A DNA stretch of 64,000 bases from an uncultured Bacilli bacterium (GTDB lineage Bacteria > Bacillota_I > Bacilli_A > RF39 > UBA660), in NCBI GenBank assembly GCA_944350495.1, contig CALVOZ010000004.1:1-64000 (forward strand). Direction: 5' to 3'. The notes under the pieces are model-generated. The model ran no database searches, was not told the origin of the DNA, and worked only from the letters and a program-made list of their open reading frames with translations. The position numbers and the translations under genes are program-made. Within the stretch, counting starts at the first letter, position 1, and each line of letters begins with the position of its first letter. This document shows, piece by piece, positions 1 to 64,000 of this stretch.

Positions 1-2
1 TT

Positions 3-185
3 AACGATTATGCAAATGATGATGGAACTAAAAGCAATTTAGAAGAAGAAAGAGTACAACTATTAAAAATAATTGAAAATTTATCGTTATTAAAACGACA
101 AATGGATTTTCTTGGATATCGTGATTATTCTAATTTGATTATTAAGCAAATCAATCAAATTAAAAATATTTTAAATGATTATTAA
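3..185 (+). CDS. 3' end of an unidentified gene (partial)
   Basis: An open frame runs from the window edge to a TAA at 183-185 and gives about 60 residues. It is rich in Leu, Ile, Lys and Asn, looks helical, and ends in NQIKNILNDY. The start lies outside the window and the family is not recognisable. It is the only plus-strand gene before 12.3 kb and converges on the alkylation-repair operon. The absence of stops to the edge and the codon use like its neighbours support it as real. Confidence 0.5.
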   Translation, partial: NDYANDDGTKSNLEEERVQLLKIIENLSLLKRQMDFLGYRDYSNLIIKQINQIKNILNDY

Positions 186-231
186 GAAATAATATTATTG
201 TAATTCTTCTCACTCCTTTCTATTTCGGGCA

Positions 232-278
232 TAAAAAAAGAGCCTACCATTTCTGATAAGCCCATAATTGTCTGCTCT
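232..278 (-). terminator. Possible terminator after tag
   Basis: On the minus strand, GAGC (277-274) can pair with GCTC (243-240), followed by a run of seven T. The stem is short and the loop long, so this is only a likely end of the alkA-ogt-tag transcript. Confidence 0.35.
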
Positions 279-298
279 ATAAATTGTAAGTTGTCGCT

Positions 299-841
299 CT
301 AATTTGCTTTATACAAACTACATTCTTCATCGTGTGAATAGATAACCCCTATTGCCTGTAAATAAGAATATATAATTGTACTTCCTACAAATTTCATTCC
401 TCGTTTTTTTAGGTCATTTGATATATTATCAGACAATTCGTTACCTGTTTTATCTATTTCATAAATTGTTTTATCTTGTGTAAATGATTTTAAATAATTA
501 TGGAATGTCACATATTCATTAACTATCGTTTTGAAGATTATACTATTATTTATACTTGCTTTTATTTTTAATTTATTTCTAATAATGCCTTTATTATTCA
601 ATAATTCGTTTATCTTATTTTCATCATAAGAGCAAACTTTATCAATATCAAAATTATCAAATGCTTTTCTAAAACTATCCCTTTTATTTAAAACACATTC
701 CCAAGATAATCCTGCTTGAAAAGACTCCAATATTAGCATTTCATATAAATACTTATCATCAAAGTTTGGTCTGCACCATTCGTTATCGTGGTATTCAATA
801 TAATTTGGATTATTTAGATTACACCATTTACACCTTTTCAT
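299..841 (-). CDS. tag: DNA-3-methyladenine glycosylase I
   Basis: Removes 3-methyladenine from alkylated DNA, the first step of base excision repair. The 180 residues match the Tag family along their length: RCKWC at the N-terminus, the ESFQAGLSWE block (residues 39-48) with the family's conserved Glu and Trp, and a C-terminal HxxxC. The expected zinc ligands are Cys4, His18, His170 and Cys174. It is the last gene of a repair operon; its ATG overlaps the ogt stop by 4 bp (838-841), which indicates translational coupling. The length is normal for the family. Function is assigned by homology with high confidence. Confidence 0.93.
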   Translation of the reverse strand: MKRCKWCNLNNPNYIEYHDNEWCRPNFDDKYLYEMLILESFQAGLSWECVLNKRDSFRKAFDNFDIDKVCSYDENKINELLNNKGIIRNKLKIKASINNSIIFKTIVNEYVTFHNYLKSFTQDKTIYEIDKTGNELSDNISNDLKKRGMKFVGSTIIYSYLQAIGVIYSHDEECSLYKAN

Positions 842-1377
842 AGAGCAGTTCCTTTCTTTGGAACAAACAAATTACTCATATTTACATATTCGTGTTTTAG
901 TAAAAATATCTTTTTATTTATTCCTCCTGCATATCCTGTTAAACTACCATTTGTTCCTACAACTCTATGACAAGGAATAATAATTGAAATAGGATTATGA
1001 CCTACTGCACCACCCACAGCTTGTGCAGACATTCTTTTTATTCCTCTTTTTTCAGCAATTTCTTTTGATATATCATTATAAGTAGTTACTTCTCCATAAG
1101 GGATCTTGCATAATATTTTCCATACTTCTTGTCTAAACTCACTTCCTATTGGTGCTAAATCTAATTCATCTATTTTAGGCTTTTCTCCATTAAAATATCT
1201 ATCTAACCATTTTTTGGCTTTTACCAATGCTTCATCTTTATCATTTTCTTGTATTTCTTCTTTTAAATTAGATAGATAATACTTTTGTCCTTCAATCCAT
1301 AATCCAATTAGTTTTTCATCTTTACTTGCTAACAATATATCTCCTACTGGAGCTTTATAGTGTGTCGTATATATCAT
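838..1377 (-). CDS. ogt: Methylated-DNA-[protein]-cysteine S-methyltransferase
   Basis: A suicide enzyme that moves the alkyl group from O6-methylguanine to its own cysteine. The acceptor motif IIPCHRVVG places the active Cys at residue 136, followed by the usual GYAGG loop. The N-terminal part (1-80) is the typical poorly conserved Ada/Ogt lobe. It sits between alkA and tag; its ATG overlaps the reading-frame-restored stop of alkA as ATGA at 1374-1377, and its own stop overlaps the start of tag. Its ribosome-binding site, GAGGAGG, lies inside the 3' end of alkA. With alkA and tag it forms a compact alkylation-damage repair operon. No Ada-type regulator is seen nearby. Confidence 0.93.
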   Translation of the reverse strand: MIYTTHYKAPVGDILLASKDEKLIGLWIEGQKYYLSNLKEEIQENDKDEALVKAKKWLDRYFNGEKPKIDELDLAPIGSEFRQEVWKILCKIPYGEVTTYNDISKEIAEKRGIKRMSAQAVGGAVGHNPISIIIPCHRVVGTNGSLTGYAGGINKKIFLLKHEYVNMSNLFVPKKGTAL

Positions 1378-2008
1378 TCCAAAACCTCCTCTAAATTCGG
1401 TATTTTACCTCCTGCTACTGCCCATATATAAATGCTTGCTATACTACCATAAGGGCTAAATCTTTTTTATATTTATCAAATAGCTTTTTGTCAATTTTCT
1501 TATGATGATATATCAGTTTTAGCCCTCTATGAATCGCTAAATCTTTATAACTAAATATATCTTTTCTTTGCATTGAATGTAGCATTATCATTTCTACTGT
1601 CCATTCTCCAATACCATCTATATTTGATAACTCTCTTATTACTTCATTATCGGTTTTATTATTAAGTTCTTCAAGGTTTATTTCATTATTTAATACTTTA
1701 TTTGAAAAATTTATAATATTGTTAGCTTTTATATATGTCATTCCAAAACTTTGCATTTGTTCTATGCTTGTTTTTGAAATATTTATAGGTTTCACTATAT
1801 TATAATAATCTAACATTCTTTTCCAAATAGTTTTATGTGCCTTTGTTGAAATTTGTTGTCCAACCATCATATGAACTATTGATTCAAATATATCTGTATC
1901 TACTGGTCTTTCAACAAAACCTAAATTATCAATTACTTTTGCTAATTTTTCATCTTTGTTTTTTAGATAATTTATTTCTTTATCTCCATATTCAAAATAA
2001 TTATTCAT
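1374..2008 (-). pseudogene. alkA: DNA-3-methyladenine glycosylase II (AlkA/HhH-GPD), frameshifted near its 3' end
   Basis: A HhH-GPD base-excision glycosylase. Visible features are the substrate-pocket block MMVGQQIS (47-54), the helix-hairpin-helix NIDGIGEWTVE (129-139) and the catalytic Asp156 in KDLAIHRGL. As sequenced, the frame ends early at 1439 with LALMVV. One extra A in the A6 tract at 1463-1468 would open a frame reading RFSPYGSIASIYIW, the expected family C-terminus, for a total of 211 residues. That frame ends in a TGA overlapping the ogt ATG (1374-1376), the same coupling as ogt-tag. Most of the catalytic domain is intact, so the gene could be a recent or reversible indel, an assembly error, or a slightly truncated but active enzyme. 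Confidence 0.8.
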
Positions 2009-2040
2009 AAATTATAACTCTTTCTGGCATAATTATTATA

Positions 2041-2605
2041 CATTAAAATATTCATTTGAATCTTTAGGTGCATTAGTTCTATCATTCATTTTATATTATC
2101 TTCTCCCTTATTTTTTTAAACCTTTACTTTTATCAACACAATCTACTATAACCTTTTCTATTCCCATCGCTTGTACTTATAGCAAAGTTAGATATAATTG
2201 AATTTTGGATAACCATTTCTCCTTTCAGTCGGTGGAATAGCTTAACCAATATGTCCTCCAATTTTTTTAGATAATCATTTAAATAATATCTAAGATTAAC
2301 CATTCCTACTATCTTATTATCTCTTTAATAGTAAGAAAGATTATAGAAGGATCTAAATTTTTTTCTTCAGCGTATTTCTTTTCTTGACTTTTTATTACAT
2401 CATCCAACTAATCTTCATAAGTTAACCTATCTAAGCAATCTTTCAAGTCGCCAGTAACATTAATTTTAGAATCATAATTAACATGTTCTGGTAAATATTC
2501 TAATGCTTCTTTTTTTCTTATCATAGATAGTATCTCAAAATATAGTCTTTTCATTATCCTTAGTTATTCATTAAATTTAGATTTTTTATTTGCTTAATAA
2601 TTTTT
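2041..2605. other. Gene-free stretch holding pseudogene remains
   Basis: About 590 bp separates alkA from the MazG-like gene without any intact long frame. Most of it is explained by a decayed acetyltransferase (separate entry). At 2038-2091 there is also a 17-codon minus-strand frame (MNDRTNAPKDSNEYFNV) preceded by a purine-rich GGGAGAAG; whether it is translated or is another remnant cannot be told. Confidence 0.4.
2115..2560 (-). pseudogene. Decayed GNAT-family acetyltransferase
   Basis: Translating the minus strand in several frames recovers the ordered blocks of one GNAT protein: VTGDLKDCLDRLTYED, then SIIFLTIKE, then NKIVGMVNLRYYLNDYLKK, then IGGHIG followed by AIPPTERR. The last two hold the family core strand and the acetyl-CoA-binding turn. 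The blocks are joined by frameshifts and in-frame stops (at least two stops and two shifts), and the C-terminus fades out. The order of the blocks on one strand argues against chance. It is a dead gene; the substrate of the ancestor is unknown. Confidence 0.65.
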
Positions 2606-2938
2606 TCATTCATTATCCAGAACTCTCTCTAAAAAGATTTTTTTTTCGAAGCCACCACGCTTTGCTCTTTTTTTCTTTGCAATATTATTGACATCTTTCA
2701 AGGATTTATTTTCAAGGCTTGCTAAAGATTTAATTATTTCTAGCATATCTGCTAGTTCCTCTATTCTATCTTCAGATGTTGCAGTGCCCAGTACCTCGTT
2801 ATACTCTTCTAATAATTTCTTTTCTAATTCATGCTTATATTCAGCGTCACTTAATATTCTAGTTATTGGCTTACAATTATCTTTAATTATTATTTCTGGT
2901 ATGTTATCACGAACTAACTTATTATATACTCTTTCCAT
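2606..2938 (-). CDS. MazG-like / phosphoribosyl-ATP pyrophosphohydrolase-like NTP pyrophosphatase
   Basis: A small all-alpha protein of about 110 residues with the layout of the COG4997 group of the MazG/PRA-PH superfamily. It begins YNKLVRDNIPEII, continues with a helix rich in Glu (KKLLEEYNEVL), the metal-binding pattern EELADMLEIIKSL, and ends RGGFEKKIFLE. Enzymes of this superfamily hydrolyse nucleotide triphosphates to monophosphates; the substrate here is unknown. The ATG at 2938 is chosen because it follows a GGAAGTG at good spacing; an upstream TTG at 2953 lacks a site. It lies downstream of the HEPN-like gene pair and may be cotranscribed with it. Confidence 0.75.
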   Translation of the reverse strand: MERVYNKLVRDNIPEIIIKDNCKPITRILSDAEYKHELEKKLLEEYNEVLGTATSEDRIEELADMLEIIKSLASLENKSLKDVNNIAKKKRAKRGGFEKKIFLERVLDNE

Positions 2939-2964
2939 ATTTTTCACTTCCAAACTTAAATTAT

Positions 2965-3219
2965 TTAATTCAAAAAATCATTTATATCCATATTTTTTAA
3001 TATTTTATCTGTATTAAATTTTAATAGAATCTTTTTATATTCATCAACATCTTCAATTGATAATAATTCCATATTTTTTAAATAAGCAATCATAATATCA
3101 GTATCATCTTCATCATTAACTAATAAATAATAAATTTTATTATTATATTCTAATGTATTTGCTACTATATATTTAGTATCATCTTCTAATGTTATTCGAT
3201 CCATTAATTCTATTTTCAT
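2965..3219 (-). CDS. Small acidic protein of unknown function
   Basis: An 84-residue protein, beta-strand-like in its first half (RITLEDDTKYIVANTLEYN, then KIYYLLVND) and helical at the end. The pattern of a short beta sheet with acidic turns recalls DUF1292-like proteins, but no diagnostic residue is seen, so no function is given. The start at 3219 is preferred over 3225 because AGGAG lies 8 nt before it. It overlaps the 3' end of the 740-residue gene by about 40 bp, so the two are translationally linked and probably work together. Confidence 0.6.
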   Translation of the reverse strand: MKIELMDRITLEDDTKYIVANTLEYNNKIYYLLVNDEDDTDIMIAYLKNMELLSIEDVDEYKKILLKFNTDKILKNMDINDFLN

Positions 3220-5401
3220 CACCATATTCTCCTTCTACTTGTTCTGAATAATCATTAATTATCTCCTCATATTTTCTTATTTCTTTAAGCTTATTTACAA
3301 GATTAGACCAAGTTTTAAAAATAGCAAAATTACATATTAATACCGATGTTGAATAAATAGCAATACCTAATTCAGGGGGAATTAATCCTTCCTTAGCATT
3401 AACAGACATCCAAGCTGCATTAAATAATCGTATTCCTAAATTAACCGCAAAGATTTTTAAAATTCTTATTTTATCTTCACTAGATATTTTTAGGTTTGCT
3501 TTAGATGAATCTACATAAACATGCGATAAGGTACTATGCTTTTCAATATTTTTTATTGTATGTCTTTTTTCTTTTGGTTCAGTATCATCTTGCTTCACAT
3601 TTTTCTTATTTAAAGAACAAACAAAAATTATTTTATCTAATTCGCTTTCTTGACTTTGTTGCATTCCTACTTCAAGTAATAATTGACTACGATAATTAGA
3701 TTTTCCCAGTAAAACATCATTATCAATAAATTCATCTCTTAATTCCTCAGAGCCAGATTGAATAATTTGTTTTTCTTCTTCAGATAATTCATCTATTTTT
3801 GTAAACTTAATATTAGAATTAATAGTCTTTAAATTTCTTAAAAATGCATAATACAAATTAAAAAATTCATAATAACTCTTATATTTTTTTCTACCTTTTA
3901 ATACTTCTATAAAATCAGTAATATATTCATAATAAAAATTCAATCCTATTTTCATCCACTTATTCTTCAATAAGTTATTCTTTTTTCCGTTAATATTAAG
4001 ATAATTAAACTCGTTTTCAGAACGTTCCTCAAAGGATGCTAATAAGGTAATAAGCTTGGTTCCATCTTTTAATTTATAATTTAAGAAATGTTCCGTTTGA
4101 CCGGGGTATTCAATCAAATATGAAGAAAATTTATTATTATCATACATATATCTAATAACCTCAAATTCAGTTAAATTAGGTAATCTACATATATATGTAT
4201 CAATATAACTTGCTAAATTATTTGCTGATTCTGCTTGCTCTAGCAGATATAAACCCATACTATATTCATTTTGATGATCATCAATAGTAGTAAATAAACT
4301 TTCAGTAAAATAATCACTAAAAATAAAATTTAATAAATCATTTTTATTTATTTTCATATAAAGATTGGGATTACTATTCTTCCTTTTTTCTTGATCATAG
4401 AAAATGAAGTAATCTCCTTGCATTATTATTCTTCCATGACAGTTTGCATTTCTTAAAATATTCATAAATATAGGGATAGGAATATGCCTATTTGAAAAAA
4501 TATCATATGGCATATTACTAGTATTGTAGGTATAATTAATACTATGAACGATAGAATTGCAATCTATGTCTACAATTGATTTCCATTCCTTTTCATATAA
4601 TTCTTTATCTTTATTAGAATGGAAATGAATATTAAATACATCAAAAAATAATTGCCTCATTCTTGACTCAGAACAACTCCAATATTCCGTACTTTCTATT
4701 TCAAATTTTGAAGCGTCAATAAAGGAAGTTTGAGTTAACATAAAACGATCAAAAATGCTTTCTTTGTTGTAACACATAAGTAGATTCAGCAAAACAAGAA
4801 TAGCTGCATCTTCAGAAATCATTTGATAATTACCTTTCTCTACACAATTAATAGTTTCAAGTAATAGCTTTTGTAAGTTATTTTCATTATTAACTAAAAC
4901 AATATTCTTAAATATTCTATTGATATCACTAATATTGCATTGAATGCTAAACCACTTTTTATTATCAATTCTTACTTTTTTAACTCCGCTATCTTCGAAA
5001 AAAAATATCTTACCACTTTTATGTGCAAATGCATTTCTTATTTGCTTTAAAACAATTTTTTTCCCATCCAAAGTAGTTAAATCGAAATTACCATTTAAGT
5101 CTGTTATGCCAGAAAAATCTTCTTTTTCTAATGCACTATTATCAACAACTTGATTATCTAATATGTCTAAACATAAATTTAAGTACATTAACAATGCATC
5201 TTTATTATAATTTAGTATATCATCATAAGCTTTCATTTCTCGTCTATCTAATTTTTTTGATTTTAAATTCATTATATAAACAGAAAAAAAATATATCAAG
5301 TTATTATATTTATCTTTACAATCATCGCTATCGATATTTTTAAAGATATCAAAATCAACATCATTTCTTTTAAATATTTTTATTAAATCATCCATTAACA
5401 T
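3179..5401 (-). CDS. Large protein with two HEPN-like motifs and a C-terminal membrane segment
   Basis: A 740-residue protein of unrecognised family. It has two similar blocks: IRNAFAHKSGKIFFFED (121-137) and LRNANCHGRIIMQGDYFIFYD (316-336, shown in part by R317 and H322). Each gives an Rx4H motif followed by Gly, a beta-like strand and a Phe-rich strand, the pattern seen in HEPN domains, many of which are RNases in toxin or defence systems. Residues about 648-665 and 676-697 are hydrophobic and could form a membrane hairpin before a charged tail. The start at 5401 follows GGTGA. The next gene overlaps its 3' end. What it does is unknown; HEPN assignment is inferred from motif and duplication only. 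Confidence 0.6.
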   Translation of the reverse strand: MLMDDLIKIFKRNDVDFDIFKNIDSDDCKDKYNNLIYFFSVYIMNLKSKKLDRREMKAYDDILNYNKDALLMYLNLCLDILDNQVVDNSALEKEDFSGITDLNGNFDLTTLDGKKIVLKQIRNAFAHKSGKIFFFEDSGVKKVRIDNKKWFSIQCNISDINRIFKNIVLVNNENNLQKLLLETINCVEKGNYQMISEDAAILVLLNLLMCYNKESIFDRFMLTQTSFIDASKFEIESTEYWSCSESRMRQLFFDVFNIHFHSNKDKELYEKEWKSIVDIDCNSIVHSINYTYNTSNMPYDIFSNRHIPIPIFMNILRNANCHGRIIMQGDYFIFYDQEKRKNSNPNLYMKINKNDLLNFIFSDYFTESLFTTIDDHQNEYSMGLYLLEQAESANNLASYIDTYICRLPNLTEFEVIRYMYDNNKFSSYLIEYPGQTEHFLNYKLKDGTKLITLLASFEERSENEFNYLNINGKKNNLLKNKWMKIGLNFYYEYITDFIEVLKGRKKYKSYYEFFNLYYAFLRNLKTINSNIKFTKIDELSEEEKQIIQSGSEELRDEFIDNDVLLGKSNYRSQLLLEVGMQQSQESELDKIIFVCSLNKKNVKQDDTEPKEKRHTIKNIEKHSTLSHVYVDSSKANLKISSEDKIRILKIFAVNLGIRLFNAAWMSVNAKEGLIPPELGIAIYSTSVLICNFAIFKTWSNLVNKLKEIRKYEEIINDYSEQVEGEYGDENRINGSNNIRR

Positions 5402-5546
5402 AACAAATTCACCATGTTCTATTATTTTTCTAAGATAATTATATCATAGATTTATTACCAAACAAGCTGATTAGATAAAATAATGTAAAGTACTTACCTA
5501 AAATTTTTAATTATCAAATGAATACTAAATTCTTAAATTACTAATT

Positions 5547-5584
5547 AAAAAAGTTAGAAAATTAATTTCTAACTTCTTTTTTCA
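5547..5584 (-). terminator. Terminator after the histidine phosphatase gene
   Basis: Inverted repeat GTTAGAAA / TTTCTAAC with a 5-nt loop, with T-runs on both sides so it can work in either direction. It lies just past the stop of the minus-strand gene ending at 5593. Confidence 0.75.
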
Positions 5585-5592
5585 AATCCTAA

Positions 5593-6216
5593 CTAAATCT
5601 TTATCGTTTCAATATTAATTATATTATTATTTTCATCAAATTCTAGTTTAAAAGTTTCACAATAATCTAAATTTCCTTCTAATAAAACATTTTTATTAAA
5701 ACTATATCTTAACTTATTATCTATAATTTGAATATCACACCATTTTTTTAATAAATATGAAATTGCAGTAGCATGACCTACTATGGCAATCCTTTTACCA
5801 GCACATTCAGTTAAAATTTTCATTATTACAGAGTACATTCTATCACTAACTTCTTTACGACTTTCACCTGTTAAAATTTTATAATTTTCATCTAAAAACT
5901 GTTTCTTTTCAAAATCTTCTGGCAATTGATTCCATGAAGTTATGCCAAATTTTCTTTCTCCTAAATTACTGACAATATTTATGTCTAAATTATTTTTTAC
6001 TGCTAAATATTTAGCAGTTTGGATAGCTCTAACATAATTTGATGAAAATAATATATCAATATTATTAAATTCATTATTACATAGTTTTATTTGAGCTAAT
6101 TGTTCTCCTTCGATTGAAAGACATTTTTTTTCATTTTGCATTTGAAGATCATCAGTATCAAATATGTTATTTACTTTTAGTGGTTTTGAATGTCGAATTA
6201 AATATATTGTTGTCAT
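5593..6216 (-). CDS. Histidine phosphatase family protein (phosphoglycerate-mutase-like)
   Basis: A 207-residue cytosolic phosphatase of the branch named for the phosphohistidine intermediate. The catalytic motif is IYLIRHSKPL near the N-terminus (His9; Ser replaces the more common Gly after RH). Other family marks are the VRAIQTAKYLA segment with a conserved Arg, GERKFGI, and the second histidine in AIVGHATAISYLL. The substrate cannot be read from sequence; relatives dephosphorylate small metabolites or cobalamin intermediates. A GGGGTGTGA precedes the ATG. It lies downstream of a small membrane protein gene with 20 bp between them. Confidence 0.85.
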   Translation of the reverse strand: MTTIYLIRHSKPLKVNNIFDTDDLQMQNEKKCLSIEGEQLAQIKLCNNEFNNIDILFSSNYVRAIQTAKYLAVKNNLDINIVSNLGERKFGITSWNQLPEDFEKKQFLDENYKILTGESRKEVSDRMYSVIMKILTECAGKRIAIVGHATAISYLLKKWCDIQIIDNKLRYSFNKNVLLEGNLDYCETFKLEFDENNNIINIETIKI

Positions 6217-6236
6217 TATAAATCACACCCCTAATA

Positions 6237-6539
6237 TTACTTTTTATTGTTTTTTATCTTATGTATTATATATGCTAAAAAACTTATTATTAATACGCAA
6301 ACAAATAGTACTGCTGCTCCAAAGTTTACGAACCATTCTCTTATATATGTAAGACCAGACATAGGACCAGTTCCTGGTAAACTATCATAATATATTGATA
6401 ATAACGCAGAAATAATTATAGAAATTATTTCAAATAAAAATAATGATTTCCAACTGCTTTTATTCTTTAAACATTTTACAAGTTTTACTATAAAAAATAC
6501 AAATATAAATATATATAATACTAAAAATATAATGTCCAC
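6237..6539 (-). CDS. Small membrane protein, unknown
   Basis: About 100 residues with three hydrophobic helices (roughly residues 2-22, 33-50 and 68-90) and a basic C-terminal tail (HKIKNNKK). The loop between helices two and three carries YYDSLPGTGPMSG. No family is recognised. The GTG at 6539 is preferred because AAGGAG lies 8 nt upstream; the frame itself extends to 6548. It sits between the IMPase-like and histidine phosphatase genes. Confidence 0.55.
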   Translation of the reverse strand: MDIIFLVLYIFIFVFFIVKLVKCLKNKSSWKSLFLFEIISIIISALLSIYYDSLPGTGPMSGLTYIREWFVNFGAAVLFVCVLIISFLAYIIHKIKNNKK

Positions 6540-6577
6540 TAACACCACTCCTTATGTTATAACTTTATAGCTAAATA

Positions 6578-7357
6578 TTATTCATAATTATTTTTTAACG
6601 TTTCTATTACTTCGCGATGAACTTTCCCATTACTTATAATAGCGCCATTAATATCCATGTCATATTTTTGTTTATTGCCAAATAGATCAGTAACAGCACC
6701 TCCAGCTTCCTCAACTATTACTTTAACTGCTGCTATATCACAATTTTTATGTTTTGTTCCTGGAAATACAGCTAATGTAAATTCACCACTGGCAACACAC
6801 ATACTTGCTCTAATGATACTCCCAATACTGACAAAGTAAGTTTTCTCCCCTAACTTCTTTATTTGGTCAAATATATTGTAATCAGAACTAGGCCACATAT
6901 CAAAATGAGCAACACTTTCTTTATCACTTAGTTCAAGGCTATTTACGCTAATTTTTTTTGAATTTTTATATGCACCATGACCTTTAATGGCCGAATATAA
7001 ATTATTTGTGAAAGGGTCATAAACAATTCCTACAATAGGTTCTCCTTTTATAACTAAAGCTAAAGAAAACACAGCAACAGGAATATGTCTAGCATACATA
7101 GCTGTTCCGTCGACCGGATCACATACCCACACATAATCACTTTTACCAAATTGTTCTTCTTCACCATCTACAGAATGCATAGGATAATATTTTTTTACTT
7201 GTTCAATTAAATATTCATTAATTTGGGTATCTGCCTTGGTAACAATTGTTTTATCGTATTTATACGAAGCACCATTATTATCATTAAAATACATTTTCAT
7301 TATTTCACCGGCTTTATAGGCAATCTTTTTAGCAAATTCTAAATAGTCATTTTCCAA
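6578..7357 (-). CDS. Inositol monophosphatase family protein
   Basis: A Mg-dependent sugar-phosphate phosphatase of 259 residues. Metal-binding features are VDGEEE (64-68), the signature WVCDPVDGTAMY (Asp80 to Thr85) and the C-terminal CDIAAVKVIVEEAGGAVTD. These match the SuhB/CysQ superfamily. The substrate could be an inositol phosphate, 3'-phosphoadenosine phosphate or another sugar phosphate and cannot be fixed here. Position 81-86 is DPVDGT where DPLDGT is more usual, a conservative change. It follows a 129-residue unknown gene by 22 bp in the same direction. Confidence 0.88.
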   Translation of the reverse strand: MENDYLEFAKKIAYKAGEIMKMYFNDNNGASYKYDKTIVTKADTQINEYLIEQVKKYYPMHSVDGEEEQFGKSDYVWVCDPVDGTAMYARHIPVAVFSLALVIKGEPIVGIVYDPFTNNLYSAIKGHGAYKNSKKISVNSLELSDKESVAHFDMWPSSDYNIFDQIKKLGEKTYFVSIGSIIRASMCVASGEFTLAVFPGTKHKNCDIAAVKVIVEEAGGAVTDLFGNKQKYDMDINGAIISNGKVHREVIETLKNNYE

Positions 7358-7379
7358 AATTACTTCATCTCCTTATATT

Positions 7380-7769
7380 TTAAAATCGTACACCAGGATT
7401 TTCCTCATAAAATTTAATTGATTTATCAATAAATTCCATAGGATTATCAATATGAGCTTGTAAACAATCAATTTGTTCTTTTAATTTTTTTACATCATCA
7501 CTTGTTAATTCATTATTTTCTAATTTTTTATTTAAATTGTATAGTATTATAAAATGAAAATGTCTATCTCCTCTTGGGTCTATACTAACTACAACATTTT
7601 TATAATGACCATAGCGATATAATTGAACTAATGTTTCTACTTTTAAATTCTCATCTAATTTTCCTTTTTCAATTAAATCAAGATTTTTATCATAATATTC
7701 TTTTTGAAAGTCATAATCTTTCATTAACATCCTACATTTCCATAATATTTCTCTTGTTCTTTTTTCCAT
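7380..7769 (-). CDS. Hypothetical protein
   Basis: A 129-residue soluble, helix-rich protein of unknown family. The middle holds a beta-like stretch with NVVVSIDPRGDRHFHFIIL, where the Arg, Asp and two His could be functional; the flanks are charged helices. A good ribosome-binding site (AAGGAG) precedes the ATG. It lies between the HD hydrolase and IMPase-like genes in a run of small-molecule hydrolases. Confidence 0.6.
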   Translation of the reverse strand: MEKRTREILWKCRMLMKDYDFQKEYYDKNLDLIEKGKLDENLKVETLVQLYRYGHYKNVVVSIDPRGDRHFHFIILYNLNKKLENNELTSDDVKKLKEQIDCLQAHIDNPMEFIDKSIKFYEENPGVRF

Positions 7770-7825
7770 GCTATCTCCTTCTTTCTAATAAGATAATATC
7801 ACTATATTCTTTTTTATTGGTCGCC

Positions 7826-8476
7826 TTAAAAGAGACATTTTTTTACAGGTTGTTGGATATTATTAACTTCACAATATCGTTTAAAAAATTCTTTGCGATC
7901 ACTTAGAAATACTTCTAACTCTTTTAAAAACGTTTCATAATCCGGATCTTCAAAATACATTTTGTTAGTTGCATAACCATTTTTTCCAAATTTATCCATT
8001 ATATGATTATACGACTCATCTATTATTTCTTCAATTGATAAATCACTTGAGTGTTTAATACGATATTCATAAGTACGCATAAGTATTTCATCTAAATTGA
8101 CATTTCGATCAGCTGATGAAACTATTTTACCGTAAATACTTCTTGGTTCTGTTGTTAAACTGGCACGATGATCTTCAATAGCTTCGCTCATCAATTTCAT
8201 CTGTTCATCAGTAAAAAATTCTTTCAATTTTTCATCATTTAATAATAACTGTGCTGAAACTACTTCATGATTTTTAACATCTATTTTATGTCCAATATCG
8301 TGATAAGCAGCGATAACATAAACCATATCTAAATTTATATCTTTCACTGTATCAGCAAACTTAAAACTTCTTTCAATCACATACATAATATGATTTATTC
8401 CATGTCCTTTATCATTACTCTTATATTGTGGCAATATAAACTTCTCTATATATTTTGCTATTTCTTTATTTATCAT
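7826..8476 (-). CDS. HD-domain phosphohydrolase
   Basis: A 216-residue metal-dependent phosphohydrolase. The HD signature is visible as His29 (GINHIMYV), His59-Asp60 (AAYHDIGH), a further His at 70 and the distal Asp in VSSADRN. The spacing is that of small stand-alone HD hydrolases. Substrates of such enzymes are nucleotides or phosphorylated metabolites; which one is not shown. It is next to an RdgB-like NTP pyrophosphatase, consistent with a nucleotide clean-up role, but this is inference. Confidence 0.85.
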   Translation of the reverse strand: MINKEIAKYIEKFILPQYKSNDKGHGINHIMYVIERSFKFADTVKDINLDMVYVIAAYHDIGHKIDVKNHEVVSAQLLLNDEKLKEFFTDEQMKLMSEAIEDHRASLTTEPRSIYGKIVSSADRNVNLDEILMRTYEYRIKHSSDLSIEEIIDESYNHIMDKFGKNGYATNKMYFEDPDYETFLKELEVFLSDRKEFFKRYCEVNNIQQPVKKCLF

Positions 8477-8538
8477 AATGCACCTTTTATATCTTATATC
8501 TTACTTTCCTTAAAATAAATATATCATAAATTTAAAAC

Positions 8539-8567
8539 TAAAAAAAGATTAGTTATACTAATCTTTT
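8539..8567 (-). terminator. Terminator after the RdgB-like gene
   Basis: Stem AAAAGATTAG / CTAATCTTTT with a 5-nt loop; on the minus strand it is followed by seven T. It overlaps the last codons of the gene ending at 8553. Confidence 0.8.
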
Positions 8568-9161
8568 GATAGACTGTTTTAAATAAACATCTTTATACCA
8601 CTTAATAAATGTTTCAGTAGCTGAAGTATGTCCATCATTTCGATTTTCTCTTTCGTCATCATCCATCTCTGCTAACGTCTTATCACAATTATCAGGTACA
8701 AATACACTCCATAAATTTGATTTTGCATGTGCAAGCGTTGCACCTCTTTTATCACAAGCTAATGTACCATGACTTACTCCATAAAAAGTATAAAATTCAT
8801 TACCATCATAAAATGTTAAGCAATCGACAAATTTACATCCTCTATTTACAACATTTTTCATTTTGTCTAAAAGTGAATCAATATCAGAACTTACACCACT
8901 TCTTTTAACAAAAGCACCTGGATATCCAGGATTATTTGGATAATCTTCAATATAAAAACCTGAGTCTGCTACAAAACAAGGTTTATTTAACATCTTATAG
9001 GCTGAAATAGCTTTAGCTTTGGATATTACTTCAATATCATTTATTTCTGGTTCTTCTAAATCACATGTAAAATAATTTATATCTAAGTTATGGTCATTAA
9101 AATGTTTTTTTACAGATACATATTTCCCGTAATTACCGGTTACGTAAGTTAAATTAGTCAT
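8553..9161 (-). CDS. RdgB/HAM1-like non-canonical purine NTP pyrophosphatase
   Basis: Hydrolyses dITP, XTP and similar damaged nucleotides, keeping them out of DNA and RNA. The N-terminal TGNYGKY is the family's substrate loop (TxNxxK), followed by DLEEPEI, VADSGFYI (catalytic Asp and Ser), and NPGYPGAFV. The C-terminal half is more divergent than in RdgB: it has no clear SHR motif and reads ENRNDGHTSATETF. The ATG at 9161 follows AAGGAG; an ATG at 9215 would overlap the upstream gene and adds a non-family hydrophobic extension. Close relatives may have another nucleotide as substrate. Confidence 0.8.
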   Translation of the reverse strand: MTNLTYVTGNYGKYVSVKKHFNDHNLDINYFTCDLEEPEINDIEVISKAKAISAYKMLNKPCFVADSGFYIEDYPNNPGYPGAFVKRSGVSSDIDSLLDKMKNVVNRGCKFVDCLTFYDGNEFYTFYGVSHGTLACDKRGATLAHAKSNLWSVFVPDNCDKTLAEMDDDERENRNDGHTSATETFIKWYKDVYLKQSIKRLV

Positions 9162-9211
9162 ATTAAACACTCCTTTAAACAAGTATAACAAATAATGCGG
9201 AAATATATATG

Positions 9212-9691
9212 TCACTTATAATATTTATCTAGTATTTTTATTTTTTTAATTCTATTTAAGTAAAAATGACGTATTTCATCTTTTAACTCACAATATGCCG
9301 CAACTCCCCAGTTGTTTCCTAAAATAATTAAGTCATAAGGATGAATTGTCCTAATCGTAATACTTTTATCTTTTTTTGATCGATATTCTATTTCACATTT
9401 TTCCTTTTCTTTAATAGCTTTACTTAAGATGTTAAAAATGTCTCTTTCTTTAATCTCGACTTTATTTGGGGTAATAAATCTTTTAGGAACATTAACGTTT
9501 TGATTTAATACATACCCTCCATATGGCCCCTTTATAGTATCTATATATATACCAGCTTTCTCTATTTCATTTTTATAAACTCTAATCATACGAGGTGTCA
9601 CTTCTAACAAATCAGATAATTCTTGAATACTATATTTTTTTCCAGTACTCAAATACTCAATCATCAATAATACATTACTAATTTTAGACAT
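9212..9691 (-). CDS. HTH / WYL-domain transcription regulator (short)
   Basis: A 159-residue regulator. Residues 1-60 form a DeoR/YafY-type winged helix (ISNVLLMIEYL, YSIQELSDLLEV, RMIRVYKNEIEKAGI). From about 95 the protein is WYL-like (IHPYDLIILGNNWGVAAYC, then IRHFYLNRIKKIKIL). It stops right after the WYL core and lacks the usual C-terminal WCX extension, so it is shorter than typical family members (about 300). WYL domains often bind nucleic acid or nucleotides and control defence or stress genes. The target here is unknown; neighbouring genes on either side are candidates. Confidence 0.75.
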   Translation of the reverse strand: MSKISNVLLMIEYLSTGKKYSIQELSDLLEVTPRMIRVYKNEIEKAGIYIDTIKGPYGGYVLNQNVNVPKRFITPNKVEIKERDIFNILSKAIKEKEKCEIEYRSKKDKSITIRTIHPYDLIILGNNWGVAAYCELKDEIRHFYLNRIKKIKILDKYYK

Positions 9692-9716
9692 TTTATCACC
9701 AAATTTATTATAACAT

Positions 9717-9740
9717 AAAAAAGATGTTAAACATCTTTTT
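9717..9740 (-). terminator. Terminator after the 823-residue protein gene
   Basis: Nearly perfect hairpin AAAAGATGTT / ACATCTTTT with a very short loop, followed by T-rich sequence on the minus strand. It includes the stop codon at 9727. Confidence 0.7.
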
Positions 9741-12189
9741 CTATTTTAATACTAGCAATTATCTTATCAACAGTTCTATTTAAATTCATGTCGTCAAAAG
9801 CTAGAATAAGCATCGAACCTTGAATATATATAAATTTATAATATCTTTTATGTGAATCTTTAGCTACAACTTTTTCATATACTAATAAATCATCACCTAA
9901 TTGATATTCCCTATCTAAATCATCTAAAATAATTTGACCATTTAACTGTGAACTATTATCTAACCAAGCATTAGCTCTTCTATGTAAAGCTTCAATGTTT
10001 GGACATTTATCATTCATTACTACCAAAGTATCACCAAATAAATATGTGAATTGATCTTTCTTAACTGGTTCACCTAATATTCTTGGCATTTCAATATTTA
10101 TTTTAATTGTATCCATAAATACCAAAGAATACAGCTTATAATTACCATTGAGATCAGTACCAATTATTTCATATGTTTTAGGATTTATTGATAAAGTTGG
10201 GACTGGTGGAATTACCATTTTTGCATCTTTAGAATTCGATGGACTATTTATTTGGTCATTATTACTATTTTCAGCTAACTTAGGAGGATTCAATGGTAGT
10301 TCAACAATACTTGATAAAATAGTATTTAAATCAATTAAATTAACTTGATTATTAAAGGCTACTCTATCTTGATATTTAATGTTTTTATCTAAAGTCATTG
10401 AGAAATCTACTAAGAAATTATTTATCATTGTAAAATTATGCATCATTAATATTTTTTTATCAACTAGTTCAACTAGAGCTTGTTTAAATATTTTTTGTCC
10501 TTGCGCTAAAGGAAGGTTTAAGGTATTTTCAGCCAACAATTTTGCTCTTACTCTACTATTTTCAACAATTTGTTTAACTGAGTTTATATATAATTGTTCA
10601 AATAATTCTGGTCGATACTTACCATAACAAACGCCTTGAAATGTAGCATCATAATCTGTTTTTATGATAAACATTTGCTTATCACCATACAGTTTGTTTT
10701 TTACATCATCACGCATTGAATTCCAAATTCTAGGAATTATAATTGAACACCCTGTTTTACGATCTACTTTTTCAATGTATGGAGAAAAGTTTTGGTCTTT
10801 AGTCAATCCATATATTAACTTAGTAATATTCATGATATTTTTTGTTTTTGTAAGCATTTCTTTCTCTCTTACATATATTTCAATTAATTGATCAATATTT
10901 TCCTTTTTAGCTCCAATTGGTAAATTATTTTCTTCAATAATCATTATTGCTTTTTCATATGACATACTAAAAGATGGCTTACTTAATAATCTTTTAATGT
11001 ATTCCATTTCACTATAAGCATTTTTATTTTTATCATATTTTAAACTTATTAAATATAATGAATAAGCTAATTCTAATTTATTTTGTTCAACATAATAAAA
11101 TCCTAAATTGCGATAAAAACGAGCTAAAGATATTGGGCTATATACCTTATCGTACATATTCATAGTCGATTCTAAAAACTTAGGCCAATTTTTTTGCGAC
11201 TTATATGTTTCGGATATTTCACTTAATGAAATAATTGATAGCGGATACCACTCTAATGATTTATACGACATTTTTAACGATTCTTGATAATTATTTTCTT
11301 CATTATAGATGTAAGCTAAATAATTATAAATTGAAGCATATGGTGTATCTATCCATTTAATGTTTTCATTTTTATTAATTTGTGTATAAATCATAAAGTC
11401 AACAACACCATCAAAGTTATATAATTTTGGATTTTCATCTTTCCTTTTTGGATCTTTACTAACCAAATTCAATAATATTTCTTTAGCCATATCTAACTTT
11501 TTATTTGGACCAAACATTAATTTCTTTGCTTGTTTTAAGGCTTTATTTATATCTAAATTTTCTTCTTTTTCTTTATAGTTAATATTAGCATATTTAATCA
11601 TCGTTTTACATTTAGGGCACATCGTATCTAATGTCTTAATATTATCAGGAAATTTAGAACAATCTACTTCAATTCTAGTACCACAAGTATGACAAGTTAA
11701 CTTAACTACTTTATCAGTAACTAAATCATTTAAATTGCCATGTCTCTTCCCCTTAATAAAATCATTTTTTAGTCTTTCAAATGATTCATCAGCTAGTCCA
11801 TCTAAGTAGTTATCATTACTATCAATAAAAAGCTGACGACCATTACTATTAGAATTATAGTATGTGGCTCGAATATCTTCAAGAACACTGTAATTTAATT
11901 CTAAATAACTATCTATTTTTAATAAATAAGCTAATTTTTTAAAATACTCAGGATTATGATGTTTAGCCCCTATTATTTTGCTGACCGTTGTTTTTTCAAT
12001 TAATGGTCTATTAGTTTTTTTGGCAATCATACCTCTTAGTACTCCTATTTTAGTATCAACATTAACTATTTGATCTCCTTCTAAAATATTTCTATCTTTT
12101 AAAAGAACAGCTTCTTCTAATTCTTTTTTTAACTCTTCTAATTTTTTATTGCGATATTTTTCTAAATATATTTCTGCGCTTATAACCAC
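9727..12189 (-). CDS. Large zinc-ribbon protein with helical-repeat region, unknown
   Basis: About 820 residues of unrecognised family. The N-terminus is a charged helix followed by a segment that looks like a small helix-turn-helix (KKTNRPLIEKTTVSKIIG). A zinc ribbon follows: CHTCGTR near residue 167 paired with CPKCKT near 190. Residues about 215-440 are a run of TPR-like helix pairs (YNYLAYIYNEENNYQESLKM is one). The C-terminal 350 residues are mixed and not identified. The GTG at 12189 is preferred since GAGGAG lies 9 nt upstream; a TTG at 12198 is too close. It is divergent from a 380-residue unknown protein gene, and the two may share control. Confidence 0.6.
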   Translation of the reverse strand: MVISAEIYLEKYRNKKLEELKKELEEAVLLKDRNILEGDQIVNVDTKIGVLRGMIAKKTNRPLIEKTTVSKIIGAKHHNPEYFKKLAYLLKIDSYLELNYSVLEDIRATYYNSNSNGRQLFIDSNDNYLDGLADESFERLKNDFIKGKRHGNLNDLVTDKVVKLTCHTCGTRIEVDCSKFPDNIKTLDTMCPKCKTMIKYANINYKEKEENLDINKALKQAKKLMFGPNKKLDMAKEILLNLVSKDPKRKDENPKLYNFDGVVDFMIYTQINKNENIKWIDTPYASIYNYLAYIYNEENNYQESLKMSYKSLEWYPLSIISLSEISETYKSQKNWPKFLESTMNMYDKVYSPISLARFYRNLGFYYVEQNKLELAYSLYLISLKYDKNKNAYSEMEYIKRLLSKPSFSMSYEKAIMIIEENNLPIGAKKENIDQLIEIYVREKEMLTKTKNIMNITKLIYGLTKDQNFSPYIEKVDRKTGCSIIIPRIWNSMRDDVKNKLYGDKQMFIIKTDYDATFQGVCYGKYRPELFEQLYINSVKQIVENSRVRAKLLAENTLNLPLAQGQKIFKQALVELVDKKILMMHNFTMINNFLVDFSMTLDKNIKYQDRVAFNNQVNLIDLNTILSSIVELPLNPPKLAENSNNDQINSPSNSKDAKMVIPPVPTLSINPKTYEIIGTDLNGNYKLYSLVFMDTIKINIEMPRILGEPVKKDQFTYLFGDTLVVMNDKCPNIEALHRRANAWLDNSSQLNGQIILDDLDREYQLGDDLLVYEKVVAKDSHKRYYKFIYIQGSMLILAFDDMNLNRTVDKIIASIKIEKDV

Positions 12190-12317
12190 AATAATCAACT
12201 CCTCAGTTTTTATTCTTTACCCTATTAGACACTTTACTATTTTATATATAACTAATTATATCACATTAAATTGATTTTTTGAAAATAATAGTATAAAATT
12301 TTATTTAGGGTGAAATA

Positions 12318-13460
12318 ATGATTACACTACATAAAAGAATAGAAAAAAATAAAAAAAATTTAAGAGGAATTGAGGTTTTATATCCTGAAGATAATCCTTT
12401 ATTACAACCTACAATGCTTTGCTTATCAGCACAAACTATGTATCCTAAATCTATTTATGGAATTGTTCGTGAAGGTATGCGCGCTGCTAGATTAAGAACA
12501 AGTCAAGGAATTGGAGCTAAATACGCTTTAGATAACTTCCCAATAAATTTTGTAGGTGCTACATATGATAACCAAGGTAACAGCTTTGGTGAAAGTATTG
12601 CTGAAGAATACTTTAAACCATTAATTTCTGAAAATGGCGCTAAACTAGATTTGAAGCAAGCTAAAAAGAATATGAGGAATATTACAATTATGACGTATTG
12701 TGATGGAACTTTAGTTTACTACGATTTAGAAGCTAAATTAGTTAATATAATGGAATCTCTTGGTTATACTGAAAAAGAAATTAAAGCTATTCTAGCTGAA
12801 TTAGCCGTTATAGCTGTTCTTACAATGCATGATACGGCAAATTCTCTAGCTACTACTTTCCAATTAGTTGATGTAAACGATGCGGAAATATTTGAAAGAG
12901 CAACTCCTTCTTTAATTGAAAGTCTTGATAGACAACTCACTAATCATGACTTTTTATCAATAGGAAAACATAATGGTTTATATTATTTTAAAGGTAAAGG
13001 TGAACATTCAATTAAGTCTTTCTTCCACGATGATTATTTACCACAATCTGTATTCGCAGCTATCGTATCACAGTGTTTAACAAGAAGTATTGATAAGCAT
13101 CATGAATTTAGCTTTGAAAATATGTCTGAAATGATTAAAAGTATTTTAAATCATTACAGTGTTGGCTACACAGCTGAAGAAATAATGAAAGACTTAGATG
13201 ATATGATTGATTATCCTGGAGCTAGAAAACTAACATCATTTGAATGTAATTATTTAGATATTATAGATGAGTTAAGCAAAAAAGCTAGTAATCTAGAAAA
13301 TGATAATCGTTTACTTAGAAATGCTAACGACAGACAAAGACAAAATTACGATAAATTAGATGAAGCTATTAGAACTACCGTATCAGCGCAAGAATATCAC
13401 GAAATCTTAACAAAAATTGGCTACCAGTTTCCTGCTTCAGAAAGCACTTATAAAAAATAA
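12318..13460 (+). CDS. Hypothetical protein, divergent partner of the zinc-ribbon gene
   Basis: A 380-residue soluble protein that I do not recognise. It starts with a Lys/Arg-rich helix, continues with SAQTMYPKSIYGIVREGMRAAR and a GIGAKYALDNFP segment, and ends in an Asn/Gln-rich helical tail (about 310-345, LENDNRLLRNANDRQRQN) suited to coiled coil. No catalytic signature is evident. AGGGTGA precedes the ATG. It is the only plus-strand gene between 0.2 and 23 kb, transcribed away from the zinc-ribbon protein. Confidence 0.55.
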   Translation: MITLHKRIEKNKKNLRGIEVLYPEDNPLLQPTMLCLSAQTMYPKSIYGIVREGMRAARLRTSQGIGAKYALDNFPINFVGATYDNQGNSFGESIAEEYFKPLISENGAKLDLKQAKKNMRNITIMTYCDGTLVYYDLEAKLVNIMESLGYTEKEIKAILAELAVIAVLTMHDTANSLATTFQLVDVNDAEIFERATPSLIESLDRQLTNHDFLSIGKHNGLYYFKGKGEHSIKSFFHDDYLPQSVFAAIVSQCLTRSIDKHHEFSFENMSEMIKSILNHYSVGYTAEEIMKDLDDMIDYPGARKLTSFECNYLDIIDELSKKASNLENDNRLLRNANDRQRQNYDKLDEAIRTTVSAQEYHEILTKIGYQFPASESTYKK

Positions 13461-13461
13461 G

Positions 13462-13489
13462 TAAAAAAAGATAGTATAAAACTATCCTA
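13462..13489 (-). terminator. Bidirectional terminator between convergent genes
   Basis: Hairpin GATAGT / ACTATC with a 5-nt loop. On the minus strand it is followed by seven T; it ends the acyltransferase gene and lies just beyond the plus-strand gene ending at 13460. Confidence 0.7.
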
Positions 13490-14507
13490 ATATTTTATTA
13501 ATATATGGTATTTTTTTTATAATTAGACAAGCTATATATGAAAGAATAAATATAACAACTGTATATAATGGAATAAAAGCATAAGATATTTGATTTATTA
13601 TTTCAATATTTTCTGTAATTAAATTTAAAAATACAGGATGAATCAAATATATACCAAATGATAAACCTGAGATACTAGTAATTAATTTATTTTCTCTAAA
13701 TTTTTCTTTATTATTAATAAATAATAAATAGATAGATATCGAAGATAACATGTAGTATATACTTCTATATCCTAAAAGTAAATTATAATATTTATCGTGT
13801 TTAAATGATAAATAGCAACTACCTACTATTGTTATTACATAACACATTATTGATAAAAGTATTAAAAACTTATGCCATTTATTATCTAACTTCTTCTCAT
13901 TTATTCGGCGATATAAAATACTACCAACTACAAAATATCCTAAATAATATGTTCCTTGAATAATTGGTATTAAATAATTAATTTCCAATTTCAATTCTAA
14001 TTTAATTATATAGACAACTCCCACAAAGAATAACCATAGTCCCATAAATAAATTTTCTTCCTGCTTGCTTAAATTTTTACACATATTTTGCACAAAAGGT
14101 AAAATAATATATATACCGATAATAGCATACATAAACCATAGATGCCTCTTTGTTGGTTCAACAAATGATTCAATAAATGAATCGTAAAAGTTTAAATCAT
14201 TTCCTAAATAGTATTTATTAAATAGGAAATAAATGAAATTCCATGCAATAAGTGCAAATAATAAACGCCATATACGCTGTAAATATTTTTTAATATTAAA
14301 TTCACTTGGTTTAATAAGTAAAGCTCCACTTATCATAAAAAATATTGGTACACTTACCCTCGCTATCGTATTAAATATTATCGCTCCAATATAATTAACA
14401 CTATCGATATTAGTATATGCCCGGCAATATACATTAGCAACGTGAATAACAATAACCAAAATGCAAGCTACAATTCTTAAAAAATCTAAACTATAATCTC
14501 TTTTCAT
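13482..14507 (-). CDS. Acyltransferase 3 family membrane protein
   Basis: A 341-residue integral membrane O-acyltransferase of the OafA/YrhL type. The N-terminus RDYSLDFLRIVACILVIVIHV is the family signature with the conserved Arg and catalytic His in helix one. About ten hydrophobic helices follow. Family members transfer acetyl or other acyl groups to sugars of surface polymers. No SGNH domain is fused. It is next to a FkbM methyltransferase gene, which fits a role in surface polysaccharide modification, but the target is not shown. Confidence 0.85.
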   Translation of the reverse strand: MKRDYSLDFLRIVACILVIVIHVANVYCRAYTNIDSVNYIGAIIFNTIARVSVPIFFMISGALLIKPSEFNIKKYLQRIWRLLFALIAWNFIYFLFNKYYLGNDLNFYDSFIESFVEPTKRHLWFMYAIIGIYIILPFVQNMCKNLSKQEENLFMGLWLFFVGVVYIIKLELKLEINYLIPIIQGTYYLGYFVVGSILYRRINEKKLDNKWHKFLILLSIMCYVITIVGSCYLSFKHDKYYNLLLGYRSIYYMLSSISIYLLFINNKEKFRENKLITSISGLSFGIYLIHPVFLNLITENIEIINQISYAFIPLYTVVIFILSYIACLIIKKIPYINKILG

Positions 14508-14865
14508 AAATCACCTACTTCAATTTTATTATATCAAATCTGTACTATAATGTTTATATTAAAGATGTGTGTTTATGAATTTTGTTGATATTTATTTTAT
14601 ATTAATAGTAATATTGCAACTAATTTTAGACATAAACATAAATACCCTCTAAAAATATCAATAATCTATACCACTTTAGCTAATATTAGTTTACTTGAAT
14701 TTTTAATTATTATAGTTATGTTTTTAATTAAAAAAAATGGTCAAAATTTCAAAGCATCAAGTTTATATAATAAATATTATGCATAAATCATCCGACATCA
14801 ACCGTAATTTCAATCAAGCTTACTTTAACAATTAAAAAGATTTTAAACTATATTAAATATTTTTT
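14508..14865. other. Gene-free stretch of about 360 bp
   Basis: Very AT-rich. On the plus strand a broken small frame can be read at 14575-14786 (separate entry). No intact coding region or clear terminator was seen otherwise. Confidence 0.4.
14575..14786 (+). pseudogene. Possible remnant of a small membrane protein
   Basis: An ATG frame encodes MNFVDIYFILIVILQLILDI and stops at TAA after about 26 codons. A shifted frame then continues with LKISIIYTTLANISLLEF, LIIIVMFLIKKNGQ and ends at 14786. Joined, they would make about 70 residues with two hydrophobic helices and a basic tail. It could be a frameshifted two-helix membrane peptide, but in AT-rich DNA hydrophobic frames also arise by chance. 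Confidence 0.25.
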
Positions 14866-15798
14866 TTATTTTGGTATTGCAAACAAAACTATTTCAGTCG
14901 GATATATACAATTACCATAACATCTTAGATAATAATCATAATTAGGATTAATATCATTAATTAATTTAGGCAACTCCCATAAATGATCATTATTATGATA
15001 AACCGAAATTAATAATTTAGGTTTATCATTTTTGATATGATTAATACTTCCAAGTAATGCTTTTTTTTCATGTCCCTCAATATCCATTTTAATCATACTA
15101 ACTTCTTCTTTTATATCTTCATCTAAAGTTGTACTATCTAACAAAATATCGCCTTCTTCGCACACTCTATTAGCTGAAATTGATGAAGAATTAGCTTCTA
15201 AATATAAATTACCTATTTTATCGCTTATAGCTTTTTTTTGATAAATTATGTTTTTATATTTAGATAAATTATTTTTTAAATATATAAAAACTTCATCAGT
15301 TATATCATAGCAATATATTTTATTATATGAACTTTCACCATATGTATCAATATAATCTAAGATAGTATCTCCTGTATAAGCTCCTAAATCAACTACCACT
15401 TCATTATCACAATGTGGAATTATATCTAAGTCAAAATAATGCTTATAAGGAGTACCTAAACAAGGTTTTATAGTATTAAAATCATAACAAAACCAATTAT
15501 TTAAAATACCATATAAAAGTTTTTTAGACTTATAATCCTTTAATTTTAAATAAAGCCAATTAAATTGCTCTATATTTTCCTTTAATGTAGTAGCCTTTTC
15601 ATATAGTGCCTCATAATTATTATTTTCTAAATCAATTTTTCCCCAATAATTAAATTTATTAAAAAAAACCTCAATTGATTTTTTTGTTTCCATAGGAACT
15701 TTATCAAAACTTTTTTTAATATTAAAATAAATTTCATCTTTAGTCATTAAATTAATCTTATTCATTAATTCTTTAAAAAGTTTATCTACTTTATTCAT
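14866..15798 (-). CDS. FkbM family methyltransferase
   Basis: A 310-residue SAM-dependent methyltransferase. The C-terminal half has the FkbM Rossmann fold: SAM-binding VVDLGAYTGDT (motif I, about residue 135), the IYCYDIT acidic strand end, and the family signature MIKMDIEGHEKKALLGS. The N-terminal 110 residues are a helical extension specific to this protein. FkbM enzymes O-methylate sugars or polyketides, often in surface glycan clusters; the adjacent acyltransferase supports that. The exact substrate is unknown. Confidence 0.82.
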   Translation of the reverse strand: MNKVDKLFKELMNKINLMTKDEIYFNIKKSFDKVPMETKKSIEVFFNKFNYWGKIDLENNNYEALYEKATTLKENIEQFNWLYLKLKDYKSKKLLYGILNNWFCYDFNTIKPCLGTPYKHYFDLDIIPHCDNEVVVDLGAYTGDTILDYIDTYGESSYNKIYCYDITDEVFIYLKNNLSKYKNIIYQKKAISDKIGNLYLEANSSSISANRVCEEGDILLDSTTLDEDIKEEVSMIKMDIEGHEKKALLGSINHIKNDKPKLLISVYHNNDHLWELPKLINDINPNYDYYLRCYGNCIYPTEIVLFAIPK

Positions 15799-15851
15799 TT
15801 TTACCTCCCATATTAAATATATTAAAAAACATTAATTATATGTAGTTAATA

Positions 15852-15895
15852 TAAAAAAACAAAAACTACAACTAAAATATTTAAGTGTAGTTTTA
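15852..15895 (-). terminator. Terminator after the metallophosphoesterase gene
   Basis: Stem AAAACTACA / TGTAGTTTT on the minus strand with a loop of about 15 nt, then a run of seven T. The stem overlaps the stop codon at 15893. Confidence 0.7.
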
Positions 15896-16606
15896 CTTTA
15901 TTATTCCAAAAAAATTTTCGCCTAAGTACTCGTTAAGTGCATAATTGCTTTCTTTGAATGCCTTAACTAAAACATCACGATTATAATTAATTTCACATCG
16001 TGTAATTGTTACATCATTACCAATATCAATGATTATATAATGGGTAATATCATCATAAACACAGCCACTACTTCCACCATCTATTAATTTTTTATTATGA
16101 TATTCCACTTCATATGGACGATGCTCATGACCTATAAAAATATAATCAGTATTTAATTCATCTACTAATTGATTAATAATATTTTCCTTCAAAACTGAAA
16201 ATCCATGAAACGGATATTGCGAAAAAGATTCATGATCTATTAAGAAATGCTGAAACATAAACTTATAATTATTTACAGTTAAACTAATAGATAAATCACA
16301 GTTAGCTAAATACTCATGATGTTTATCAGTCAATTGTTCTTTTACCCAATGATGATGAAGTTCTTCCATTTCTGTCATTGTCTCATCAATTGAAGTACCA
16401 TTTAAATAATATAATTCATGATTTCCTAATACCATTTCAATATTATTTTCCATTATTAAATCCAAACATTCCCTCGGATTAGGGCCAATTCCAATTACAT
16501 CGCCTAAGTATATTGTCTTATCTATATTATTCTTTCTAATATCAGATATAATACTTTTCAAAGCTGGTAAATTACCATGAATATCTGAAAAAACTGCGAT
16601 TCTCAT
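15893..16606 (-). CDS. Metallophosphoesterase (YfcE/MJ0936-like)
   Basis: A 237-residue calcineurin-like phosphoesterase. All five metal-binding blocks are visible: FSDIHGN (Asp and His), LGDVIG, LGNHE, a His-containing MFQHFLI, and IGHEHRP. The two-metal site is thus complete. Relatives hydrolyse phosphodiesters; the natural substrate is usually unknown. The gene stands alone between two strong terminators, with an ATG 60 bp downstream of the preceding hairpin. Confidence 0.85.
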   Translation of the reverse strand: MRIAVFSDIHGNLPALKSIISDIRKNNIDKTIYLGDVIGIGPNPRECLDLIMENNIEMVLGNHELYYLNGTSIDETMTEMEELHHHWVKEQLTDKHHEYLANCDLSISLTVNNYKFMFQHFLIDHESFSQYPFHGFSVLKENIINQLVDELNTDYIFIGHEHRPYEVEYHNKKLIDGGSSGCVYDDITHYIIIDIGNDVTITRCEINYNRDVLVKAFKESNYALNEYLGENFFGIIK

Positions 16607-16636
16607 ATTATCACTACTTTCTATTATTATTTTAAC

Positions 16637-16667
16637 AAAAAAACTACTTTCTTGAAAGTAGTTTTTA
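16637..16667 (-). terminator. Strong bidirectional terminator
   Basis: Perfect hairpin AAAACTACTTTC / GAAAGTAGTTTT with a tiny loop and T-runs on both sides, just after the stop at 16670. It ends the ABC-ABC-ttcA-prdX operon. Confidence 0.88.
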
Positions 16668-16669
16668 TA

Positions 16670-17140
16670 TTACATAACAATATAGTTATGTTTTTCATGT
16701 TCAATAAATTTAATTAGATCATCATAATTAATTGATAAAGTTGCCGTATTACGGTTTGGATGAAATAATAATTTCTTACCAACTAACTCATGATCTAAAA
16801 CTACAGTTACAATATTATTTTTATCATTAATAATCCCAAATGGTGATACGCTACCCTTAATTAAGCCTAAATAGTTCATTAGTTCTTCTTCCTTGGCAAA
16901 AGACATGTGAGTTGCTCCAATAATTTTTGCAATCTCATTTATTTTCATTTGTTTATCTTCATGTAGAATAACCAAAAAATATTTCTTACGGCTATCTTTT
17001 AAAAATAAATTTTTACAGCCTAAACCATCTATTTTGTGTAATAACTCTTCTTCCTTAGAATCATTAATAGTAAATACTGCCTTATGTTCTATTTGCTCAT
17101 ATTTTATATTTAAACTATCTAATATTTCATATAAATTCAT
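16670..17140 (-). CDS. Prolyl-tRNA deacylase (PrdX/YbaK-type editing domain)
   Basis: A stand-alone trans-editing factor of 156 residues that hydrolyses alanine mischarged on tRNA-Pro. Family blocks are CKNLFLKDSRKKYFLVIL, the catalytic-region Lys and the C-terminal GSVSPFGIIND followed by LFHPN and TATLSI. This pattern is that of PrdX rather than YbaK. It is the last gene of an operon after the ttcA-like gene, with a 3-bp gap. Length is normal for the family. Confidence 0.88.
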   Translation of the reverse strand: MNLYEILDSLNIKYEQIEHKAVFTINDSKEEELLHKIDGLGCKNLFLKDSRKKYFLVILHEDKQMKINEIAKIIGATHMSFAKEEELMNYLGLIKGSVSPFGIINDKNNIVTVVLDHELVGKKLLFHPNRNTATLSINYDDLIKFIEHEKHNYIVM

Positions 17141-17143
17141 AAA

Positions 17144-17974
17144 TTACTCCTTATCATATTCCTCTAGAAAACTATGTAAAATACCATCTTTACGATATCC
17201 TAAAATAGCATCCATATTAATATTGGCTAAACTAGTAAATAAATTATGGTCAATATTAGGATTCATCTTACGCATATAGCCTATTAATTCTTTCATCTCT
17301 TTACGCTTACTAGTTCCATCATACTCTTCATAGTGCTCTTCAGTAAATTTACATGCACAATTTAAAAATTTTAATTCATTACTTTTAGCCCAAGAAATAA
17401 TATCTTTTTCTTTTACTAAATATAATGGTCTGATAAGTTCTAAACCTTTAAAGTTTTCACTGTGCAATTTAGGTAACATAGTTTTTACTTCAGCACCGTA
17501 GAACATTGATAGTAGTGAAGTTTCAATAACATCATCAAAGTGATGACCTAAAGCAATTTTATTACATCCTAATTCTTGTGCTTTATTATATAAATATCCT
17601 CTACGCATTCTAGCGCATAAATAACACGGGCTTTTTGACTCTATATTTGTAACTACATTAAATATATCACTTTCAAACATTTCAATTGGAATATTTAGTT
17701 CTTTCGCATTCTGAATAATTAACTCTTTATTATGCTCACTATAACCTGGATTCATCACTACATATTTGGCTTCAAAATTAATTTTACCATGGCGCTTTAT
17801 CTCTTGAATGCATTTTGCCATCAAAAATGAATCTTTTCCACCTGATATACAAACCATTATTGAATCATTCTCATTTATTAAATAATATTCTTTAACAGCT
17901 TTAACAAAATTGCTCCAAATTGATTTACGATATTTTTTGATAATACTTCTTTCTACTTCTTGATATTTTTCCAT
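17144..17974 (-). CDS. TtcA-like tRNA thiolation ATP pyrophosphatase
   Basis: A 276-residue N-type ATP pyrophosphatase. The PP-loop is VCISGGKDSFLMAKC (about residue 45); a CxxC pair lies in SPCYLCARMRRGYLY, and ALGHHFDDVIET is the adenylation-region motif. These are the marks of the TtcA/TtuA class, which thiolate tRNA using an iron-sulphur cluster. A CxC (LNCACKF) follows. Whether the product is 2-thiocytidine or another thiolated base is not shown. It follows the ABC exporter gene by 7 bp and precedes the prolyl-tRNA deacylase, so two tRNA-related genes share one transcript with a transporter. Confidence 0.85.
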   Translation of the reverse strand: MEKYQEVERSIIKKYRKSIWSNFVKAVKEYYLINENDSIMVCISGGKDSFLMAKCIQEIKRHGKINFEAKYVVMNPGYSEHNKELIIQNAKELNIPIEMFESDIFNVVTNIESKSPCYLCARMRRGYLYNKAQELGCNKIALGHHFDDVIETSLLSMFYGAEVKTMLPKLHSENFKGLELIRPLYLVKEKDIISWAKSNELKFLNCACKFTEEHYEEYDGTSKRKEMKELIGYMRKMNPNIDHNLFTSLANINMDAILGYRKDGILHSFLEEYDKE

Positions 17975-17981
17975 AATTCCT

Positions 17982-19580
17982 CTATTCTACTTCACGCATT
18001 ATATGATTTTTAAATTCATAATGCTTGTCACACAAATTTTTAAGTTTCTTGCGATGAGTTACAATAATAATTGTCTTATCTTTTAAATATTTATCAATCA
18101 TATTGTAAATACGTTCTTCTGAATCTATATCTAAATTTGAAGTTGGCTCATCAAAGAAATATACTTCCGCATCAATTAAAATGCCTCTAATAATATTTAA
18201 TCTTTGCTTTTGACCAACTGATAATTTTATTCCTTTTTCACCAACTAACTCATCAATTCCGTTGGGGAGTGTACTATACCAATCATATAAACCGGCATCC
18301 TTGATTAATCTTTCAATTTTCTTTATATTAACATCTTTTCCTAAACATAAATTATCCCTAATTGATAGATCAAATAACTCTACTTCTTGAGATATAAAAA
18401 TAGGTGCAATTTTATTATTATTTTCTAACTCGTCATTTATTAATAATTGACCTTTATTTAATTTATAATAACCAGCTAAAATATTTAAGATGGTACTCTT
18501 TCCTTGTCCTGATTCTCCCATAATACTTATTTTATCGCCTTTTTTAATTTTAAACTTAGGAATATAAATTATGTTTTTACTATTATTATAAGAAAATTCT
18601 CCTTCTTTTATCTCCACTTTAGTAAAAGGTATAATGGTTGGATAACTTAAATTACCAATAGCTTCTTTAAGTAAAGATTTATCATTTTTAAATCTTAAAT
18701 TTAATTCAATTACTCTAGTAATACTACTTAATGATGATGTTATTTTACTACTAGCGGTTATATAAAATAACAAGAATGGTAACGCATCTACTCCATTTTT
18801 TAAATCAGAAATAATTGTTAATAAAATAATTATGTATACTGAATCAATTAGTAAATCAAATATTGCATGTATATTGGCTTGTTTAAATTCTCCTATTTGT
18901 AAATCTTCGGAGAATTCTTCTGATTTTTTCTCTAATGCTTTTTTGGCAAAACCCTCAATATGTAATCTTTTGACCGTTAGGATATTAGAAGCAAAGTCTA
19001 CAAATGTTCCATTATACTGTGAAAGTTTACGATGTATTTCTTTTTTAATAGTTTCCCTATCTTTAGTCATTATATATCGTAAAACAACTGCTATATTAAA
19101 AATAATAAGTGAAACAATACCTAATAATAATGATTGTTTAGCAGTCATATATACGAAAGCCACAATACCAATTAAAAGCGGTAAATAACAATCTAATATA
19201 CCATCAATGATTTGATAAAAACTAAATGCTGTATGATCGATTAACTTATAAATAAAACCTGTATGCATTTCATTTAATTTATTAAAATCAATATTATCTA
19301 ATTTTTCAAAATAATATAATTCAATATCATATTTTAAATCGATTATAAATAGTTCATGCATCCTCGTACTAAAATAATTAGCAATTAAACTAATGGTAAA
19401 TAAAATAATTAAAGTTAAGATTAAGTGCTCTAATTTAGTGGATGTTAAAGGTGTTGTAATAAAATAAGAATATGCAAATGATACACCATAGGAAGCTAAA
19501 TAAGAAATCAGTTTTAAGAAAAATAAAATTGTTAATTTTTTCTTTTTGACAATTTTAAAAAGTTCTAGCACATTACTCAC
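17982..19580 (-). CDS. ABC exporter subunit, membrane and ATPase domains fused (second)
   Basis: A 532-residue half-transporter: about six membrane helices in residues 1-300 and a nucleotide-binding domain after 330. The domain has Walker A GESGQGKST, Walker B VYFFDEPTSNLD and switch IIVTHR. The signature is KLSVGQKQR, a departure from the consensus LSGGQ. The GTG start overlaps the stop of the upstream exporter gene by 8 bp and follows AAGGA. The paralogue upstream shares about the same layout, so the pair probably forms a heterodimer. The cargo (lipid, peptide or drug) cannot be told. Confidence 0.88.
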   Translation of the reverse strand: MSNVLELFKIVKKKKLTILFFLKLISYLASYGVSFAYSYFITTPLTSTKLEHLILTLIILFTISLIANYFSTRMHELFIIDLKYDIELYYFEKLDNIDFNKLNEMHTGFIYKLIDHTAFSFYQIIDGILDCYLPLLIGIVAFVYMTAKQSLLLGIVSLIIFNIAVVLRYIMTKDRETIKKEIHRKLSQYNGTFVDFASNILTVKRLHIEGFAKKALEKKSEEFSEDLQIGEFKQANIHAIFDLLIDSVYIIILLTIISDLKNGVDALPFLLFYITASSKITSSLSSITRVIELNLRFKNDKSLLKEAIGNLSYPTIIPFTKVEIKEGEFSYNNSKNIIYIPKFKIKKGDKISIMGESGQGKSTILNILAGYYKLNKGQLLINDELENNNKIAPIFISQEVELFDLSIRDNLCLGKDVNIKKIERLIKDAGLYDWYSTLPNGIDELVGEKGIKLSVGQKQRLNIIRGILIDAEVYFFDEPTSNLDIDSEERIYNMIDKYLKDKTIIIVTHRKKLKNLCDKHYEFKNHIMREVE

Positions 19581-21168
19581 CTACTTCCTTAAGCTCATGA
19601 TTAATAAACTCATAATGTCTATTACACAGTCTTATTAATTTATCTCGGTGTGTAACAATAATAATTGTCTTATTCTTTAAATATTTATTTATTAAATCAA
19701 TAATTAATTGTTCACTATGCTCGTCTAAGTTTGATGTTGGTTCATCAAAGATATATAATTCTTTATTATTTAAAATTCCTCTAATAATATTTAATCTTTG
19801 CTTTTGACCAACCGATACTTTAATACCTTTTTCACCAATATTTTGATCTAATCCTTCACTTAAGTGATTATACCAATCTTCTAAACCCGCTTCTTTAAAT
19901 AATTCGATTATTTTATCATCAGTAATGTCGTTTCCTAAACATAGATTATCTCTAATTGATAAATTAAATACTTCAATTTCTTGTGAGACGTAAACAGAAT
20001 CTAAAACCACATCTTTAATTTCTTTATTATCAACTAAATAGTGTCCATCATTCAACTCATAAACACCAGTTAGAATATTTAATAAGGTTGACTTTCCTTG
20101 CCCAGATTCGCCAATAATACTAACTTTATCACCACTGGCTAATCTAAATTCTGGTATTTTAATCTCCGTATCGTTGTTTGGATAAGAAAATTTACCAAAC
20201 ATAATTTTTAAAGTATCAAAATTAGTAATTACCTCTTTTGTCTCTAATACTCCTAAAACATCATTTAATTTTCCTTTACTAGTATGATAATTTAATACTC
20301 TTTCAATCGATTTAGAAGCATCTTTTAAAGCAATTACAACTTTGGTCATAATGGACATATAAAACAAAATATAACCCATAACATCAATGCCATTTTTTAA
20401 ATCTTTTAAAGCAAAAAGAAATAAGACAATATATAATACATTAGTTAAAATATCAAAGATGGTTTGAATAAATGCTCGATACTTTGTTTCTATTTTTTTA
20501 TCTAAAATACAATCGTCTTTGGCAACTTTAATTTTATCGTAAGCAAATTTTTCAATATTTAATTTTATGACTGTTTTAATATTTGATATAAAATCAATTA
20601 ATTTACCTTTATATCTAGACTGGGAGGTGTAGTACCGTTTTGTTAAAACTTGCTTTTTCTTATTCATAAAATAACGAAGTACCACAATAAATATAAATGA
20701 TATTAATGATATAAGTCCTAAAGTTACTGAATTATTAAATGTTATAAATAAGAAAGAGCCAATCCCAATTATAAGAGGAGTTAATACTTCGGCAATATCA
20801 CTTACAACTAAAGTTGTGTTTAATCCATGTTCTTGAATCAAATCGCAGATAAAACCCGTATTATAATTTCCTATTTTACTATTTTTCATTTTAGTTAATT
20901 TATCAAAATATATTTTTTGAGCATCTAGTTCAAGACCAAAATATATTATCTCAGCGTTATAAAAATATACGTATTGTGAAATTATAATTATTAAAAATAA
21001 TATTCCTAGAACAATTAATAACCATTCAACTTTTTCAACTGTTAAGGGTGCGGTTACAAAAAAAGCAAACGCAAAAGAAATTCCATATTCTGCCAAATAT
21101 CGAATGGTATTAGAAATAAATGTTAAAAATAATTTTTTCTTATTACTACGTTTTAAAACTTCTAACAT
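19573..21168 (-). CDS. ABC exporter subunit, membrane and ATPase domains fused (first)
   Basis: A paralogue of the next gene: about six N-terminal helices, then an ATPase domain with GESGQGKSTLLN, the variant signature KVSVGQKQR, Walker B LYIFDEPTSNLD and IIVTHR. Both copies share the same SVGQ change, so it predates the duplication or is specific to this subfamily. The start at 21168 (MLEVLKRSNKK) is preferred because AGGAG lies 8 nt before it; the frame runs upstream to 21195. It is the first gene of the four-gene operon. Confidence 0.88.
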   Translation of the reverse strand: MLEVLKRSNKKKLFLTFISNTIRYLAEYGISFAFAFFVTAPLTVEKVEWLLIVLGILFLIIIISQYVYFYNAEIIYFGLELDAQKIYFDKLTKMKNSKIGNYNTGFICDLIQEHGLNTTLVVSDIAEVLTPLIIGIGSFLFITFNNSVTLGLISLISFIFIVVLRYFMNKKKQVLTKRYYTSQSRYKGKLIDFISNIKTVIKLNIEKFAYDKIKVAKDDCILDKKIETKYRAFIQTIFDILTNVLYIVLFLFALKDLKNGIDVMGYILFYMSIMTKVVIALKDASKSIERVLNYHTSKGKLNDVLGVLETKEVITNFDTLKIMFGKFSYPNNDTEIKIPEFRLASGDKVSIIGESGQGKSTLLNILTGVYELNDGHYLVDNKEIKDVVLDSVYVSQEIEVFNLSIRDNLCLGNDITDDKIIELFKEAGLEDWYNHLSEGLDQNIGEKGIKVSVGQKQRLNIIRGILNNKELYIFDEPTSNLDEHSEQLIIDLINKYLKNKTIIIVTHRDKLIRLCNRHYEFINHELKEVGE

Positions 21169-21208
21169 ACCCTCGCTCCTAGTGATATTATACAATAAAA
21201 ATATTAAT

Positions 21209-21234
21209 AAAAAAAGGAAAGATTAGTCTTTCCT
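21209..21234 (-). terminator. Terminator after dgkA
   Basis: Hairpin GGAAAGA / TCTTTCC with a 4-nt loop and seven T on the minus strand, just past the stop at 21246. Confidence 0.85.
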
Positions 21235-21245
21235 TCAATTTAAAA

Positions 21246-21668
21246 TTAAGCAAATAGCGCTATAGCCTTAGGTATAAAAATCGTTAAACCAACTACTGCC
21301 GCTGATATAGCAATTATAAGTACAGCTCCAGCTGATAAATCTTTAGCTAATTTCGCTTGTTCATTTATATTTGGCATAACTAAATCAACTACTGTTTCAA
21401 TAGCTGTATTAAATATCTCAGCAGCAATTACTACACCAAATAGTACTATACATGTTTGCCATTCTGTTGCTGATATTTCAAAGACAATACCACATAAGAT
21501 AACTAACATCATCATGCAGAGATGAACTTGCATATTAAGTTCTGATTTAAAAGCTTTAAGTATACCATTACCAGCATACTTAAAACTATTTCTTAATTTC
21601 TTTGCTTTACTCTTAACAAACTTTGGAGTTTCTTCTACCACTACTTTCTTCTTTCTAAAAAAAATCAT
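21246..21668 (-). CDS. dgkA: Diacylglycerol kinase / undecaprenol kinase
   Basis: A small membrane kinase of 140 residues. A basic N-terminus is followed by RNSFKYAGNGILKAFKSELN, the amphipathic entry helix with the family's conserved Asn and Glu, and helix two carries AAEIFNTAIETVVDL, the catalytic signature. In Gram-positive bacteria this family usually phosphorylates undecaprenol, feeding the lipid carrier pool. It is 1 bp from the PAP2 phosphatase gene, which acts on related lipid phosphates. The pair makes a lipid-carrier kinase/phosphatase module. Confidence 0.88.
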   Translation of the reverse strand: MIFFRKKKVVVEETPKFVKSKAKKLRNSFKYAGNGILKAFKSELNMQVHLCMMMLVILCGIVFEISATEWQTCIVLFGVVIAAEIFNTAIETVVDLVMPNINEQAKLAKDLSAGAVLIIAISAAVVGLTIFIPKAIALFA

Positions 21669-21669
21669 A

Positions 21670-22287
21670 TTAATTCTCCTTTTTCTTTAATATTCTAATA
21701 TATATAATTAAATAAATTAAAGATAAACAAATACCAGCTATTATATCTGATGGATAATGTACACCTAGATAAATACGGCTTAAACATATAAGTATAATTA
21801 ATAAAATTAAACCAACTGTTCCTAAATATTTTATTCTTTTACTTAACTTTAATTGCCAAAGCATATATATAAAATAACCGTAAAAAGCAACTGCTGCCAT
21901 CGCATGACCTGAAGGAAAACTAAATCCATTTTCTGTAACTAAATGTAATACTTCCGGTCTTGGGCGAGCAATTAGATGTTTGATAATTTGATTAAGTATC
22001 GTTACAAATAATATATTAAAGCCAAAATTAAATTTAGCTTTTTTACCATTTAATAATACTAATACTAAAATACTAATTCCTAATATAAATATAGGACTCG
22101 CTAATAACGTTATAACTTTAAAGATATTGGTTAAATATTCAAAACGATAATTTAAGACTATTTCATCATACATAAAATAATCTATATTTATTTTTCTATC
22201 TAATAAAATATTACTTAATATATAAATAAATATAATACCTAAAATAAAAGTAATTATATACAGCCAATTTGCTTTTATTTTTTTCAT
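21670..22287 (-). CDS. PAP2 family membrane phosphatase
   Basis: A membrane phosphatase of about 205 residues with six hydrophobic helices. The three PAP2 motifs are complete: KHLIARPRP, the FPSGHAM block with catalytic His, and SRIYLGVHYPSDI. Such enzymes dephosphorylate undecaprenyl or other lipid pyrophosphates. The start at 22287 follows GGTGAA; an upstream ATG at 22332 adds a non-family N-terminus. Coupled with dgkA. Confidence 0.88.
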   Translation of the reverse strand: MKKIKANWLYIITFILGIIFIYILSNILLDRKINIDYFMYDEIVLNYRFEYLTNIFKVITLLASPIFILGISILVLVLLNGKKAKFNFGFNILFVTILNQIIKHLIARPRPEVLHLVTENGFSFPSGHAMAAVAFYGYFIYMLWQLKLSKRIKYLGTVGLILLIILICLSRIYLGVHYPSDIIAGICLSLIYLIIYIRILKKKEN

Positions 22288-22352
22288 AACTTCACCTATA
22301 TTAATTTTACCATAATAATTACAAATTTGCATTTATTTACTTATTAAAATTT

Positions 22353-23057
22353 TCAACTTAATAATATATCTAACATCATCATAATTATAAAACCAAATAT
22401 AAATGAAATTAAACCAGTATTAGAGCGTGAATCCTTACTTTCAGGAATTAATTCATCAACTACAACAAAAATCATTGTACTGGCCGCTAAACATAAAAAT
22501 AAAGGCATATACAATTTTAAATAATTAGAAAGTAAAAACATTATAAGTGCTCCGACAGGTTCTACTAAACCGGATAATACCGCTAATAAAAATGATTTAT
22601 GTTTACTATGAAATTTCAATAAAGGTAAAGCAGTTGCTATTCCTTCGGGAATATTTTGAATAGCAATTCCTAACGCTAATACCAAAGCGCTTAGAGGAGA
22701 ATCCATCGCACAAGATAAACCTATCGCCATACCTTCAGGAATATTATGTAATGTGACTGCTAAATAGAAAAGATATTTATTGTCTTTTCTTATTTTAATA
22801 TTTAAAATTTTTAGAAAAAAAATTAAAATACCACCTAATATAATTCCTAATATTGAAAACCAATTATTATTGTAATCTAAGGCAGGCAAAATTAAAGAAA
22901 AAATAGAAGCTGAAATCATAATTCCACTTGCTAATCCCAAACATATTTTTTCAAACTTAAAATTTATATTTTTAAAAAGATAAATAAAAGAGGCCCCAAT
23001 TGCGGTTGCTGCAAATGTAATTGTAGTGCATAATAAAACAAGACTAAAACTATTCAT
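22353..23057 (-). CDS. ZIP family metal transporter
   Basis: A 234-residue transporter with eight predicted helices, typical of ZupT-like ZIP proteins that import zinc and other divalent metals. The binuclear metal site is visible as HNIPEGMAIGL in helix four and QNIPEGIATAL in helix five. In helix five Gln replaces the more usual His, which may change metal preference. It is monocistronic as far as can be seen. Confidence 0.87.
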   Translation of the reverse strand: MNSFSLVLLCTTITFAATAIGASFIYLFKNINFKFEKICLGLASGIMISASIFSLILPALDYNNNWFSILGIILGGILIFFLKILNIKIRKDNKYLFYLAVTLHNIPEGMAIGLSCAMDSPLSALVLALGIAIQNIPEGIATALPLLKFHSKHKSFLLAVLSGLVEPVGALIMFLLSNYLKLYMPLFLCLAASTMIFVVVDELIPESKDSRSNTGLISFIFGFIIMMMLDILLS

Positions 23058-23111
23058 CTAATCACCTACTGTTTTATTTTATGAATTAATTTAGTAAAAG
23101 CTACTTTTTTT

Positions 23112-23120
23112 TGATATAAT
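23112..23120 (+). promoter_or_regulatory. Extended -10 promoter for femX copy 1
   Basis: TGATATAAT, a TGn extended -10 element, lies 27 bp before the ATG at 23147, with GGAAGTG as ribosome-binding site. No good -35 box is seen. The same TGnTATAAT form recurs at several plus-strand genes in the window. Confidence 0.6.
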
Positions 23121-23146
23121 AATAATGATAGATTGGAAGTGTTGAT

Positions 23147-24397
23147 ATGGAATTTATTGAAAACGTATCAAAAAAAGAATTTGAAAAACATGCTCAAAAA
23201 AATGGGCATTTTATGCAATCATATTATTGGGGAAATGTCAGTACTGCCAAACATTTTAAAGCTCACTATGTAGGTTTAAAAGATGATAATGAATACGTTG
23301 CGACTGCCTTATTATTAGAAAAACACCTAATAAATAAATATAGTTTTTTTTATTGTCCACGTGGGTTTGTATGCGATTTTAAAGATGAAGAAGTCGTTGC
23401 AACATTCACTGAATATTTAAAGAAATATTGTAAAAGAAATCACGGTATTTTTCTTCGGATTGACCCTGATATAAAACTACAAAATTTAGATTGTGAAGGA
23501 AATATCCTAGATGGATTAGATAATCACAGTATTGTTGATAATTTAATTAAATTAGGATATAAACATAAAGGTTTTAACAAAAATTTTGAAAATAATCAAC
23601 CACGATATACTTTTAGATTAGATATTAGTCATGGAATTGAAGAAGTAAGAAAGAATCTTCATCCAACTACTAGAAAAATAATCAATCGTGGCAATGTTTA
23701 TAATATTGAATTATATCGTGGTGATATAAATGATTTAGATGATTTCTATGATACAATGATTGATACTGCGAAAAGAGAAGATTTAGTTTTATCACCCAAA
23801 GAATACTACCAACAATTTTATACAGTTTTAAATAAACAAAATATGAGTGATATATATATTGCTAAAATAAATATAAAAAATTTAAAAGAAAACTATAAAA
23901 ATAAAATTAGATTAATTGAAGATAATATTGAATTAGCAAATGTTAAAGATGACAAAAAAAATAAAGATAAAGTTAATATTAAATTAAAAGAATTAAATCA
24001 ACAACTAGAAAAGTGCAAGGCTGAATTTAACGAAGTCAATGCAATAAAAGAAGAAGAATTAGTCTTATCATCAATTATTACTGTAAAATATCAAAATCGC
24101 GTTTGGACAATTCATGGCGGAAATAGAGACCAACTTAGATTTTTAAATGCTAATTATTGGTTGTATTATAAAATTATTGAAGATGCAATTAATGAAAATT
24201 ATAAATCATTTGATTTTTTTGGTACTACTGGTGAACCAATTCCTGGAAATGCGGTTTATGGAATTCATTTATTTAAAAAGAGATTTGGTGGTGAGTACAC
24301 TGAATTTATCGGTGAGTTTGACTATATATTAAATCCATTATTATATTTTGGATATTTAAAAATATTTCCAAAAGTCAGAAAATTTTTAGGAAAATAA
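23147..24397 (+). CDS. FemX/MurM-type peptidoglycan peptidyltransferase, copy 1
   Basis: A 416-residue FemAB-family transferase, which adds amino acids from aminoacyl-tRNA to the side chain of lipid II to build the cross-bridge. Two GNAT-like subdomains flank a coiled coil (about residues 245-310, with repeated Lys/Glu heptads), as in FemA. Family marks are YCPRGFVCDF, NLHPTTRKIINRG and the C-terminal FDFFGTTG with GIHLFKKRFGG. A second copy lies at 28.2 kb. The amino acid added cannot be told from sequence. Confidence 0.88.
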   Translation: MEFIENVSKKEFEKHAQKNGHFMQSYYWGNVSTAKHFKAHYVGLKDDNEYVATALLLEKHLINKYSFFYCPRGFVCDFKDEEVVATFTEYLKKYCKRNHGIFLRIDPDIKLQNLDCEGNILDGLDNHSIVDNLIKLGYKHKGFNKNFENNQPRYTFRLDISHGIEEVRKNLHPTTRKIINRGNVYNIELYRGDINDLDDFYDTMIDTAKREDLVLSPKEYYQQFYTVLNKQNMSDIYIAKINIKNLKENYKNKIRLIEDNIELANVKDDKKNKDKVNIKLKELNQQLEKCKAEFNEVNAIKEEELVLSSIITVKYQNRVWTIHGGNRDQLRFLNANYWLYYKIIEDAINENYKSFDFFGTTGEPIPGNAVYGIHLFKKRFGGEYTEFIGEFDYILNPLLYFGYLKIFPKVRKFLGK

Positions 24398-24424
24398 AAA
24401 CTAGCAATTATGCTAGTTTTTTTG
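24396..24424 (+). terminator. Bidirectional terminator between femX and aquaporin genes
   Basis: Stem AAAACTAGCA / TGCTAGTTTT with a 4-nt loop; T-runs flank it on both strands and it serves two convergent genes. Confidence 0.88.
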
Positions 24425-25280
24425 TTTCTTTATTTACCTTTTTTGTAGGTTTAGCTTTTTTAGTTCCAGTTTGTTTTTTAACTGTTTTTTTAGCTTCTTT
24501 TTTTTCTTCTTTTTTTGGTTCTACTTTTTCTACTTTTTCAACTTTTTTCTCTACTTTTTCTTCGATCATTATAACTTTATCTTCTTTTGCTACAGGTTTA
24601 AATTCAACTTCTTCTTCTTCTTCATAATCAATAAAGAAAATTGCTAATGCTGCAAAAGCAGCTCCAACTAGTGGTCCAACAATAAATACCCAAATTTGTG
24701 ATAAATATTCGCTTCCAGCGAAAATAGCTGGACCAATTGATCTTGCAGGATTAACTGAAGTACCAGTTAAAGTAATTCCTAATAAATGAACTAATACTAA
24801 TGTTAAACCAATCACTACTGGAGCAACATTTTCTTTCTTTTCATCTCTAGTTACCCCTAATACTGCAAGTACAAATACAAAAGTTAAAACGATTTCCACA
24901 ATTAATGCACCTAACATAGTTATTTCTGAACCAACAAGTTCACCAAAACCATTAGCACCTAAACCATCTAAGCCAGTTAATGTTGTAGAATTAAATATTA
25001 AAACTAATAAACCACTACCTGCAATTGCACCTAATACTTGAGCAATTGTATAACCAATCCAATCTTTAGTACTGATTCGCTTATCAATCCACATAGCAAA
25101 AGATACAGCTGGATTAACATGACACCCAGATACTTTACCAATAGTATAAGCAACAGCTATAATTGATAAACCGAATGCCAAAGATGTAGCTACTAGATTT
25201 GCACCTGTTAATGCAGCAACTCCACATCCAAATAAAACCAAAACACAAGTTCCTAAAAACTCGCAAAGATATTTTTTCAT
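24408..25280 (-). CDS. Aquaporin (AqpZ/MIP family) with a long charged C-terminal tail
   Basis: A six-helix MIP channel, residues 1-225, with both NPA boxes: CHVNPAVSFAMW and TSVNPARSIGPAIF. The second ends in RSIGPAIF, as in water-selective AqpZ rather than glycerol facilitators. The last 65 residues are an unusual tail: EEEEEVEFK then Lys/Glu repeats (KVEKVEKVEPKKEEKK) and a Lys/Thr-rich end. Most aquaporins have only a short tail. It faces the cytosol and could bind nucleic acid, membrane or partners; this is inference. No glpK neighbour is present. Confidence 0.87.
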   Translation of the reverse strand: MKKYLCEFLGTCVLVLFGCGVAALTGANLVATSLAFGLSIIAVAYTIGKVSGCHVNPAVSFAMWIDKRISTKDWIGYTIAQVLGAIAGSGLLVLIFNSTTLTGLDGLGANGFGELVGSEITMLGALIVEIVLTFVFVLAVLGVTRDEKKENVAPVVIGLTLVLVHLLGITLTGTSVNPARSIGPAIFAGSEYLSQIWVFIVGPLVGAAFAALAIFFIDYEEEEEVEFKPVAKEDKVIMIEEKVEKKVEKVEKVEPKKEEKKEAKKTVKKQTGTKKAKPTKKVNKETKKLA

Positions 25281-25343
25281 ATCTCTCCATACTCCTTTCT
25301 ACTTCATTTTAGCACATATTAAAAAAGTTGTAAATATTTCCAT

Positions 25344-25369
25344 AAAAAAAAGACTTGTTGTCTTTTTTA
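25344..25369 (-). terminator. Terminator after the pilin-like gene
   Basis: Stem AAAAAGAC / GTCTTTTTT with a 5-nt loop and eight T on the minus strand; it overlaps the stop at 25367. Confidence 0.8.
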
Positions 25370-25711
25370 GCACGAACCTACATATTCATATAAATATTGA
25401 TTTTTAGAATCATCCCAAGTGATTTTAACACCACCGCTCATTGTGCCACCATTTGGATCTTTAATGTCTCCAGCTTCTAAAAATCCTGAACTTTGTAATG
25501 CTGATATCGTAATACATTCATTTTCACCAACAACAGTACTAGCTACATAATTTTTAGCTGCACTGATAATTCTATTTTTTTGTTCCTCACTTAATTTTGA
25601 TTTTTGATTATTTATAGTTTTAGTAACCATTGGATAACAAATAGCAGCGACTAAACTTAAAATAACTAAAACTGCTAACAACTCAACCAAGGTAAATCCT
25701 TTTTTATTCAT
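25367..25711 (-). CDS. Type IV pilin-like prepilin, orphan
   Basis: A 114-residue protein with a class III signal: MNKKGFTLVELLAVLVIL, where prepilin peptidase would cut after Gly5. The single hydrophobic helix (6-28) is followed by a small globular domain with two Cys (CITIS and the C-terminal VGSC). It resembles ComGC-like or general secretion pseudopilins. The ATG at 25711 follows AAAGGAGG; an upstream ATG at 25741 adds an improbable leader. No assembly ATPase, prepilin peptidase or other pilin lies in the window, so its machinery must be elsewhere. Confidence 0.85.
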   Translation of the reverse strand: MNKKGFTLVELLAVLVILSLVAAICYPMVTKTINNQKSKLSEEQKNRIISAAKNYVASTVVGENECITISALQSSGFLEAGDIKDPNGGTMSGGVKITWDDSKNQYLYEYVGSC

Positions 25712-25747
25712 ATTATCTATCCTCCTTTTACAATGTATCATATTAAG

Positions 25748-25789
25748 AAAAAAAAAACAACTGATTTAAAAATTAAATTAGTTGCTTTT
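25748..25789 (-). terminator. Terminator after topA
   Basis: Long hairpin on the minus strand: CAACTAATTTAA / TTTAAATCAGTTG with one mismatch, followed by ten T. Confidence 0.85.
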
Positions 25790-25797
25790 GTAAAGTA

Positions 25798-27825
25798 TTA
25801 TTCATTATAATCGCATGAACTACATTTAATTGTACCTTTTTTCTCAGTTAACATTTCGCCACATTCAGGACATTTTTTACCAGTTGGCTTATCCCAATAG
25901 GCTGTTTTACATTTTGGGTAATTACTGCAACCATAGAATATTTTCCCTCTTTTACTTTTCTTTTCTACAATTTTAGATCCACAATTTGGACAGTCACACA
26001 CTTCTAAAAATTCACGTGGCTCAGATTTTATATACTTACAAGTAGGATAATTACTACAAGCAGTAAATTCACCATATTTACCTTTTCTAATTACTAAAGG
26101 GTTTCCACATTCAGGACAATCCTCTCCTGTTTTTTCGGCCTCTTTTTTAGGCATCTCATGAAAAGCATTTTTTACAGCTAGGTCGAATTCATCGTAAAAA
26201 TTTCTTAATGTATCAACCCAGTTAATTTCTCCTTCAGCAATTTTATCTAAATCAGTTTCCATATTAGCTGTATATTTTACATTTATTAAATGACTAAAAC
26301 ATTGTTGTAACTTATCTGTTATTTCAATACCAGTTTCAGTTGGAACAAACTTTTTATCCACTAGAGTAATATAATCTCTTTTTTTCAAAATATCAACAGT
26401 TGTTGCATACGTACTAGGACGCCCAATACCTAATTCTTCCATCTCTTTAATTAATTTTGCCTCTGTATAACGAGCTGGTGGGTTAGTGAAATGTTGTTCT
26501 TTTTCAATTGATGTTGCGACTACTACATTTGATTTATATGTGTCAAATGGTGGTAACTCAACATCTTTAATATCTTCATAATCTTTATATACTTTTAAAT
26601 ATCCATCAAACACAATTGTTTGACCTGTTGTTTTAAATTGATAATTATTATTGTCAAAAATAACAGTAGTATTTTCGGTTTTAGCATTTTTCATTAAAGA
26701 TGATAAAGCACGGTAATAAATCATACGATATAATTTAAATTCATCATTAGTTAAATATACCTTAACACTTTCTGGAGTTCTATTGATGCTTGTTGGACGA
26801 ATTGCTTCGTGAGCATCTTGAACATTATCTTTTTTCTTAGCTACTTTTACACTACCAACATATTCTTTACCATATTTAGCTTCAATAAATTTATATGTAC
26901 TGTTAATAAAATCATTAGATAAACGAATAGAATCAGTACGCATATAACTGATAAGTCCGACAGTTTCATCATCAAGTTCAATTCCTTCATATAACTTTTG
27001 AGCTATCTGCATAGTTTTTCTAGCATTAAATCCTAACTTAGTTGATGCCTCTTGTTGTAAACTACTTGTTATAAATGGCGGCTTTGATTGTTTATTTTTT
27101 AATTTTTTATCAACATTTTCAATCTTGAATGTATTAGATAATTTAGCTAAAATTTCATTAGCCTCAATCTCATTTTTGATCTCTAAATCTTTGTGATTAT
27201 ATTGGAACATTTCAGCTTCAAAACTTGGAAATAATCCTTTAATAGTCCAATACTCTTCACTTTTAAATTCTTCAATTTCTCTCTCTCGATCAACAATTAA
27301 TTTTAATGCTACAGATTGTACACGACCAGCACTACTGCCATCAGTTTTAGATTGAATTAATTTACTTAATCTAAATCCAATAATACGATCTAGGATTCTT
27401 CTAGTTTCTTGACTATTAACTAAATTTTTATCTATTTTACGGGCATGACTAAATGCATTAACAACAGCATCTTTAGTAATTTCATTAAAAACTACTCTCT
27501 CATAATTATCATCTTTAAGCCCTAAAACATCATATAAATGCCATGATATTGCTTCACCCTCACGGTCTGGGTCGGTTGCAAGATATACCTTGTCAGCCTT
27601 TTTAACTTCTTTTTTTAATTCATTAATTGTAGAAGTCTTTCCCTTCATTGTTACATAATCAGGCTTAAAGTCATTTTCTACGTCAACCCCAAATCCATAT
27701 TTACCCTTTGTTGATAAATCTCTAATATGGCCTTTTGACGATAAAACTTTATATCCAGATCCTAAATATTTTTCGATTGGTTTAGTCTTACTTGGAGACT
27801 CGACAATAACTAAATTTTTTGGCAT
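25798..27825 (-). CDS. topA: DNA topoisomerase I
   Basis: A 675-residue type IA topoisomerase that relaxes negative supercoils. The Toprim domain shows VIVESPSKTKPIEKYLG at the start and TDPDREGEAISWHL near residue 110. The active-site Tyr is in ISYMRTDSIRLS. Three C-terminal zinc ribbons can be seen, starting CPECGNPL, CPNCGSKI and CPECGEML, each with its second Cys pair. Length and order are those of Bacilli TopA. Gene stands alone on the minus strand. Confidence 0.96.
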   Translation of the reverse strand: MPKNLVIVESPSKTKPIEKYLGSGYKVLSSKGHIRDLSTKGKYGFGVDVENDFKPDYVTMKGKTSTINELKKEVKKADKVYLATDPDREGEAISWHLYDVLGLKDDNYERVVFNEITKDAVVNAFSHARKIDKNLVNSQETRRILDRIIGFRLSKLIQSKTDGSSAGRVQSVALKLIVDREREIEEFKSEEYWTIKGLFPSFEAEMFQYNHKDLEIKNEIEANEILAKLSNTFKIENVDKKLKNKQSKPPFITSSLQQEASTKLGFNARKTMQIAQKLYEGIELDDETVGLISYMRTDSIRLSNDFINSTYKFIEAKYGKEYVGSVKVAKKKDNVQDAHEAIRPTSINRTPESVKVYLTNDEFKLYRMIYYRALSSLMKNAKTENTTVIFDNNNYQFKTTGQTIVFDGYLKVYKDYEDIKDVELPPFDTYKSNVVVATSIEKEQHFTNPPARYTEAKLIKEMEELGIGRPSTYATTVDILKKRDYITLVDKKFVPTETGIEITDKLQQCFSHLINVKYTANMETDLDKIAEGEINWVDTLRNFYDEFDLAVKNAFHEMPKKEAEKTGEDCPECGNPLVIRKGKYGEFTACSNYPTCKYIKSEPREFLEVCDCPNCGSKIVEKKSKRGKIFYGCSNYPKCKTAYWDKPTGKKCPECGEMLTEKKGTIKCSSCDYNE

Positions 27826-27998
27826 AATACACGTCCTTTTTTTCCTAATACTAATTTATACACTATAAAAATTTTTTTGTCAACTTTTATTTTATTTTTC
27901 TTTCTTTATATATTATTCATAATTAAAATTTATATGTATTATTACTTAAAAAATGCATTTTTTAGTATTAAAATGTACATAATATAATTGGTGATAAA

Positions 27999-28157
27999 AT
28001 GAAAAGCAAAAAAATAATATGCGAAGTTTTTGATTGCAAGCACTGTAATTGTGATGAATGCTCATGCAATTTAGATGAAATAGAAATACGCAACTCTAGC
28101 AATGTAGAAGCTAAAGAAGCAACAATGTGCTACAGCTATAAAAAGAGGAAGAAATAA
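27999..28157 (+). CDS. Small Cys-rich DUF1540-like protein
   Basis: A 52-residue protein with six Cys in the first half (IICEVFDCKHCNCDECSCNL) and one more in ATMCYSY near the end. The pattern CxVxxCxxCxxxxCxC followed by an alternating EIEIRN strand and a final TxC is that of DUF1540 proteins, small metal-binding proteins of unknown role found in Firmicutes. The ribosome-binding site is weak (GGTGATAAA). A TATAAT lies 15 bp upstream and a terminator follows directly, so it is probably an independent gene. Confidence 0.7.
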   Translation: MKSKKIICEVFDCKHCNCDECSCNLDEIEIRNSSNVEAKEATMCYSYKKRKK

Positions 28158-28172
28158 ACTTCCTTTTCTTTT
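28145..28172 (+). terminator. Terminator after the DUF1540-like gene
   Basis: Stem AGGAAG / CTTCCT around the stop codon with a 7-nt loop, then TTTCTTTTT. Confidence 0.6.
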
Positions 28173-28179
28173 TGCTAAA

Positions 28180-28208
28180 TAGACAAAAATTATCTTTTAT
28201 GGTATATT
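28180..28208 (+). promoter_or_regulatory. Promoter for femX copy 2
   Basis: TAGACA (28180-28185), a 17-bp spacer, then TATATT preceded by TGG (extended -10). AAGGAGGG sits before the ATG at 28232. Confidence 0.65.
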
Positions 28209-28231
28209 AAATAAAGTTAAGGAGGGTTAAT

Positions 28232-29494
28232 ATGAAAATTAAAGAATTGACTAATGAAGAATTTATCACATTCTCTGAACAATTTCCAAAATCCTCTCCA
28301 TATCAAACTGCTGAATATGCAATGACAATGACAAAACAACAATATGATTCATTTTATTTAGGAATGATTAATGATAATAATAATATAGTTGCTGCTTCAT
28401 TAATTATTGTTGAAATGTTAGGAAAATTTCAGTATGCCTATGCACCTAGAGGATTTTTAATTGATTACAACGATAGCGATTTATTAAAGAAGTTTACAAA
28501 GTTAGTAAAAAAATATTTAAGCAAAAGAAATATTATTGCAATTAAAATATCACCTTTAGTAATTAAAAGTACCTATACAAGAAAAGATGGTTTAATAGAA
28601 AATACTGAATATAAAAAAATATATCAAGATTTAAAGAAGTTAAAATATTACCATTTAGGATTTAATAACTTTTTTGAGGCTATTAAACCTAGGTATGAAG
28701 CAGTTATTGATTTAGATAAAAATACTAATTTGCTTTTCTCAAAAATTCAAAAAAACTATCGTACAAAAATTAGAACTAGTGATAGAGTTGGTATAAGAAT
28801 TTATAAAGGTGATGAAAAAAACTTACAATTACTTTATAAATTAACTAAAAATAAATATCCAAGAGATTTGAATTATTTAAAATCTCTATACAGTTATTAC
28901 AAAAATCGAAAGATGGTTGACTTATACTTTGCTTTATTAGATACAAGAAGATATTTAATGCATTTTCAAACAGAATATCAACGACAAAATATAAAATGTG
29001 CAAAAGTTACAGATGAAATATTTAAGCATCAAGGAAAAGCTAGCAATACTTTAATTAGTAAAAAAATAAATGAAGATAATAAATTATCATACTACAAACG
29101 TCAATTAGTTCTAGCTACTAACTTATTAAAACAATACCCAGATGGAATTATAGTTGCTAGCGCTATTATGGTAAAGCATAAAAAAGATGTTTATTTACTT
29201 TTAGATGGATATGATGTTAAATATAAATCTTTAAATGCTAAACATTTACTTATTTGGAAATTGATGGAAAAATATAGTTTAGAAGGATATGAAAAATTTA
29301 ATTTAGGTGGTATGACTAACCCTACTTTAGAAAAAAATCCATATAAAGGTTTAAATGATTTTAAATTAGGCTTTGGTGCTAAATCCATTGAATATATTGG
29401 AGATTTAGAATTAATTACAAACCCAATTTTATATACTATATATCGTAATGGTGCAATATTTAGAAAAAAGAAAAAGAAAAAAGATACAAATTAG
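28232..29494 (+). CDS. FemX/MurM-type peptidoglycan peptidyltransferase, copy 2
   Basis: A 420-residue FemAB-family protein, paralogous to the one at 23.1 kb: YAPRGFLIDY, KIQKNYRTKIRTS and the C-terminal KFNLGGMTNP with LNDFKLGFG match the same positions. The coiled coil (about 245-310) is more divergent, and the N-terminal substrate pocket differs, so the two may add different residues or act in sequence, as FemX, FemA and FemB do. The two genes flank aquaporin, pilin and topA and are not adjacent. An independent promoter and terminator surround it. Confidence 0.88.
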   Translation: MKIKELTNEEFITFSEQFPKSSPYQTAEYAMTMTKQQYDSFYLGMINDNNNIVAASLIIVEMLGKFQYAYAPRGFLIDYNDSDLLKKFTKLVKKYLSKRNIIAIKISPLVIKSTYTRKDGLIENTEYKKIYQDLKKLKYYHLGFNNFFEAIKPRYEAVIDLDKNTNLLFSKIQKNYRTKIRTSDRVGIRIYKGDEKNLQLLYKLTKNKYPRDLNYLKSLYSYYKNRKMVDLYFALLDTRRYLMHFQTEYQRQNIKCAKVTDEIFKHQGKASNTLISKKINEDNKLSYYKRQLVLATNLLKQYPDGIIVASAIMVKHKKDVYLLLDGYDVKYKSLNAKHLLIWKLMEKYSLEGYEKFNLGGMTNPTLEKNPYKGLNDFKLGFGAKSIEYIGDLELITNPILYTIYRNGAIFRKKKKKKDTN

Positions 29495-29505
29495 TATCTT
29501 TTTTA
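29478..29505 (+). terminator. Bidirectional terminator between femX copy 2 and tuf
   Basis: Stem AAGATAC / GTATCTT with a 6-nt loop and T6 after it; A-rich on the other side, so it may also end the tuf transcript. Confidence 0.8.
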
Positions 29506-29515
29506 AATTCATTAA

Positions 29516-30700
29516 TTATTTAATAATTTCTGAAATATTACCTGAACCAACTGTTCTACCACCTTCACGAATTGAGAACTTAGTTCCGTTTTCAATTGCA
29601 ATTGGAGCGATTAATTCAACAGTCATTTCAACGTTATCTCCAGGCATTACCATTTCAACACCTTCTGGTAATTCAATAACACCAGTTACGTCTGTAGTTC
29701 TGAAATAGAATTGAGGACGATAGTTGCTGAAGAATGGAGTATGACGTCCACCTTCTTCTTTGCTTAAAACATAAACTTGTGCTTTAAACTTAGTATGAGG
29801 TGTAACTGAACCTGGTTTAGCTAATACTTGTCCACGTTCAACTTCTTCACGAGAAATACCACGTAATAATACACCAGCATTATCTCCTGATTCAGCAAAG
29901 TCTAATTGTTTACGGAACATTTCAATTCCTGTAACAACAGTTTTCTTAGTATCCTTTAAACCAACGATTTCAACTTCATCATTAAGTTTTAATTGTCCAC
30001 GTTCAACACGTCCTGTAACAACAGTTCCACGACCAGTGATTGTGAAAACATCTTCGATTGGCATTAAGAATGGTTTATCATTATCTCTTACTGGAGTTTC
30101 AATCCAATTATCTACTGCATCCATTAAATCTAAGATTTTTTGTTCGTAAGCAGGATCTCCTTCAAGAGCTTTTAATGCAGAACCACGAATGATTGGAGTA
30201 TTATCTCCATCAAATCCGTATTCATTTAATAATTCACGAATTTCCATTTCAACTAAGTCTAATAACTCTTCGTCATCAACCATATCACATTTGTTCATGA
30301 ATACAACCATACGAGGTACTCCAACTTGACGTGATAATAAGATGTGTTCACGAGTTTGAGCCATAGGTCCATCAGTTGCAGCGATAACTAAGATAGCACC
30401 ATCCATTTGAGCAGCACCAGTAATCATGTTTTTAACATAGTCAGCATGTCCTGGGCAGTCTACGTGAGCATAGTGTCTATTATCTGTTTGATATTCAACG
30501 TGTGCAGTGTTAATTGTAATTCCACGTTCTCTTTCTTCTGGTGCTTTATCGATGTTTGCATAGTCAACGAAGTCAGCATATCCTTTTTTTGATAATACAT
30601 TGGTAATAGCAGCTGTTAAAGTTGTTTTACCATGGTCTACGTGTCCAATTGTACCAATATTAATATGTGGTTTTGAACGATCGTATTTTGCTTTTGCCAT
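29516..30700 (-). CDS. tuf: Elongation factor Tu
   Basis: Carries aminoacyl-tRNA to the ribosome. The 394 residues match EF-Tu throughout: G1 GHVDHGKT, G2 ERERGITI, G3 DCPGHADY, G4 NKCD, then domains two and three ending VGSGNISEI. It is the last gene of the rpsL-rpsG-fusA-tuf cluster but also has its own promoter in the 90-bp gap after fusA. RBS is AAAGGAGG. Confidence 0.98.
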
Positions 30701-30732
30701 ATTAATTTCCTCCTTTATTTACATACATTAAT

Positions 30733-30761
30733 ATTATATCTAATTGTTTTTAAAATAGCAA
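30733..30761 (-). promoter_or_regulatory. tuf promoter
   Basis: On the minus strand TTGCTA (30761-30756), 17 bp, TATAAT (30738-30733). It lies between fusA and tuf and would allow extra tuf expression. Confidence 0.7.
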
Positions 30762-30789
30762 TAATTTTTTTGGAGAAACTAGTTATTTA

Positions 30790-32862
30790 CTAGTTTCCAC
30801 CATTTTTCTTAATAATTTCTTCAGAAATGTTTTTTGGAACCTCTTCATAATGGTCAAATACCATTGTAAATTGTCCACGTCCTTGTGTATTAGATCTTAA
30901 TGATGTAGCATAACCAAACATTTCAGAAAGTGGTACCATAGCATCAATTGCTAAAGCATTTCCACGAGATTCTTGTCCCATTGGACGTCCACGACGAGAT
31001 GTAATATCTCCCATAACGTTTCCTAGATATTCATCTGGAACAACTACTTGAACCTTCATAATTGGTTCTAATAATACTGGTTTACATTTATTTTTTGCTT
31101 CTTTAAGAGCTAAAGATGCTGCAACTTTGAAAGCCATCTCTGATGAGTCAACATCATGGTAAGAACCATCAAATAATGTTGCCTTAACATCTACCATTGG
31201 GTATCCAGCTAAAACACCGGTTTTTAACGCTTCTTGTAAACCTTTATCAACTACTGGGATGTATTCACGAGGAACTACACCACCAACAATTGCATCAACG
31301 AATTCATATCCTTTATCTGGATTAGGTTCAAATTTAATCCAAACATGTCCGTATTGTCCACGTCCACCAGATTGTTTAATATATTTACCTTCACATTCGC
31401 CTGTTGCTGTTAAAGTTTCACGGTAAGAAACTTGTGGTTGACCAATATTAGCTTCTACATTGAATTCTCTTCTCATTCTATCAACTATGATATCTAGGTG
31501 TAATTCACCCATACCAGCGATGATAGTTTGACCTGTTTCAACGTTTGTACTAGCTCTAAATGTTGGATCTTCTTCTGATAATTTTTGTAAAGCTGTAGCC
31601 ATTTTATCTTGATCAGCTTTTGACTTTGGTTCAACAGCTAATTCGATAACTGGTTCTGGGAATACCATTGATTCAAGAATACATGGTTTCTTTTCATCGC
31701 ATAAAGTATCACCAGTAGTAGTGTTTTTTAAACCTACTGCTGCAGCAATATCTCCTGTCCATACTTCACTAATTTCAGTACGAGTATTAGCGTGCATTAA
31801 TAAGATACGTCCAATTCTTTCTTTTGAATTTTTAGTAGCATTTAATATGTATGAACCACTTGATAAGTGACCAGAGTAAACTCTAAAGAATGTTAAACGG
31901 CCAACAAATGGGTCTGTCATAACCTTGAATGCTAAAGCACTGAATGGTTCACTGTCACTTGGATGTCTTTCAATCTCATTACCATCTAAATCAACACCTT
32001 TGATTGCTTCAATGTCTGTTGGAGCTGGTAAATAATCGATAACAGCATCTAGTGCTAATTTAACACCAGTATTACCTAAAGCAGTACCACATAATACCGG
32101 GAAGAATTCAACAGCTAATGTTCCTTTACGAATTGCTCTCTTAATTAGCTCAACACTAACTTCTTCACCTTCCAAATATTTTTCCATTAATTCATCATCG
32201 AATTCAGCTACTGCTTCGATTAATTCAGTTCTCTTAACTTCAACGATATCTTTATATTCTTCTGGAATTTCAATGATTTCTGGTTCTTCTTCTTGTTTAC
32301 CATTATAATGATAAGCAGTACGAGTAATTAAATCTATAATTCCATTAAACTCATCTTCTGCACCAATTGGCCATTCGATTGGTTTAGCATTAACACCTAA
32401 TCTACTATCGATTGTAGATAAACTGTATTCAAAGTTAGCTCCCATTTTATCCATCTTGTTACAGAAGAACATTCTTGGAACTTTGAATTCTGTAGCCTGT
32501 CTCCAAACTGTTTCAGTTTGAGGCTCTACACCAGCTTGAGAATCTAGTAATGCAATAGCACCATCTAGTACACGAAGTGATCTTGATACTTCAACTGTAA
32601 AATCTACGTGACCTGGAGTATCGATGATGTTTAATCTATGACCTTTCCAGTATGCAGTAGTAGCAGCTGAAGTGATAGTAATACCACGTTCTTGTTCTTG
32701 TTCCATCCAGTCCATTTGAGAAGCACCATCATGAGTTTCTCCAATTTTATGGATTTTACCAGTATGGAATAATACACGCTCAGTAAATGTTGTTTTACCT
32801 GCGTCAATATGAGCCATAATACCAAGGTTACGAGTATTTTCTAAACTATATTCACGAGCCAT
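30790..32862 (-). CDS. fusA: Elongation factor G
   Basis: A 690-residue translocation GTPase. G1 [10 protein letters not shown]2 RGITITSA, G3 DTPGHVDF and G4 NKMDK lie in the first 145 residues; the later domains include [13 protein letters not shown] and the ribosome-contacting C-terminal [16 protein letters not shown]. It is in the usual place between rpsG and tuf. Nothing unusual. Confidence 0.98.
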
Positions 32863-32889
32863 ACTTTAATTTCCTTTCCTTAATAATTA

Positions 32890-33357
32890 TTACCAACGGT
32901 AATGAGCAAATGCTTTGTTTGCTTCTGCCATTCTGTGAGTATCTTCACGTTTTTTAACAGCAGCGCCAACACCGTTAGATGCATCAATAATTTCATTAGC
33001 AAGATTTTCAGACATTGAATGACCACCACGTAATCTTGCATATTGTGTTAACCAACGTAAAGCTAATGCTTGACTACGGTCTCCTCTAACTTCAATAGGT
33101 ACTTGATAGTTAGCTCCACCTACACGTCTAGACTTAACTTCTAATGCTGGTTTGATATTTTCCATAGCTTTTTCGAAAACTTCCATTGGATCTTGGTTTG
33201 TTTTTTCCTTTACCATATCGAAAGCTTCATATAAGATTTTTTGTGCTACACCTTTTTTTCCATCTAACATTAAACTGTTAATTAATTTCATAACTAATTT
33301 AGAGTTATATATTGGATCTGGTAACACGTCTCTTTTTACAGCACGTCTTTTACGCAT
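32890..33357 (-). CDS. rpsG: 30S ribosomal protein S7
   Basis: Primary 16S rRNA binder of the small subunit head. 155 residues starting [15 protein letters not shown] with [12 protein letters not shown] and the conserved QVPIEVR; the C-terminus [15 protein letters not shown] is standard. It is second in the str cluster. Confidence 0.97.
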
Positions 33358-33392
33358 ATCTTTTCCTCCTTACTTGTTTTGTTTGACTTAAA

Positions 33393-33809
33393 TTATTTTT
33401 TCTTTGGTTTTTTAGTACCGTATTTTGAACGTCCTTGACGACGATTCTCAACACCAGCAGTATCTAATGTTCCACGAATGATGTGATAACGAACACCGAT
33501 TAAGTCCTTAACACGTCCACCACGAATCATTACAACGCTGTGCTCTTGTAAATTATGTCCTTCGCCTGGAATGTAAGCAGTAACTTCCATTCCATTACTT
33601 AATCTAACACGGGCATACTTTCTTAAAGCTGAGTTTGGTTTCTTTGGTGTCATAGTACCAACACGAGTACAAACGCCACGTTTTTGTGGAGAATTTTGAG
33701 CAGTTTGTTTTTTATCTTTACTGTTAAATCCAATATTTAAAACTGGTGATTTACTCTTTTTAGTTTTATTTTTTCTGTTTTTTCTAACTAATTGGTTTAT
33801 AGTTGGCAT
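33393..33809 (-). CDS. rpsL: 30S ribosomal protein S12
   Basis: Decoding-centre protein of about 138 residues. The start at 33809 ([13 protein letters not shown]) follows AAAGGAGAC; an upstream ATG at 33833 is not the family start. Decoding loops are wild type: [11 protein letters not shown] and RGGRVKDL, so there is no visible streptomycin-resistance change. First gene of the str cluster. Confidence 0.97.
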
Positions 33810-33904
33810 AAAACGTCTCCTTTCTTTACACACTCCCAGGTGTTTCTTTTTTCCTCTTAATTAAAGATTTGCCTAGACAAATCCCCAAATTAAAACGCAT
33901 TAAT

Positions 33905-33933
33905 AATATAACACGTTTTGTATTTACTGTCAA
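33905..33933 (-). promoter_or_regulatory. Promoter of the rpsL operon
   Basis: Consensus TTGACA (33933-33928), 17 bp, TATATT (33910-33905). The leader downstream carries two small hairpins (GATTTG / CAAATC and ACAC / GTGT) before rpsL, which could be an autoregulatory leader. Confidence 0.85.
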
Positions 33934-33950
33934 CAATTATTCTCACTTTT

Positions 33951-34085
33951 TTAGAAGTTTTCAGAACTGTTGTATATCTGTGTATAATATTCATCTTTAA
34001 AGACATGAATTTGATATAAAGCCATAATAAAAGCAAGTAATAAAAATACAAAAAATCTTGTAAATGATACTGCTTCCCACTTCAT
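33951..34085 (-). CDS. Small single-helix membrane protein
   Basis: A 44-residue frame with start ATG at 34085 preceded by AGGATG at 8 nt. It encodes MKWEAVSFTRFFVFLLLAFIM with one hydrophobic helix, then a short polar tail ending NSSENF. Located 14 bp after the NrtR-like gene in the same direction and upstream of the str promoter. No family recognised; the good start site and clean codon use support it. Confidence 0.5.
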   Translation of the reverse strand: MKWEAVSFTRFFVFLLLAFIMALYQIHVFKDEYYTQIYNSSENF

Positions 34086-34099
34086 ATAATAATCACATC

Positions 34100-34735
34100 C
34101 TAAAACAATAGTTTACTTTCAATCTCTTCTTTAAAACGATATAGTTTAGCCGGTCTTCCATTGTTTCCAATAGTCTTATCACCGGTCTCTTCAATTAAAT
34201 CAGCTTTTAAGAATTTCTTGCGGAAGTTTCTACGATCCAAATCGTGATTTAAAACCTGCTCATACATTCTTTGAATTTCTGGTAATGTAAAATCACTCGG
34301 AAATAACTTTTTCAAAGTAGTACTCTCTCTAAGTTTATTCTTAATCATTTCAACTGATTCCATAATAATCTCAGAATGGTCATATCCAAGTTTAGGTAAT
34401 TGATCAATTTCAAACCAATCTAAACTATCATTTATATTTAATTTTTCTACAGTTCTACTATCAACAATGCTTACATAAGAAATACCAATAACTCTTTTAG
34501 AAGGATTTCTATCTATCGCACTGAACGCTAAGCTTTGCTCGAACTCAATATTATGTAATTCTAATTTATTGGAAACACATAAATTAATTGTCTCCTCCAA
34601 AGTAGAATTCTTTTCAACAAATTCGCTTGGTAATACCCAATATCCTTTATATGGCTCAGTTTTCTTCCTCATTAAAAGAATTTTAAATTTACCATCAATT
34701 ATTGTTAAAATACTGGCTAACGCTTCGATTTGCAT
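34100..34735 (-). CDS. NrtR-like regulator with a degenerate Nudix domain
   Basis: About 211 residues: an N-terminal Nudix fold (1-130) and a C-terminal winged helix with the NrtR motif NFRKKFLKADLIEETGDK followed by GRPAKLYRF. NrtR proteins repress NAD or nicotinamide pathways and sense ADP-ribose. The Nudix box here lacks the REUxEE catalytic core (it reads STLEETINLCVSNKLEL), so it should bind but not hydrolyse ligand. The start at 34735 follows AAGGAGAG. A palindrome upstream is a probable operator for self-control. No NAD genes are adjacent, so the regulon is unknown. Confidence 0.8.
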   Translation of the reverse strand: MQIEALASILTIIDGKFKILLMRKKTEPYKGYWVLPSEFVEKNSTLEETINLCVSNKLELHNIEFEQSLAFSAIDRNPSKRVIGISYVSIVDSRTVEKLNINDSLDWFEIDQLPKLGYDHSEIIMESVEMIKNKLRESTTLKKLFPSDFTLPEIQRMYEQVLNHDLDRRNFRKKFLKADLIEETGDKTIGNNGRPAKLYRFKEEIESKLLF

Positions 34736-34751
34736 TGCTAATCTCTCCTTT

Positions 34752-34788
34752 GACAATTTACATTATATATAAAATGTAACTAAATGTC
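34752..34788 (-). promoter_or_regulatory. Probable operator of the NrtR-like regulator
   Basis: Inverted repeat TTACATT / AATGTAA with an 8-bp AT centre (34758-34779), flanked by GACA and TGTC. It overlaps the region just before the start codon, fitting self-repression. Confidence 0.5.
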
Positions 34789-34804
34789 AAATGGACATAA
34801 ACCT

Positions 34805-35302
34805 TTAAACTTCACTTAATTTTGTTTCAACAAACTTTAATAATTTATTATAATCTTTTTTTATTGTATTTTTTTCAAATAATAAACCTAATTTGTCTTT
34901 CTTAGTAGCGATAAAGAATCCATTTTTATTCTTTTTAAAACTAGAAATTTCTTTCCATTTATACGAGATTTTTTCATTATTAATCTCAGTTTGAATACCT
35001 TCATCATTGGCACTTACATAATATGTACCATAAGCATTAGATGTCTTCTTATCATTTCTTCTTAAATTCATAAATACATATAATTTAGTTACTAATAATA
35101 AAAATAACAATAGTACCATAAAATATATTATAAAGCCTAAAATAATAATCTTATCATCGAATGTCTTATCAATAAATCCATACCATGTTACATATAAATA
35201 AAATATTACTCCAAGTATTAAAAAAATAAGATTAGGCATTCTTCTCATTCTATGTAGTTTTTCTTTTAAATCATTACGTGTCCAAGTATACTCTATATTC
35301 AT
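34805..35302 (-). CDS. YcxB-like membrane protein
   Basis: A 165-residue protein with two membrane helices (about 25-42 and 53-75) and a C-terminal PH-like domain: VSANDEGIQTEINNEKISYKW followed by EISSFKKNKNGFFIATKK. This layout is that of the YcxB-like family, membrane proteins of unknown function. It is flanked by the NrtR-like and uvrA genes and has its own start with no strong RBS. Confidence 0.65.
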   Translation of the reverse strand: MNIEYTWTRNDLKEKLHRMRRMPNLIFLILGVIFYLYVTWYGFIDKTFDDKIIILGFIIYFMVLLLFLLLVTKLYVFMNLRRNDKKTSNAYGTYYVSANDEGIQTEINNEKISYKWKEISSFKKNKNGFFIATKKDKLGLLFEKNTIKKDYNKLLKFVETKLSEV

Positions 35303-35357
35303 TCTACCACTACCTTTGCTAATATAATTTTATCTTTAAATAATATCAAAGTCAATA

Positions 35358-35388
35358 AAAAAAGATAAACATCTTATCCTTTTTTACT
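35358..35388 (-). terminator. Terminator after uvrA
   Basis: Stem GATAA / TTATC extended by A/T pairs, T7 on the minus strand. It ends at the stop of uvrA. Confidence 0.75.
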
Positions 35389-38195
35389 TATAATACCATT
35401 TTTAAGAATTGACCAGTATAACTATCTTTAATTTTAGCTACTTGTTCCGGTGTTCCGGTTGCGACAACTGTTCCGCCACCATCTCCACCTTCTGGTCCTA
35501 AATCAATAATATAATCAGCTACTTTAATAACATCTAAATTATGTTCAATAACAATAACAGTATCGCCATTATCAACAATTTTATTCAAAATAACTAATAA
35601 CTTTTGAATATCATGAGAGTGTAAGCCGGTAGTTGGTTCATCTAGAATAAAGACACTGCGTCCAGTTGGTTTCTTTTGCAATTCTTTCGATAGTTTAACA
35701 CGAGCCGCTTCACCACCAGATAGCATTGTCGCACTTTGTCCTAATTTAACATATGGAATACCAACATCACACATCATTTGTAATTTATGCTTAATCTTTG
35801 GAACATTTTCAAAAAATTCTAACGCCTCTTCAACACGCATTTCTAATACGTCATAAATGTTTTTACCCTTATATTTAATTTGCAATGTTTCATTATTATA
35901 ACGTGTTCCTTTACAAACTTCACAAGGAACATATACATCTGGTAAAAAGTGCATTTCAATTTTTTTAACACCATCGCCCCAACAAGCTTCACAACGTCCA
36001 CCTTTAACATTGAATGAAAATCTACCCTTATCATATCCCCTAATCTTAGCTTCTTTAGTTTCAGCAAATAAATCTCTTATATCATCAAAAACCCCAACAT
36101 AAGTGGCAGGATTACTTCTTGGAGTACGTCCAATCGGATCTTGGGAAATATTAACTACTTTATTTATTTCCTCTAATCCTTTAATAGACTTATGTAAACC
36201 TGGCTTTTCTTTTGATTTATATACATAATTAGATAGCGCTTTTTGCAATATTTCATTAACTAAACTACTTTTACCAGAGCCTGATACTCCTGTTACACAA
36301 ATGAATTGGCCTAAAGGAAATTTAACATTAACATTTTTTAAGTTATTTTCTTTAGCACCTTTTATTTCAATATATTTACCATTGCCTTTACGACGTTTTT
36401 TAGGTACTTCTATTTTTAACTTACCTGTTAAATATTTACCAGTTAAACTTTCTTCGCAATTCATAATATCTTGTGGTGTACCAGCAGCAATAATATTACC
36501 ACCATGTAAACCTGCACCTGGACCTATATCCACTAAATAATCAGCTGCTAACATTGTATCAGTATCATGTTCAACCACAATTAAAGTATTTCCTAAATCA
36601 CGCATTTCTAATAAAGAATTAATTAATCTTTGATTATCTCGTTGATGTAATCCTATACTTGGTTCATCTAAGACATATAATACTCCGGTTAGTCTAGAAC
36701 CAATTTGGGTAGCTAAACGAATACGTTGTAATTCTCCCCCTGATAATGTTCCAGCCGTACGTGCTAATGTTAAATACTCTAATCCTACATTAGTTAAAAA
36801 GTTTAATCTTGATTTTATTTCTTTCAAAATTAATCTAGATATTTCCTCTTGTTCTTTATTTAATTTTAAATTATCTAAAAATATGCTTAAATTTTTAATA
36901 CTCATTAAAGTTAATTGATAAATGTCTTTTTTATTAATTTTAACAGCTAAGATAGAAGAATCTAATCTAGAGCCATGACAAGTTGGGCATGGTAGTTCAG
37001 CCATAAAGTTTTCAATCCAATCTCTTATCCAACCACTTTTAGTTTCCATGTATCTTCGTTCAAAATTTGCTAAAATACCTTCAAAATAATCTTTAGATTT
37101 TCTAGTGTTACCGTTTTTAGAAACATAATTAAATTCTAATATATCCGGTGATCCATAATATACAATATCTAACTCTTTACGAGTTAAATTCTTAACAGGC
37201 TTATCCATATCAATATTATAGTATTTGCATACAGTACTTAATTGGGTATAGATAATGTTGTTTGTATCTTTTATGTTTATTGCCACAATAGCGCCTTGAT
37301 TTAAAGATAAATCTTTATTAGGAACAATTAAATCTTCATCAATTTTTAATTTAACTCCTAAACCCTTACAATCAGGGCAAGCACCATATGGAGCATTAAA
37401 TGAAAACATACGTGGTTCTAATTCTGGCAAAGAAAAATCACAATCAGGGCAAGCATACTTTTCACTCATAGTAAACTCTTCATGTCCTAAATCAATTACT
37501 ACTTTACCATTAGCTAGTTTAGAAGCTAACTCAATTGCTTCATATAAACGGCTTCTAATTCCATCTTTAATAATTAATCGATCAACAACAACATCAATAT
37601 TATGTTTTTTATTTTTTTCTAAGACAAGTTCTTCTTCCAATTCATGTTCTTCAGAATCGATACGAACACGTACATAACCATCTTTTTTTAAATTATCTAA
37701 TAATTCTTTGTGCGTACCTTTTTCACCATGAATAACTGGACTAAGTACCCTTATTTTAGTTCCTTCCACCAAATTCATAACTTGATTAGTCATTTCTTCA
37801 ATACTTTGGCTTGATATTGGACGATTATGTTCAGGACAGTAAGGAACACCAACTCTAGCATATAACAATCTTAAATAATCATATATCTCCGTTACAGTTC
37901 CTACAGTACTTCGTGGATTTTTACTAGTTGTCTTTTGATCAATACTAATTGCAGGACTTAAACCCTCGATTGAATCAACATCTGGTTTTTCACTTCCACC
38001 TAAAAATTGTCTTGCATAAGCACTTAAAGATTCAACATATCTTCTTTGTCCTTCAGCATAGATAGTATCAAAAGCTAATGAACTCTTACCAGAACCAGAA
38101 ACTCCTGTCATTACTATTAATTTATTTTTAGGAAGTTCAAGACTAACATTTTTTAAATTATTTTCTCTTGCTCCTTTTATAATTATTTTATCCAT
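35388..38195 (-). CDS. uvrA: UvrABC excinuclease subunit A
   Basis: Damage-recognition ATPase of nucleotide excision repair, 935 residues. Two ABC modules: Walker A GVSGSGKSSLAF near residue 32 and GVSGSGKSSLVN in the second half; signatures LSGGELQRIRLA and LSGGEAARVKLS. Zinc modules are CPDC with CPDCKG, then CPTCHG, and CEACWGDG with CEVCKG. Standard length. No uvrB or uvrC nearby. Confidence 0.97.
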   Translation of the reverse strand: MDKIIIKGARENNLKNVSLELPKNKLIVMTGVSGSGKSSLAFDTIYAEGQRRYVESLSAYARQFLGGSEKPDVDSIEGLSPAISIDQKTTSKNPRSTVGTVTEIYDYLRLLYARVGVPYCPEHNRPISSQSIEEMTNQVMNLVEGTKIRVLSPVIHGEKGTHKELLDNLKKDGYVRVRIDSEEHELEEELVLEKNKKHNIDVVVDRLIIKDGIRSRLYEAIELASKLANGKVVIDLGHEEFTMSEKYACPDCDFSLPELEPRMFSFNAPYGACPDCKGLGVKLKIDEDLIVPNKDLSLNQGAIVAINIKDTNNIIYTQLSTVCKYYNIDMDKPVKNLTRKELDIVYYGSPDILEFNYVSKNGNTRKSKDYFEGILANFERRYMETKSGWIRDWIENFMAELPCPTCHGSRLDSSILAVKINKKDIYQLTLMSIKNLSIFLDNLKLNKEQEEISRLILKEIKSRLNFLTNVGLEYLTLARTAGTLSGGELQRIRLATQIGSRLTGVLYVLDEPSIGLHQRDNQRLINSLLEMRDLGNTLIVVEHDTDTMLAADYLVDIGPGAGLHGGNIIAAGTPQDIMNCEESLTGKYLTGKLKIEVPKKRRKGNGKYIEIKGAKENNLKNVNVKFPLGQFICVTGVSGSGKSSLVNEILQKALSNYVYKSKEKPGLHKSIKGLEEINKVVNISQDPIGRTPRSNPATYVGVFDDIRDLFAETKEAKIRGYDKGRFSFNVKGGRCEACWGDGVKKIEMHFLPDVYVPCEVCKGTRYNNETLQIKYKGKNIYDVLEMRVEEALEFFENVPKIKHKLQMMCDVGIPYVKLGQSATMLSGGEAARVKLSKELQKKPTGRSVFILDEPTTGLHSHDIQKLLVILNKIVDNGDTVIVIEHNLDVIKVADYIIDLGPEGGDGGGTVVATGTPEQVAKIKDSYTGQFLKMVL

Positions 38196-38261
38196 ACTAT
38201 CACCTTTTTAAAATAAATTATCACAAACAATAGTATACACTAAAAACAAACGTTCAACAAC

Positions 38262-38290
38262 AAAAAAAGACGATTAAATCATCTTTTAAA
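38262..38290 (-). terminator. Terminator after the 382/178-residue gene pair
   Basis: AAAAGATGATTTAA with its complement around ATCGTCTTTTTTT on the minus strand; one G-T pair in the stem. Confidence 0.7.
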
Positions 38291-38735
38291 TTCTACCATT
38301 TTTTATATAAGGATTAATTCCAACTGGTTGAGAAGCCCCCATTGACCTTGACTGATGAAACGGCATTGGTCTAACATCATTATGGGGACTAAAACCGTTT
38401 GACATAGGATTATTTTCATTACAAGAAGCAAAATTATTTGTCTTAACACTTGAATTAGATTTTCCTAAGTTAGATATATTTCTTTCACCAGTACTTTGTT
38501 TGCTACTATTTGTTATTTGACCATTTAACTGTGGTGTACTAGTTGAAGCTACAAAACTTGAAGACATATTATTAAAATTTTGTAAGCTCGCAACTTTTGG
38601 TTGTTGTACTGAATTTTGATTTTCCTCTAGTTTTTGTTTTTTTTCAGCTTCCATCTTTTCATCAAGCAATCTTTTTTCATTACCTGCAATAATATAGTCG
38701 TGACGAGTATCAAAATGAAATTCAAACTCAGTCAA
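38286..38735 (-). CDS. Asn/Ser/Gln-rich hydrophilic protein
   Basis: About 150 residues of low-complexity sequence: a charged helix (EKRLLDEKMEAEKKQKLEENQ) then a disordered Ser/Asn/Pro-rich tail ending NPYIKNGRI. The frame extends upstream to 38822, inside the 382-residue gene. I prefer a TTG start at 38735, overlapping that gene's TGA (TTGACTGA) with GGTGAG just before; a GTG at 38744 is an alternative. The two are translationally coupled. Function unknown. Confidence 0.45.
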   Translation of the reverse strand: MTEFEFHFDTRHDYIIAGNEKRLLDEKMEAEKKQKLEENQNSVQQPKVASLQNFNNMSSSFVASTSTPQLNGQITNSSKQSTGERNISNLGKSNSSVKTNNFASCNENNPMSNGFSPHNDVRPMPFHQSRSMGASQPVGINPYIKNGRI

Positions 38736-39876
38736 TCCACTCACCGCTTTCAAAACAATAATCTTGATATGCACAATCACGAGTTGAAAATTTATATTTA
38801 TATTTTCCTGCTTCTTTACCATCTTTTATATAGTTTTCAAAGACAGTTTGTAATTCTCCTTCAAAATTATTAGTAGTTAAAGTACCTGTTAATAATTTCT
38901 CTGTTAAATTAGCATCAGCATAAATAGTATATGTTTTATTATTAGCATTAACAACTGCAAAACCGACATGATAATAAACCTCAACAACAGTATTCTTTTC
39001 TAACCCTTTAGCGTCATATGCTACTTTTAAATCATAATATCTAGTATTACTAGCAGTTAAAGGCTCACAGTTACCATAATATACATATTTATGTGTTTTT
39101 TCATTATATCTCCAAACTCCGACATAATCAGTATCTTGATTTGTAGATGGAACTTTAAATGATTGATGTTCATAATCTACACTTTTAGTAAATAAGTTAG
39201 CCATTCTAGCTTCAATATAATTAGCATTCAATTCTTTTTTAGTATCAGCAGTTACACATGCCTCACCGTTATAACCTCCTTCATATTTACCAATATTACC
39301 AGTATAAATATGAATAAATGTATTATACAATAAGTCATTATTACTAAAGTCACCAACATTAAAAATTTTTTTAGAATAATAAGTTTTCTTAGTATACGGA
39401 TTGTTTCGCATTATTGGATAAGTTAATTCTTGAACTTCTTCACTATTTAATGTAATTTCTTTTAACTCTACAATCGGCTCTTCTGGCTCTTCAATAATTG
39501 GTTTAGTTGGTTCATCAGCTGTTAATTTAGTGATTACATCAGGCAAGAAATAAGCTCCCACTAAAATTAAACCAACAACCACAATTACAAGACCAATATT
39601 TAAATTTCCTGAGTTTTCATTAGCTCTTGGCAGTTCAAATGATTTAGGACCATCAGATTTAGTATTAAATTTTTTATCACGATTTAATAAATCAGTTACT
39701 TCCTTAACTCCTGCATTGTTATAACGTGGTTCAACAGTATCAATAGTTTGTTTAAGAACTAATGGTTTCTTTTTATCAGCCTCTTGTTCTTCTTTTAACT
39801 CAGCCATTAACTCAGCTTTTAATTCTGCTTTCAAGCGAGCTCGCATTTCTTGTTCTGTCTCCTGACGATTTTCCAT
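38728..39876 (-). CDS. Single-pass membrane protein with an outside domain, unknown
   Basis: A 382-residue protein. The N-terminus is an acidic helix (ETEQEMRARLKAELKAEL) and a cytosolic linker, then one membrane helix (92-114, IGLVIVVVGLILVGAYFLPDV). The rest (120-382) lies outside, with scattered Cys (CVTADTK, CEPLTA, RDCAYQDYCFESGEW) that could form disulphides. The domain ends in beta-like sequence and is not a known family. It follows yqeH by 9 bp and overlaps the next gene. It may be a cell-surface or stress-sensing protein. Confidence 0.6.
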   Translation of the reverse strand: MENRQETEQEMRARLKAELKAELMAELKEEQEADKKKPLVLKQTIDTVEPRYNNAGVKEVTDLLNRDKKFNTKSDGPKSFELPRANENSGNLNIGLVIVVVGLILVGAYFLPDVITKLTADEPTKPIIEEPEEPIVELKEITLNSEEVQELTYPIMRNNPYTKKTYYSKKIFNVGDFSNNDLLYNTFIHIYTGNIGKYEGGYNGEACVTADTKKELNANYIEARMANLFTKSVDYEHQSFKVPSTNQDTDYVGVWRYNEKTHKYVYYGNCEPLTASNTRYYDLKVAYDAKGLEKNTVVEVYYHVGFAVVNANNKTYTIYADANLTEKLLTGTLTTNNFEGELQTVFENYIKDGKEAGKYKYKFSTRDCAYQDYCFESGEWID

Positions 39877-39885
39877 AATTTCCTC

Positions 39886-40872
39886 CTATATAAAAGATTT
39901 TCGTGTATATACTAAAACTCCTGGTAAAACATATATATTAAATATGCCATGTTTCATTACCTTAATAAAACCTAACCCCGAAATAACAATATCTTCTCTT
40001 TCCTTAACCTCAACCCTATGTAGAACTAAATTAGATTTATCTTTATTTTTAAAGCTTCGTTCAATATTTAAACTATTAGAGAAAAATAAAGTTATATTAT
40101 TGACATCCTCATTTTCAATTAATAGAATGTTATCAACTGAAATACATTGCTTATCTTTAAGTTGATAAGTAATAGCCTTAATTTCTTTTTTAGGAACAAT
40201 TCGATTTAAAACATTTACATCAACATAATCTAAAATATTACCGTCTTCCAATAAACCTGGAGTATCAATTAATGTTAAATCATCACTAATTTTAATTGTA
40301 ATCGCATCAATAGTTGTTGATGGTAATAAACTAGTTGTTATCATAGGTTCCATTTTTGTATAGTTATATAAAATTTTATTAATTAATGTTGATTTGCCAG
40401 CATTAGTATAACCAACAACATAAACATTATTAGTCTTTTTATATTGAAAAATTTTATTCATTAATTCATCTAAATGAAAATTCTTTTTCGCACTACAAAT
40501 AACTGTATCAACAATTCGATTAGATAAGTTATCAAAATATTCAATCAATCTTTCATCATACACTGATAATGGTATTATATCTCTTTTAGTAAGTACCAAT
40601 AAAATATCGTTGTTTAAATTATCAACAATCGTATTTAATGAAGCTGGAATACTAAATAAATCGACAACTAATACCACTAAATCATCAGTTTTACTTATAT
40701 TATCTATAATCGGCATAAAATCATTATTTGTCTTTATAACCTTTTTATAATCATTATAATTTTTTATTCTAAAACATCTCTCACACAAAACATTATCAAT
40801 TTTTTTTGTAAACCCATCAAGATTAGGATTTTCATTTTGTAAAACAGATCCACATCCTTGACACTTACTCAT
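39886..40872 (-). CDS. yqeH: YqeH-type circularly permuted GTPase
   Basis: Ribosome-assembly GTPase for the 30S subunit. The N-terminal zinc finger CQGCGSVLQ with CERCFRIKN is followed by permuted G motifs: G4 VLTKRDIIP comes first, then G5 CSAKKN, G1 GYTNAGKST, G2-region TTSLLPSTT and G3 DTPGL. This order and the zinc finger are specific to YqeH. The 328 residues are slightly shorter than usual. It overlaps yqeG by 8 bp, the classic Bacilli pair. Confidence 0.94.
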   Translation of the reverse strand: MSKCQGCGSVLQNENPNLDGFTKKIDNVLCERCFRIKNYNDYKKVIKTNNDFMPIIDNISKTDDLVVLVVDLFSIPASLNTIVDNLNNDILLVLTKRDIIPLSVYDERLIEYFDNLSNRIVDTVICSAKKNFHLDELMNKIFQYKKTNNVYVVGYTNAGKSTLINKILYNYTKMEPMITTSLLPSTTIDAITIKISDDLTLIDTPGLLEDGNILDYVDVNVLNRIVPKKEIKAITYQLKDKQCISVDNILLIENEDVNNITLFFSNSLNIERSFKNKDKSNLVLHRVEVKEREDIVISGLGFIKVMKHGIFNIYVLPGVLVYTRKSFI

Positions 40873-41386
40873 AATATCTACCTTTTGTAAACAAATTGTT
40901 ATCTCTTAGTTTCTTAATAATTTTCTTTTCTTTAATACGTCGTAACCAAGCAAATGGATATTCTCTCTTACCAATTTGATTTACTAAGATAGTGGTAATA
41001 CCAACTCCGTTACCCCCCACAATATCATCCATTATTGAATCTCCAATAATAGCTACTTCGCTAAAATTATAACCATATATTTTAATAACAGATAAAAATT
41101 TATCTGGTTTAGGCTTCTTGGCATGTGCACAACAATCTACTTCTAATTCATCTTTAAAAGGTCTAACGCGCATTTTAGGACTATTTGAAAAAATAATAAG
41201 TTTAAAGCCCTTTTCCTTTAATTCGTTAAATAACTCTTTAACTTTTTCATTAGGAGCACTTTCTGTAATAGGCGCTAAAGTGTTATCTAAATCAAATAAT
41301 AGACACTTTATTCCACGTGATAGTAGAGAATCATAATTAATTGTGTATATACTTTTTTGATAAATATCTGGAACATATTTTTCCAT
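40865..41386 (-). CDS. yqeG: YqeG family HAD phosphatase
   Basis: A HAD-IIIA phosphatase of about 173 residues: motif I LLFDLDNTLAP, motif II IIFSNSP, motif III Lys in KKPKPDKFL and motif IV IGDSIMDDI. The family sits next to yqeH throughout Bacilli, as here, and is thought to help ribosome assembly or metabolism. The ATG at 41386 has GGAGAG 7 nt upstream; an ATG at 41392 is too close to it. Confidence 0.92.
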   Translation of the reverse strand: MEKYVPDIYQKSIYTINYDSLLSRGIKCLLFDLDNTLAPITESAPNEKVKELFNELKEKGFKLIIFSNSPKMRVRPFKDELEVDCCAHAKKPKPDKFLSVIKIYGYNFSEVAIIGDSIMDDIVGGNGVGITTILVNQIGKREYPFAWLRRIKEKKIIKKLRDNNLFTKGRYYE

Positions 41387-41451
41387 ATACATCTCTCCTT
41401 ACACTATATAGACATTTTATCACACCTAGTACATTTTATCAATTATTCCTC

Positions 41452-41481
41452 GTAAAAAAAAGAGAAAACGTTAATTTTCTC
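41452..41481 (-). terminator. Terminator after the 307-residue protein gene
   Basis: Stem GAGAAAA / TTTTCTC with a 6-nt loop and a T7 run on the minus strand. Confidence 0.85.
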
Positions 41482-41487
41482 AAATTA

Positions 41488-42411
41488 TTAGAAAAATAAA
41501 ACTATAATCGATAAAACAATCAAAATTCCTATCTCTGGCAAAATATATCCCTTATATTTATCATGAATTTCAATAATCTTTCTTCGACATATTAAATTAT
41601 CAGCATTCTTACCAATTAGGATTTCACTTGTTCCAACAAATTGATCAATGTCATCTTTGTAAACACTTTTTCCTTTACTAGTATCATAATATGCATATTT
41701 TTTTTCAGGCGATATTTTAGAATATAAAGAACTAAGTATATTATTACCAATTGTAAATCCAATAAAAAATGCAAGTATCAAAACACATATAGGATATAAA
41801 ACAAAAGTATTTGAAAAAACTTCTCTAACAATTGGAATAATTAAAAGCAAAGTTGTAATAATTAATCCAGGTATTAAGCCTAAAGATAATCCAACTTTAA
41901 AAGTAATTAAATTTTTATTTTTAATAACATCATCATATTTAGGCTGTGCTGTTAAAACTTTATTTTTTATAAGTTCAAAAACATCATCCATTTTTTTATT
42001 TTTACTATCTAACGAAACATCAATATTCATCTTATTTTCATAAATCCACATTATAATGCTTTCATGATAATAATTTTTATCATATTCATTTTTAACATCG
42101 TATGTAAGATAAAATCTAACATAAATATCTTTAATTTCATCTAAACGACTATTAAATATACCAATAAAATTTTCATAATTATCAAATTTAATTGAAGTGT
42201 CATCATAAAAATTAACCGTAAACACTAAAGAACTACCATTATCTTTAAAGGACCATTTTTGATAACTATATTCCAACATTTTATTTTGCATTGCTTCAGT
42301 GTTTGATATTTTTTGATAATACTTTAACTTTTCATTCATCATTGAAAATATTTCAAGCAAATCATCACTAGTTATGATTTTATTTGCAACTTTTATTGAT
42401 TCATTGTACAT
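41488..42411 (-). CDS. Membrane protein of unknown family (paralogue of the next)
   Basis: A 307-residue protein: a soluble N-terminal domain (1-180), two central membrane helices (about 187-207 and 217-238) and one at the end (290-306). The soluble part carries LEYSYQKWSFKDNGSSLVF, which lines up with the neighbour's LKLEYKNYEYGRHFKSEF, and the same order of strands follows. The pair looks like a duplicated domain with one copy gaining a membrane anchor. Family unrecognised. Confidence 0.55.
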   Translation of the reverse strand: MYNESIKVANKIITSDDLLEIFSMMNEKLKYYQKISNTEAMQNKMLEYSYQKWSFKDNGSSLVFTVNFYDDTSIKFDNYENFIGIFNSRLDEIKDIYVRFYLTYDVKNEYDKNYYHESIIMWIYENKMNIDVSLDSKNKKMDDVFELIKNKVLTAQPKYDDVIKNKNLITFKVGLSLGLIPGLIITTLLLIIPIVREVFSNTFVLYPICVLILAFFIGFTIGNNILSSLYSKISPEKKYAYYDTSKGKSVYKDDIDQFVGTSEILIGKNADNLICRRKIIEIHDKYKGYILPEIGILIVLSIIVLFF

Positions 42412-42417
42412 ATAAAC

Positions 42418-42942
42418 CTACTTACTACAGAATATACTATTAGCAGTTGGGAATTGTTTTAAAATTCCGTTAATAGCATTTTCAATTTGATTCATGTTTC
42501 CTTCATTGTGATTGGATTTACGAATAAATTTAATATCATATGGTCTAAATATTACTTTAAAATCATTACGATGTTCTACAGTATTTTGGTAAGCACCTCT
42601 TTTATAACTTAAATCCATAATAATATCTAAACCATTTAAATTATTAACATTACCACTTCTAACAGCATCTAGATAAGCATTATAATTTTTACAAATAATA
42701 TTATTTAAACCTCTTTGTTTAATTGTCACAGTAAATTCACTTTTAAAATGACGACCATATTCATAATTTTTATATTCTAATTTTAATGTTTCGTTTTTTT
42801 GTTCATCACTTGTTACTAACTGACTAAATTGATTATATAAATTTTCACAGTATTGTATTATATAACCAATCGCTTCAGCACTTGGAATAATTGTTGAATA
42901 GTCATATTCATTATTTATAACCGTTTCAAGTTCTTCATTCAT
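42418..42942 (-). CDS. Soluble protein of unknown family
   Basis: A 174-residue soluble protein. Its middle (LEYKNYEYGRHFKSEFTVT, then NAYLDAV and LDIIMDLSY) parallels the N-terminal domain of the downstream membrane protein. It lies 6 bp upstream of that gene and is likely to work with it. No catalytic motif seen. Confidence 0.55.
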   Translation of the reverse strand: MNEELETVINNEYDYSTIIPSAEAIGYIIQYCENLYNQFSQLVTSDEQKNETLKLEYKNYEYGRHFKSEFTVTIKQRGLNNIICKNYNAYLDAVRSGNVNNLNGLDIIMDLSYKRGAYQNTVEHRNDFKVIFRPYDIKFIRKSNHNEGNMNQIENAINGILKQFPTANSIFCSK

Positions 42943-43020
42943 ATCTATCCCTACCTATCATTAACATTATAACACAAATTAGTAAAAAAAGAAGGGTTTA
43001 ATATATTTCAAAGTTGCTGT

Positions 43021-43048
43021 TTGACTTTTCATTAAAAGATGGTATAAT
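43021..43048 (+). promoter_or_regulatory. Promoter of the CDP-alcohol phosphatidyltransferase gene
   Basis: TTGACT (43021-43026), 16 bp, TGG-TATAAT (43043-43048). The frame starting at 43014 overlaps this promoter, so the gene must start later, at the GTG at 43074. Confidence 0.8.
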
Positions 43049-43073
43049 ATTACACCAACGAGGGGTTGATATT

Positions 43074-43922
43074 GTGAGGAATAAATTGCCAAAAAAAGAA
43101 AATACATTTAAAACGCAATGGAAACAATTTATGAATGAAGGAAAGATTTGCTTTCAAGAATTTAAGAATCCTAATACTCGATATAAACAAATTCCAAATA
43201 TGTTTACAGCTTCTAGATTATTAGCCCCATTCTTTATTATTCCAAGCGTTTTAGTTGGTAATTTACCATTAACAGCCATATTTGTAACAGGATTTGCTCT
43301 TACAGATGCCGCTGATGGATATTTTGCTAGAAAATATAATGCAACTAGTGAATTTGGACGTAAATTAGATGCTTTAACAGATAAATTATTTGCAGCAGCC
43401 TTATTAATTCCATTAACAGTCATTAACCCTACGCTACTACCTTTATTAGCAATGGAAGGTGTAATTAGTGCAATTAATGTAAAATCCCAATTAAATAATA
43501 ATGTACCAAAAACAAAATATATTGGTAAAATAAAAACTGCGGCTTTATCAGTTACAATTGGTCTTAACTATATAAATTTAATTGCTAATATACCTAGCAT
43601 CCTTTTAGCAGTTAGCTCGACGAGTACTTTAATATTACAAGGATGCTCAGCAACTAAATACTACTGTATTAACAGAAGTAAAGAAATAATTAAACATAAA
43701 AAAGAAATAGAAGAAACTAAAACAGAAATATCTTCTATTGAAGAAAGTGAGCAATCAAAACTAGTTGATTTTAAACAATATCAACAATCTGATGAAGTTA
43801 AAAATCCTTCATTATCAGCTAAAGAAAGAGCCGAAGAACTACGTAAAATTAGAGAACAATTAACATATCGTGATGAACAACAAGAAAAAGTTAAGGAGAA
43901 AAAAATTAGTTTTCAAGATTAA
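43074..43922 (+). CDS. CDP-alcohol phosphatidyltransferase (PgsA-like)
   Basis: A membrane phospholipid synthase of about 282 residues. The family motif DGx2ARx8Gx3Dx3D is intact: DGYFARKYNATSEFGRKLD, ending ALTD. Several hydrophobic helices follow and the last 80 residues form a charged Lys/Glu helical tail (KERAEELRKIREQL), unlike most PgsA. The GTG at 43074 follows GAGGGG by 8 nt and lies downstream of the promoter at 43021. The alcohol (glycerol phosphate or other) cannot be told. Converges on the broken dacA. Confidence 0.82.
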   Translation: MRNKLPKKENTFKTQWKQFMNEGKICFQEFKNPNTRYKQIPNMFTASRLLAPFFIIPSVLVGNLPLTAIFVTGFALTDAADGYFARKYNATSEFGRKLDALTDKLFAAALLIPLTVINPTLLPLLAMEGVISAINVKSQLNNNVPKTKYIGKIKTAALSVTIGLNYINLIANIPSILLAVSSTSTLILQGCSATKYYCINRSKEIIKHKKEIEETKTEISSIEESEQSKLVDFKQYQQSDEVKNPSLSAKERAEELRKIREQLTYRDEQQEKVKEKKISFQD

Positions 43923-43951
43923 AAGATAAGTAAACAACTTATCTTTTTTAT
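43921..43951 (+). terminator. Bidirectional terminator
   Basis: Stem AAAAGATAAG / CTTATCTTTT with a 7-nt loop. Serves both the plus-strand phosphatidyltransferase and the dacA 3' fragment. Confidence 0.85.
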
Positions 43952-43959
43952 ACTTAAAA

Positions 43960-44757
43960 TTAAATTGATATCTCACCTGTTAATACGCGTTTTAGATATT
44001 TACCAAGTAACTCAATAATATTAGCTTTAGCAACATCTTCTTTAACCGTTAAATTAACTTCACCAATCTTTTTATTACCATTCATAATTGAAACGGTTCC
44101 AATGACATCCCCCTTTTTAATTGCACTACTAATTTTACCATATTTAATTTCAAAAGTCGGAGTTATATTTGGTGACATTTTTTTATTAATTAAATTGATA
44201 TCTTCTACAGGAACAATATCGACTTGATTTTTTGTTGACTTATCTAAATTAATTGTATCTATTACTCTATCTTTAGATAATATTTTATCTAAGCGATAAT
44301 TAGCAAAGGCATAGTCTAACATACTACTTACTTCATCATTTCTAGTTGTACTACTAGGTTCACCCATAACAACCGCTATCACACGCATTCCATCTTTCTT
44401 CATAGTAGCAGTTAAACAATAACCAGAATCAACGGTATAGCCAGTTTTTAAACCATCTACCCCCTTTTTAAATCTTACTAATTTATTTGTATTAACTAAC
44501 CATGTTTGTTTATCTGTTCCTTTTCTTAAATATGTTTCATAGATTGATGAATACTCTAATATTTTTTCATGTTTTACTAATTCTTTAGCAATCATTGCCA
44601 TATCATGGGCACTAGAATAATGATTCTCTTCATCTAATCCATGACTATTTTTAAAGTATGTATCTTTGAGACCTAATTCCCGAACTTTTTCGTTCATCAT
44701 CTTAACGAAGTTTGCTTCACTGCCACCAATAGCTTCTGCTAGAGCAACAACTGCATC
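43960..44757 (-). pseudogene. dacA: dacA-like D-Ala-D-Ala carboxypeptidase, 3' part (cut by insertion)
   Basis: The C-terminal 265 residues of a penicillin-binding carboxypeptidase of the DacA/DacF type. It begins at the crossover with DAVVALAEAIGG, contains the third active-site motif KTG (in GLKTGYTVDSG) and continues through the C-terminal beta domain to EISI. The SxxK and SGN motifs are on the other fragment at 50.6-51 kb. The frame upstream of 44757 is element DNA. Joined, the gene would encode 383 residues, a normal length. As it stands, no full enzyme can be made from this locus. Confidence 0.9.
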
Positions 44758-46423
44758 CCTGGCGTTTACAGAAAAGCAGTAAAAAATTTTCCAAGTCAAA
44801 TGTTTCATCTTTTGAGTTAAATACATTTAACTTGGCATGTAATATAACCTTTTGTTTAGTTTCATCATCTTTAATTGATTCAACTTTAATATCTTCAAAA
44901 AATGTTTGAGCTAACTCTAACACCTTTTCATCATCAGAGAAAACAATAGAATTTACCTTTTCTTTAAATTCAGTAAAGTTCTTTTCACTAGACTCTTGAT
45001 TTTGTTCTTCTTCTATTAATTTTATTTTATCTTCTTCCATAGATTTAATTTGAGAGTCTAAATCATCTTTAAGAGTGTTATACTCCTGTAAATCTATTTC
45101 TTTTCTCATTCTCATCATTATAAGTTCTTTTTTCTCATTATTAACCTTAAATAACTTTTCTTTTATTTTTTTAATTTCTTTTTTATAATCTTTTTTAGTT
45201 CTAATATCACTTATCATATCATTTATTTCACTGATCAAATCATCTTGACATTCTATTATCATAGTTAATATCTTCTTACATATTTCAACAAGTTTTTCAT
45301 AATAGATAACTGGAGAATTACATCCTTCAGTTTTTTTCTTTCCATGTATTCTATAATTATTACAAGCCCAAAACTTTCTTCTTCTACTTCTAGCCCCTTT
45401 ACCAATTTGATAAGTTCCTCTTACAAATGTAGCACCATCATAATGACAATGCATTAAACCTGAAAAGGCAAACTTACTATATTTGTTATTTTTATTTATT
45501 TGGTCGTGTTTTTTACTTTTAGCATCTAATTTTTCATTAGCTCTATCCCATAATTCTTCAGAAACAATTGGTGGACAAGTTTCATTATCCTTATATACAA
45601 TCCATTCATCTCTCTTAAATTTCTTTCTTTTTCTATCGTGATAATCAACAGTAGTTTCTTTATGAGCACAGAAGTATCCTTTATATTTAGGATTTCTAAT
45701 TATATTTTTAATGACTGCACCTGCAATAGGTTTTCCTGAATAATTTGTTACTCCATATTCTTCAAACAATTTAAATCCTAATTTGTGAACACCTATATTT
45801 TCAGATACATATATTTCAAAAATCAATTTGATGAATTTTGCTTGTTCTTCATCTATTACTAACTTACCTTTATTTTTTGTATATCCATAGATATTATTAC
45901 TACCAGGAACTATTCCTTTTTCTACACTTCTCTTATATCCAAATCTAACTCTTTCAGATAATTTTCTTATTTCTTCTTGAGCAATACTAGACATAATTGT
46001 AAGTCTTAATTCTGAATCAGGTTGAAAGGTATTAATGTTATCACTTAAAAAGTGAACACCAACACCATTTGAAAGTAATTCTTGTGTATATTTAATACTA
46101 TCTAAAGTATTTCTTGAGAATCTTGATATTTCTTTTGTTAAAATCAAATCAAATTTTTTTCTTTTTGCATCATCTACCATTCTTAAGAAATCTTCTCTTT
46201 TTTTAACATTTGTACCACTAATACCTTCATCTACATATCCTTCTACAAAAGTCCAATTTTCTTGTTCTTTTATAAAATTCTCAAAATATGTTACTTGATT
46301 TTTCAAAGAATTTAATTGTTCATATCTATCAGTAGATACACGAGCATAAAATGTTACTCTTAATGGTAAATCATAAATACTTTTGCCTTGACTTAGCATA
46401 TTTCTTATAGCATATAAATCCAC
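44717..46423 (-). CDS. Large serine recombinase (integrase of the element)
   Basis: A 568-residue site-specific recombinase that would insert and excise the element. The N-terminal resolvase domain shows FYARVSTDR with nucleophile Ser30 and the Arg-rich ISRFSRNT. A recombinase domain (NKNIRNPKYKG-type, here IIRNPKYKGYFCAHK) and a zinc-ribbon region follow, in which one Cys position is Asp (LMHCHYDG). The C-terminal coiled coil runs to about 530. The gene crosses the crossover point: the last 12 residues (CSCCSSRSYWWQ) are encoded by dacA DNA. In the circular form the frame would run 33 codons further. GTG start after GGAGGTGA. Confidence 0.92.
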   Translation of the reverse strand: MDLYAIRNMLSQGKSIYDLPLRVTFYARVSTDRYEQLNSLKNQVTYFENFIKEQENWTFVEGYVDEGISGTNVKKREDFLRMVDDAKRKKFDLILTKEISRFSRNTLDSIKYTQELLSNGVGVHFLSDNINTFQPDSELRLTIMSSIAQEEIRKLSERVRFGYKRSVEKGIVPGSNNIYGYTKNKGKLVIDEEQAKFIKLIFEIYVSENIGVHKLGFKLFEEYGVTNYSGKPIAGAVIKNIIRNPKYKGYFCAHKETTVDYHDRKRKKFKRDEWIVYKDNETCPPIVSEELWDRANEKLDAKSKKHDQINKNNKYSKFAFSGLMHCHYDGATFVRGTYQIGKGARSRRRKFWACNNYRIHGKKKTEGCNSPVIYYEKLVEICKKILTMIIECQDDLISEINDMISDIRTKKDYKKEIKKIKEKLFKVNNEKKELIMMRMRKEIDLQEYNTLKDDLDSQIKSMEEDKIKLIEEEQNQESSEKNFTEFKEKVNSIVFSDDEKVLELAQTFFEDIKVESIKDDETKQKVILHAKLNVFNSKDETFDLENFLLLFCKRQGCSCCSSRSYWWQ

Positions 46424-46442
46424 TCAAATCACCTCCATTTTT

Positions 46443-46649
46443 TTATATTCTTATATCCACCTTTACTGGATAAATATAATTATTTTTTTCATTATCTATT
46501 TGGTCTTTTAATTTGTTTATTTTTTCATCACATTTTGAGATTAATGTTTCATACTCACTTATAGAAATCTCATTATTTTGATATAAATAATTTATTATTT
46601 TCTTTTGAACTTCTTTTTTTACTACTTCATAAGTAAGATTGTTGTTCAA
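46443..46649 (-). CDS. Small helical protein upstream of the recombinase
   Basis: A 68-residue protein, TTG start with GGAGGAG 8 nt upstream, 20 bp before the recombinase. It is nearly all helix (YEVVKKEVQKKIINYLYQ, then EYETLISKCDEKINKLKDQ). Small proteins at this place often belong to serine-recombinase elements and can act as accessory or directionality factors; this is inference. The helix with YETLISK resembles SHOCT-like domains. Confidence 0.55.
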   Translation of the reverse strand: MNNNLTYEVVKKEVQKKIINYLYQNNEISISEYETLISKCDEKINKLKDQIDNEKNNYIYPVKVDIRI

Positions 46650-46813
46650 AATACATTCTCCTCCTGTTTAAATGTATTAACTAAGGAACAAAAAAATTAA
46701 TAAAAAATTTATTGTTTTTCTATATATTTAATTCGTTTTATCGCATTATACACTTGATAAGATGGAGTTAAATTAGTTTTTAGGTTTATTTTTTCTTTTA
46801 TTGAAACATTTGA

Positions 46814-46840
46814 AAAGGAACAATGTTTAATTGTCCCTTT
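46814..46840 (-). terminator. Terminator after the cargo operon
   Basis: On the minus strand AAAGGGACAAT / ATTGTTCCTTTT with one mismatch and a short loop, just past the stop at 46850. It separates the cargo operon from the recombinase genes. Confidence 0.75.
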
Positions 46841-46849
46841 AACTATTTC

Positions 46850-48004
46850 TTATCTACTTTTACCTTTTAATGTTAAACTATTTGGATCAACATAAAATAC
46901 TTTGCCACCAAGTGGATTGATTTTAATATTCCCATAAACCACCCATAGTATATCACTGCTTTTTGATGGCATTACGGCACAGCCATCAGTAAAAATTATT
47001 TTAATAGATGCTTTCTTACTAAAAGAATTTACAGCAACATTAAAATCCGTTCTGCCTCTACCTTCAATTACAAAATTATCTAAATCATTTCTTTGTTTTA
47101 TCTCTTGGAACCCATAAAAATTAGTATCAAAACATCCAACTTTTATGGCATAATCATCAAAAATATTTTTACATTCTTGAAGAAATGCTTTTACAAGTTT
47201 ATCATCAACACTTCCACTTGTATCTATTAATATTTCAATGTTAGATTTACGAATTAATTCATAAGGATATTTATAAATTCCTTCTTCATCAAAGAAGCCG
47301 TTATGTAAATTATAATCTGCAGAAAACACCTTTTTCTTTTTCCTTTGTAAAAAGCTTTTCCAATCAATAATTGGTGATGCATTTCCAACACTACCTAAAC
47401 TAGCAGTTATAGGTTCTTGTTCTTGAATGCTATTTGTATATTCTTGATTATCATCATGAATCAATTTTTTATTTATCTCTGTTATATTGTACTCGTTAAC
47501 GCCTGATAAGCCTTCAGTTAAATCTTCTGCAAGTTCTTTATTCCAATGCTCATGAGTTGCTATTGTACTTTCTTGTTCATCATGTCTGTATTTTGACATT
47601 AAATCTTCACAATCTGGTCTTTTTTTAACTATTTCATAGTATTCCTCTGCACTAAATGATAATGCATCTGGACAATCAATAACTCCATCAACTAATGGAA
47701 GACCGTTCTTTCTTAAAATTTGATTTATAACAGCATCTGTAGCATAATTCCATATTTCCATATCTCTTTCTTCTAATCTAGAAAGGTGTTTTAAGGTAAT
47801 ATGCATCAATTCATGTGCTATAATAAATACTTGCTCATCTTTTGTTAAAGTTTGAAAAAAAGAAGAATTATAATATATTGTATCACCATTGATACAAGCA
47901 GTTTTTATACCATTATTTTCTATAAAATGAATATTGTTAATTAAAATTTTAAAAATTGGAAAATAGATTAAAGTTCTATCTATTACTGAATTAATATTAA
48001 ACAT
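46850..48004 (-). CDS. HExxH metallopeptidase with VWA-like domain
   Basis: A 384-residue protein. Residues 1-120 are a zinc metallopeptidase-like domain: HELMHITLKHL gives the HExxH (64-68) and a third His. Residues about 255-370 are a von Willebrand A-like domain with the metal-binding DTSGS (261-265), a conserved Thr in RGRTDF and IFTDG. This two-domain order is that of DUF2201 proteins, which occur next to MoxR ATPases; their biochemical role is unknown. It is the last gene of the three-gene cargo operon, overlapping the 123-residue gene by 8 bp. Confidence 0.82.
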   Translation of the reverse strand: MFNINSVIDRTLIYFPIFKILINNIHFIENNGIKTACINGDTIYYNSSFFQTLTKDEQVFIIAHELMHITLKHLSRLEERDMEIWNYATDAVINQILRKNGLPLVDGVIDCPDALSFSAEEYYEIVKKRPDCEDLMSKYRHDEQESTIATHEHWNKELAEDLTEGLSGVNEYNITEINKKLIHDDNQEYTNSIQEQEPITASLGSVGNASPIIDWKSFLQRKKKKVFSADYNLHNGFFDEEGIYKYPYELIRKSNIEILIDTSGSVDDKLVKAFLQECKNIFDDYAIKVGCFDTNFYGFQEIKQRNDLDNFVIEGRGRTDFNVAVNSFSKKASIKIIFTDGCAVMPSKSSDILWVVYGNIKINPLGGKVFYVDPNSLTLKGKSR

Positions 48005-48368
48005 CTATTGCTACCAAAAGACCAAATAATTCTTTAACTATATTGTCTTTACTCCCAGTTACAATTATTTTACAACTATCAGGCAGAGATACTGTCTGAT
48101 ATGACTTATCTTTTACCATATAGGATAACTTCCTTTGATTATCCATATTAATATTGTCGGTATTAATAATTATGAATTTTTTTTGAACATGATTATTGTC
48201 ATTTATAAACTTTTTTAAGGATTCAATAAATAATATTTGATTATTACTATTTATTTCAAAATATGGATTATCCTTAACAATATCTAAAATAGTTTTTTCT
48301 TTTAAATATACTGGATTATTGTTTTCAAAGATAAAATGGAAATAACGTTCTTTAGTTCTATTTTCCAT
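47997..48368 (-). CDS. 123-residue protein resembling a degenerate AAA core
   Basis: A small protein of unrecognised family between the ATPase and metallopeptidase genes, overlapping both (11 and 8 bp). Its second half reads KKFIIINTDNINMDNQRKL, then LPDSCKIIVTGSKDN. This parallels Walker B, the following helix and sensor 1 of a MoxR-type core, but with the Walker B acids replaced (IIINTDN). It also has no P-loop. It may be a dead AAA-like adaptor, much as delta-prime in clamp loaders. This is inference from pattern only. Confidence 0.45.
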   Translation of the reverse strand: MENRTKERYFHFIFENNNPVYLKEKTILDIVKDNPYFEINSNNQILFIESLKKFINDNNHVQKKFIIINTDNINMDNQRKLSYMVKDKSYQTVSLPDSCKIIVTGSKDNIVKELFGLLVAIDV

Positions 48369-50241
48369 AACTAGTTCTCCTTTCGCTTAAACTGCTTTTA
48401 GCTAATTTAAGTTTTAAAATATCTTCATCTGTATTATTAATTTCTGTCCATCTTTTCTCAAAAAGAGCTTGATATTCATTTAAATTGTTTTGTCTGATAA
48501 ATGTAAGTGCATTAATTATTTCTTCCTCAGTTATGGCTGTTGCAATTAAACAATTTATTATTATTTGACTTCGATCGTGAGTTAAATCAAAAATATCAGC
48601 AGGAATATTTCCTTTTAAAATTTCTTCAACCCCCAATTCAAAATACATTGAAATAAATTCTTCAAATTCTTTTCTATTTTTTTCATCCATATAGGGGTCT
48701 AAATATGGAAATGCTTGAATTTTTCTTGAAGCCTTTAGTTCTTCGCTAATTTTTTGATCCCAACTTCTTGGAGTTAAACTTAATGCATAGTCATAATCTC
48801 CATCTTTATCTTTAACATCTTGAATAATTTTATTTGGAAAATTATGAAGATATGCTCTTACAATTGGATCAATATTATGTTTTGAAGCCCATTTTAACCA
48901 ATCAATCGCATCTGCTGTAACTTCTAACTTCGTTAATCTACTTGCAACTTCTCCAGAAATATTAAAGGCAGCATCAGAATATTCTTCAGTATTACCTGCT
49001 AATATTATATCAACATTATCTGGAATTTCCCAACCAGCAATAGTTCGTGGATTATCAACAATACCATTAATAAATACTTGCATATTTGGTGTTAATTTAT
49101 CAAATTCATCTAATAATAAAACACATCTTTCGTTACTTTGACGACATCTATTAGCCATTTCATTCAATTTAGTATACCATTCTGGTTCTGCTGTAGCAGT
49201 TCTCCCTTTTTCATTATGTTCAACAGTTTTATCTCCATCCCTAGTAATTATTTTATCTCCTGGAATTATACTTGTCTTACCAGTAAATGTATCTGGAGTA
49301 AAAGTTGCAATGTTAAATGATAAACAATTCTTATTAATGCTTTTAGCAATTTGTGTTTTACCAATTCCTGGGTGACCTACTAAATAAGGAATTCTTTTTT
49401 CTCCCATTAAAATTCTTCTTATTTTTTGTTCAAGATTAAGTTTTTCTTTTTTCTCACCAAAAGGATTATTAACACTCGTACTTTTTTCTTGTTTTTTTTC
49501 TTGATTCACTCCTAACTCTTCAAGAAATTCATCACTTTCTAAAAATTTTGCTAGTGCTGATTTGTCATATTCACATCTGCATCTTTCAGATAGAAACAAA
49601 GGATTATTACAAATAGCCAAACCAGTTTTCTTATCCACTGTCCATGTGAGTGGTGAAACAATACCTACAAAAGTTGCTTGAACATCTAAACTATCATCAA
49701 AAGAACCATCATCTTTTTTCTTCATAAAAACATATTCTTCTCCAGTTTGCTGATTCTTGAATACTCTTAATTGAGTTTTTTTACCATCTTTTGAAAGAAA
49801 AATAGTTACTTTACGATTTGTCTCAACAATATCTCCCATCATTGAATTCATATTAATTTTTTGCAAAGCATCACTAGTAGAAACTTGAGATGTTAATCCA
49901 CTACCATACTGAACTATAAATTTGTCCTCATCTTCAGAAATAATTTGACTATCATCTTTAATTTCTGCAAATCTAATTATTGGTAAACTATAATTATAGG
50001 TATTAAAATCCCAGTTAATTTTACCCGAAACAGAACTCGTAGCAGGTATATAATAAACAGCACCTCGATTAGCAACACTATCATAATCTTTCAAAATTAG
50101 TGAAGTAAAAATATCAAAAGGTATGTCAAAATTTCGTTGTTGATCTAAGGTAAAAATTGAAGCATATTCTAGTATTCTATCTACAATTTTTCTAATATCA
50201 TCGTTTTCTAACATTCTTTTATTTAAAATACTAAATGCCAT
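48358..50241 (-). CDS. MoxR-like AAA+ ATPase
   Basis: About 627 residues. The N-terminal 270 are a unique region of mixed strands (with RCRCEYDKSALAKFL before the AAA part). The AAA+ core shows Walker A LVGHPGIGKTQ (288-296), Walker B CVLLLDEFDKL (373-382), sensor 1 IILAGNTEEYSD and the arginine-finger region GEVASRL. MoxR ATPases remodel proteins and are often paired with VWA proteins, as here. The ATG at 50241 follows GGAGG by 7 nt; longer starts add a non-family lead. First gene of the cargo operon. Confidence 0.85.
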   Translation of the reverse strand: MAFSILNKRMLENDDIRKIVDRILEYASIFTLDQQRNFDIPFDIFTSLILKDYDSVANRGAVYYIPATSSVSGKINWDFNTYNYSLPIIRFAEIKDDSQIISEDEDKFIVQYGSGLTSQVSTSDALQKINMNSMMGDIVETNRKVTIFLSKDGKKTQLRVFKNQQTGEEYVFMKKKDDGSFDDSLDVQATFVGIVSPLTWTVDKKTGLAICNNPLFLSERCRCEYDKSALAKFLESDEFLEELGVNQEKKQEKSTSVNNPFGEKKEKLNLEQKIRRILMGEKRIPYLVGHPGIGKTQIAKSINKNCLSFNIATFTPDTFTGKTSIIPGDKIITRDGDKTVEHNEKGRTATAEPEWYTKLNEMANRCRQSNERCVLLLDEFDKLTPNMQVFINGIVDNPRTIAGWEIPDNVDIILAGNTEEYSDAAFNISGEVASRLTKLEVTADAIDWLKWASKHNIDPIVRAYLHNFPNKIIQDVKDKDGDYDYALSLTPRSWDQKISEELKASRKIQAFPYLDPYMDEKNRKEFEEFISMYFELGVEEILKGNIPADIFDLTHDRSQIIINCLIATAITEEEIINALTFIRQNNLNEYQALFEKRWTEINNTDEDILKLKLAKSSLSERRTSYGK

Positions 50242-50579
50242 ATAATGCGCCTCCATTATAATAATAACATAAAATTTAGATATTTGTCTATTTTTAGGAA
50301 TAAAAATTGCAATAAATTTAAACATAATAAAGATTTATATTACCTGTTAATAAAGCAATATCTAACAATTTCAAGTAGCGATTACAGATATATTAAATAA
50401 TAAAATTAAAAAAGTTCCTATTTTTTGAACTAGGAAAAAGATGCTTTTATTTGCATCTTTGTAGATTTATATAAAATATACTAAGTCAATTTGTTATATA
50501 TATAATTTCCAATAATATGTTATGGTATATGGTTTAAATGAAGTTATATTATTAAATTGTCTTCCATAAGTCCCTACTT
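50242..50579. other. Right-end non-coding region of the element
   Basis: About 340 bp. It holds a possible promoter for the ATPase gene (TAGACA, 17 bp, TTATTA on the minus strand near 50256-50295) and two hairpins listed separately. The stretch nearest dacA encodes the recombinase extension when the element is circular (see findings). Confidence 0.45.
50407..50460 (-). terminator. Two successive terminators at the dacA-element junction
   Basis: On the minus strand, first AAGATGC / GCATCTT followed by TTTTCC (50459-50435), then AGTTC / GAACT followed by TTTTTT (50431-50405). They would stop transcription coming from the dacA 5' fragment into the element. Confidence 0.6.
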
Positions 50580-50598
50580 CTATTTTAGAAGTGCCAGT

Positions 50599-50954
50599 TC
50601 ATTGCCACTAGCAATTGTTATTCCTTTTAATAGATCATCAACACTCATTTCCTCGCCAGTTTCAAGTAATATTTGGGAACCTCCCATTCCAGATGCATTG
50701 CTGGATATGGTTATCATATCATTTAATTTAATTACATCATTTTCTAGTGCTTCCATAATAAGTAATAAACTCATCATTTTTGTCATTGAAGCAGGTGCTA
50801 ATTTCTCATGAGCATTATATTCGTATAAAATTTCTCCAGTTGACTCTTCAATAATAATAGCGCTTTTAGCATGTGGCGCTAATAAATTATCCGATGCATA
50901 TACATTATTCATAAATAATGTAGCTAACACTATAAGGCATAAAATTTTTTTCAT
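50599..50954 (-). pseudogene. dacA: dacA-like D-Ala-D-Ala carboxypeptidase, 5' part (cut by insertion)
   Basis: The first 118 residues of the carboxypeptidase: signal peptide (MKKILCLIVLATLFM to NNVYA), active-site SMTK (Ser56, Lys59) and SGN (116-118). The open frame then continues six codons into element DNA (ELALLK) and stops at 50580. Start codon with GAGGTG is intact, so a secreted 124-residue stub could be made. It lacks the KTG motif, which is 5.8 kb away. The two parts fit at GA 50599-50600. Confidence 0.9.
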
Positions 50955-50992
50955 ATTTCACCTCTATAAAATTTTATGCAAGAAAAAAAAGA

Positions 50993-51580
50993 TTAGAATT
51001 TATTGTTATTCTCCATCTCTTTTAATAATTGCTCTCTAGCATCTTTAATTGTTTTAGCTAAAATATTTGGATCTTGGATAGACTCCATCATAATCAGTGG
51101 CATATTAGTAGGACTAGGATACTTAAATATATTTTTTATATTTTTACTATAATCAGTTTTCTCTACTTTAATTGATACTATTAAATCTCCATAGTTATTT
51201 TCAACATTATTAACTTCTATATCTTCATAATTTATTATATATCCATAAACCAATTTATCCTTCTTTGCTTCATATTTAAATACTCTTTTATTTGTAATAC
51301 AATAATAATCATCTGATATTGCACCCTTCTTTAAAAAAAGTTGATATATGAGTTCTTTAATTCCTAAAAAAAGTAAAAATAAACCTAAAAGCATTACTAT
51401 AATTGGTGAAAAATTTAAATTGTCTATAATGATAGCAGCTAACGGTATTCCTGTAAATATCAAGCCAAAAATTATCAAAATGATTATTCCAGCAGTATTT
51501 TTTCCTCCTAAACCAGGTACAGGTTTACCTTGCCAAATAATACGTTCATCCGATTCTAATTCTTTTGAAAAATTATACAT
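50993..51580 (-). CDS. PH-domain membrane protein
   Basis: A 195-residue protein. It opens with the typical SDERIIWQGKPVPG of bacterial PH proteins, has two hydrophobic helices (about 28-52 and 55-78), and a PH-like sheet after 90 (YYCITNKRVFKYEAKK). It overlaps or nearly touches the zinc-ribbon membrane protein gene upstream (2 bp). The role of these proteins is unknown; some guard the membrane against stress. Confidence 0.7.
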   Translation of the reverse strand: MYNFSKELESDERIIWQGKPVPGLGGKNTAGIIILIIFGLIFTGIPLAAIIIDNLNFSPIIVMLLGLFLLFLGIKELIYQLFLKKGAISDDYYCITNKRVFKYEAKKDKLVYGYIINYEDIEVNNVENNYGDLIVSIKVEKTDYSKNIKNIFKYPSPTNMPLIMMESIQDPNILAKTIKDAREQLLKEMENNNKF

Positions 51581-51581
51581 T

Positions 51582-52400
51582 TTACAACTCCTTATAAACT
51601 AAGATTTTATCTTCATATTGACCATCTGCGACGACATAGTTATAAGTATAACCATCAATAGTAATCATTGAAAATATATTTTTATTTTCATTCCTAACAT
51701 AACAAATTATTTCATCACCCATATCATCATAAACTAAAATAGCTTTATAATCATACTCATTAATTAAAGCATTAATATATATTTGTTTTTCTTCTTCAGT
51801 AATCTTTTTATAAGTAATCATAATTGAATCAAAATTGGTCTTAAAACCAGCATCATATTCATCAGATAAAATTATGCTATATTCAATTTCTTTTTCACCA
51901 AAAACTGTATAAATTGATGGTATTTCTATTCCTTTTACTTTAATAACAGTGATATCTTGACTATACATATCTATAACACCATAAACTTTTACGTTTTTAA
52001 CTATAACGGGACTACACATTAATATTATTGAAGTAAGTAACCAACAAAGGGATATTCCTTTCCTTTTAACAATCATATTTTCAGCAGCTATTTCTTCTAA
52101 GTTAACTTTTCTTGTTTTATTAAAAATGGCCATTAAAATATTAATTATTAGCAGTCCAACTCCAAACCAAAAAGCAATATTGGATACTCTTCTAGAAAAT
52201 TCTTTAAATATTAGAAAATTTGAAAAGAGAAAAATCAATATTGGAATTAAGAAAAAAAGTACTATAGGGCCCATCAAATGAAAAATATCTATGGCCATAA
52301 GATTTACATCCTTAACATTTGTAAAAGATACATTATTGCCACATTTTGGGCATTTTATCATATCTACATTAATGTCTGCACCACATTTAAAACATTTCAT
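51582..52400 (-). CDS. Zinc-ribbon membrane protein
   Basis: A 272-residue protein starting with a zinc ribbon (CFKCGAD with CPKCGNN), then three hydrophobic helices (about 35-68, 72-90 and 115-135) and a C-terminal soluble domain of mixed strands. Such small-ribbon membrane proteins are common in Firmicutes and are not characterised. It is linked with the PH protein downstream. Confidence 0.6.
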   Translation of the reverse strand: MKCFKCGADINVDMIKCPKCGNNVSFTNVKDVNLMAIDIFHLMGPIVLFFLIPILIFLFSNFLIFKEFSRRVSNIAFWFGVGLLIINILMAIFNKTRKVNLEEIAAENMIVKRKGISLCWLLTSIILMCSPVIVKNVKVYGVIDMYSQDITVIKVKGIEIPSIYTVFGEKEIEYSIILSDEYDAGFKTNFDSIMITYKKITEEEKQIYINALINEYDYKAILVYDDMGDEIICYVRNENKNIFSMITIDGYTYNYVVADGQYEDKILVYKEL

Positions 52401-52437
52401 TATATCCCTACTCTCTATTTTTATAATATCGTTTACA

Positions 52438-52465
52438 AAAAAAGAACATCACTGTTCTTTTACCT
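52438..52465 (-). terminator. Terminator after metK
   Basis: Stem AAAAGAACA / TGTTCTTTT with a 4-nt loop; T7 on the minus strand. Overlaps the last codons. Confidence 0.8.
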
Positions 52466-53546
52466 TTTCCCATGTACAATCAATATCAGTTCTTCCAAAA
52501 TGTCCATATGCTGATAATGGATAATAAATTGGTCTCATTAAATCTAATTCTTTAATAATATTATCAACACTGAAATTAAAGTTATCGTTTACATACTTAT
52601 ATATTTCTTCTATACTTACTTTATTTGTATTAAATGTATTTATATAAATTGATAATGGATATTCCATGCCAATTGCATAACTTATTTCAATTTCACATTT
52701 ATCTGCTAAAGCATGTGCGACAATGTTTTTCGCAACGTATCTAGCATAGTATGCTCCACTACGGTCTACTTTAGTTGGATCTTTACTACTAAAACATCCA
52801 CCTCCTATTTTTCCCATACCACCATAAGTATCAACGACAATTTTACGTCCTGTAGTTCCACTATCACCAAAAGAACCACCAATTGTAAAACTACCACTCG
52901 TATTTATTAATATTTTAGTATTAGAATCTATTAAATTATTAGGTATAGCTACATTAATAACATTTTCAATAATATATTCTCTCAATGTGTTAATGTCTAC
53001 ATCTACACTATGTTGTGTTGCTATTACAACTGTATCAACCCTTGATACAATATCATCTAAGTATTCTACTGTTACTTGAGTCTTACCATCAGGCTTCAAA
53101 AAAGTATTTGGGTTCTCTTTACGAACTTTAGATAATTGTTTAGCCAATTTATTAGCTAACATAATTGGCATTGGCATTAATTCTTCTGTATCAAGACATG
53201 CATAACCAAACATAATTCCTTGATCACCAGCCATTATTTTATCTTTATCAACTGCTTTATTTATTTCGTTTGATTGTTCACTCACTTTAACAATTATGTG
53301 ATATTCCTCGTTGTAGCCAATATTTTTTAAGACTTGCTTAGCTAATTTCTCATAATCTAAATTAGCTTTAGTATTAGCTTCGCCATATACCAAAATTAAA
53401 TCATCCTTAATGGTTGCTTCAACAGCCATTTTGCTATTTTTATCCTGCCTTAGCGCTTCATCCAAAATATAATCGCTTATACCATCACATATCTTATCTG
53501 GATGTCCTTCTGTCACTGATTCACTTGTAAAATAATATTTTCTCAT
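52449..53546 (-). CDS. metK: S-adenosylmethionine synthetase
   Basis: Makes SAM from methionine and ATP. Signatures: SVTEGHPDKICD near residue 10, GDQGIMFGYA (about 110) and the C-terminal GGGCFSSKDPTKVDRS (GGGAFSGKDPTKVDRS in most relatives, so Ala-to-Cys and Gly-to-Ser here). The length of 365 is slightly under the usual 380-400. Controlled by the upstream SAM-binding riboswitch with terminator. Confidence 0.95.
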   Translation of the reverse strand: MRKYYFTSESVTEGHPDKICDGISDYILDEALRQDKNSKMAVEATIKDDLILVYGEANTKANLDYEKLAKQVLKNIGYNEEYHIIVKVSEQSNEINKAVDKDKIMAGDQGIMFGYACLDTEELMPMPIMLANKLAKQLSKVRKENPNTFLKPDGKTQVTVEYLDDIVSRVDTVVIATQHSVDVDINTLREYIIENVINVAIPNNLIDSNTKILINTSGSFTIGGSFGDSGTTGRKIVVDTYGGMGKIGGGCFSSKDPTKVDRSGAYYARYVAKNIVAHALADKCEIEISYAIGMEYPLSIYINTFNTNKVSIEEIYKYVNDNFNFSVDNIIKELDLMRPIYYPLSAYGHFGRTDIDCTWEKVKEQ

Positions 53547-53569
53547 ATACGTTCCTCCACGTTTTTTAT

Positions 53570-53600
53570 CAAAAATAAAAAAACTCTTGAAAGAGTTTTA
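53570..53600 (-). terminator. Riboswitch terminator (metK leader)
   Basis: Perfect AAAACTCTT / AAGAGTTTT hairpin followed by seven T, between the SAM aptamer and the metK start. Confidence 0.88.
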
Positions 53601-53605
53601 AAAAC

Positions 53606-53700
53606 ATTACCCTTTCATCGATTAGCATTACCACCTTACTATTGCAGGTTGGTATGAGTTCATTGAGCTAATTCTCTCCCTCATTCTTGATAAAATACAA
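53606..53700 (-). ncRNA. SAM-I-type riboswitch (S box) upstream of metK
   Basis: The minus strand shows the core of a SAM-I aptamer: GAGGGA, then GCTCAATGAACTCATACCAACC (K-turn and GAUGA-like loop), then GGTGGTAATGC, closed by a P1 of TTTATC with GATGAA. A terminator follows and then metK, the classic target. Details differ from the consensus (GCCC and GGTGCTAA replaced by GCTC and GGTGGTAA), so an exact class call needs a covariance model. Confidence 0.75.
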
Positions 53701-53744
53701 TTTAATTATATATTAATAATCTATAAAGTGCAAGAAAAAGAAAT

Positions 53745-54608
53745 TTAAATCTCTCTTTCTTGATTAGGGTAATTAATCTCATTATTAGTTGAAAATACTT
53801 TTGGTGCTGGAGGTCTTACCTCTGGCATTAGTCTTACATCAGGTACTGGTGGCATCACTTTTTTACTTTCAGCTATACCATCAAAAGCTCTTAAAACTTC
53901 TAATGGAAGAGCAAAAATGATTGTATTTGATTGATCTGATGACACATCATTAATTGTTGATAACGTACGTAAATGTAATGCACCTGGTACTTTATACATT
54001 GTCTCAGCTGCTTTTGCTAAATTTTCAGAAGCTTGAACTTCACCTTCAGCTTTTGTAATAACAGCTAATTTTTCTCTTTCAGCTTCAGCTGCTTTAGCAA
54101 GTACACGCTTCATTTCTTCAGGCAATGAAATATCTTTCAGTTCAACATTTTCAACTTTAATTCCCCATGGATCTGTTGCCGCATCAATAATATTACATAT
54201 TTCAAGAGAAATTTTTTCTCTCTCACTTAATAATTCATCCAATGATACTGCCCCAACTGCATTACGCATTGTTGTTTGCGCTAATTGACTAACTGCATAA
54301 TAATAGTTTTCAACAGCTAACATTGCCTTTGAGGCATCAAAAATTTTGTAGTAAATAACAGCATTAATACGAACAGAAACATTATCTCTAGTAATTGCTT
54401 CTTGTTCTGGAACATCCACTGCTTTTGTACGGATATCAATTTTATTATAACCATGAATAATTGGAAGTACTATATTCCATCCTGGATTCATAATCTTAGA
54501 AAATTTACCAAAACAAAATTTAATTCCCCTTTCATATTCATTGATTTGCTTTATAGATATTAATAAAACAAATCCAACTATAATTAATAAGATAACAAGT
54601 CCACCCAT
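53745..54608 (-). CDS. Slipin/stomatin-like SPFH protein
   Basis: A 287-residue membrane-bound scaffold. One N-terminal helix (3-20) is followed by an SPFH/band-7 domain (INEYERGIKFCFGKFS, PGWNIVLP, VRINAVIYYKI, MRNAVGAVSLDELLSER) and a coiled coil of Ala/Glu repeats (EEMKRVLAKAAEAEREK). A Pro-rich tail ends the protein. Slipins organise membrane microdomains; no NfeD partner is adjacent. Confidence 0.86.
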   Translation of the reverse strand: MGGLVILLIIVGFVLLISIKQINEYERGIKFCFGKFSKIMNPGWNIVLPIIHGYNKIDIRTKAVDVPEQEAITRDNVSVRINAVIYYKIFDASKAMLAVENYYYAVSQLAQTTMRNAVGAVSLDELLSEREKISLEICNIIDAATDPWGIKVENVELKDISLPEEMKRVLAKAAEAEREKLAVITKAEGEVQASENLAKAAETMYKVPGALHLRTLSTINDVSSDQSNTIIFALPLEVLRAFDGIAESKKVMPPVPDVRLMPEVRPPAPKVFSTNNEINYPNQEREI

Positions 54609-54670
54609 TTAATTCACACTCCTCTATATTTAAATTATATCATTTATAAATTAAAAAATATATATATTTA

Positions 54671-54699
54671 TTTTAATTTAATGTCTTTTTTGGTATAAT
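54671..54699 (+). promoter_or_regulatory. Promoter of the VanY-like pair
   Basis: TGG-TATAAT extended -10 (54691-54699) with a weak AT-rich -35 (54671-54676); GGAGG before the ATG at 54724. Confidence 0.6.
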
Positions 54700-54723
54700 A
54701 ACAATAGAATTGGAGGCTCAATA

Positions 54724-55683
54724 ATGGCGAAAAAAGTTAGAATAAAAAAACGCAACGTTGGTATTGCCGGTGGTATTTTAGTAGTAATTATTGTTTTAAT
54801 CATTGGATTAGTTAAATGGAAAGAAAAACTAGATTATCAAGCAACAAGTGAATATAAGTTATTAAGTATTGGTTATTCTGAAGAAGATACTACATTTTTA
54901 ATTGAAAATTTAGACAAACAACACTTAAATAATATAATAGAAAATAGAGAATTAAATGAAGATATTATTAAATTTTATAAACAAGAATACTTCTTAGAAA
55001 AAAATCTTGATGAATATTTAAACTATGTTAAAGAAAATCCTGGGACATCTTATACTGATGTTGTAGCAATCATAAATGTTGGAGCTAATAAAGATTGGTA
55101 TGATGGCTCTAAATCTACTGACACTACTAAAGGTAGTGCACTCTTAGTTAATAAGTTTCACAGTTTAGATAGTGACTATCAGCCAAATTTAGTTCCAATC
55201 AAAAATACATATGCTTATGCAAATGCAAAAGAAATGGATGAAGATGCTTATTATGCATTTATCTCAATGTTTAATGCAGCCCAAGAAGATGGATTTAAAT
55301 TAGTTATGAACTATTCTTATCGTAACTATCAAGAGCAAGAAGAAGTCTATAACAACTTTAAATCACAATACGGTACAGAATATGCTGACAGTTATGCTGC
55401 ACGACCTGGACATTCTGAACATCAAACTGGTTTAGCATTTGACTTAATTATTGACTCAGATTATGATAAAACTAATTTTGATACTTCACCAAAATTTGCA
55501 TGGTTACAAGAAAATGCATACAAATATGGTTATATTCTAAGATATCCAAAAGATAAAGAACATCTAACTGGATACAGCTATGAACCTTGGCATTATCGTT
55601 ATGTAGGGGTTGAAATTGCAACATATATTCATCAACATAATATTACTTACGATGAATACTATGCTTATTTTCTAGAAGGATAA
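54724..55683 (+). CDS. VanY-type D-Ala carboxypeptidase, copy 1
   Basis: A 319-residue membrane-anchored peptidase that trims peptidoglycan stem peptides. A single N-terminal helix (14-30) is followed by a linker and a C-terminal zinc peptidase domain with the VanY motifs: YSYRNYQEQ, RPGHSEHQTGLAFDL (metal His and Asp) and EPWHYRYVG (third ligand). Ends in YDEYYAYFLEG. Tandem with a longer paralogue 1 bp downstream. Confidence 0.9.
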   Translation: MAKKVRIKKRNVGIAGGILVVIIVLIIGLVKWKEKLDYQATSEYKLLSIGYSEEDTTFLIENLDKQHLNNIIENRELNEDIIKFYKQEYFLEKNLDEYLNYVKENPGTSYTDVVAIINVGANKDWYDGSKSTDTTKGSALLVNKFHSLDSDYQPNLVPIKNTYAYANAKEMDEDAYYAFISMFNAAQEDGFKLVMNYSYRNYQEQEEVYNNFKSQYGTEYADSYAARPGHSEHQTGLAFDLIIDSDYDKTNFDTSPKFAWLQENAYKYGYILRYPKDKEHLTGYSYEPWHYRYVGVEIATYIHQHNITYDEYYAYFLEG

Positions 55684-55684
55684 A

Positions 55685-56953
55685 ATGGCAAAGAAAAGAA
55701 AAAAGAGAAAAGTCCAAAATAAATTGTTAATTCAAAAAAATAAAACAAATCAAGTTAAAAAGAAAAAAAAGGAAAGGAAAGAAAAGAAAAAAACATTTAT
55801 AATTTTCCTAATCGTTGCTTTTTTCTTTTTAATTGGACTATTAATATATGAAAATTTAGAGTATAAACAAATAGAATATAACCCTGCAAATAATAATACA
55901 AAAATAGAAGAATTTATAAGTTCATTTAAAGCATTAGAAACATATAATAATAGTGAAATTATTAATTTTATTAAAATCGATGATTTTAAACTAGACAATG
56001 TAAATAAATATTTAGATTATCGAAGTAAATATAACTTAGATTATGAAGTTATTGTGATACTTGTCAATAATAATATAGAATATAATAAAACAATTTCCAA
56101 TATCATAAATCATAAATCATATAAATTAGAAAATTTAATTAGATATATTAATTATTTAAATAAATATAATTTAAGCATCGATGATACAATTTTTGCAGTT
56201 AACAATAACTTGGATAAGGAAGATATTAAATTGGATAATACTGTTTCTAATTTTATGAAGCAAAAATACTTCATTTCTGATAATTTAAGAAGATATTTAA
56301 ATTACTATAATAAAAATAAAGAATTAAGTTATAAAGAAGTAGTTACTAGAGTTAATAGTAATCTAGATAAAACCTTTTACAAAGATGTTTCTCCTACTGA
56401 TACTTCTAAAGGTACCTTAATATTAGTGAATAAATATTACTATTTAAGTAAGAACTATGAGCCTAAAAACTTAGTGGAAATCAGTTCAAAACATGGTACT
56501 GGTTACTTAACGAAAACAGCTTATAATGCTTTTATAGAGATGTATAATGATGCTTTAAAAGAAAATTTACATCTATATATTGCATCACCATATCGAAGTT
56601 ATAATAGACAAAATACGTTATATACTAATTATGTTGCTTATGATGGGGTTAAAGAAGCGGATACATATTCTGCAAGGCCTGGATATTCTGAGCATCAAAC
56701 TGGTTTAGCATTTGATTTAGGGACAACTTCAAATCATCATATTGATCAATTTGAAAATAGCAAAGAATTTACTTGGGTCAAAAAAAATGCTCATAAATAT
56801 GGTTTTATTTTAAGATATCCAAGTAATAAAGAATATATTACAGGTTATATATATGAACCATGGCATTATCGTTATGTAGGTATCGATGTGGCAACTTATA
56901 TTTATGAGAATAATCTTACTTTCGAAGAATATTATGCCTATTTTGTAAAATAA
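55685..56953 (+). CDS. VanY-type D-Ala carboxypeptidase, copy 2
   Basis: A 422-residue paralogue of the preceding gene. It has a longer Lys/Arg-rich head, one helix (35-55), then a 180-residue region with three diverged repeats of a helical unit (NNNIEYNKTISN, NNNLDKEDIK, NSNLDKTFYK) before the VanY domain: SPYRSYNRQ, RPGYSEHQTGLAFDL and EPWHYRYVG. In the first motif Tyr replaces His of copy 1 (RPGH/RPGY), outside the metal ligands. Both genes probably share the promoter at 54.69 kb. Confidence 0.9.
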   Translation: MAKKRKKRKVQNKLLIQKNKTNQVKKKKKERKEKKKTFIIFLIVAFFFLIGLLIYENLEYKQIEYNPANNNTKIEEFISSFKALETYNNSEIINFIKIDDFKLDNVNKYLDYRSKYNLDYEVIVILVNNNIEYNKTISNIINHKSYKLENLIRYINYLNKYNLSIDDTIFAVNNNLDKEDIKLDNTVSNFMKQKYFISDNLRRYLNYYNKNKELSYKEVVTRVNSNLDKTFYKDVSPTDTSKGTLILVNKYYYLSKNYEPKNLVEISSKHGTGYLTKTAYNAFIEMYNDALKENLHLYIASPYRSYNRQNTLYTNYVAYDGVKEADTYSARPGYSEHQTGLAFDLGTTSNHHIDQFENSKEFTWVKKNAHKYGFILRYPSNKEYITGYIYEPWHYRYVGIDVATYIYENNLTFEEYYAYFVK

Positions 56954-56979
56954 AAAGATTCTTAATAAGAATCTTTTTA
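56952..56979 (+). terminator. Bidirectional terminator after the VanY-like pair
   Basis: Perfect stem AAAAAGATTCTT / AAGAATCTTTTT with a 2-nt loop. Confidence 0.88.
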
Positions 56980-56991
56980 TTTGCAATAATT

Positions 56992-57441
56992 TTATATTTC
57001 TTTTCTTCTACTCTCAATAAATAAATTATATCCTAATTTACTGTATAGATTATGTGCGACTAAATTATTAACTTTATTATCAATAAATATATATTTAACT
57101 CCTCTATTTTGGGCTTCGAGTTCAAACTGCTCAATTAATTTTGTACCGATTCCTGTTTTTCTTTTAGATTCTTCGATATAAATAGATTCAATATAAGCCT
57201 CAAGTTCAACTTTTACTTTATTATCCTTTTGAATATAACCAAATACATATCCTATTATATTATCATTATCAAACGCAACAAAGGCTATAACATCTTCATC
57301 CATAATTCTTTTAGAAAAAAATCCCTGCATTGTTAGACCGCTCTTTAGGTTATCATCATATATTTTATCAATCTCTAATAGTTTAGCAAACATCATATCT
57401 AATTGTTCTACATCTTCTAATTCAGCTTTTCTAATTATCAT
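56992..57441 (-). CDS. GNAT family acetyltransferase
   Basis: A 149-residue acetyltransferase. Core motif A is VELEAYIESIYIEESKRKTG followed by IGTKLIEQFE, and the C-terminal HNLYSKLGY is the usual end. Substrate unknown. It overlaps the ASCH-domain gene by 11 bp and is the last of a three-gene operon with ASCH and Nudix genes. Confidence 0.87.
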   Translation of the reverse strand: MIIRKAELEDVEQLDMMFAKLLEIDKIYDDNLKSGLTMQGFFSKRIMDEDVIAFVAFDNDNIIGYVFGYIQKDNKVKVELEAYIESIYIEESKRKTGIGTKLIEQFELEAQNRGVKYIFIDNKVNNLVAHNLYSKLGYNLFIESRRKEI

Positions 57442-57811
57442 AATTCCACAATCCTAACTTTCCCTTAACTGGAATTGGCTTTTCATATTTTTTGACATTT
57501 TCTAACTTCCAAGCATACTTTTCAATATGACCACTTCTTCCATAGACAAGTGGATTTATTTTCTTTAATTCATCATCTAATTTTTGATCAACTAAAATAC
57601 AATCAACAATATCTGCTTCACCAATAATCACACCCTTACTGTATTCCAAATTATACACAGCAAATCTATCAACATTATCACGCTCTAAACTCATACCAGC
57701 ATGAATTAATATTTTCCCACGATATTTTGTTTTCCAACTTCTAAATTCATACTTTTTATAACCTTCAATAATTAAAGTTGCCCATGGCTCTTTTATTGTT
57801 AAAGCTTTCAT
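57431..57811 (-). CDS. ASCH-domain protein
   Basis: A 126-residue ASCH fold, related to PUA domains and thought to bind RNA or modified nucleotides: MKALTIKEPWATLIIEG, YEFRSWKTKYRGKILIHAG and the strand GVIIGEADIVDC. The GxxxVExR-like loop that binds ligand is KYEFRSW. Overlaps the Nudix gene by 4 bp. Confidence 0.85.
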   Translation of the reverse strand: MKALTIKEPWATLIIEGYKKYEFRSWKTKYRGKILIHAGMSLERDNVDRFAVYNLEYSKGVIIGEADIVDCILVDQKLDDELKKINPLVYGRSGHIEKYAWKLENVKKYEKPIPVKGKLGLWNYDN

Positions 57812-58320
57812 ACATACTCCTTGATAAACTCATCTATTACTTTCATTGTATCTTGTACAACTAATTCACGAGTAGCTGTTGGAAGAGATGCCTCAATAAT
57901 ATTCATTATTTTGCTAATATGAATTTTATCAATTCTAAATTTTCCTTCCATCTCATCAAGTGTTAAATTACGATTGCTTAAATCTGGTTCAACATTAGTT
58001 CTAAGATAATAATAATTAGCGATAGCTAAAGAATTTATTCCAGTTTCTGGATAATCTTTATTGTAATGTTTGATTGAAAAAAACTTCCTCATATTGCTAA
58101 TATCAATATGCATTCCTGCTTCTTCAAATAATTCCCTTTCTAAACAAACAATATCACTTTCATTATCTTCAACATGTCCCCCTAATAAAAAATAATTATT
58201 ATGACTATAAACAATTAATATTTCATCTTGATCATTAATTAATAATATTTTGGCCCGTTTAACTATTCTATTAATATCTTCATCTTTTAAATTTTTATAA
58301 TTATTAACTATTTCTTTCAT
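57808..58320 (-). CDS. Nudix hydrolase
   Basis: A 170-residue Nudix enzyme with an intact box: GHVEDNESDIVCLERELFEEAG, shown by Gly, Glu and the RELFEEAG core. Substrate (a nucleoside diphosphate linked to another group) unknown. A C-terminal helix carries a charged tail. First gene of the GNAT-ASCH-Nudix operon. Confidence 0.86.
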   Translation of the reverse strand: MKEIVNNYKNLKDEDINRIVKRAKILLINDQDEILIVYSHNNYFLLGGHVEDNESDIVCLERELFEEAGMHIDISNMRKFFSIKHYNKDYPETGINSLAIANYYYLRTNVEPDLSNRNLTLDEMEGKFRIDKIHISKIMNIIEASLPTATRELVVQDTMKVIDEFIKEYV

Positions 58321-58346
58321 ACTACCACCTATAAAAATTATACCAT

Positions 58347-58371
58347 GAAAAAGTACGATTTCTCGTACTTA
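58347..58371 (-). terminator. Terminator after the CotD-like gene
   Basis: Perfect AAGTACGA / TCGTACTT stem, 4-nt loop, T-rich after it on the minus strand. Confidence 0.8.
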
Positions 58372-58623
58372 ATTCATAAAACCTGAACATTTACCACACT
58401 CATTATTAATTATTTGATTTTCTTCTGAACATGTATATCTAGGTGTATATGTATGATTATAAATATGTCTATTTATTACATGAGTATGAATTGGACAAAC
58501 GTGTGGCACTTCATGATAAAAATCTTTTTGAATACACTTATTAATTGTTGGTTCAATTACTTGCTCAGTAAATTGTCTACCACAGCCATTTTGTCTTCTA
58601 AAACAACAATCTTGATTAAACAT
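58369..58623 (-). CDS. CotD-like Cys/His-rich protein
   Basis: An 84-residue protein with Cys at both ends (QDCCFRRQNGCGR and ENQIINNECGKCSGF) and a His-rich middle: VPHVCPIHTHVINRHIYNHTY. This matches the CotD family of spore-coat proteins in Bacillus. No sporulation gene is present in the window, so it may serve a non-spore role or mark a lost or cryptic spore pathway. Own start with GGGG-rich site and own terminator. Confidence 0.7.
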   Translation of the reverse strand: MFNQDCCFRRQNGCGRQFTEQVIEPTINKCIQKDFYHEVPHVCPIHTHVINRHIYNHTYTPRYTCSEENQIINNECGKCSGFMN

Positions 58624-58693
58624 ATTGTTCCCCCTTATCTAGTCTTATCTTATGCGATAATTTATTGTAAGTCTATGCGAAAAACTAATTAAT

Positions 58694-58724
58694 AAAAAAA
58701 AGTGACAATAATAGCACTTTTTAT
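58694..58724 (-). terminator. Terminator after the Spx/ArsC-like gene
   Basis: Stem AAAAGTG / CACTTTT with a long loop and eight T on the minus strand; the gene ends at 58726. Confidence 0.6.
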
Positions 58725-58725
58725 C

Positions 58726-59076
58726 TTAATTAAAGTATTCAGCCCATTCTTTTTCTTTAAATCCTATTAATACTTTATCATCTAATATCACTAATGGCCT
58801 TTTTACTAACATACCATCGGTTGCTAATAGCTTGATTTTTTCATCATCACTCATCTTTGGCAACTTATCTTTTAAATTTAATTCGCGATATTTCATACCA
58901 CTAGTATTAAATAATTTAGAAATATTTAAATTATATTTCTTTATCAACATAGTAAGTTCATCATATTTAGGATTATCTTCAACAATATGTCTTTCAATAA
59001 ACTCAATACCTCTATCTTCTAACCATTTCTTGGCTTTATTACTCGTACTACATTTTGGATACCCTATAAATAACAT
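58726..59076 (-). CDS. Spx/ArsC family protein
   Basis: A 116-residue thioredoxin-fold protein: YPKCSTSNKAKKWLEDRGI at the N-terminus (CxxS, not CxxC), then LFNTSGMKYRELNLK and KRPLVILDDKVLIGF with the conserved Arg and Pro. It could be an ArsC/YffB-type oxidoreductase or an Spx-like RNA-polymerase binder; the NTSG, which resembles ArsC/YffB, favours the former. ATG at 59076 preceded by GAGGTGAT. Confidence 0.8.
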   Translation of the reverse strand: MLFIGYPKCSTSNKAKKWLEDRGIEFIERHIVEDNPKYDELTMLIKKYNLNISKLFNTSGMKYRELNLKDKLPKMSDDEKIKLLATDGMLVKRPLVILDDKVLIGFKEKEWAEYFN

Positions 59077-59102
59077 TTTTATCACCTCACCTATATTATA
59101 AC

Positions 59103-59131
59103 AAAAAAAGGATAAATTTTTATCCTTTTAA
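59103..59131 (-). terminator. Terminator after the DHHW-family gene
   Basis: Stem GGATAA / TTATCC with a 4-nt loop and seven T on the minus strand. Confidence 0.75.
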
Positions 59132-60187
59132 ACTTCCACTATTATTAACAATTAATGTGCTATATAAGAATAGTACGTCTTGATCATTAAACTCAACATT
59201 CTCTTTAATATACTGACTACTCATATAACGATTATCGATAACAGTTATTTTAGAATAATATGGCACTAATAATGGTGTAATACTACTTCCAAATGAATCT
59301 CTAAATATAATTAATTCTTTATCAGTTAAACTATTTTCATTAGTAATTGTTATTAATGATGAAGCACCATCTAAAAATACTTCATAAGCATCATTACTCT
59401 CTAGTTTATCTAAACTATATATTGTATGTAATTCTTCGTTTTCTAAATATTCTACATAAGCATTATTAAGTATTGAGTTAGTTAGATATACGATTGTTTC
59501 AGGGTCTCTCTTCATAGCTGATTCTCCATAATAAACTCCATAAAATTTATCAAAAGTATTTTTATTGTAGTTTAATTTTTGGTAACCAAAATTCATCGTT
59601 TTATCTAATTCTTCAACTACTTTTATAATGTTTTCTTGTTTCCAATGCGTATCTGTATAGTAATAATCTTTTAATGACAATATATCCCTAATATCGATGT
59701 GATTATAATCTAATTCGTACATTTCATCATAAATATAATCATAATCAATTTGTAAAAAGTTATTATTTTCTAAATAATAATTTTTATCAGGAACGATAAC
59801 CATATAAACTTTATTGTTATCAGTTAATAATAACTCATCTAAATTATTAATTTTATCTTTAAAGGCTTTAATAGATTCTTTATTAGTTGGATATTCAGAT
59901 TTAAAAATGTAATCACCATCTAAATATATTCCATTATTATCTAACTTATGTAAAATTTTAAAATTAAAGTTAGCTTTTATACTTCTAAACTCATCTCTAA
60001 AAGGAAATTGATCAAGAAAATACTCATCTAATTTTGTGATATATTGATTTGATAATTCAAATTTTGGAAATTGTTTAAGTGTTCTTCGTTCAGTAGCACT
60101 AATACCTTTATCGGCTAAAACAATTTGCAAAAGTGTTAAACAAAATATATATCCTAAAAATGTAAATACAATTATCTTATTCTTCAT
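59120..60187 (-). CDS. DHHW-family protein (AlgX/AlgJ-like SGNH acetyltransferase partner)
   Basis: A 355-residue protein with one N-terminal helix (5-25) and an outside SGNH-like domain. Marks are ERRTLKQFPKF, DQFPFRDEFRSIK, YTDTHWKQENI (the DxHW motif) and the SGNH serine in FRDSFGSSITPLL. Such proteins act with MBOAT acyltransferases to acetylate polysaccharides. It is 7 bp downstream of the MBOAT gene, which supports this job. Confidence 0.83.
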   Translation of the reverse strand: MKNKIIVFTFLGYIFCLTLLQIVLADKGISATERRTLKQFPKFELSNQYITKLDEYFLDQFPFRDEFRSIKANFNFKILHKLDNNGIYLDGDYIFKSEYPTNKESIKAFKDKINNLDELLLTDNNKVYMVIVPDKNYYLENNNFLQIDYDYIYDEMYELDYNHIDIRDILSLKDYYYTDTHWKQENIIKVVEELDKTMNFGYQKLNYNKNTFDKFYGVYYGESAMKRDPETIVYLTNSILNNAYVEYLENEELHTIYSLDKLESNDAYEVFLDGASSLITITNENSLTDKELIIFRDSFGSSITPLLVPYYSKITVIDNRYMSSQYIKENVEFNDQDVLFLYSTLIVNNSGSLKG

Positions 60188-60194
60188 ATTTCAC

Positions 60195-61574
60195 CTAAAA
60201 TCTAAAATATAAGAAAGGATTAAATGATGCATCAATCAAGAATGCTGTACATAAAGTAATTAATACAATATATGTAATAGGCTCTAAAACATCAATAATC
60301 TTCTTAGCTCTAGTTTCCTTTATTTTTAATATTATATTCTTCACAAGTGGTGTTGCTCCAATAATCGCAATCACAAATAATAGTGCGTAACTTCTAAAAT
60401 AGTATAATGTTTCTGGTCCAACAAGTGGAATATTATTTAAAAAGAACATATTTTTTAATTCAGTAAATATTTGAGTCATTGTTAATGAATTAAAAATTAA
60501 AAAACTAATAACTACTATTACTGAAGTATAAATATATTTTAATACTTTTGTTTTATCAATATACTTCTTTAAAAAGAATTTTTCTATTAATAATAAAATA
60601 CCAAAATATAAACCCCAAACAATGAAATTCCAACTTGCACCATGCCAGAATCCCGTTAAAAGCCAAACTGTAAAAATATTACGAATAAACTTTAATTTAT
60701 TAACACGATTACCACCCATAGGTATATATACATAGTCTCTAAACCAGCTGGATAAAGACATATGCCATCTACGCCAAAAGTCTGTTATTGATGATGCAAT
60801 TAATGGATAATTAAAGTTTTCTAGGAATCTAAAACCAAACATTAATCCTAGTCCAATTGCCATATCACTGTAGCCACTAAAATCAAAATAGATTTGTAAC
60901 GTATAAGCAATAGGCCTTAACCAAGCCGCTAAAACAGTTTGCTCAACACATAATTCAACAAACTCCCCAAGGACATTAGCAAGTAATACTTTTTTTCCTA
61001 AACCAATTGTAAATCGTCTTATACCTTCGCTAAATTTATCAAAGTTAATAGTTCTGTTTTGCATTTCTTCTCTAACATCACGATATCTAACAATTGGACC
61101 AGCAATTAATTGCGGAAACAAACATACATAAGTAGTAAATTCAATCCATGAACTAGCTGGTGGATGCTTTTCATTATAAACATCAATAACATAACCTAAA
61201 GCTTGGAAAGTAAAGAAACTAATACCAATCGGCATTACTATACGCATTAAATCAATATTTAAGCCTAATATATTATTAAAGTTAGTAATGAAAAAATCTG
61301 TATACTTAAATATTAATAGTTGACCAATATTATAAATGACAGTCAATATTAATAATAATTTTCTTTGTTTACCTTTAGCAATCATTTTACTTAAGATATA
61401 GTTAATTGTACAAGATAATAGTAATATTACAATATATTTAGGTTCTCCTAAAAAATAAAATAATAAACTAAATCCTAGCAATACAATATTTTTAAATTTA
61501 CTCGGTACTATAAAGTAAACTAATAGTAACAGCGGTAAAAAATAATATATAAAAATTATACTTGAAAATAACAT
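60195..61574 (-). CDS. MBOAT acyltransferase (AlgI/DltB-like)
   Basis: A 459-residue polytopic membrane protein (about 11 helices) that moves acyl groups across the membrane. The MBOAT core is visible: SGYSDMAIGLG, FWRRWHMSLSSWFRDYVYIP and the catalytic His in TGFWHGASWNFIVWG. The polymer modified is unknown; no dltA or dltC is nearby, so O-acetylation is likelier than D-alanylation. Pairs with the DHHW gene. Confidence 0.9.
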   Translation of the reverse strand: MLFSSIIFIYYFLPLLLLVYFIVPSKFKNIVLLGFSLLFYFLGEPKYIVILLLSCTINYILSKMIAKGKQRKLLLILTVIYNIGQLLIFKYTDFFITNFNNILGLNIDLMRIVMPIGISFFTFQALGYVIDVYNEKHPPASSWIEFTTYVCLFPQLIAGPIVRYRDVREEMQNRTINFDKFSEGIRRFTIGLGKKVLLANVLGEFVELCVEQTVLAAWLRPIAYTLQIYFDFSGYSDMAIGLGLMFGFRFLENFNYPLIASSITDFWRRWHMSLSSWFRDYVYIPMGGNRVNKLKFIRNIFTVWLLTGFWHGASWNFIVWGLYFGILLLIEKFFLKKYIDKTKVLKYIYTSVIVVISFLIFNSLTMTQIFTELKNMFFLNNIPLVGPETLYYFRSYALLFVIAIIGATPLVKNIILKIKETRAKKIIDVLEPITYIVLITLCTAFLIDASFNPFLYFRF

Positions 61575-61589
61575 AATTCACCTCAAAAA

Positions 61590-61613
61590 AAGAATCTTCA
61601 TTGAAGATTCTAT
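61590..61613 (-). terminator. Terminator after the lipoprotein gene
   Basis: Perfect AGAATCTTC / GAAGATTCT stem with a 3-nt loop and seven T on the minus strand. Confidence 0.88.
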
Positions 61614-62080
61614 AAGTTGTCAAAGCCTGCTTCTAAAATATCGGCATTTTCAGAAACCATTATTAATATAATTAGGTCTCCTTTGCTTTTTACAATTACA
61701 TTTTCAGCTTCAACGCAAATCCACTTTCTTGGATTAACACTTGATTCAATTGCTTTTTTAGCTTCATCTACATCAGCACCTTCGTTTAATCTAACTAAAA
61801 CTACTGAATGTGGAATAGAGCCAACCATTGATTCAGATGCTAAAGCTTCTTTATAATCAATATCTTTAGTACCTAAATAATATTCAATATTTTCATCAGT
61901 TACTTCAATGTTTGTTAATGCCATTGGAATTTGTTCTTGTGGAAGTTCAGCATATACTTTAGTCATGATTTCTTCCAAAGTTCCTTCAACATTTTTCTCC
62001 TTTTCAGCACCACATCCAGTGAATGCAAATAAAGCTGCAAATAGCATTGTAAAAACGCCTAATTTTTTTAATATTTTCAT
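61610..62080 (-). CDS. Lipoprotein of unknown function
   Basis: About 156 residues. Signal MKILKKLGVFTMLFAALFAF and lipobox FTGC (Cys lipidated). The mature part is short, acidic and mixed alpha/beta, with ALTNIEVTDENIEYYLG and SVVLVRLNEGADVDEAKKA. The ATG at 62080 has AGGAAGG about 9 nt upstream; one at 62089 is too close. A DUF4358-like fold is possible, and it precedes the MBOAT/DHHW pair as in some such clusters. Function unknown. Confidence 0.75.
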   Translation of the reverse strand: MKILKKLGVFTMLFAALFAFTGCGAEKEKNVEGTLEEIMTKVYAELPQEQIPMALTNIEVTDENIEYYLGTKDIDYKEALASESMVGSIPHSVVLVRLNEGADVDEAKKAIESSVNPRKWICVEAENVIVKSKGDLIILIMVSENADILEAGFDNL

Positions 62081-62192
62081 TTTTCCCATCCTTCCTATGA
62101 GATTATAGCATACTGAATAATTAAAAGCAAGAAAAATTTTTCATATTTAATAATTCCTTATTAAGTCCTTATTTTACAAAGAAAAAAGAGGT

Positions 62193-63050
62193 TTATTTTT
62201 CTCCAAATGTTCTATTATTCGTATAATTTGTAATAATCACTTCTTCGACTTTTCCTCTTTTTTCAGCATTAGAATTTATATTTCTTTTAGCCTCTATAAT
62301 ATGAATATTATAATCTTTATATAGTTCTTTAATTAGAACTGTATTATGATTTGACAGCATAACATAAACACCTTTTTTATCTAATTCTTTATATACGCTA
62401 GCTAGTCTTCTTTGATCATCTTTATTAAATCCCTCTTCAGTATAACTATTAAAAATAGCCTTATCAGAATCATATGGTGGATCAAAATAAACAAAGTCTC
62501 CTTTTTTAGCTGTTGCAACGGCTTCTTCAAAATCAACATTTAATATTTTAATATCATTCATCGTTAGATAATTGCTGACAGTTATTAAATTATTTCCCTC
62601 ATAAGTATTAACTTTAGTTTTTTTCCCAAAAGGCACGTTAAATTCCCCTTTGCTATTGACACGATATAAGCCATTAAAGCAAGCTTTATTTAAATAAATA
62701 GTTCTAGCTGCTCTAGTATAGTCTGATAGTTTATTGTACGTACTTTTATTACGATCTTTATTTCTAATTTCATAATAATATTCTTCACTATGATTAGTTT
62801 CATGACTGTTTAAAATTTTACACATTTTTTTAAATTTTTCTTCATTACATAAAACTTGATATACATTAATCAATTCAGCATTAGAATCATTAATAACTGC
62901 ACTTCTAGGTGATAATTCAAATAAAAGTGCACCACCACCGATAAATGGTTCATAATATGTGTTATATTCGTCTGGAATATATTTTTTTAATTTATCTAGT
63001 ATTTGTCTTTTTCCACCAGCCCATTTAACAAATGGCTTTCCTTTTATCAT
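62193..63050 (-). CDS. Dam-type DNA adenine methyltransferase
   Basis: A 285-residue D12-class methylase that puts methyl on adenine N6, usually in GATC. Motif I is FVKWAGGKRQIL, then YYEPFIGGGALLF, motif IV DPPYDSDKAIF and the usual LSNHN. The ATG at 63050 follows AGGAGG. No restriction gene accompanies it in the window, so it is probably a solitary methylase. It follows ffh by 13 bp. Confidence 0.9.
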   Translation of the reverse strand: MIKGKPFVKWAGGKRQILDKLKKYIPDEYNTYYEPFIGGGALLFELSPRSAVINDSNAELINVYQVLCNEEKFKKMCKILNSHETNHSEEYYYEIRNKDRNKSTYNKLSDYTRAARTIYLNKACFNGLYRVNSKGEFNVPFGKKTKVNTYEGNNLITVSNYLTMNDIKILNVDFEEAVATAKKGDFVYFDPPYDSDKAIFNSYTEEGFNKDDQRRLASVYKELDKKGVYVMLSNHNTVLIKELYKDYNIHIIEAKRNINSNAEKRGKVEEVIITNYTNNRTFGEK

Positions 63051-63063
63051 ATTACCTCCTGTA

Positions 63064-64000
63064 TTAGAATGGCATCTTACCATTTTTCATTTGTTTCATC
63101 ATTTGTTTCATTTGATCAAATTGTTTAATTAAACGATTTATCTCCTCAACACTACGGCCGCAACCTTTAGATATTCTTTGCTTACGTGTTGCTTTTAAAC
63201 ACTCTGGGTGTCTTCTTTCATATGGTGTCATTGATAAGATGATTGCTTCAATATGGGCCATATCTTTAGGGTCTACTTTAACATTACGTACTTCTTTTGG
63301 CACACCAGGAATCATTTTAATTAAATTTTCTAGTGGGCCTAATTTCTTTATTTGCTTTAAAGTGCTTAAGAAATCCTCTAAATCAAATTTACCTTCTTGC
63401 ATTCTTTTAGCAGAGCGCATTGCTTCATCTTGATCAATTACTTCTTCAGCTTTTTCAATCATAGTCATAATGTCGCCCATACCTAAAATACGAGTGGCCA
63501 TACGGTCTGGATGAAATTCATCTAAACCATCCATTTTTTCACTAATACCAATAAATTTAATTGGAACATTAGTTAAATGACGGATTGATAGAGCAGCACC
63601 ACCACGAGTATCACCATCTAATTTAGTTAAAATCGCACCAGTTAATGATAATCTATCATTAAATCCCTCAATAACATTAATTGCATCTTGTCCAGTCATA
63701 CTATCCACAACTAGCATAACTTCGTGAGGATTAACCTCTTTTTGAATATTATTTAATTCCTCCATTAGGGCTTCATCAATATGTAGTCTACCGGCAGTAT
63801 CGATTAAGATATAATTATAATTATTCTCTTTAGCATATTTAACCGAATTTTTAGCTATTTCAACTGGATTTCCTTTACCTTCTTCATAAACAGTAATGTT
63901 TAATTCTTTACCAATTTGTTTTAATTGATCGATAGCCGCAGGACGGTAAACATCACAAGCTACTAATAAAGGATTTTTCTTATATTTTTTTCTCAGTAAT
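63064..64000 (-). CDS. ffh: Signal recognition particle protein Ffh (partial, 5' end outside)
   Basis: The GTPase of the signal recognition particle, which targets proteins to the membrane. The frame is open to the window edge: LRKKYKKNPLLVACDVYRPAA, then DTAGRLH, KLDGDTRGG, and a Met-rich M domain ending MKQMMKQMKNGKMPF. The start and P-loop lie beyond 64000. Downstream is the Dam-type gene in the same direction. Confidence 0.95.
   Translation of the reverse strand, partial: LLRKKYKKNPLLVACDVYRPAAIDQLKQIGKELNITVYEEGKGNPVEIAKNSVKYAKENNYNYILIDTAGRLHIDEALMEELNNIQKEVNPHEVMLVVDSMTGQDAINVIEGFNDRLSLTGAILTKLDGDTRGGAALSIRHLTNVPIKFIGISEKMDGLDEFHPDRMATRILGMGDIMTMIEKAEEVIDQDEAMRSAKRMQEGKFDLEDFLSTLKQIKKLGPLENLIKMIPGVPKEVRNVKVDPKDMAHIEAIILSMTPYERRHPECLKATRKQRISKGCGRSVEEINRLIKQFDQMKQMMKQMKNGKMPF

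Follow-up and report, generated by a model that had tools for sequence, protein, structure and literature searches.

A gene-intervening element with a large serine recombinase at an exactly restorable site in a dacF-like sporulation gene of an uncultured Bacilli bacterium

Comparison with described gene-splitting elements

The skin element in sigK of B. subtilis and C. difficile (recombinase SpoIVCA) interrupts a sporulation gene at a precise site from which the gene can be restored. In skin-type systems a small directionality gene is located directly before the recombinase gene or overlaps it (PMC6957869). The gin element in gerE of B. cereus ATCC10987 is not of phage origin and combines a serine recombinase, GirC, with a small directionality factor, the 42-aa GirX (PMC5595907). 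With the SprA/SprB-type elements SPbeta in spsM and phi3T in kamA, a sporulation gene is split and then rejoined, and the recombination units are exchangeable (PMC4191935, PMC6957869). In mycobacteriophage BPs, attP lies within a gene, and integration alters the end of the encoded protein (PMC4557955).

The window analysed here (64,000 nucleotides of contig CALVOZ010000004.1, assembly GCA_944350495.1, from an uncultured Bacilli bacterium of the RF39 lineage) contains an element that resembles skin and gin in being a serine-recombinase element in a sporulation gene, and its anatomy is of the sigK-skin, spsM-SPbeta and gerE-gin kind. The position of a 68-aa ORF, a candidate directionality gene, also resembles that in skin. 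Skin, by comparison, has another target gene and another recombinase, is derived from a prophage, and its excision in the mother cell has been demonstrated, while that of the present element is predicted. The gin element measures 28.6 kb and carries three recombinases, whereas the element in the window measures 5.8 kb (the smallest relative 2.06 kb) and has one, the gene of which, unlike the situation in gin, crosses the att site. SPbeta and phi3T share with the present elements the exchangeability of their recombination units but are active phages, whereas phage structural genes are absent from the window element. The integration-dependent immunity of BPs is similar in that attP is located in a gene, but that gene encodes a repressor and the integrase is a tyrosine enzyme, while here the gene is that of the serine recombinase itself. 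The targets dacF, dacB, spoVD and spoIVA, a single dedicated recombinase clade, a minimal element of 2,056 bp and an att site inside the recombinase gene appear to be new; a literature search, with most subscription journals outside its reach, found no earlier report of these features.

The split gene and its element

The window contains an S11 D-Ala-D-Ala carboxypeptidase gene in two parts (Table 1), the products of which matched PF00768 and PF07943. The 5' part (50954..50601) encodes 118 residues, with SMTK at residue 56 and SGN at residues 116 to 118, while KTG (residue 222) is encoded by the 3' part. The dinucleotide GA is common to both junctions of the element (50600-50599 and 44757-44756). 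Removal of 5,843 bp at this GA in silico joined the codons for SGN/DAVV in frame and gave an S11 ORF of 383 residues with no frameshift and no residue lost. The element coordinates (44757-50599), the base-exact crossover and the restored 383-residue protein with SGNDAVV had all been given in a preliminary description of this DNA and proved correct. The same description had proposed looking for an uninterrupted gene in relatives, and intact orthologues were indeed present in most of them, with identities of up to 75% and residues 1-382 aligned.

Table 1. Features of the interrupted locus in the window (slashes mark the limits of the GA core)
Feature	Position	Strand	Evidence
dacF-like gene, 5' part (signal peptide, SMTK, SGN)	50600..50954	-	ORF list, in silico join, Pfam
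dacF-like gene, 3' part (D119 onward, KTG, PBP5_C domain)	43960..44757	-	ORF list, in silico join, Pfam
Sporulation-type -10 box CATAAAAT upstream of dacF	50968..50980 (approximate)	-	CATA-box scan
Intervening element, 5,843 bp (GA core counted once)	44757..50599	-	in silico join, junction comparison
5'-side junction GGCAAT/GA/ACTGGCACTTCTAAAATAGAAGT, one attP arm inside element	50550..50640	-	junction reading
3'-side junction ACTGCTTTTCTGTAAACGCCAGG/GA/TGCAGTTGTT, other attP arm, within recombinase ORF	44730..44790	-	junction reading
Large serine recombinase, 568 aa, last residues from dacF DNA in another frame	44717..46423	-	Resolvase PF00239, Recombinase PF07508, Zn_ribbon_recom PF13408
Small ORF, 68 aa, directly upstream of recombinase, candidate directionality factor	46443..46649	-	conserved position
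Circle-form continuation of recombinase frame, conserved tail of 34 residues (TGTSKIEVGTYGRQFNNITSFKPYTITYYWKLYI)	50496..50600	-	virtual circle
Cargo: DUF2201 metallopeptidase/VWA-like protein, 384 aa	46850..48004	-	profile search
Cargo: 123-aa protein, no family assigned	47997..48368	-	profile search
Cargo: AAA ATPase, 655 aa, resembles phage ATPase family phrog_1297	48358..50325	-	profile search

The element thus carries its own site-specific recombinase, a protein with the Resolvase, Recombinase and zinc-ribbon domains of the large serine recombinases. As is typical of sites of these enzymes, attP is a dyad around the two-base GA core and is distinct from attB; both of its arms, read outward from the core, carry the same motif near AAAAAGCAGT. 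Precise insertion by a serine recombinase, as originally claimed, was borne out, as was the exact, restorable join.

Other classes of element were considered for the locus. The recombinase missed the curated cut-offs for the SCCmec recombinases Ccr (CcrC, 133 bits versus 900; CcrB, 124 versus 900). A prophage was rejected, with phage structural genes numbering zero and the recombinase, small ORF, AAA, 123-aa and DUF2201 proteins being the only products of the element. A domain search detected no conjugation genes in it, which argued against an integrative conjugative element; conjugation-type genes were recognised by eye in the element of one relative (L146). A defence role for the cargo was considered and set aside, the matches being weak and partial. 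The phage families nearest to the cargo triplet (46850-50325, minus strand) were phrog_1297 and phrog_1314.

A conserved small ORF was located about 10-25 bp upstream of the recombinase gene at all 29 dacF-type loci and at 27 of the 28 spoVD-type loci, and was mostly not found at those of the spoIVA type; its product is perhaps the directionality factor. A search of the window revealed no sporulation-type promoter ahead of the recombinase operon. A conserved leader with a terminator preceded the small ORF-recombinase operon at loci L083, L055, L148, L116 and others. It was common to dacF- and spoVD-type elements, had no match in Rfam, and was absent from the element in the window. Its possible mutually exclusive pairings are attenuator-like; a riboswitch is not proposed, as RNAalifold gave only the terminator and one hairpin with weak covariation. 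Elsewhere in the window, a SAM riboswitch (Rfam RF00162, 56.6 bits) was present upstream of metK at 53612-53696 on the minus strand.

The interrupted gene had been named dacA in the preliminary description, an identity rejected on the grounds of operon context, tree and promoter. Two other S11 carboxypeptidases are encoded in the genome. One of their genes is followed by spmA- and spmB-like genes, apparently an intact dacB-spmA-spmB cluster when read by eye, and is therefore taken as dacB; the other, on contig C5, encodes 389 aa. In sister families of the same class (G035 and G037) the orthologous gene is located directly upstream of the spoIIAA-spoIIAB-sigF-spoVA genes, and similar linkage was seen in G043, G051 and G047. 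Within the family of the window itself, the gene adjoining the orthologue in G076 was read by eye as spoIIAA. In the tree the window protein joined the operon-linked DacF proteins, apart from DacB, with support of 100/99. From the linkage in the sister families and this grouping the split gene is dacF-like, and by orthology it is predicted to be a sporulation rather than a vegetative wall-trimming gene.

The promoter region agrees with this assignment. A CATA box was present 16-30 nt before the dacF start in 31 of 36 family members, compared with 16 of 201 control starts (8%; p = 6e-22), while a TATAAT box was rare (1 of 36). CATA is the -10 form of sporulation sigma factors in the B. subtilis consensus. 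Orthology, operon context and CATA box together point to a sporulation-specific gene as the one that is split. Spo0A and SpoVAC/SpoVAEB were present in the genome; SpoIVA had no match at 94% completeness, although most congeners have this protein. The analogy to sigK drawn in the preliminary description is closer than it proposed, as the target and its sister targets are sporulation genes.

Recurrence and targets of the recombinase clade

Of the 386 family genomes sampled, at least 21 had dacF split at the identical codon, and so did the further congeners G002 and G008. At every junction that was read, one side showed AAT/GA and the opposite side the GA core leading into the dacF 3' part, a recurrence at one codon that is far beyond chance. 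The smallest element, of 2,056 bp, consisted of the small ORF and the recombinase only. Another, more distantly related group of recombinases interrupts dacF ahead of KTG, near residue 208-213, and in G379 both insertions occur, so that dacF is in three pieces. Apart from that of L155 (G379), the holder of the second insertion, every target 3' half that did not run off a contig was open. Open halves fit selection for reconstitution and recent insertion alike and do not separate the two. In G265 (L115, 1368-7593) an extra dacF 3' part was found a few kb after an intact dacF, as if an element had brought a replacement gene end.

The genome had been assembled as nine contigs, and an assembly or binning artefact was considered for this reason. 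More than 20 independent assemblies, with rabbit, goat and chicken among the gut sources, share this architecture to the base, which refutes an assembly artefact and leaves this explanation a negligible probability.

Relatives of the recombinase were searched for among 84,980 prokaryote species, and the 80 best matches were assigned to a target by the gene overlapping the recombinase 3' end. The targets were dacF (29), spoVD (28), spoIVA (10) and dacB (7), with 6 unassigned; 74 of the 80 best matches were in one of these four genes, and no non-sporulation target was identified. Locus L145 was counted as dacB even though the best score of its short 3' piece was to a different S11 paralogue. SpoVD was identified by the NCBIfam equivalog TIGR02214 (707 versus a cut-off of 688), SpoIVA by Pfam domains, and dacB by the adjoining SpmA-like gene. 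In the cultured Ruminiclostridium papyrosolvens C7 an insert of about 6.3 kb divides spoIVA, and joining the flanks restored the full SpoIVA. A sister element also interrupts spoIVA in R. sufflavum DSM 19573; the loci of these two species are L177 and L180. The spoIVA insertions include cultured species which we take to be spore formers, as they are usually described.

In the recombinase tree there was one clade per target site, with the window sequence as the sole exception. This recombinase nested in the clade of the dacB-SGN site and was 99% identical to that of L145, from dacB of another species. The stretch that holds the small ORF and the recombinase gene, from a little upstream of the former to the junction, shared 97.0% DNA identity with L145 over 1,955 bp; outside it the two did not align. 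The identity and the nesting suggest that the cassette is mobile and that the window copy, which looks recent, switched from dacB to dacF not long ago. The two paralogues share SGN/D.

The spoVD gene of the same genome is split too, and its pieces are spread over three contigs: C7 holds the 5' part, C9 the recombinase and C3 the 3' part. Contigs C9 and C3 overlap by exactly 77 bp, and C3 begins at the crossover; in a k-mer assembly such an overlap suggests that a second path enters the spoVD 3' part. The dacF contigs in G013 and G073 end exactly at the shared GATG. Together with the C9/C3 overlap, these breaks are what a mixture of empty and occupied sites would produce; similar breaks would result from two different elements sharing a site. 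Pattern scans of viral contigs revealed no empty site or excised circle for the window element: the exact attP join had zero matches, and the two matches to the attP pattern were tail genes of enterobacterial-type phages, attributed to chance.

Further split sporulation genes were noticed. In congeners, spoVD was split near SCN/TGF in G003 (L128/L137) and G006 (L138), the latter junction holding a different recombinase, and near S/TFK in G002 (L127). In G010 (L237, 2933-5609) spoIVA was split in the ATPase domain beside a distantly related serine recombinase, and in G007 only the second part of spoIVA was seen. An IMG/VR contig (L225, 1807-8320) carried a dacB cut near SxxK and at SGN, with two different recombinases, followed by an SpmA-like gene. 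The presence of spoVD is reduced in RF39 (PMC10868615), and this published scarcity may in part reflect split genes missed by annotation.

The recombinase ORF overruns the junction, and in the integrated form its last residues are read from the target gene out of frame. In virtual circles of 10 elements, including that of the window, the frame ran for 34 more codons to the same stop. The codons of this tail beyond the attP arm had a pN/pS of 0.31, and spoIVA-type elements had an equivalent conserved tail; in several other elements the circle-form frame stopped earlier, so the full tail is not universal. A tail that is encoded only in the circle and is under selection implies that the circle form must exist and matter. 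As the recombinase gene spans the att site, integration replaces the tail of the enzyme.

Proposed excision and competing explanations

The reading we favour, with a probability of roughly 60%, is that of a gene-intervening integrative element at the SGN/D codon of dacF, exactly restorable, the excision of which in the sporulating cell rebuilds dacF. The large serine recombinase would insert the element at this codon so that the coding sequence can be restored, and dacF would stay split during growth. On sporulation, probably in the mother cell, the enzyme would then recombine both junctions, perhaps with the help of the small protein; the circle would be released and dacF rebuilt, in the way that skin restores sigK. 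Completion of a normal spore probably requires that the insert first be removed. Anatomy, exact join, recurrence, target specificity, intact halves and a conserved circle-form tail were observed; excision, its tie to sporulation and the role of the small protein as directionality factor are inferred.

In B. subtilis, dacF is expressed in the forespore. Nearly every intervening element described so far interrupts a gene of the mother cell (PMC6957869), and a forespore dacF is a problem for the favoured model since a forespore that cut out the element would pass the change on to its descendants. Unless dacF is expressed in the mother cell here, the window copy is a passenger. The position of its recombinase in the dacB clade, 99% identical to L145, likewise means that it may be a recent insertion at an alternative site and not a settled switch. 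The negative scans for a circle or empty site, the missing sporulation-type promoter before the recombinase operon and the lack of a SpoIVA match in the genome also speak against the favoured reading.

The main rival is an ordinary mobile element merely sheltering in sporulation genes, with dacF off and excision rare, random or tied to transfer. We consider this quite possible, if short of probable. The occurrence of a 97% DNA-identical recombinase cassette with other cargo in dacB of another species, the target switch visible on the tree and a cargo that varies from nothing (in the 2,056-bp element) to conjugation-type genes all speak for such an element, as do the two other S11 carboxypeptidases that remain in the genome. 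The target halves nevertheless show no decay, all identified targets are spore-formation genes, and a dead spoIVA would be costly to those cultured hosts that are presumably spore formers.

A vegetative phase-variation switch of cell-wall trimming, as proposed in the preliminary description, is very improbable. The anatomy is reversible, and relatives whose contigs break at the core hint at mixed states, but the target is a dacF orthologue with a sporulation-type promoter. With two other S11 carboxypeptidases in the genome, the 389-aa enzyme on C5 is the better candidate for vegetative trimming.

Returning to programmed excision, a wider proposal can be made for the whole clade, although it is doubtful at present. 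The clade would have become a specialist for genes that build the spore (dacF, dacB, spoVD, spoIVA), with active-site codons as frequent insertion points, and its members would be DNA-level introns of down to 2.06 kb whose removal is needed for the spore, with the tail swap making the recombinase a sensor of the integrated versus the circular state. If functional, this swap would let a serine recombinase register its own state by simple means. Earlier gene-splitting sporulation elements amount to a handful of cases in Bacillus and Clostridioides, while dozens of splits, in four sporulation genes of uncultured gut Bacilli and cultured Clostridia, are due to this single recombinase clade. As the clade reaches cultured Clostridia, programmed excision would be testable in culturable strains.
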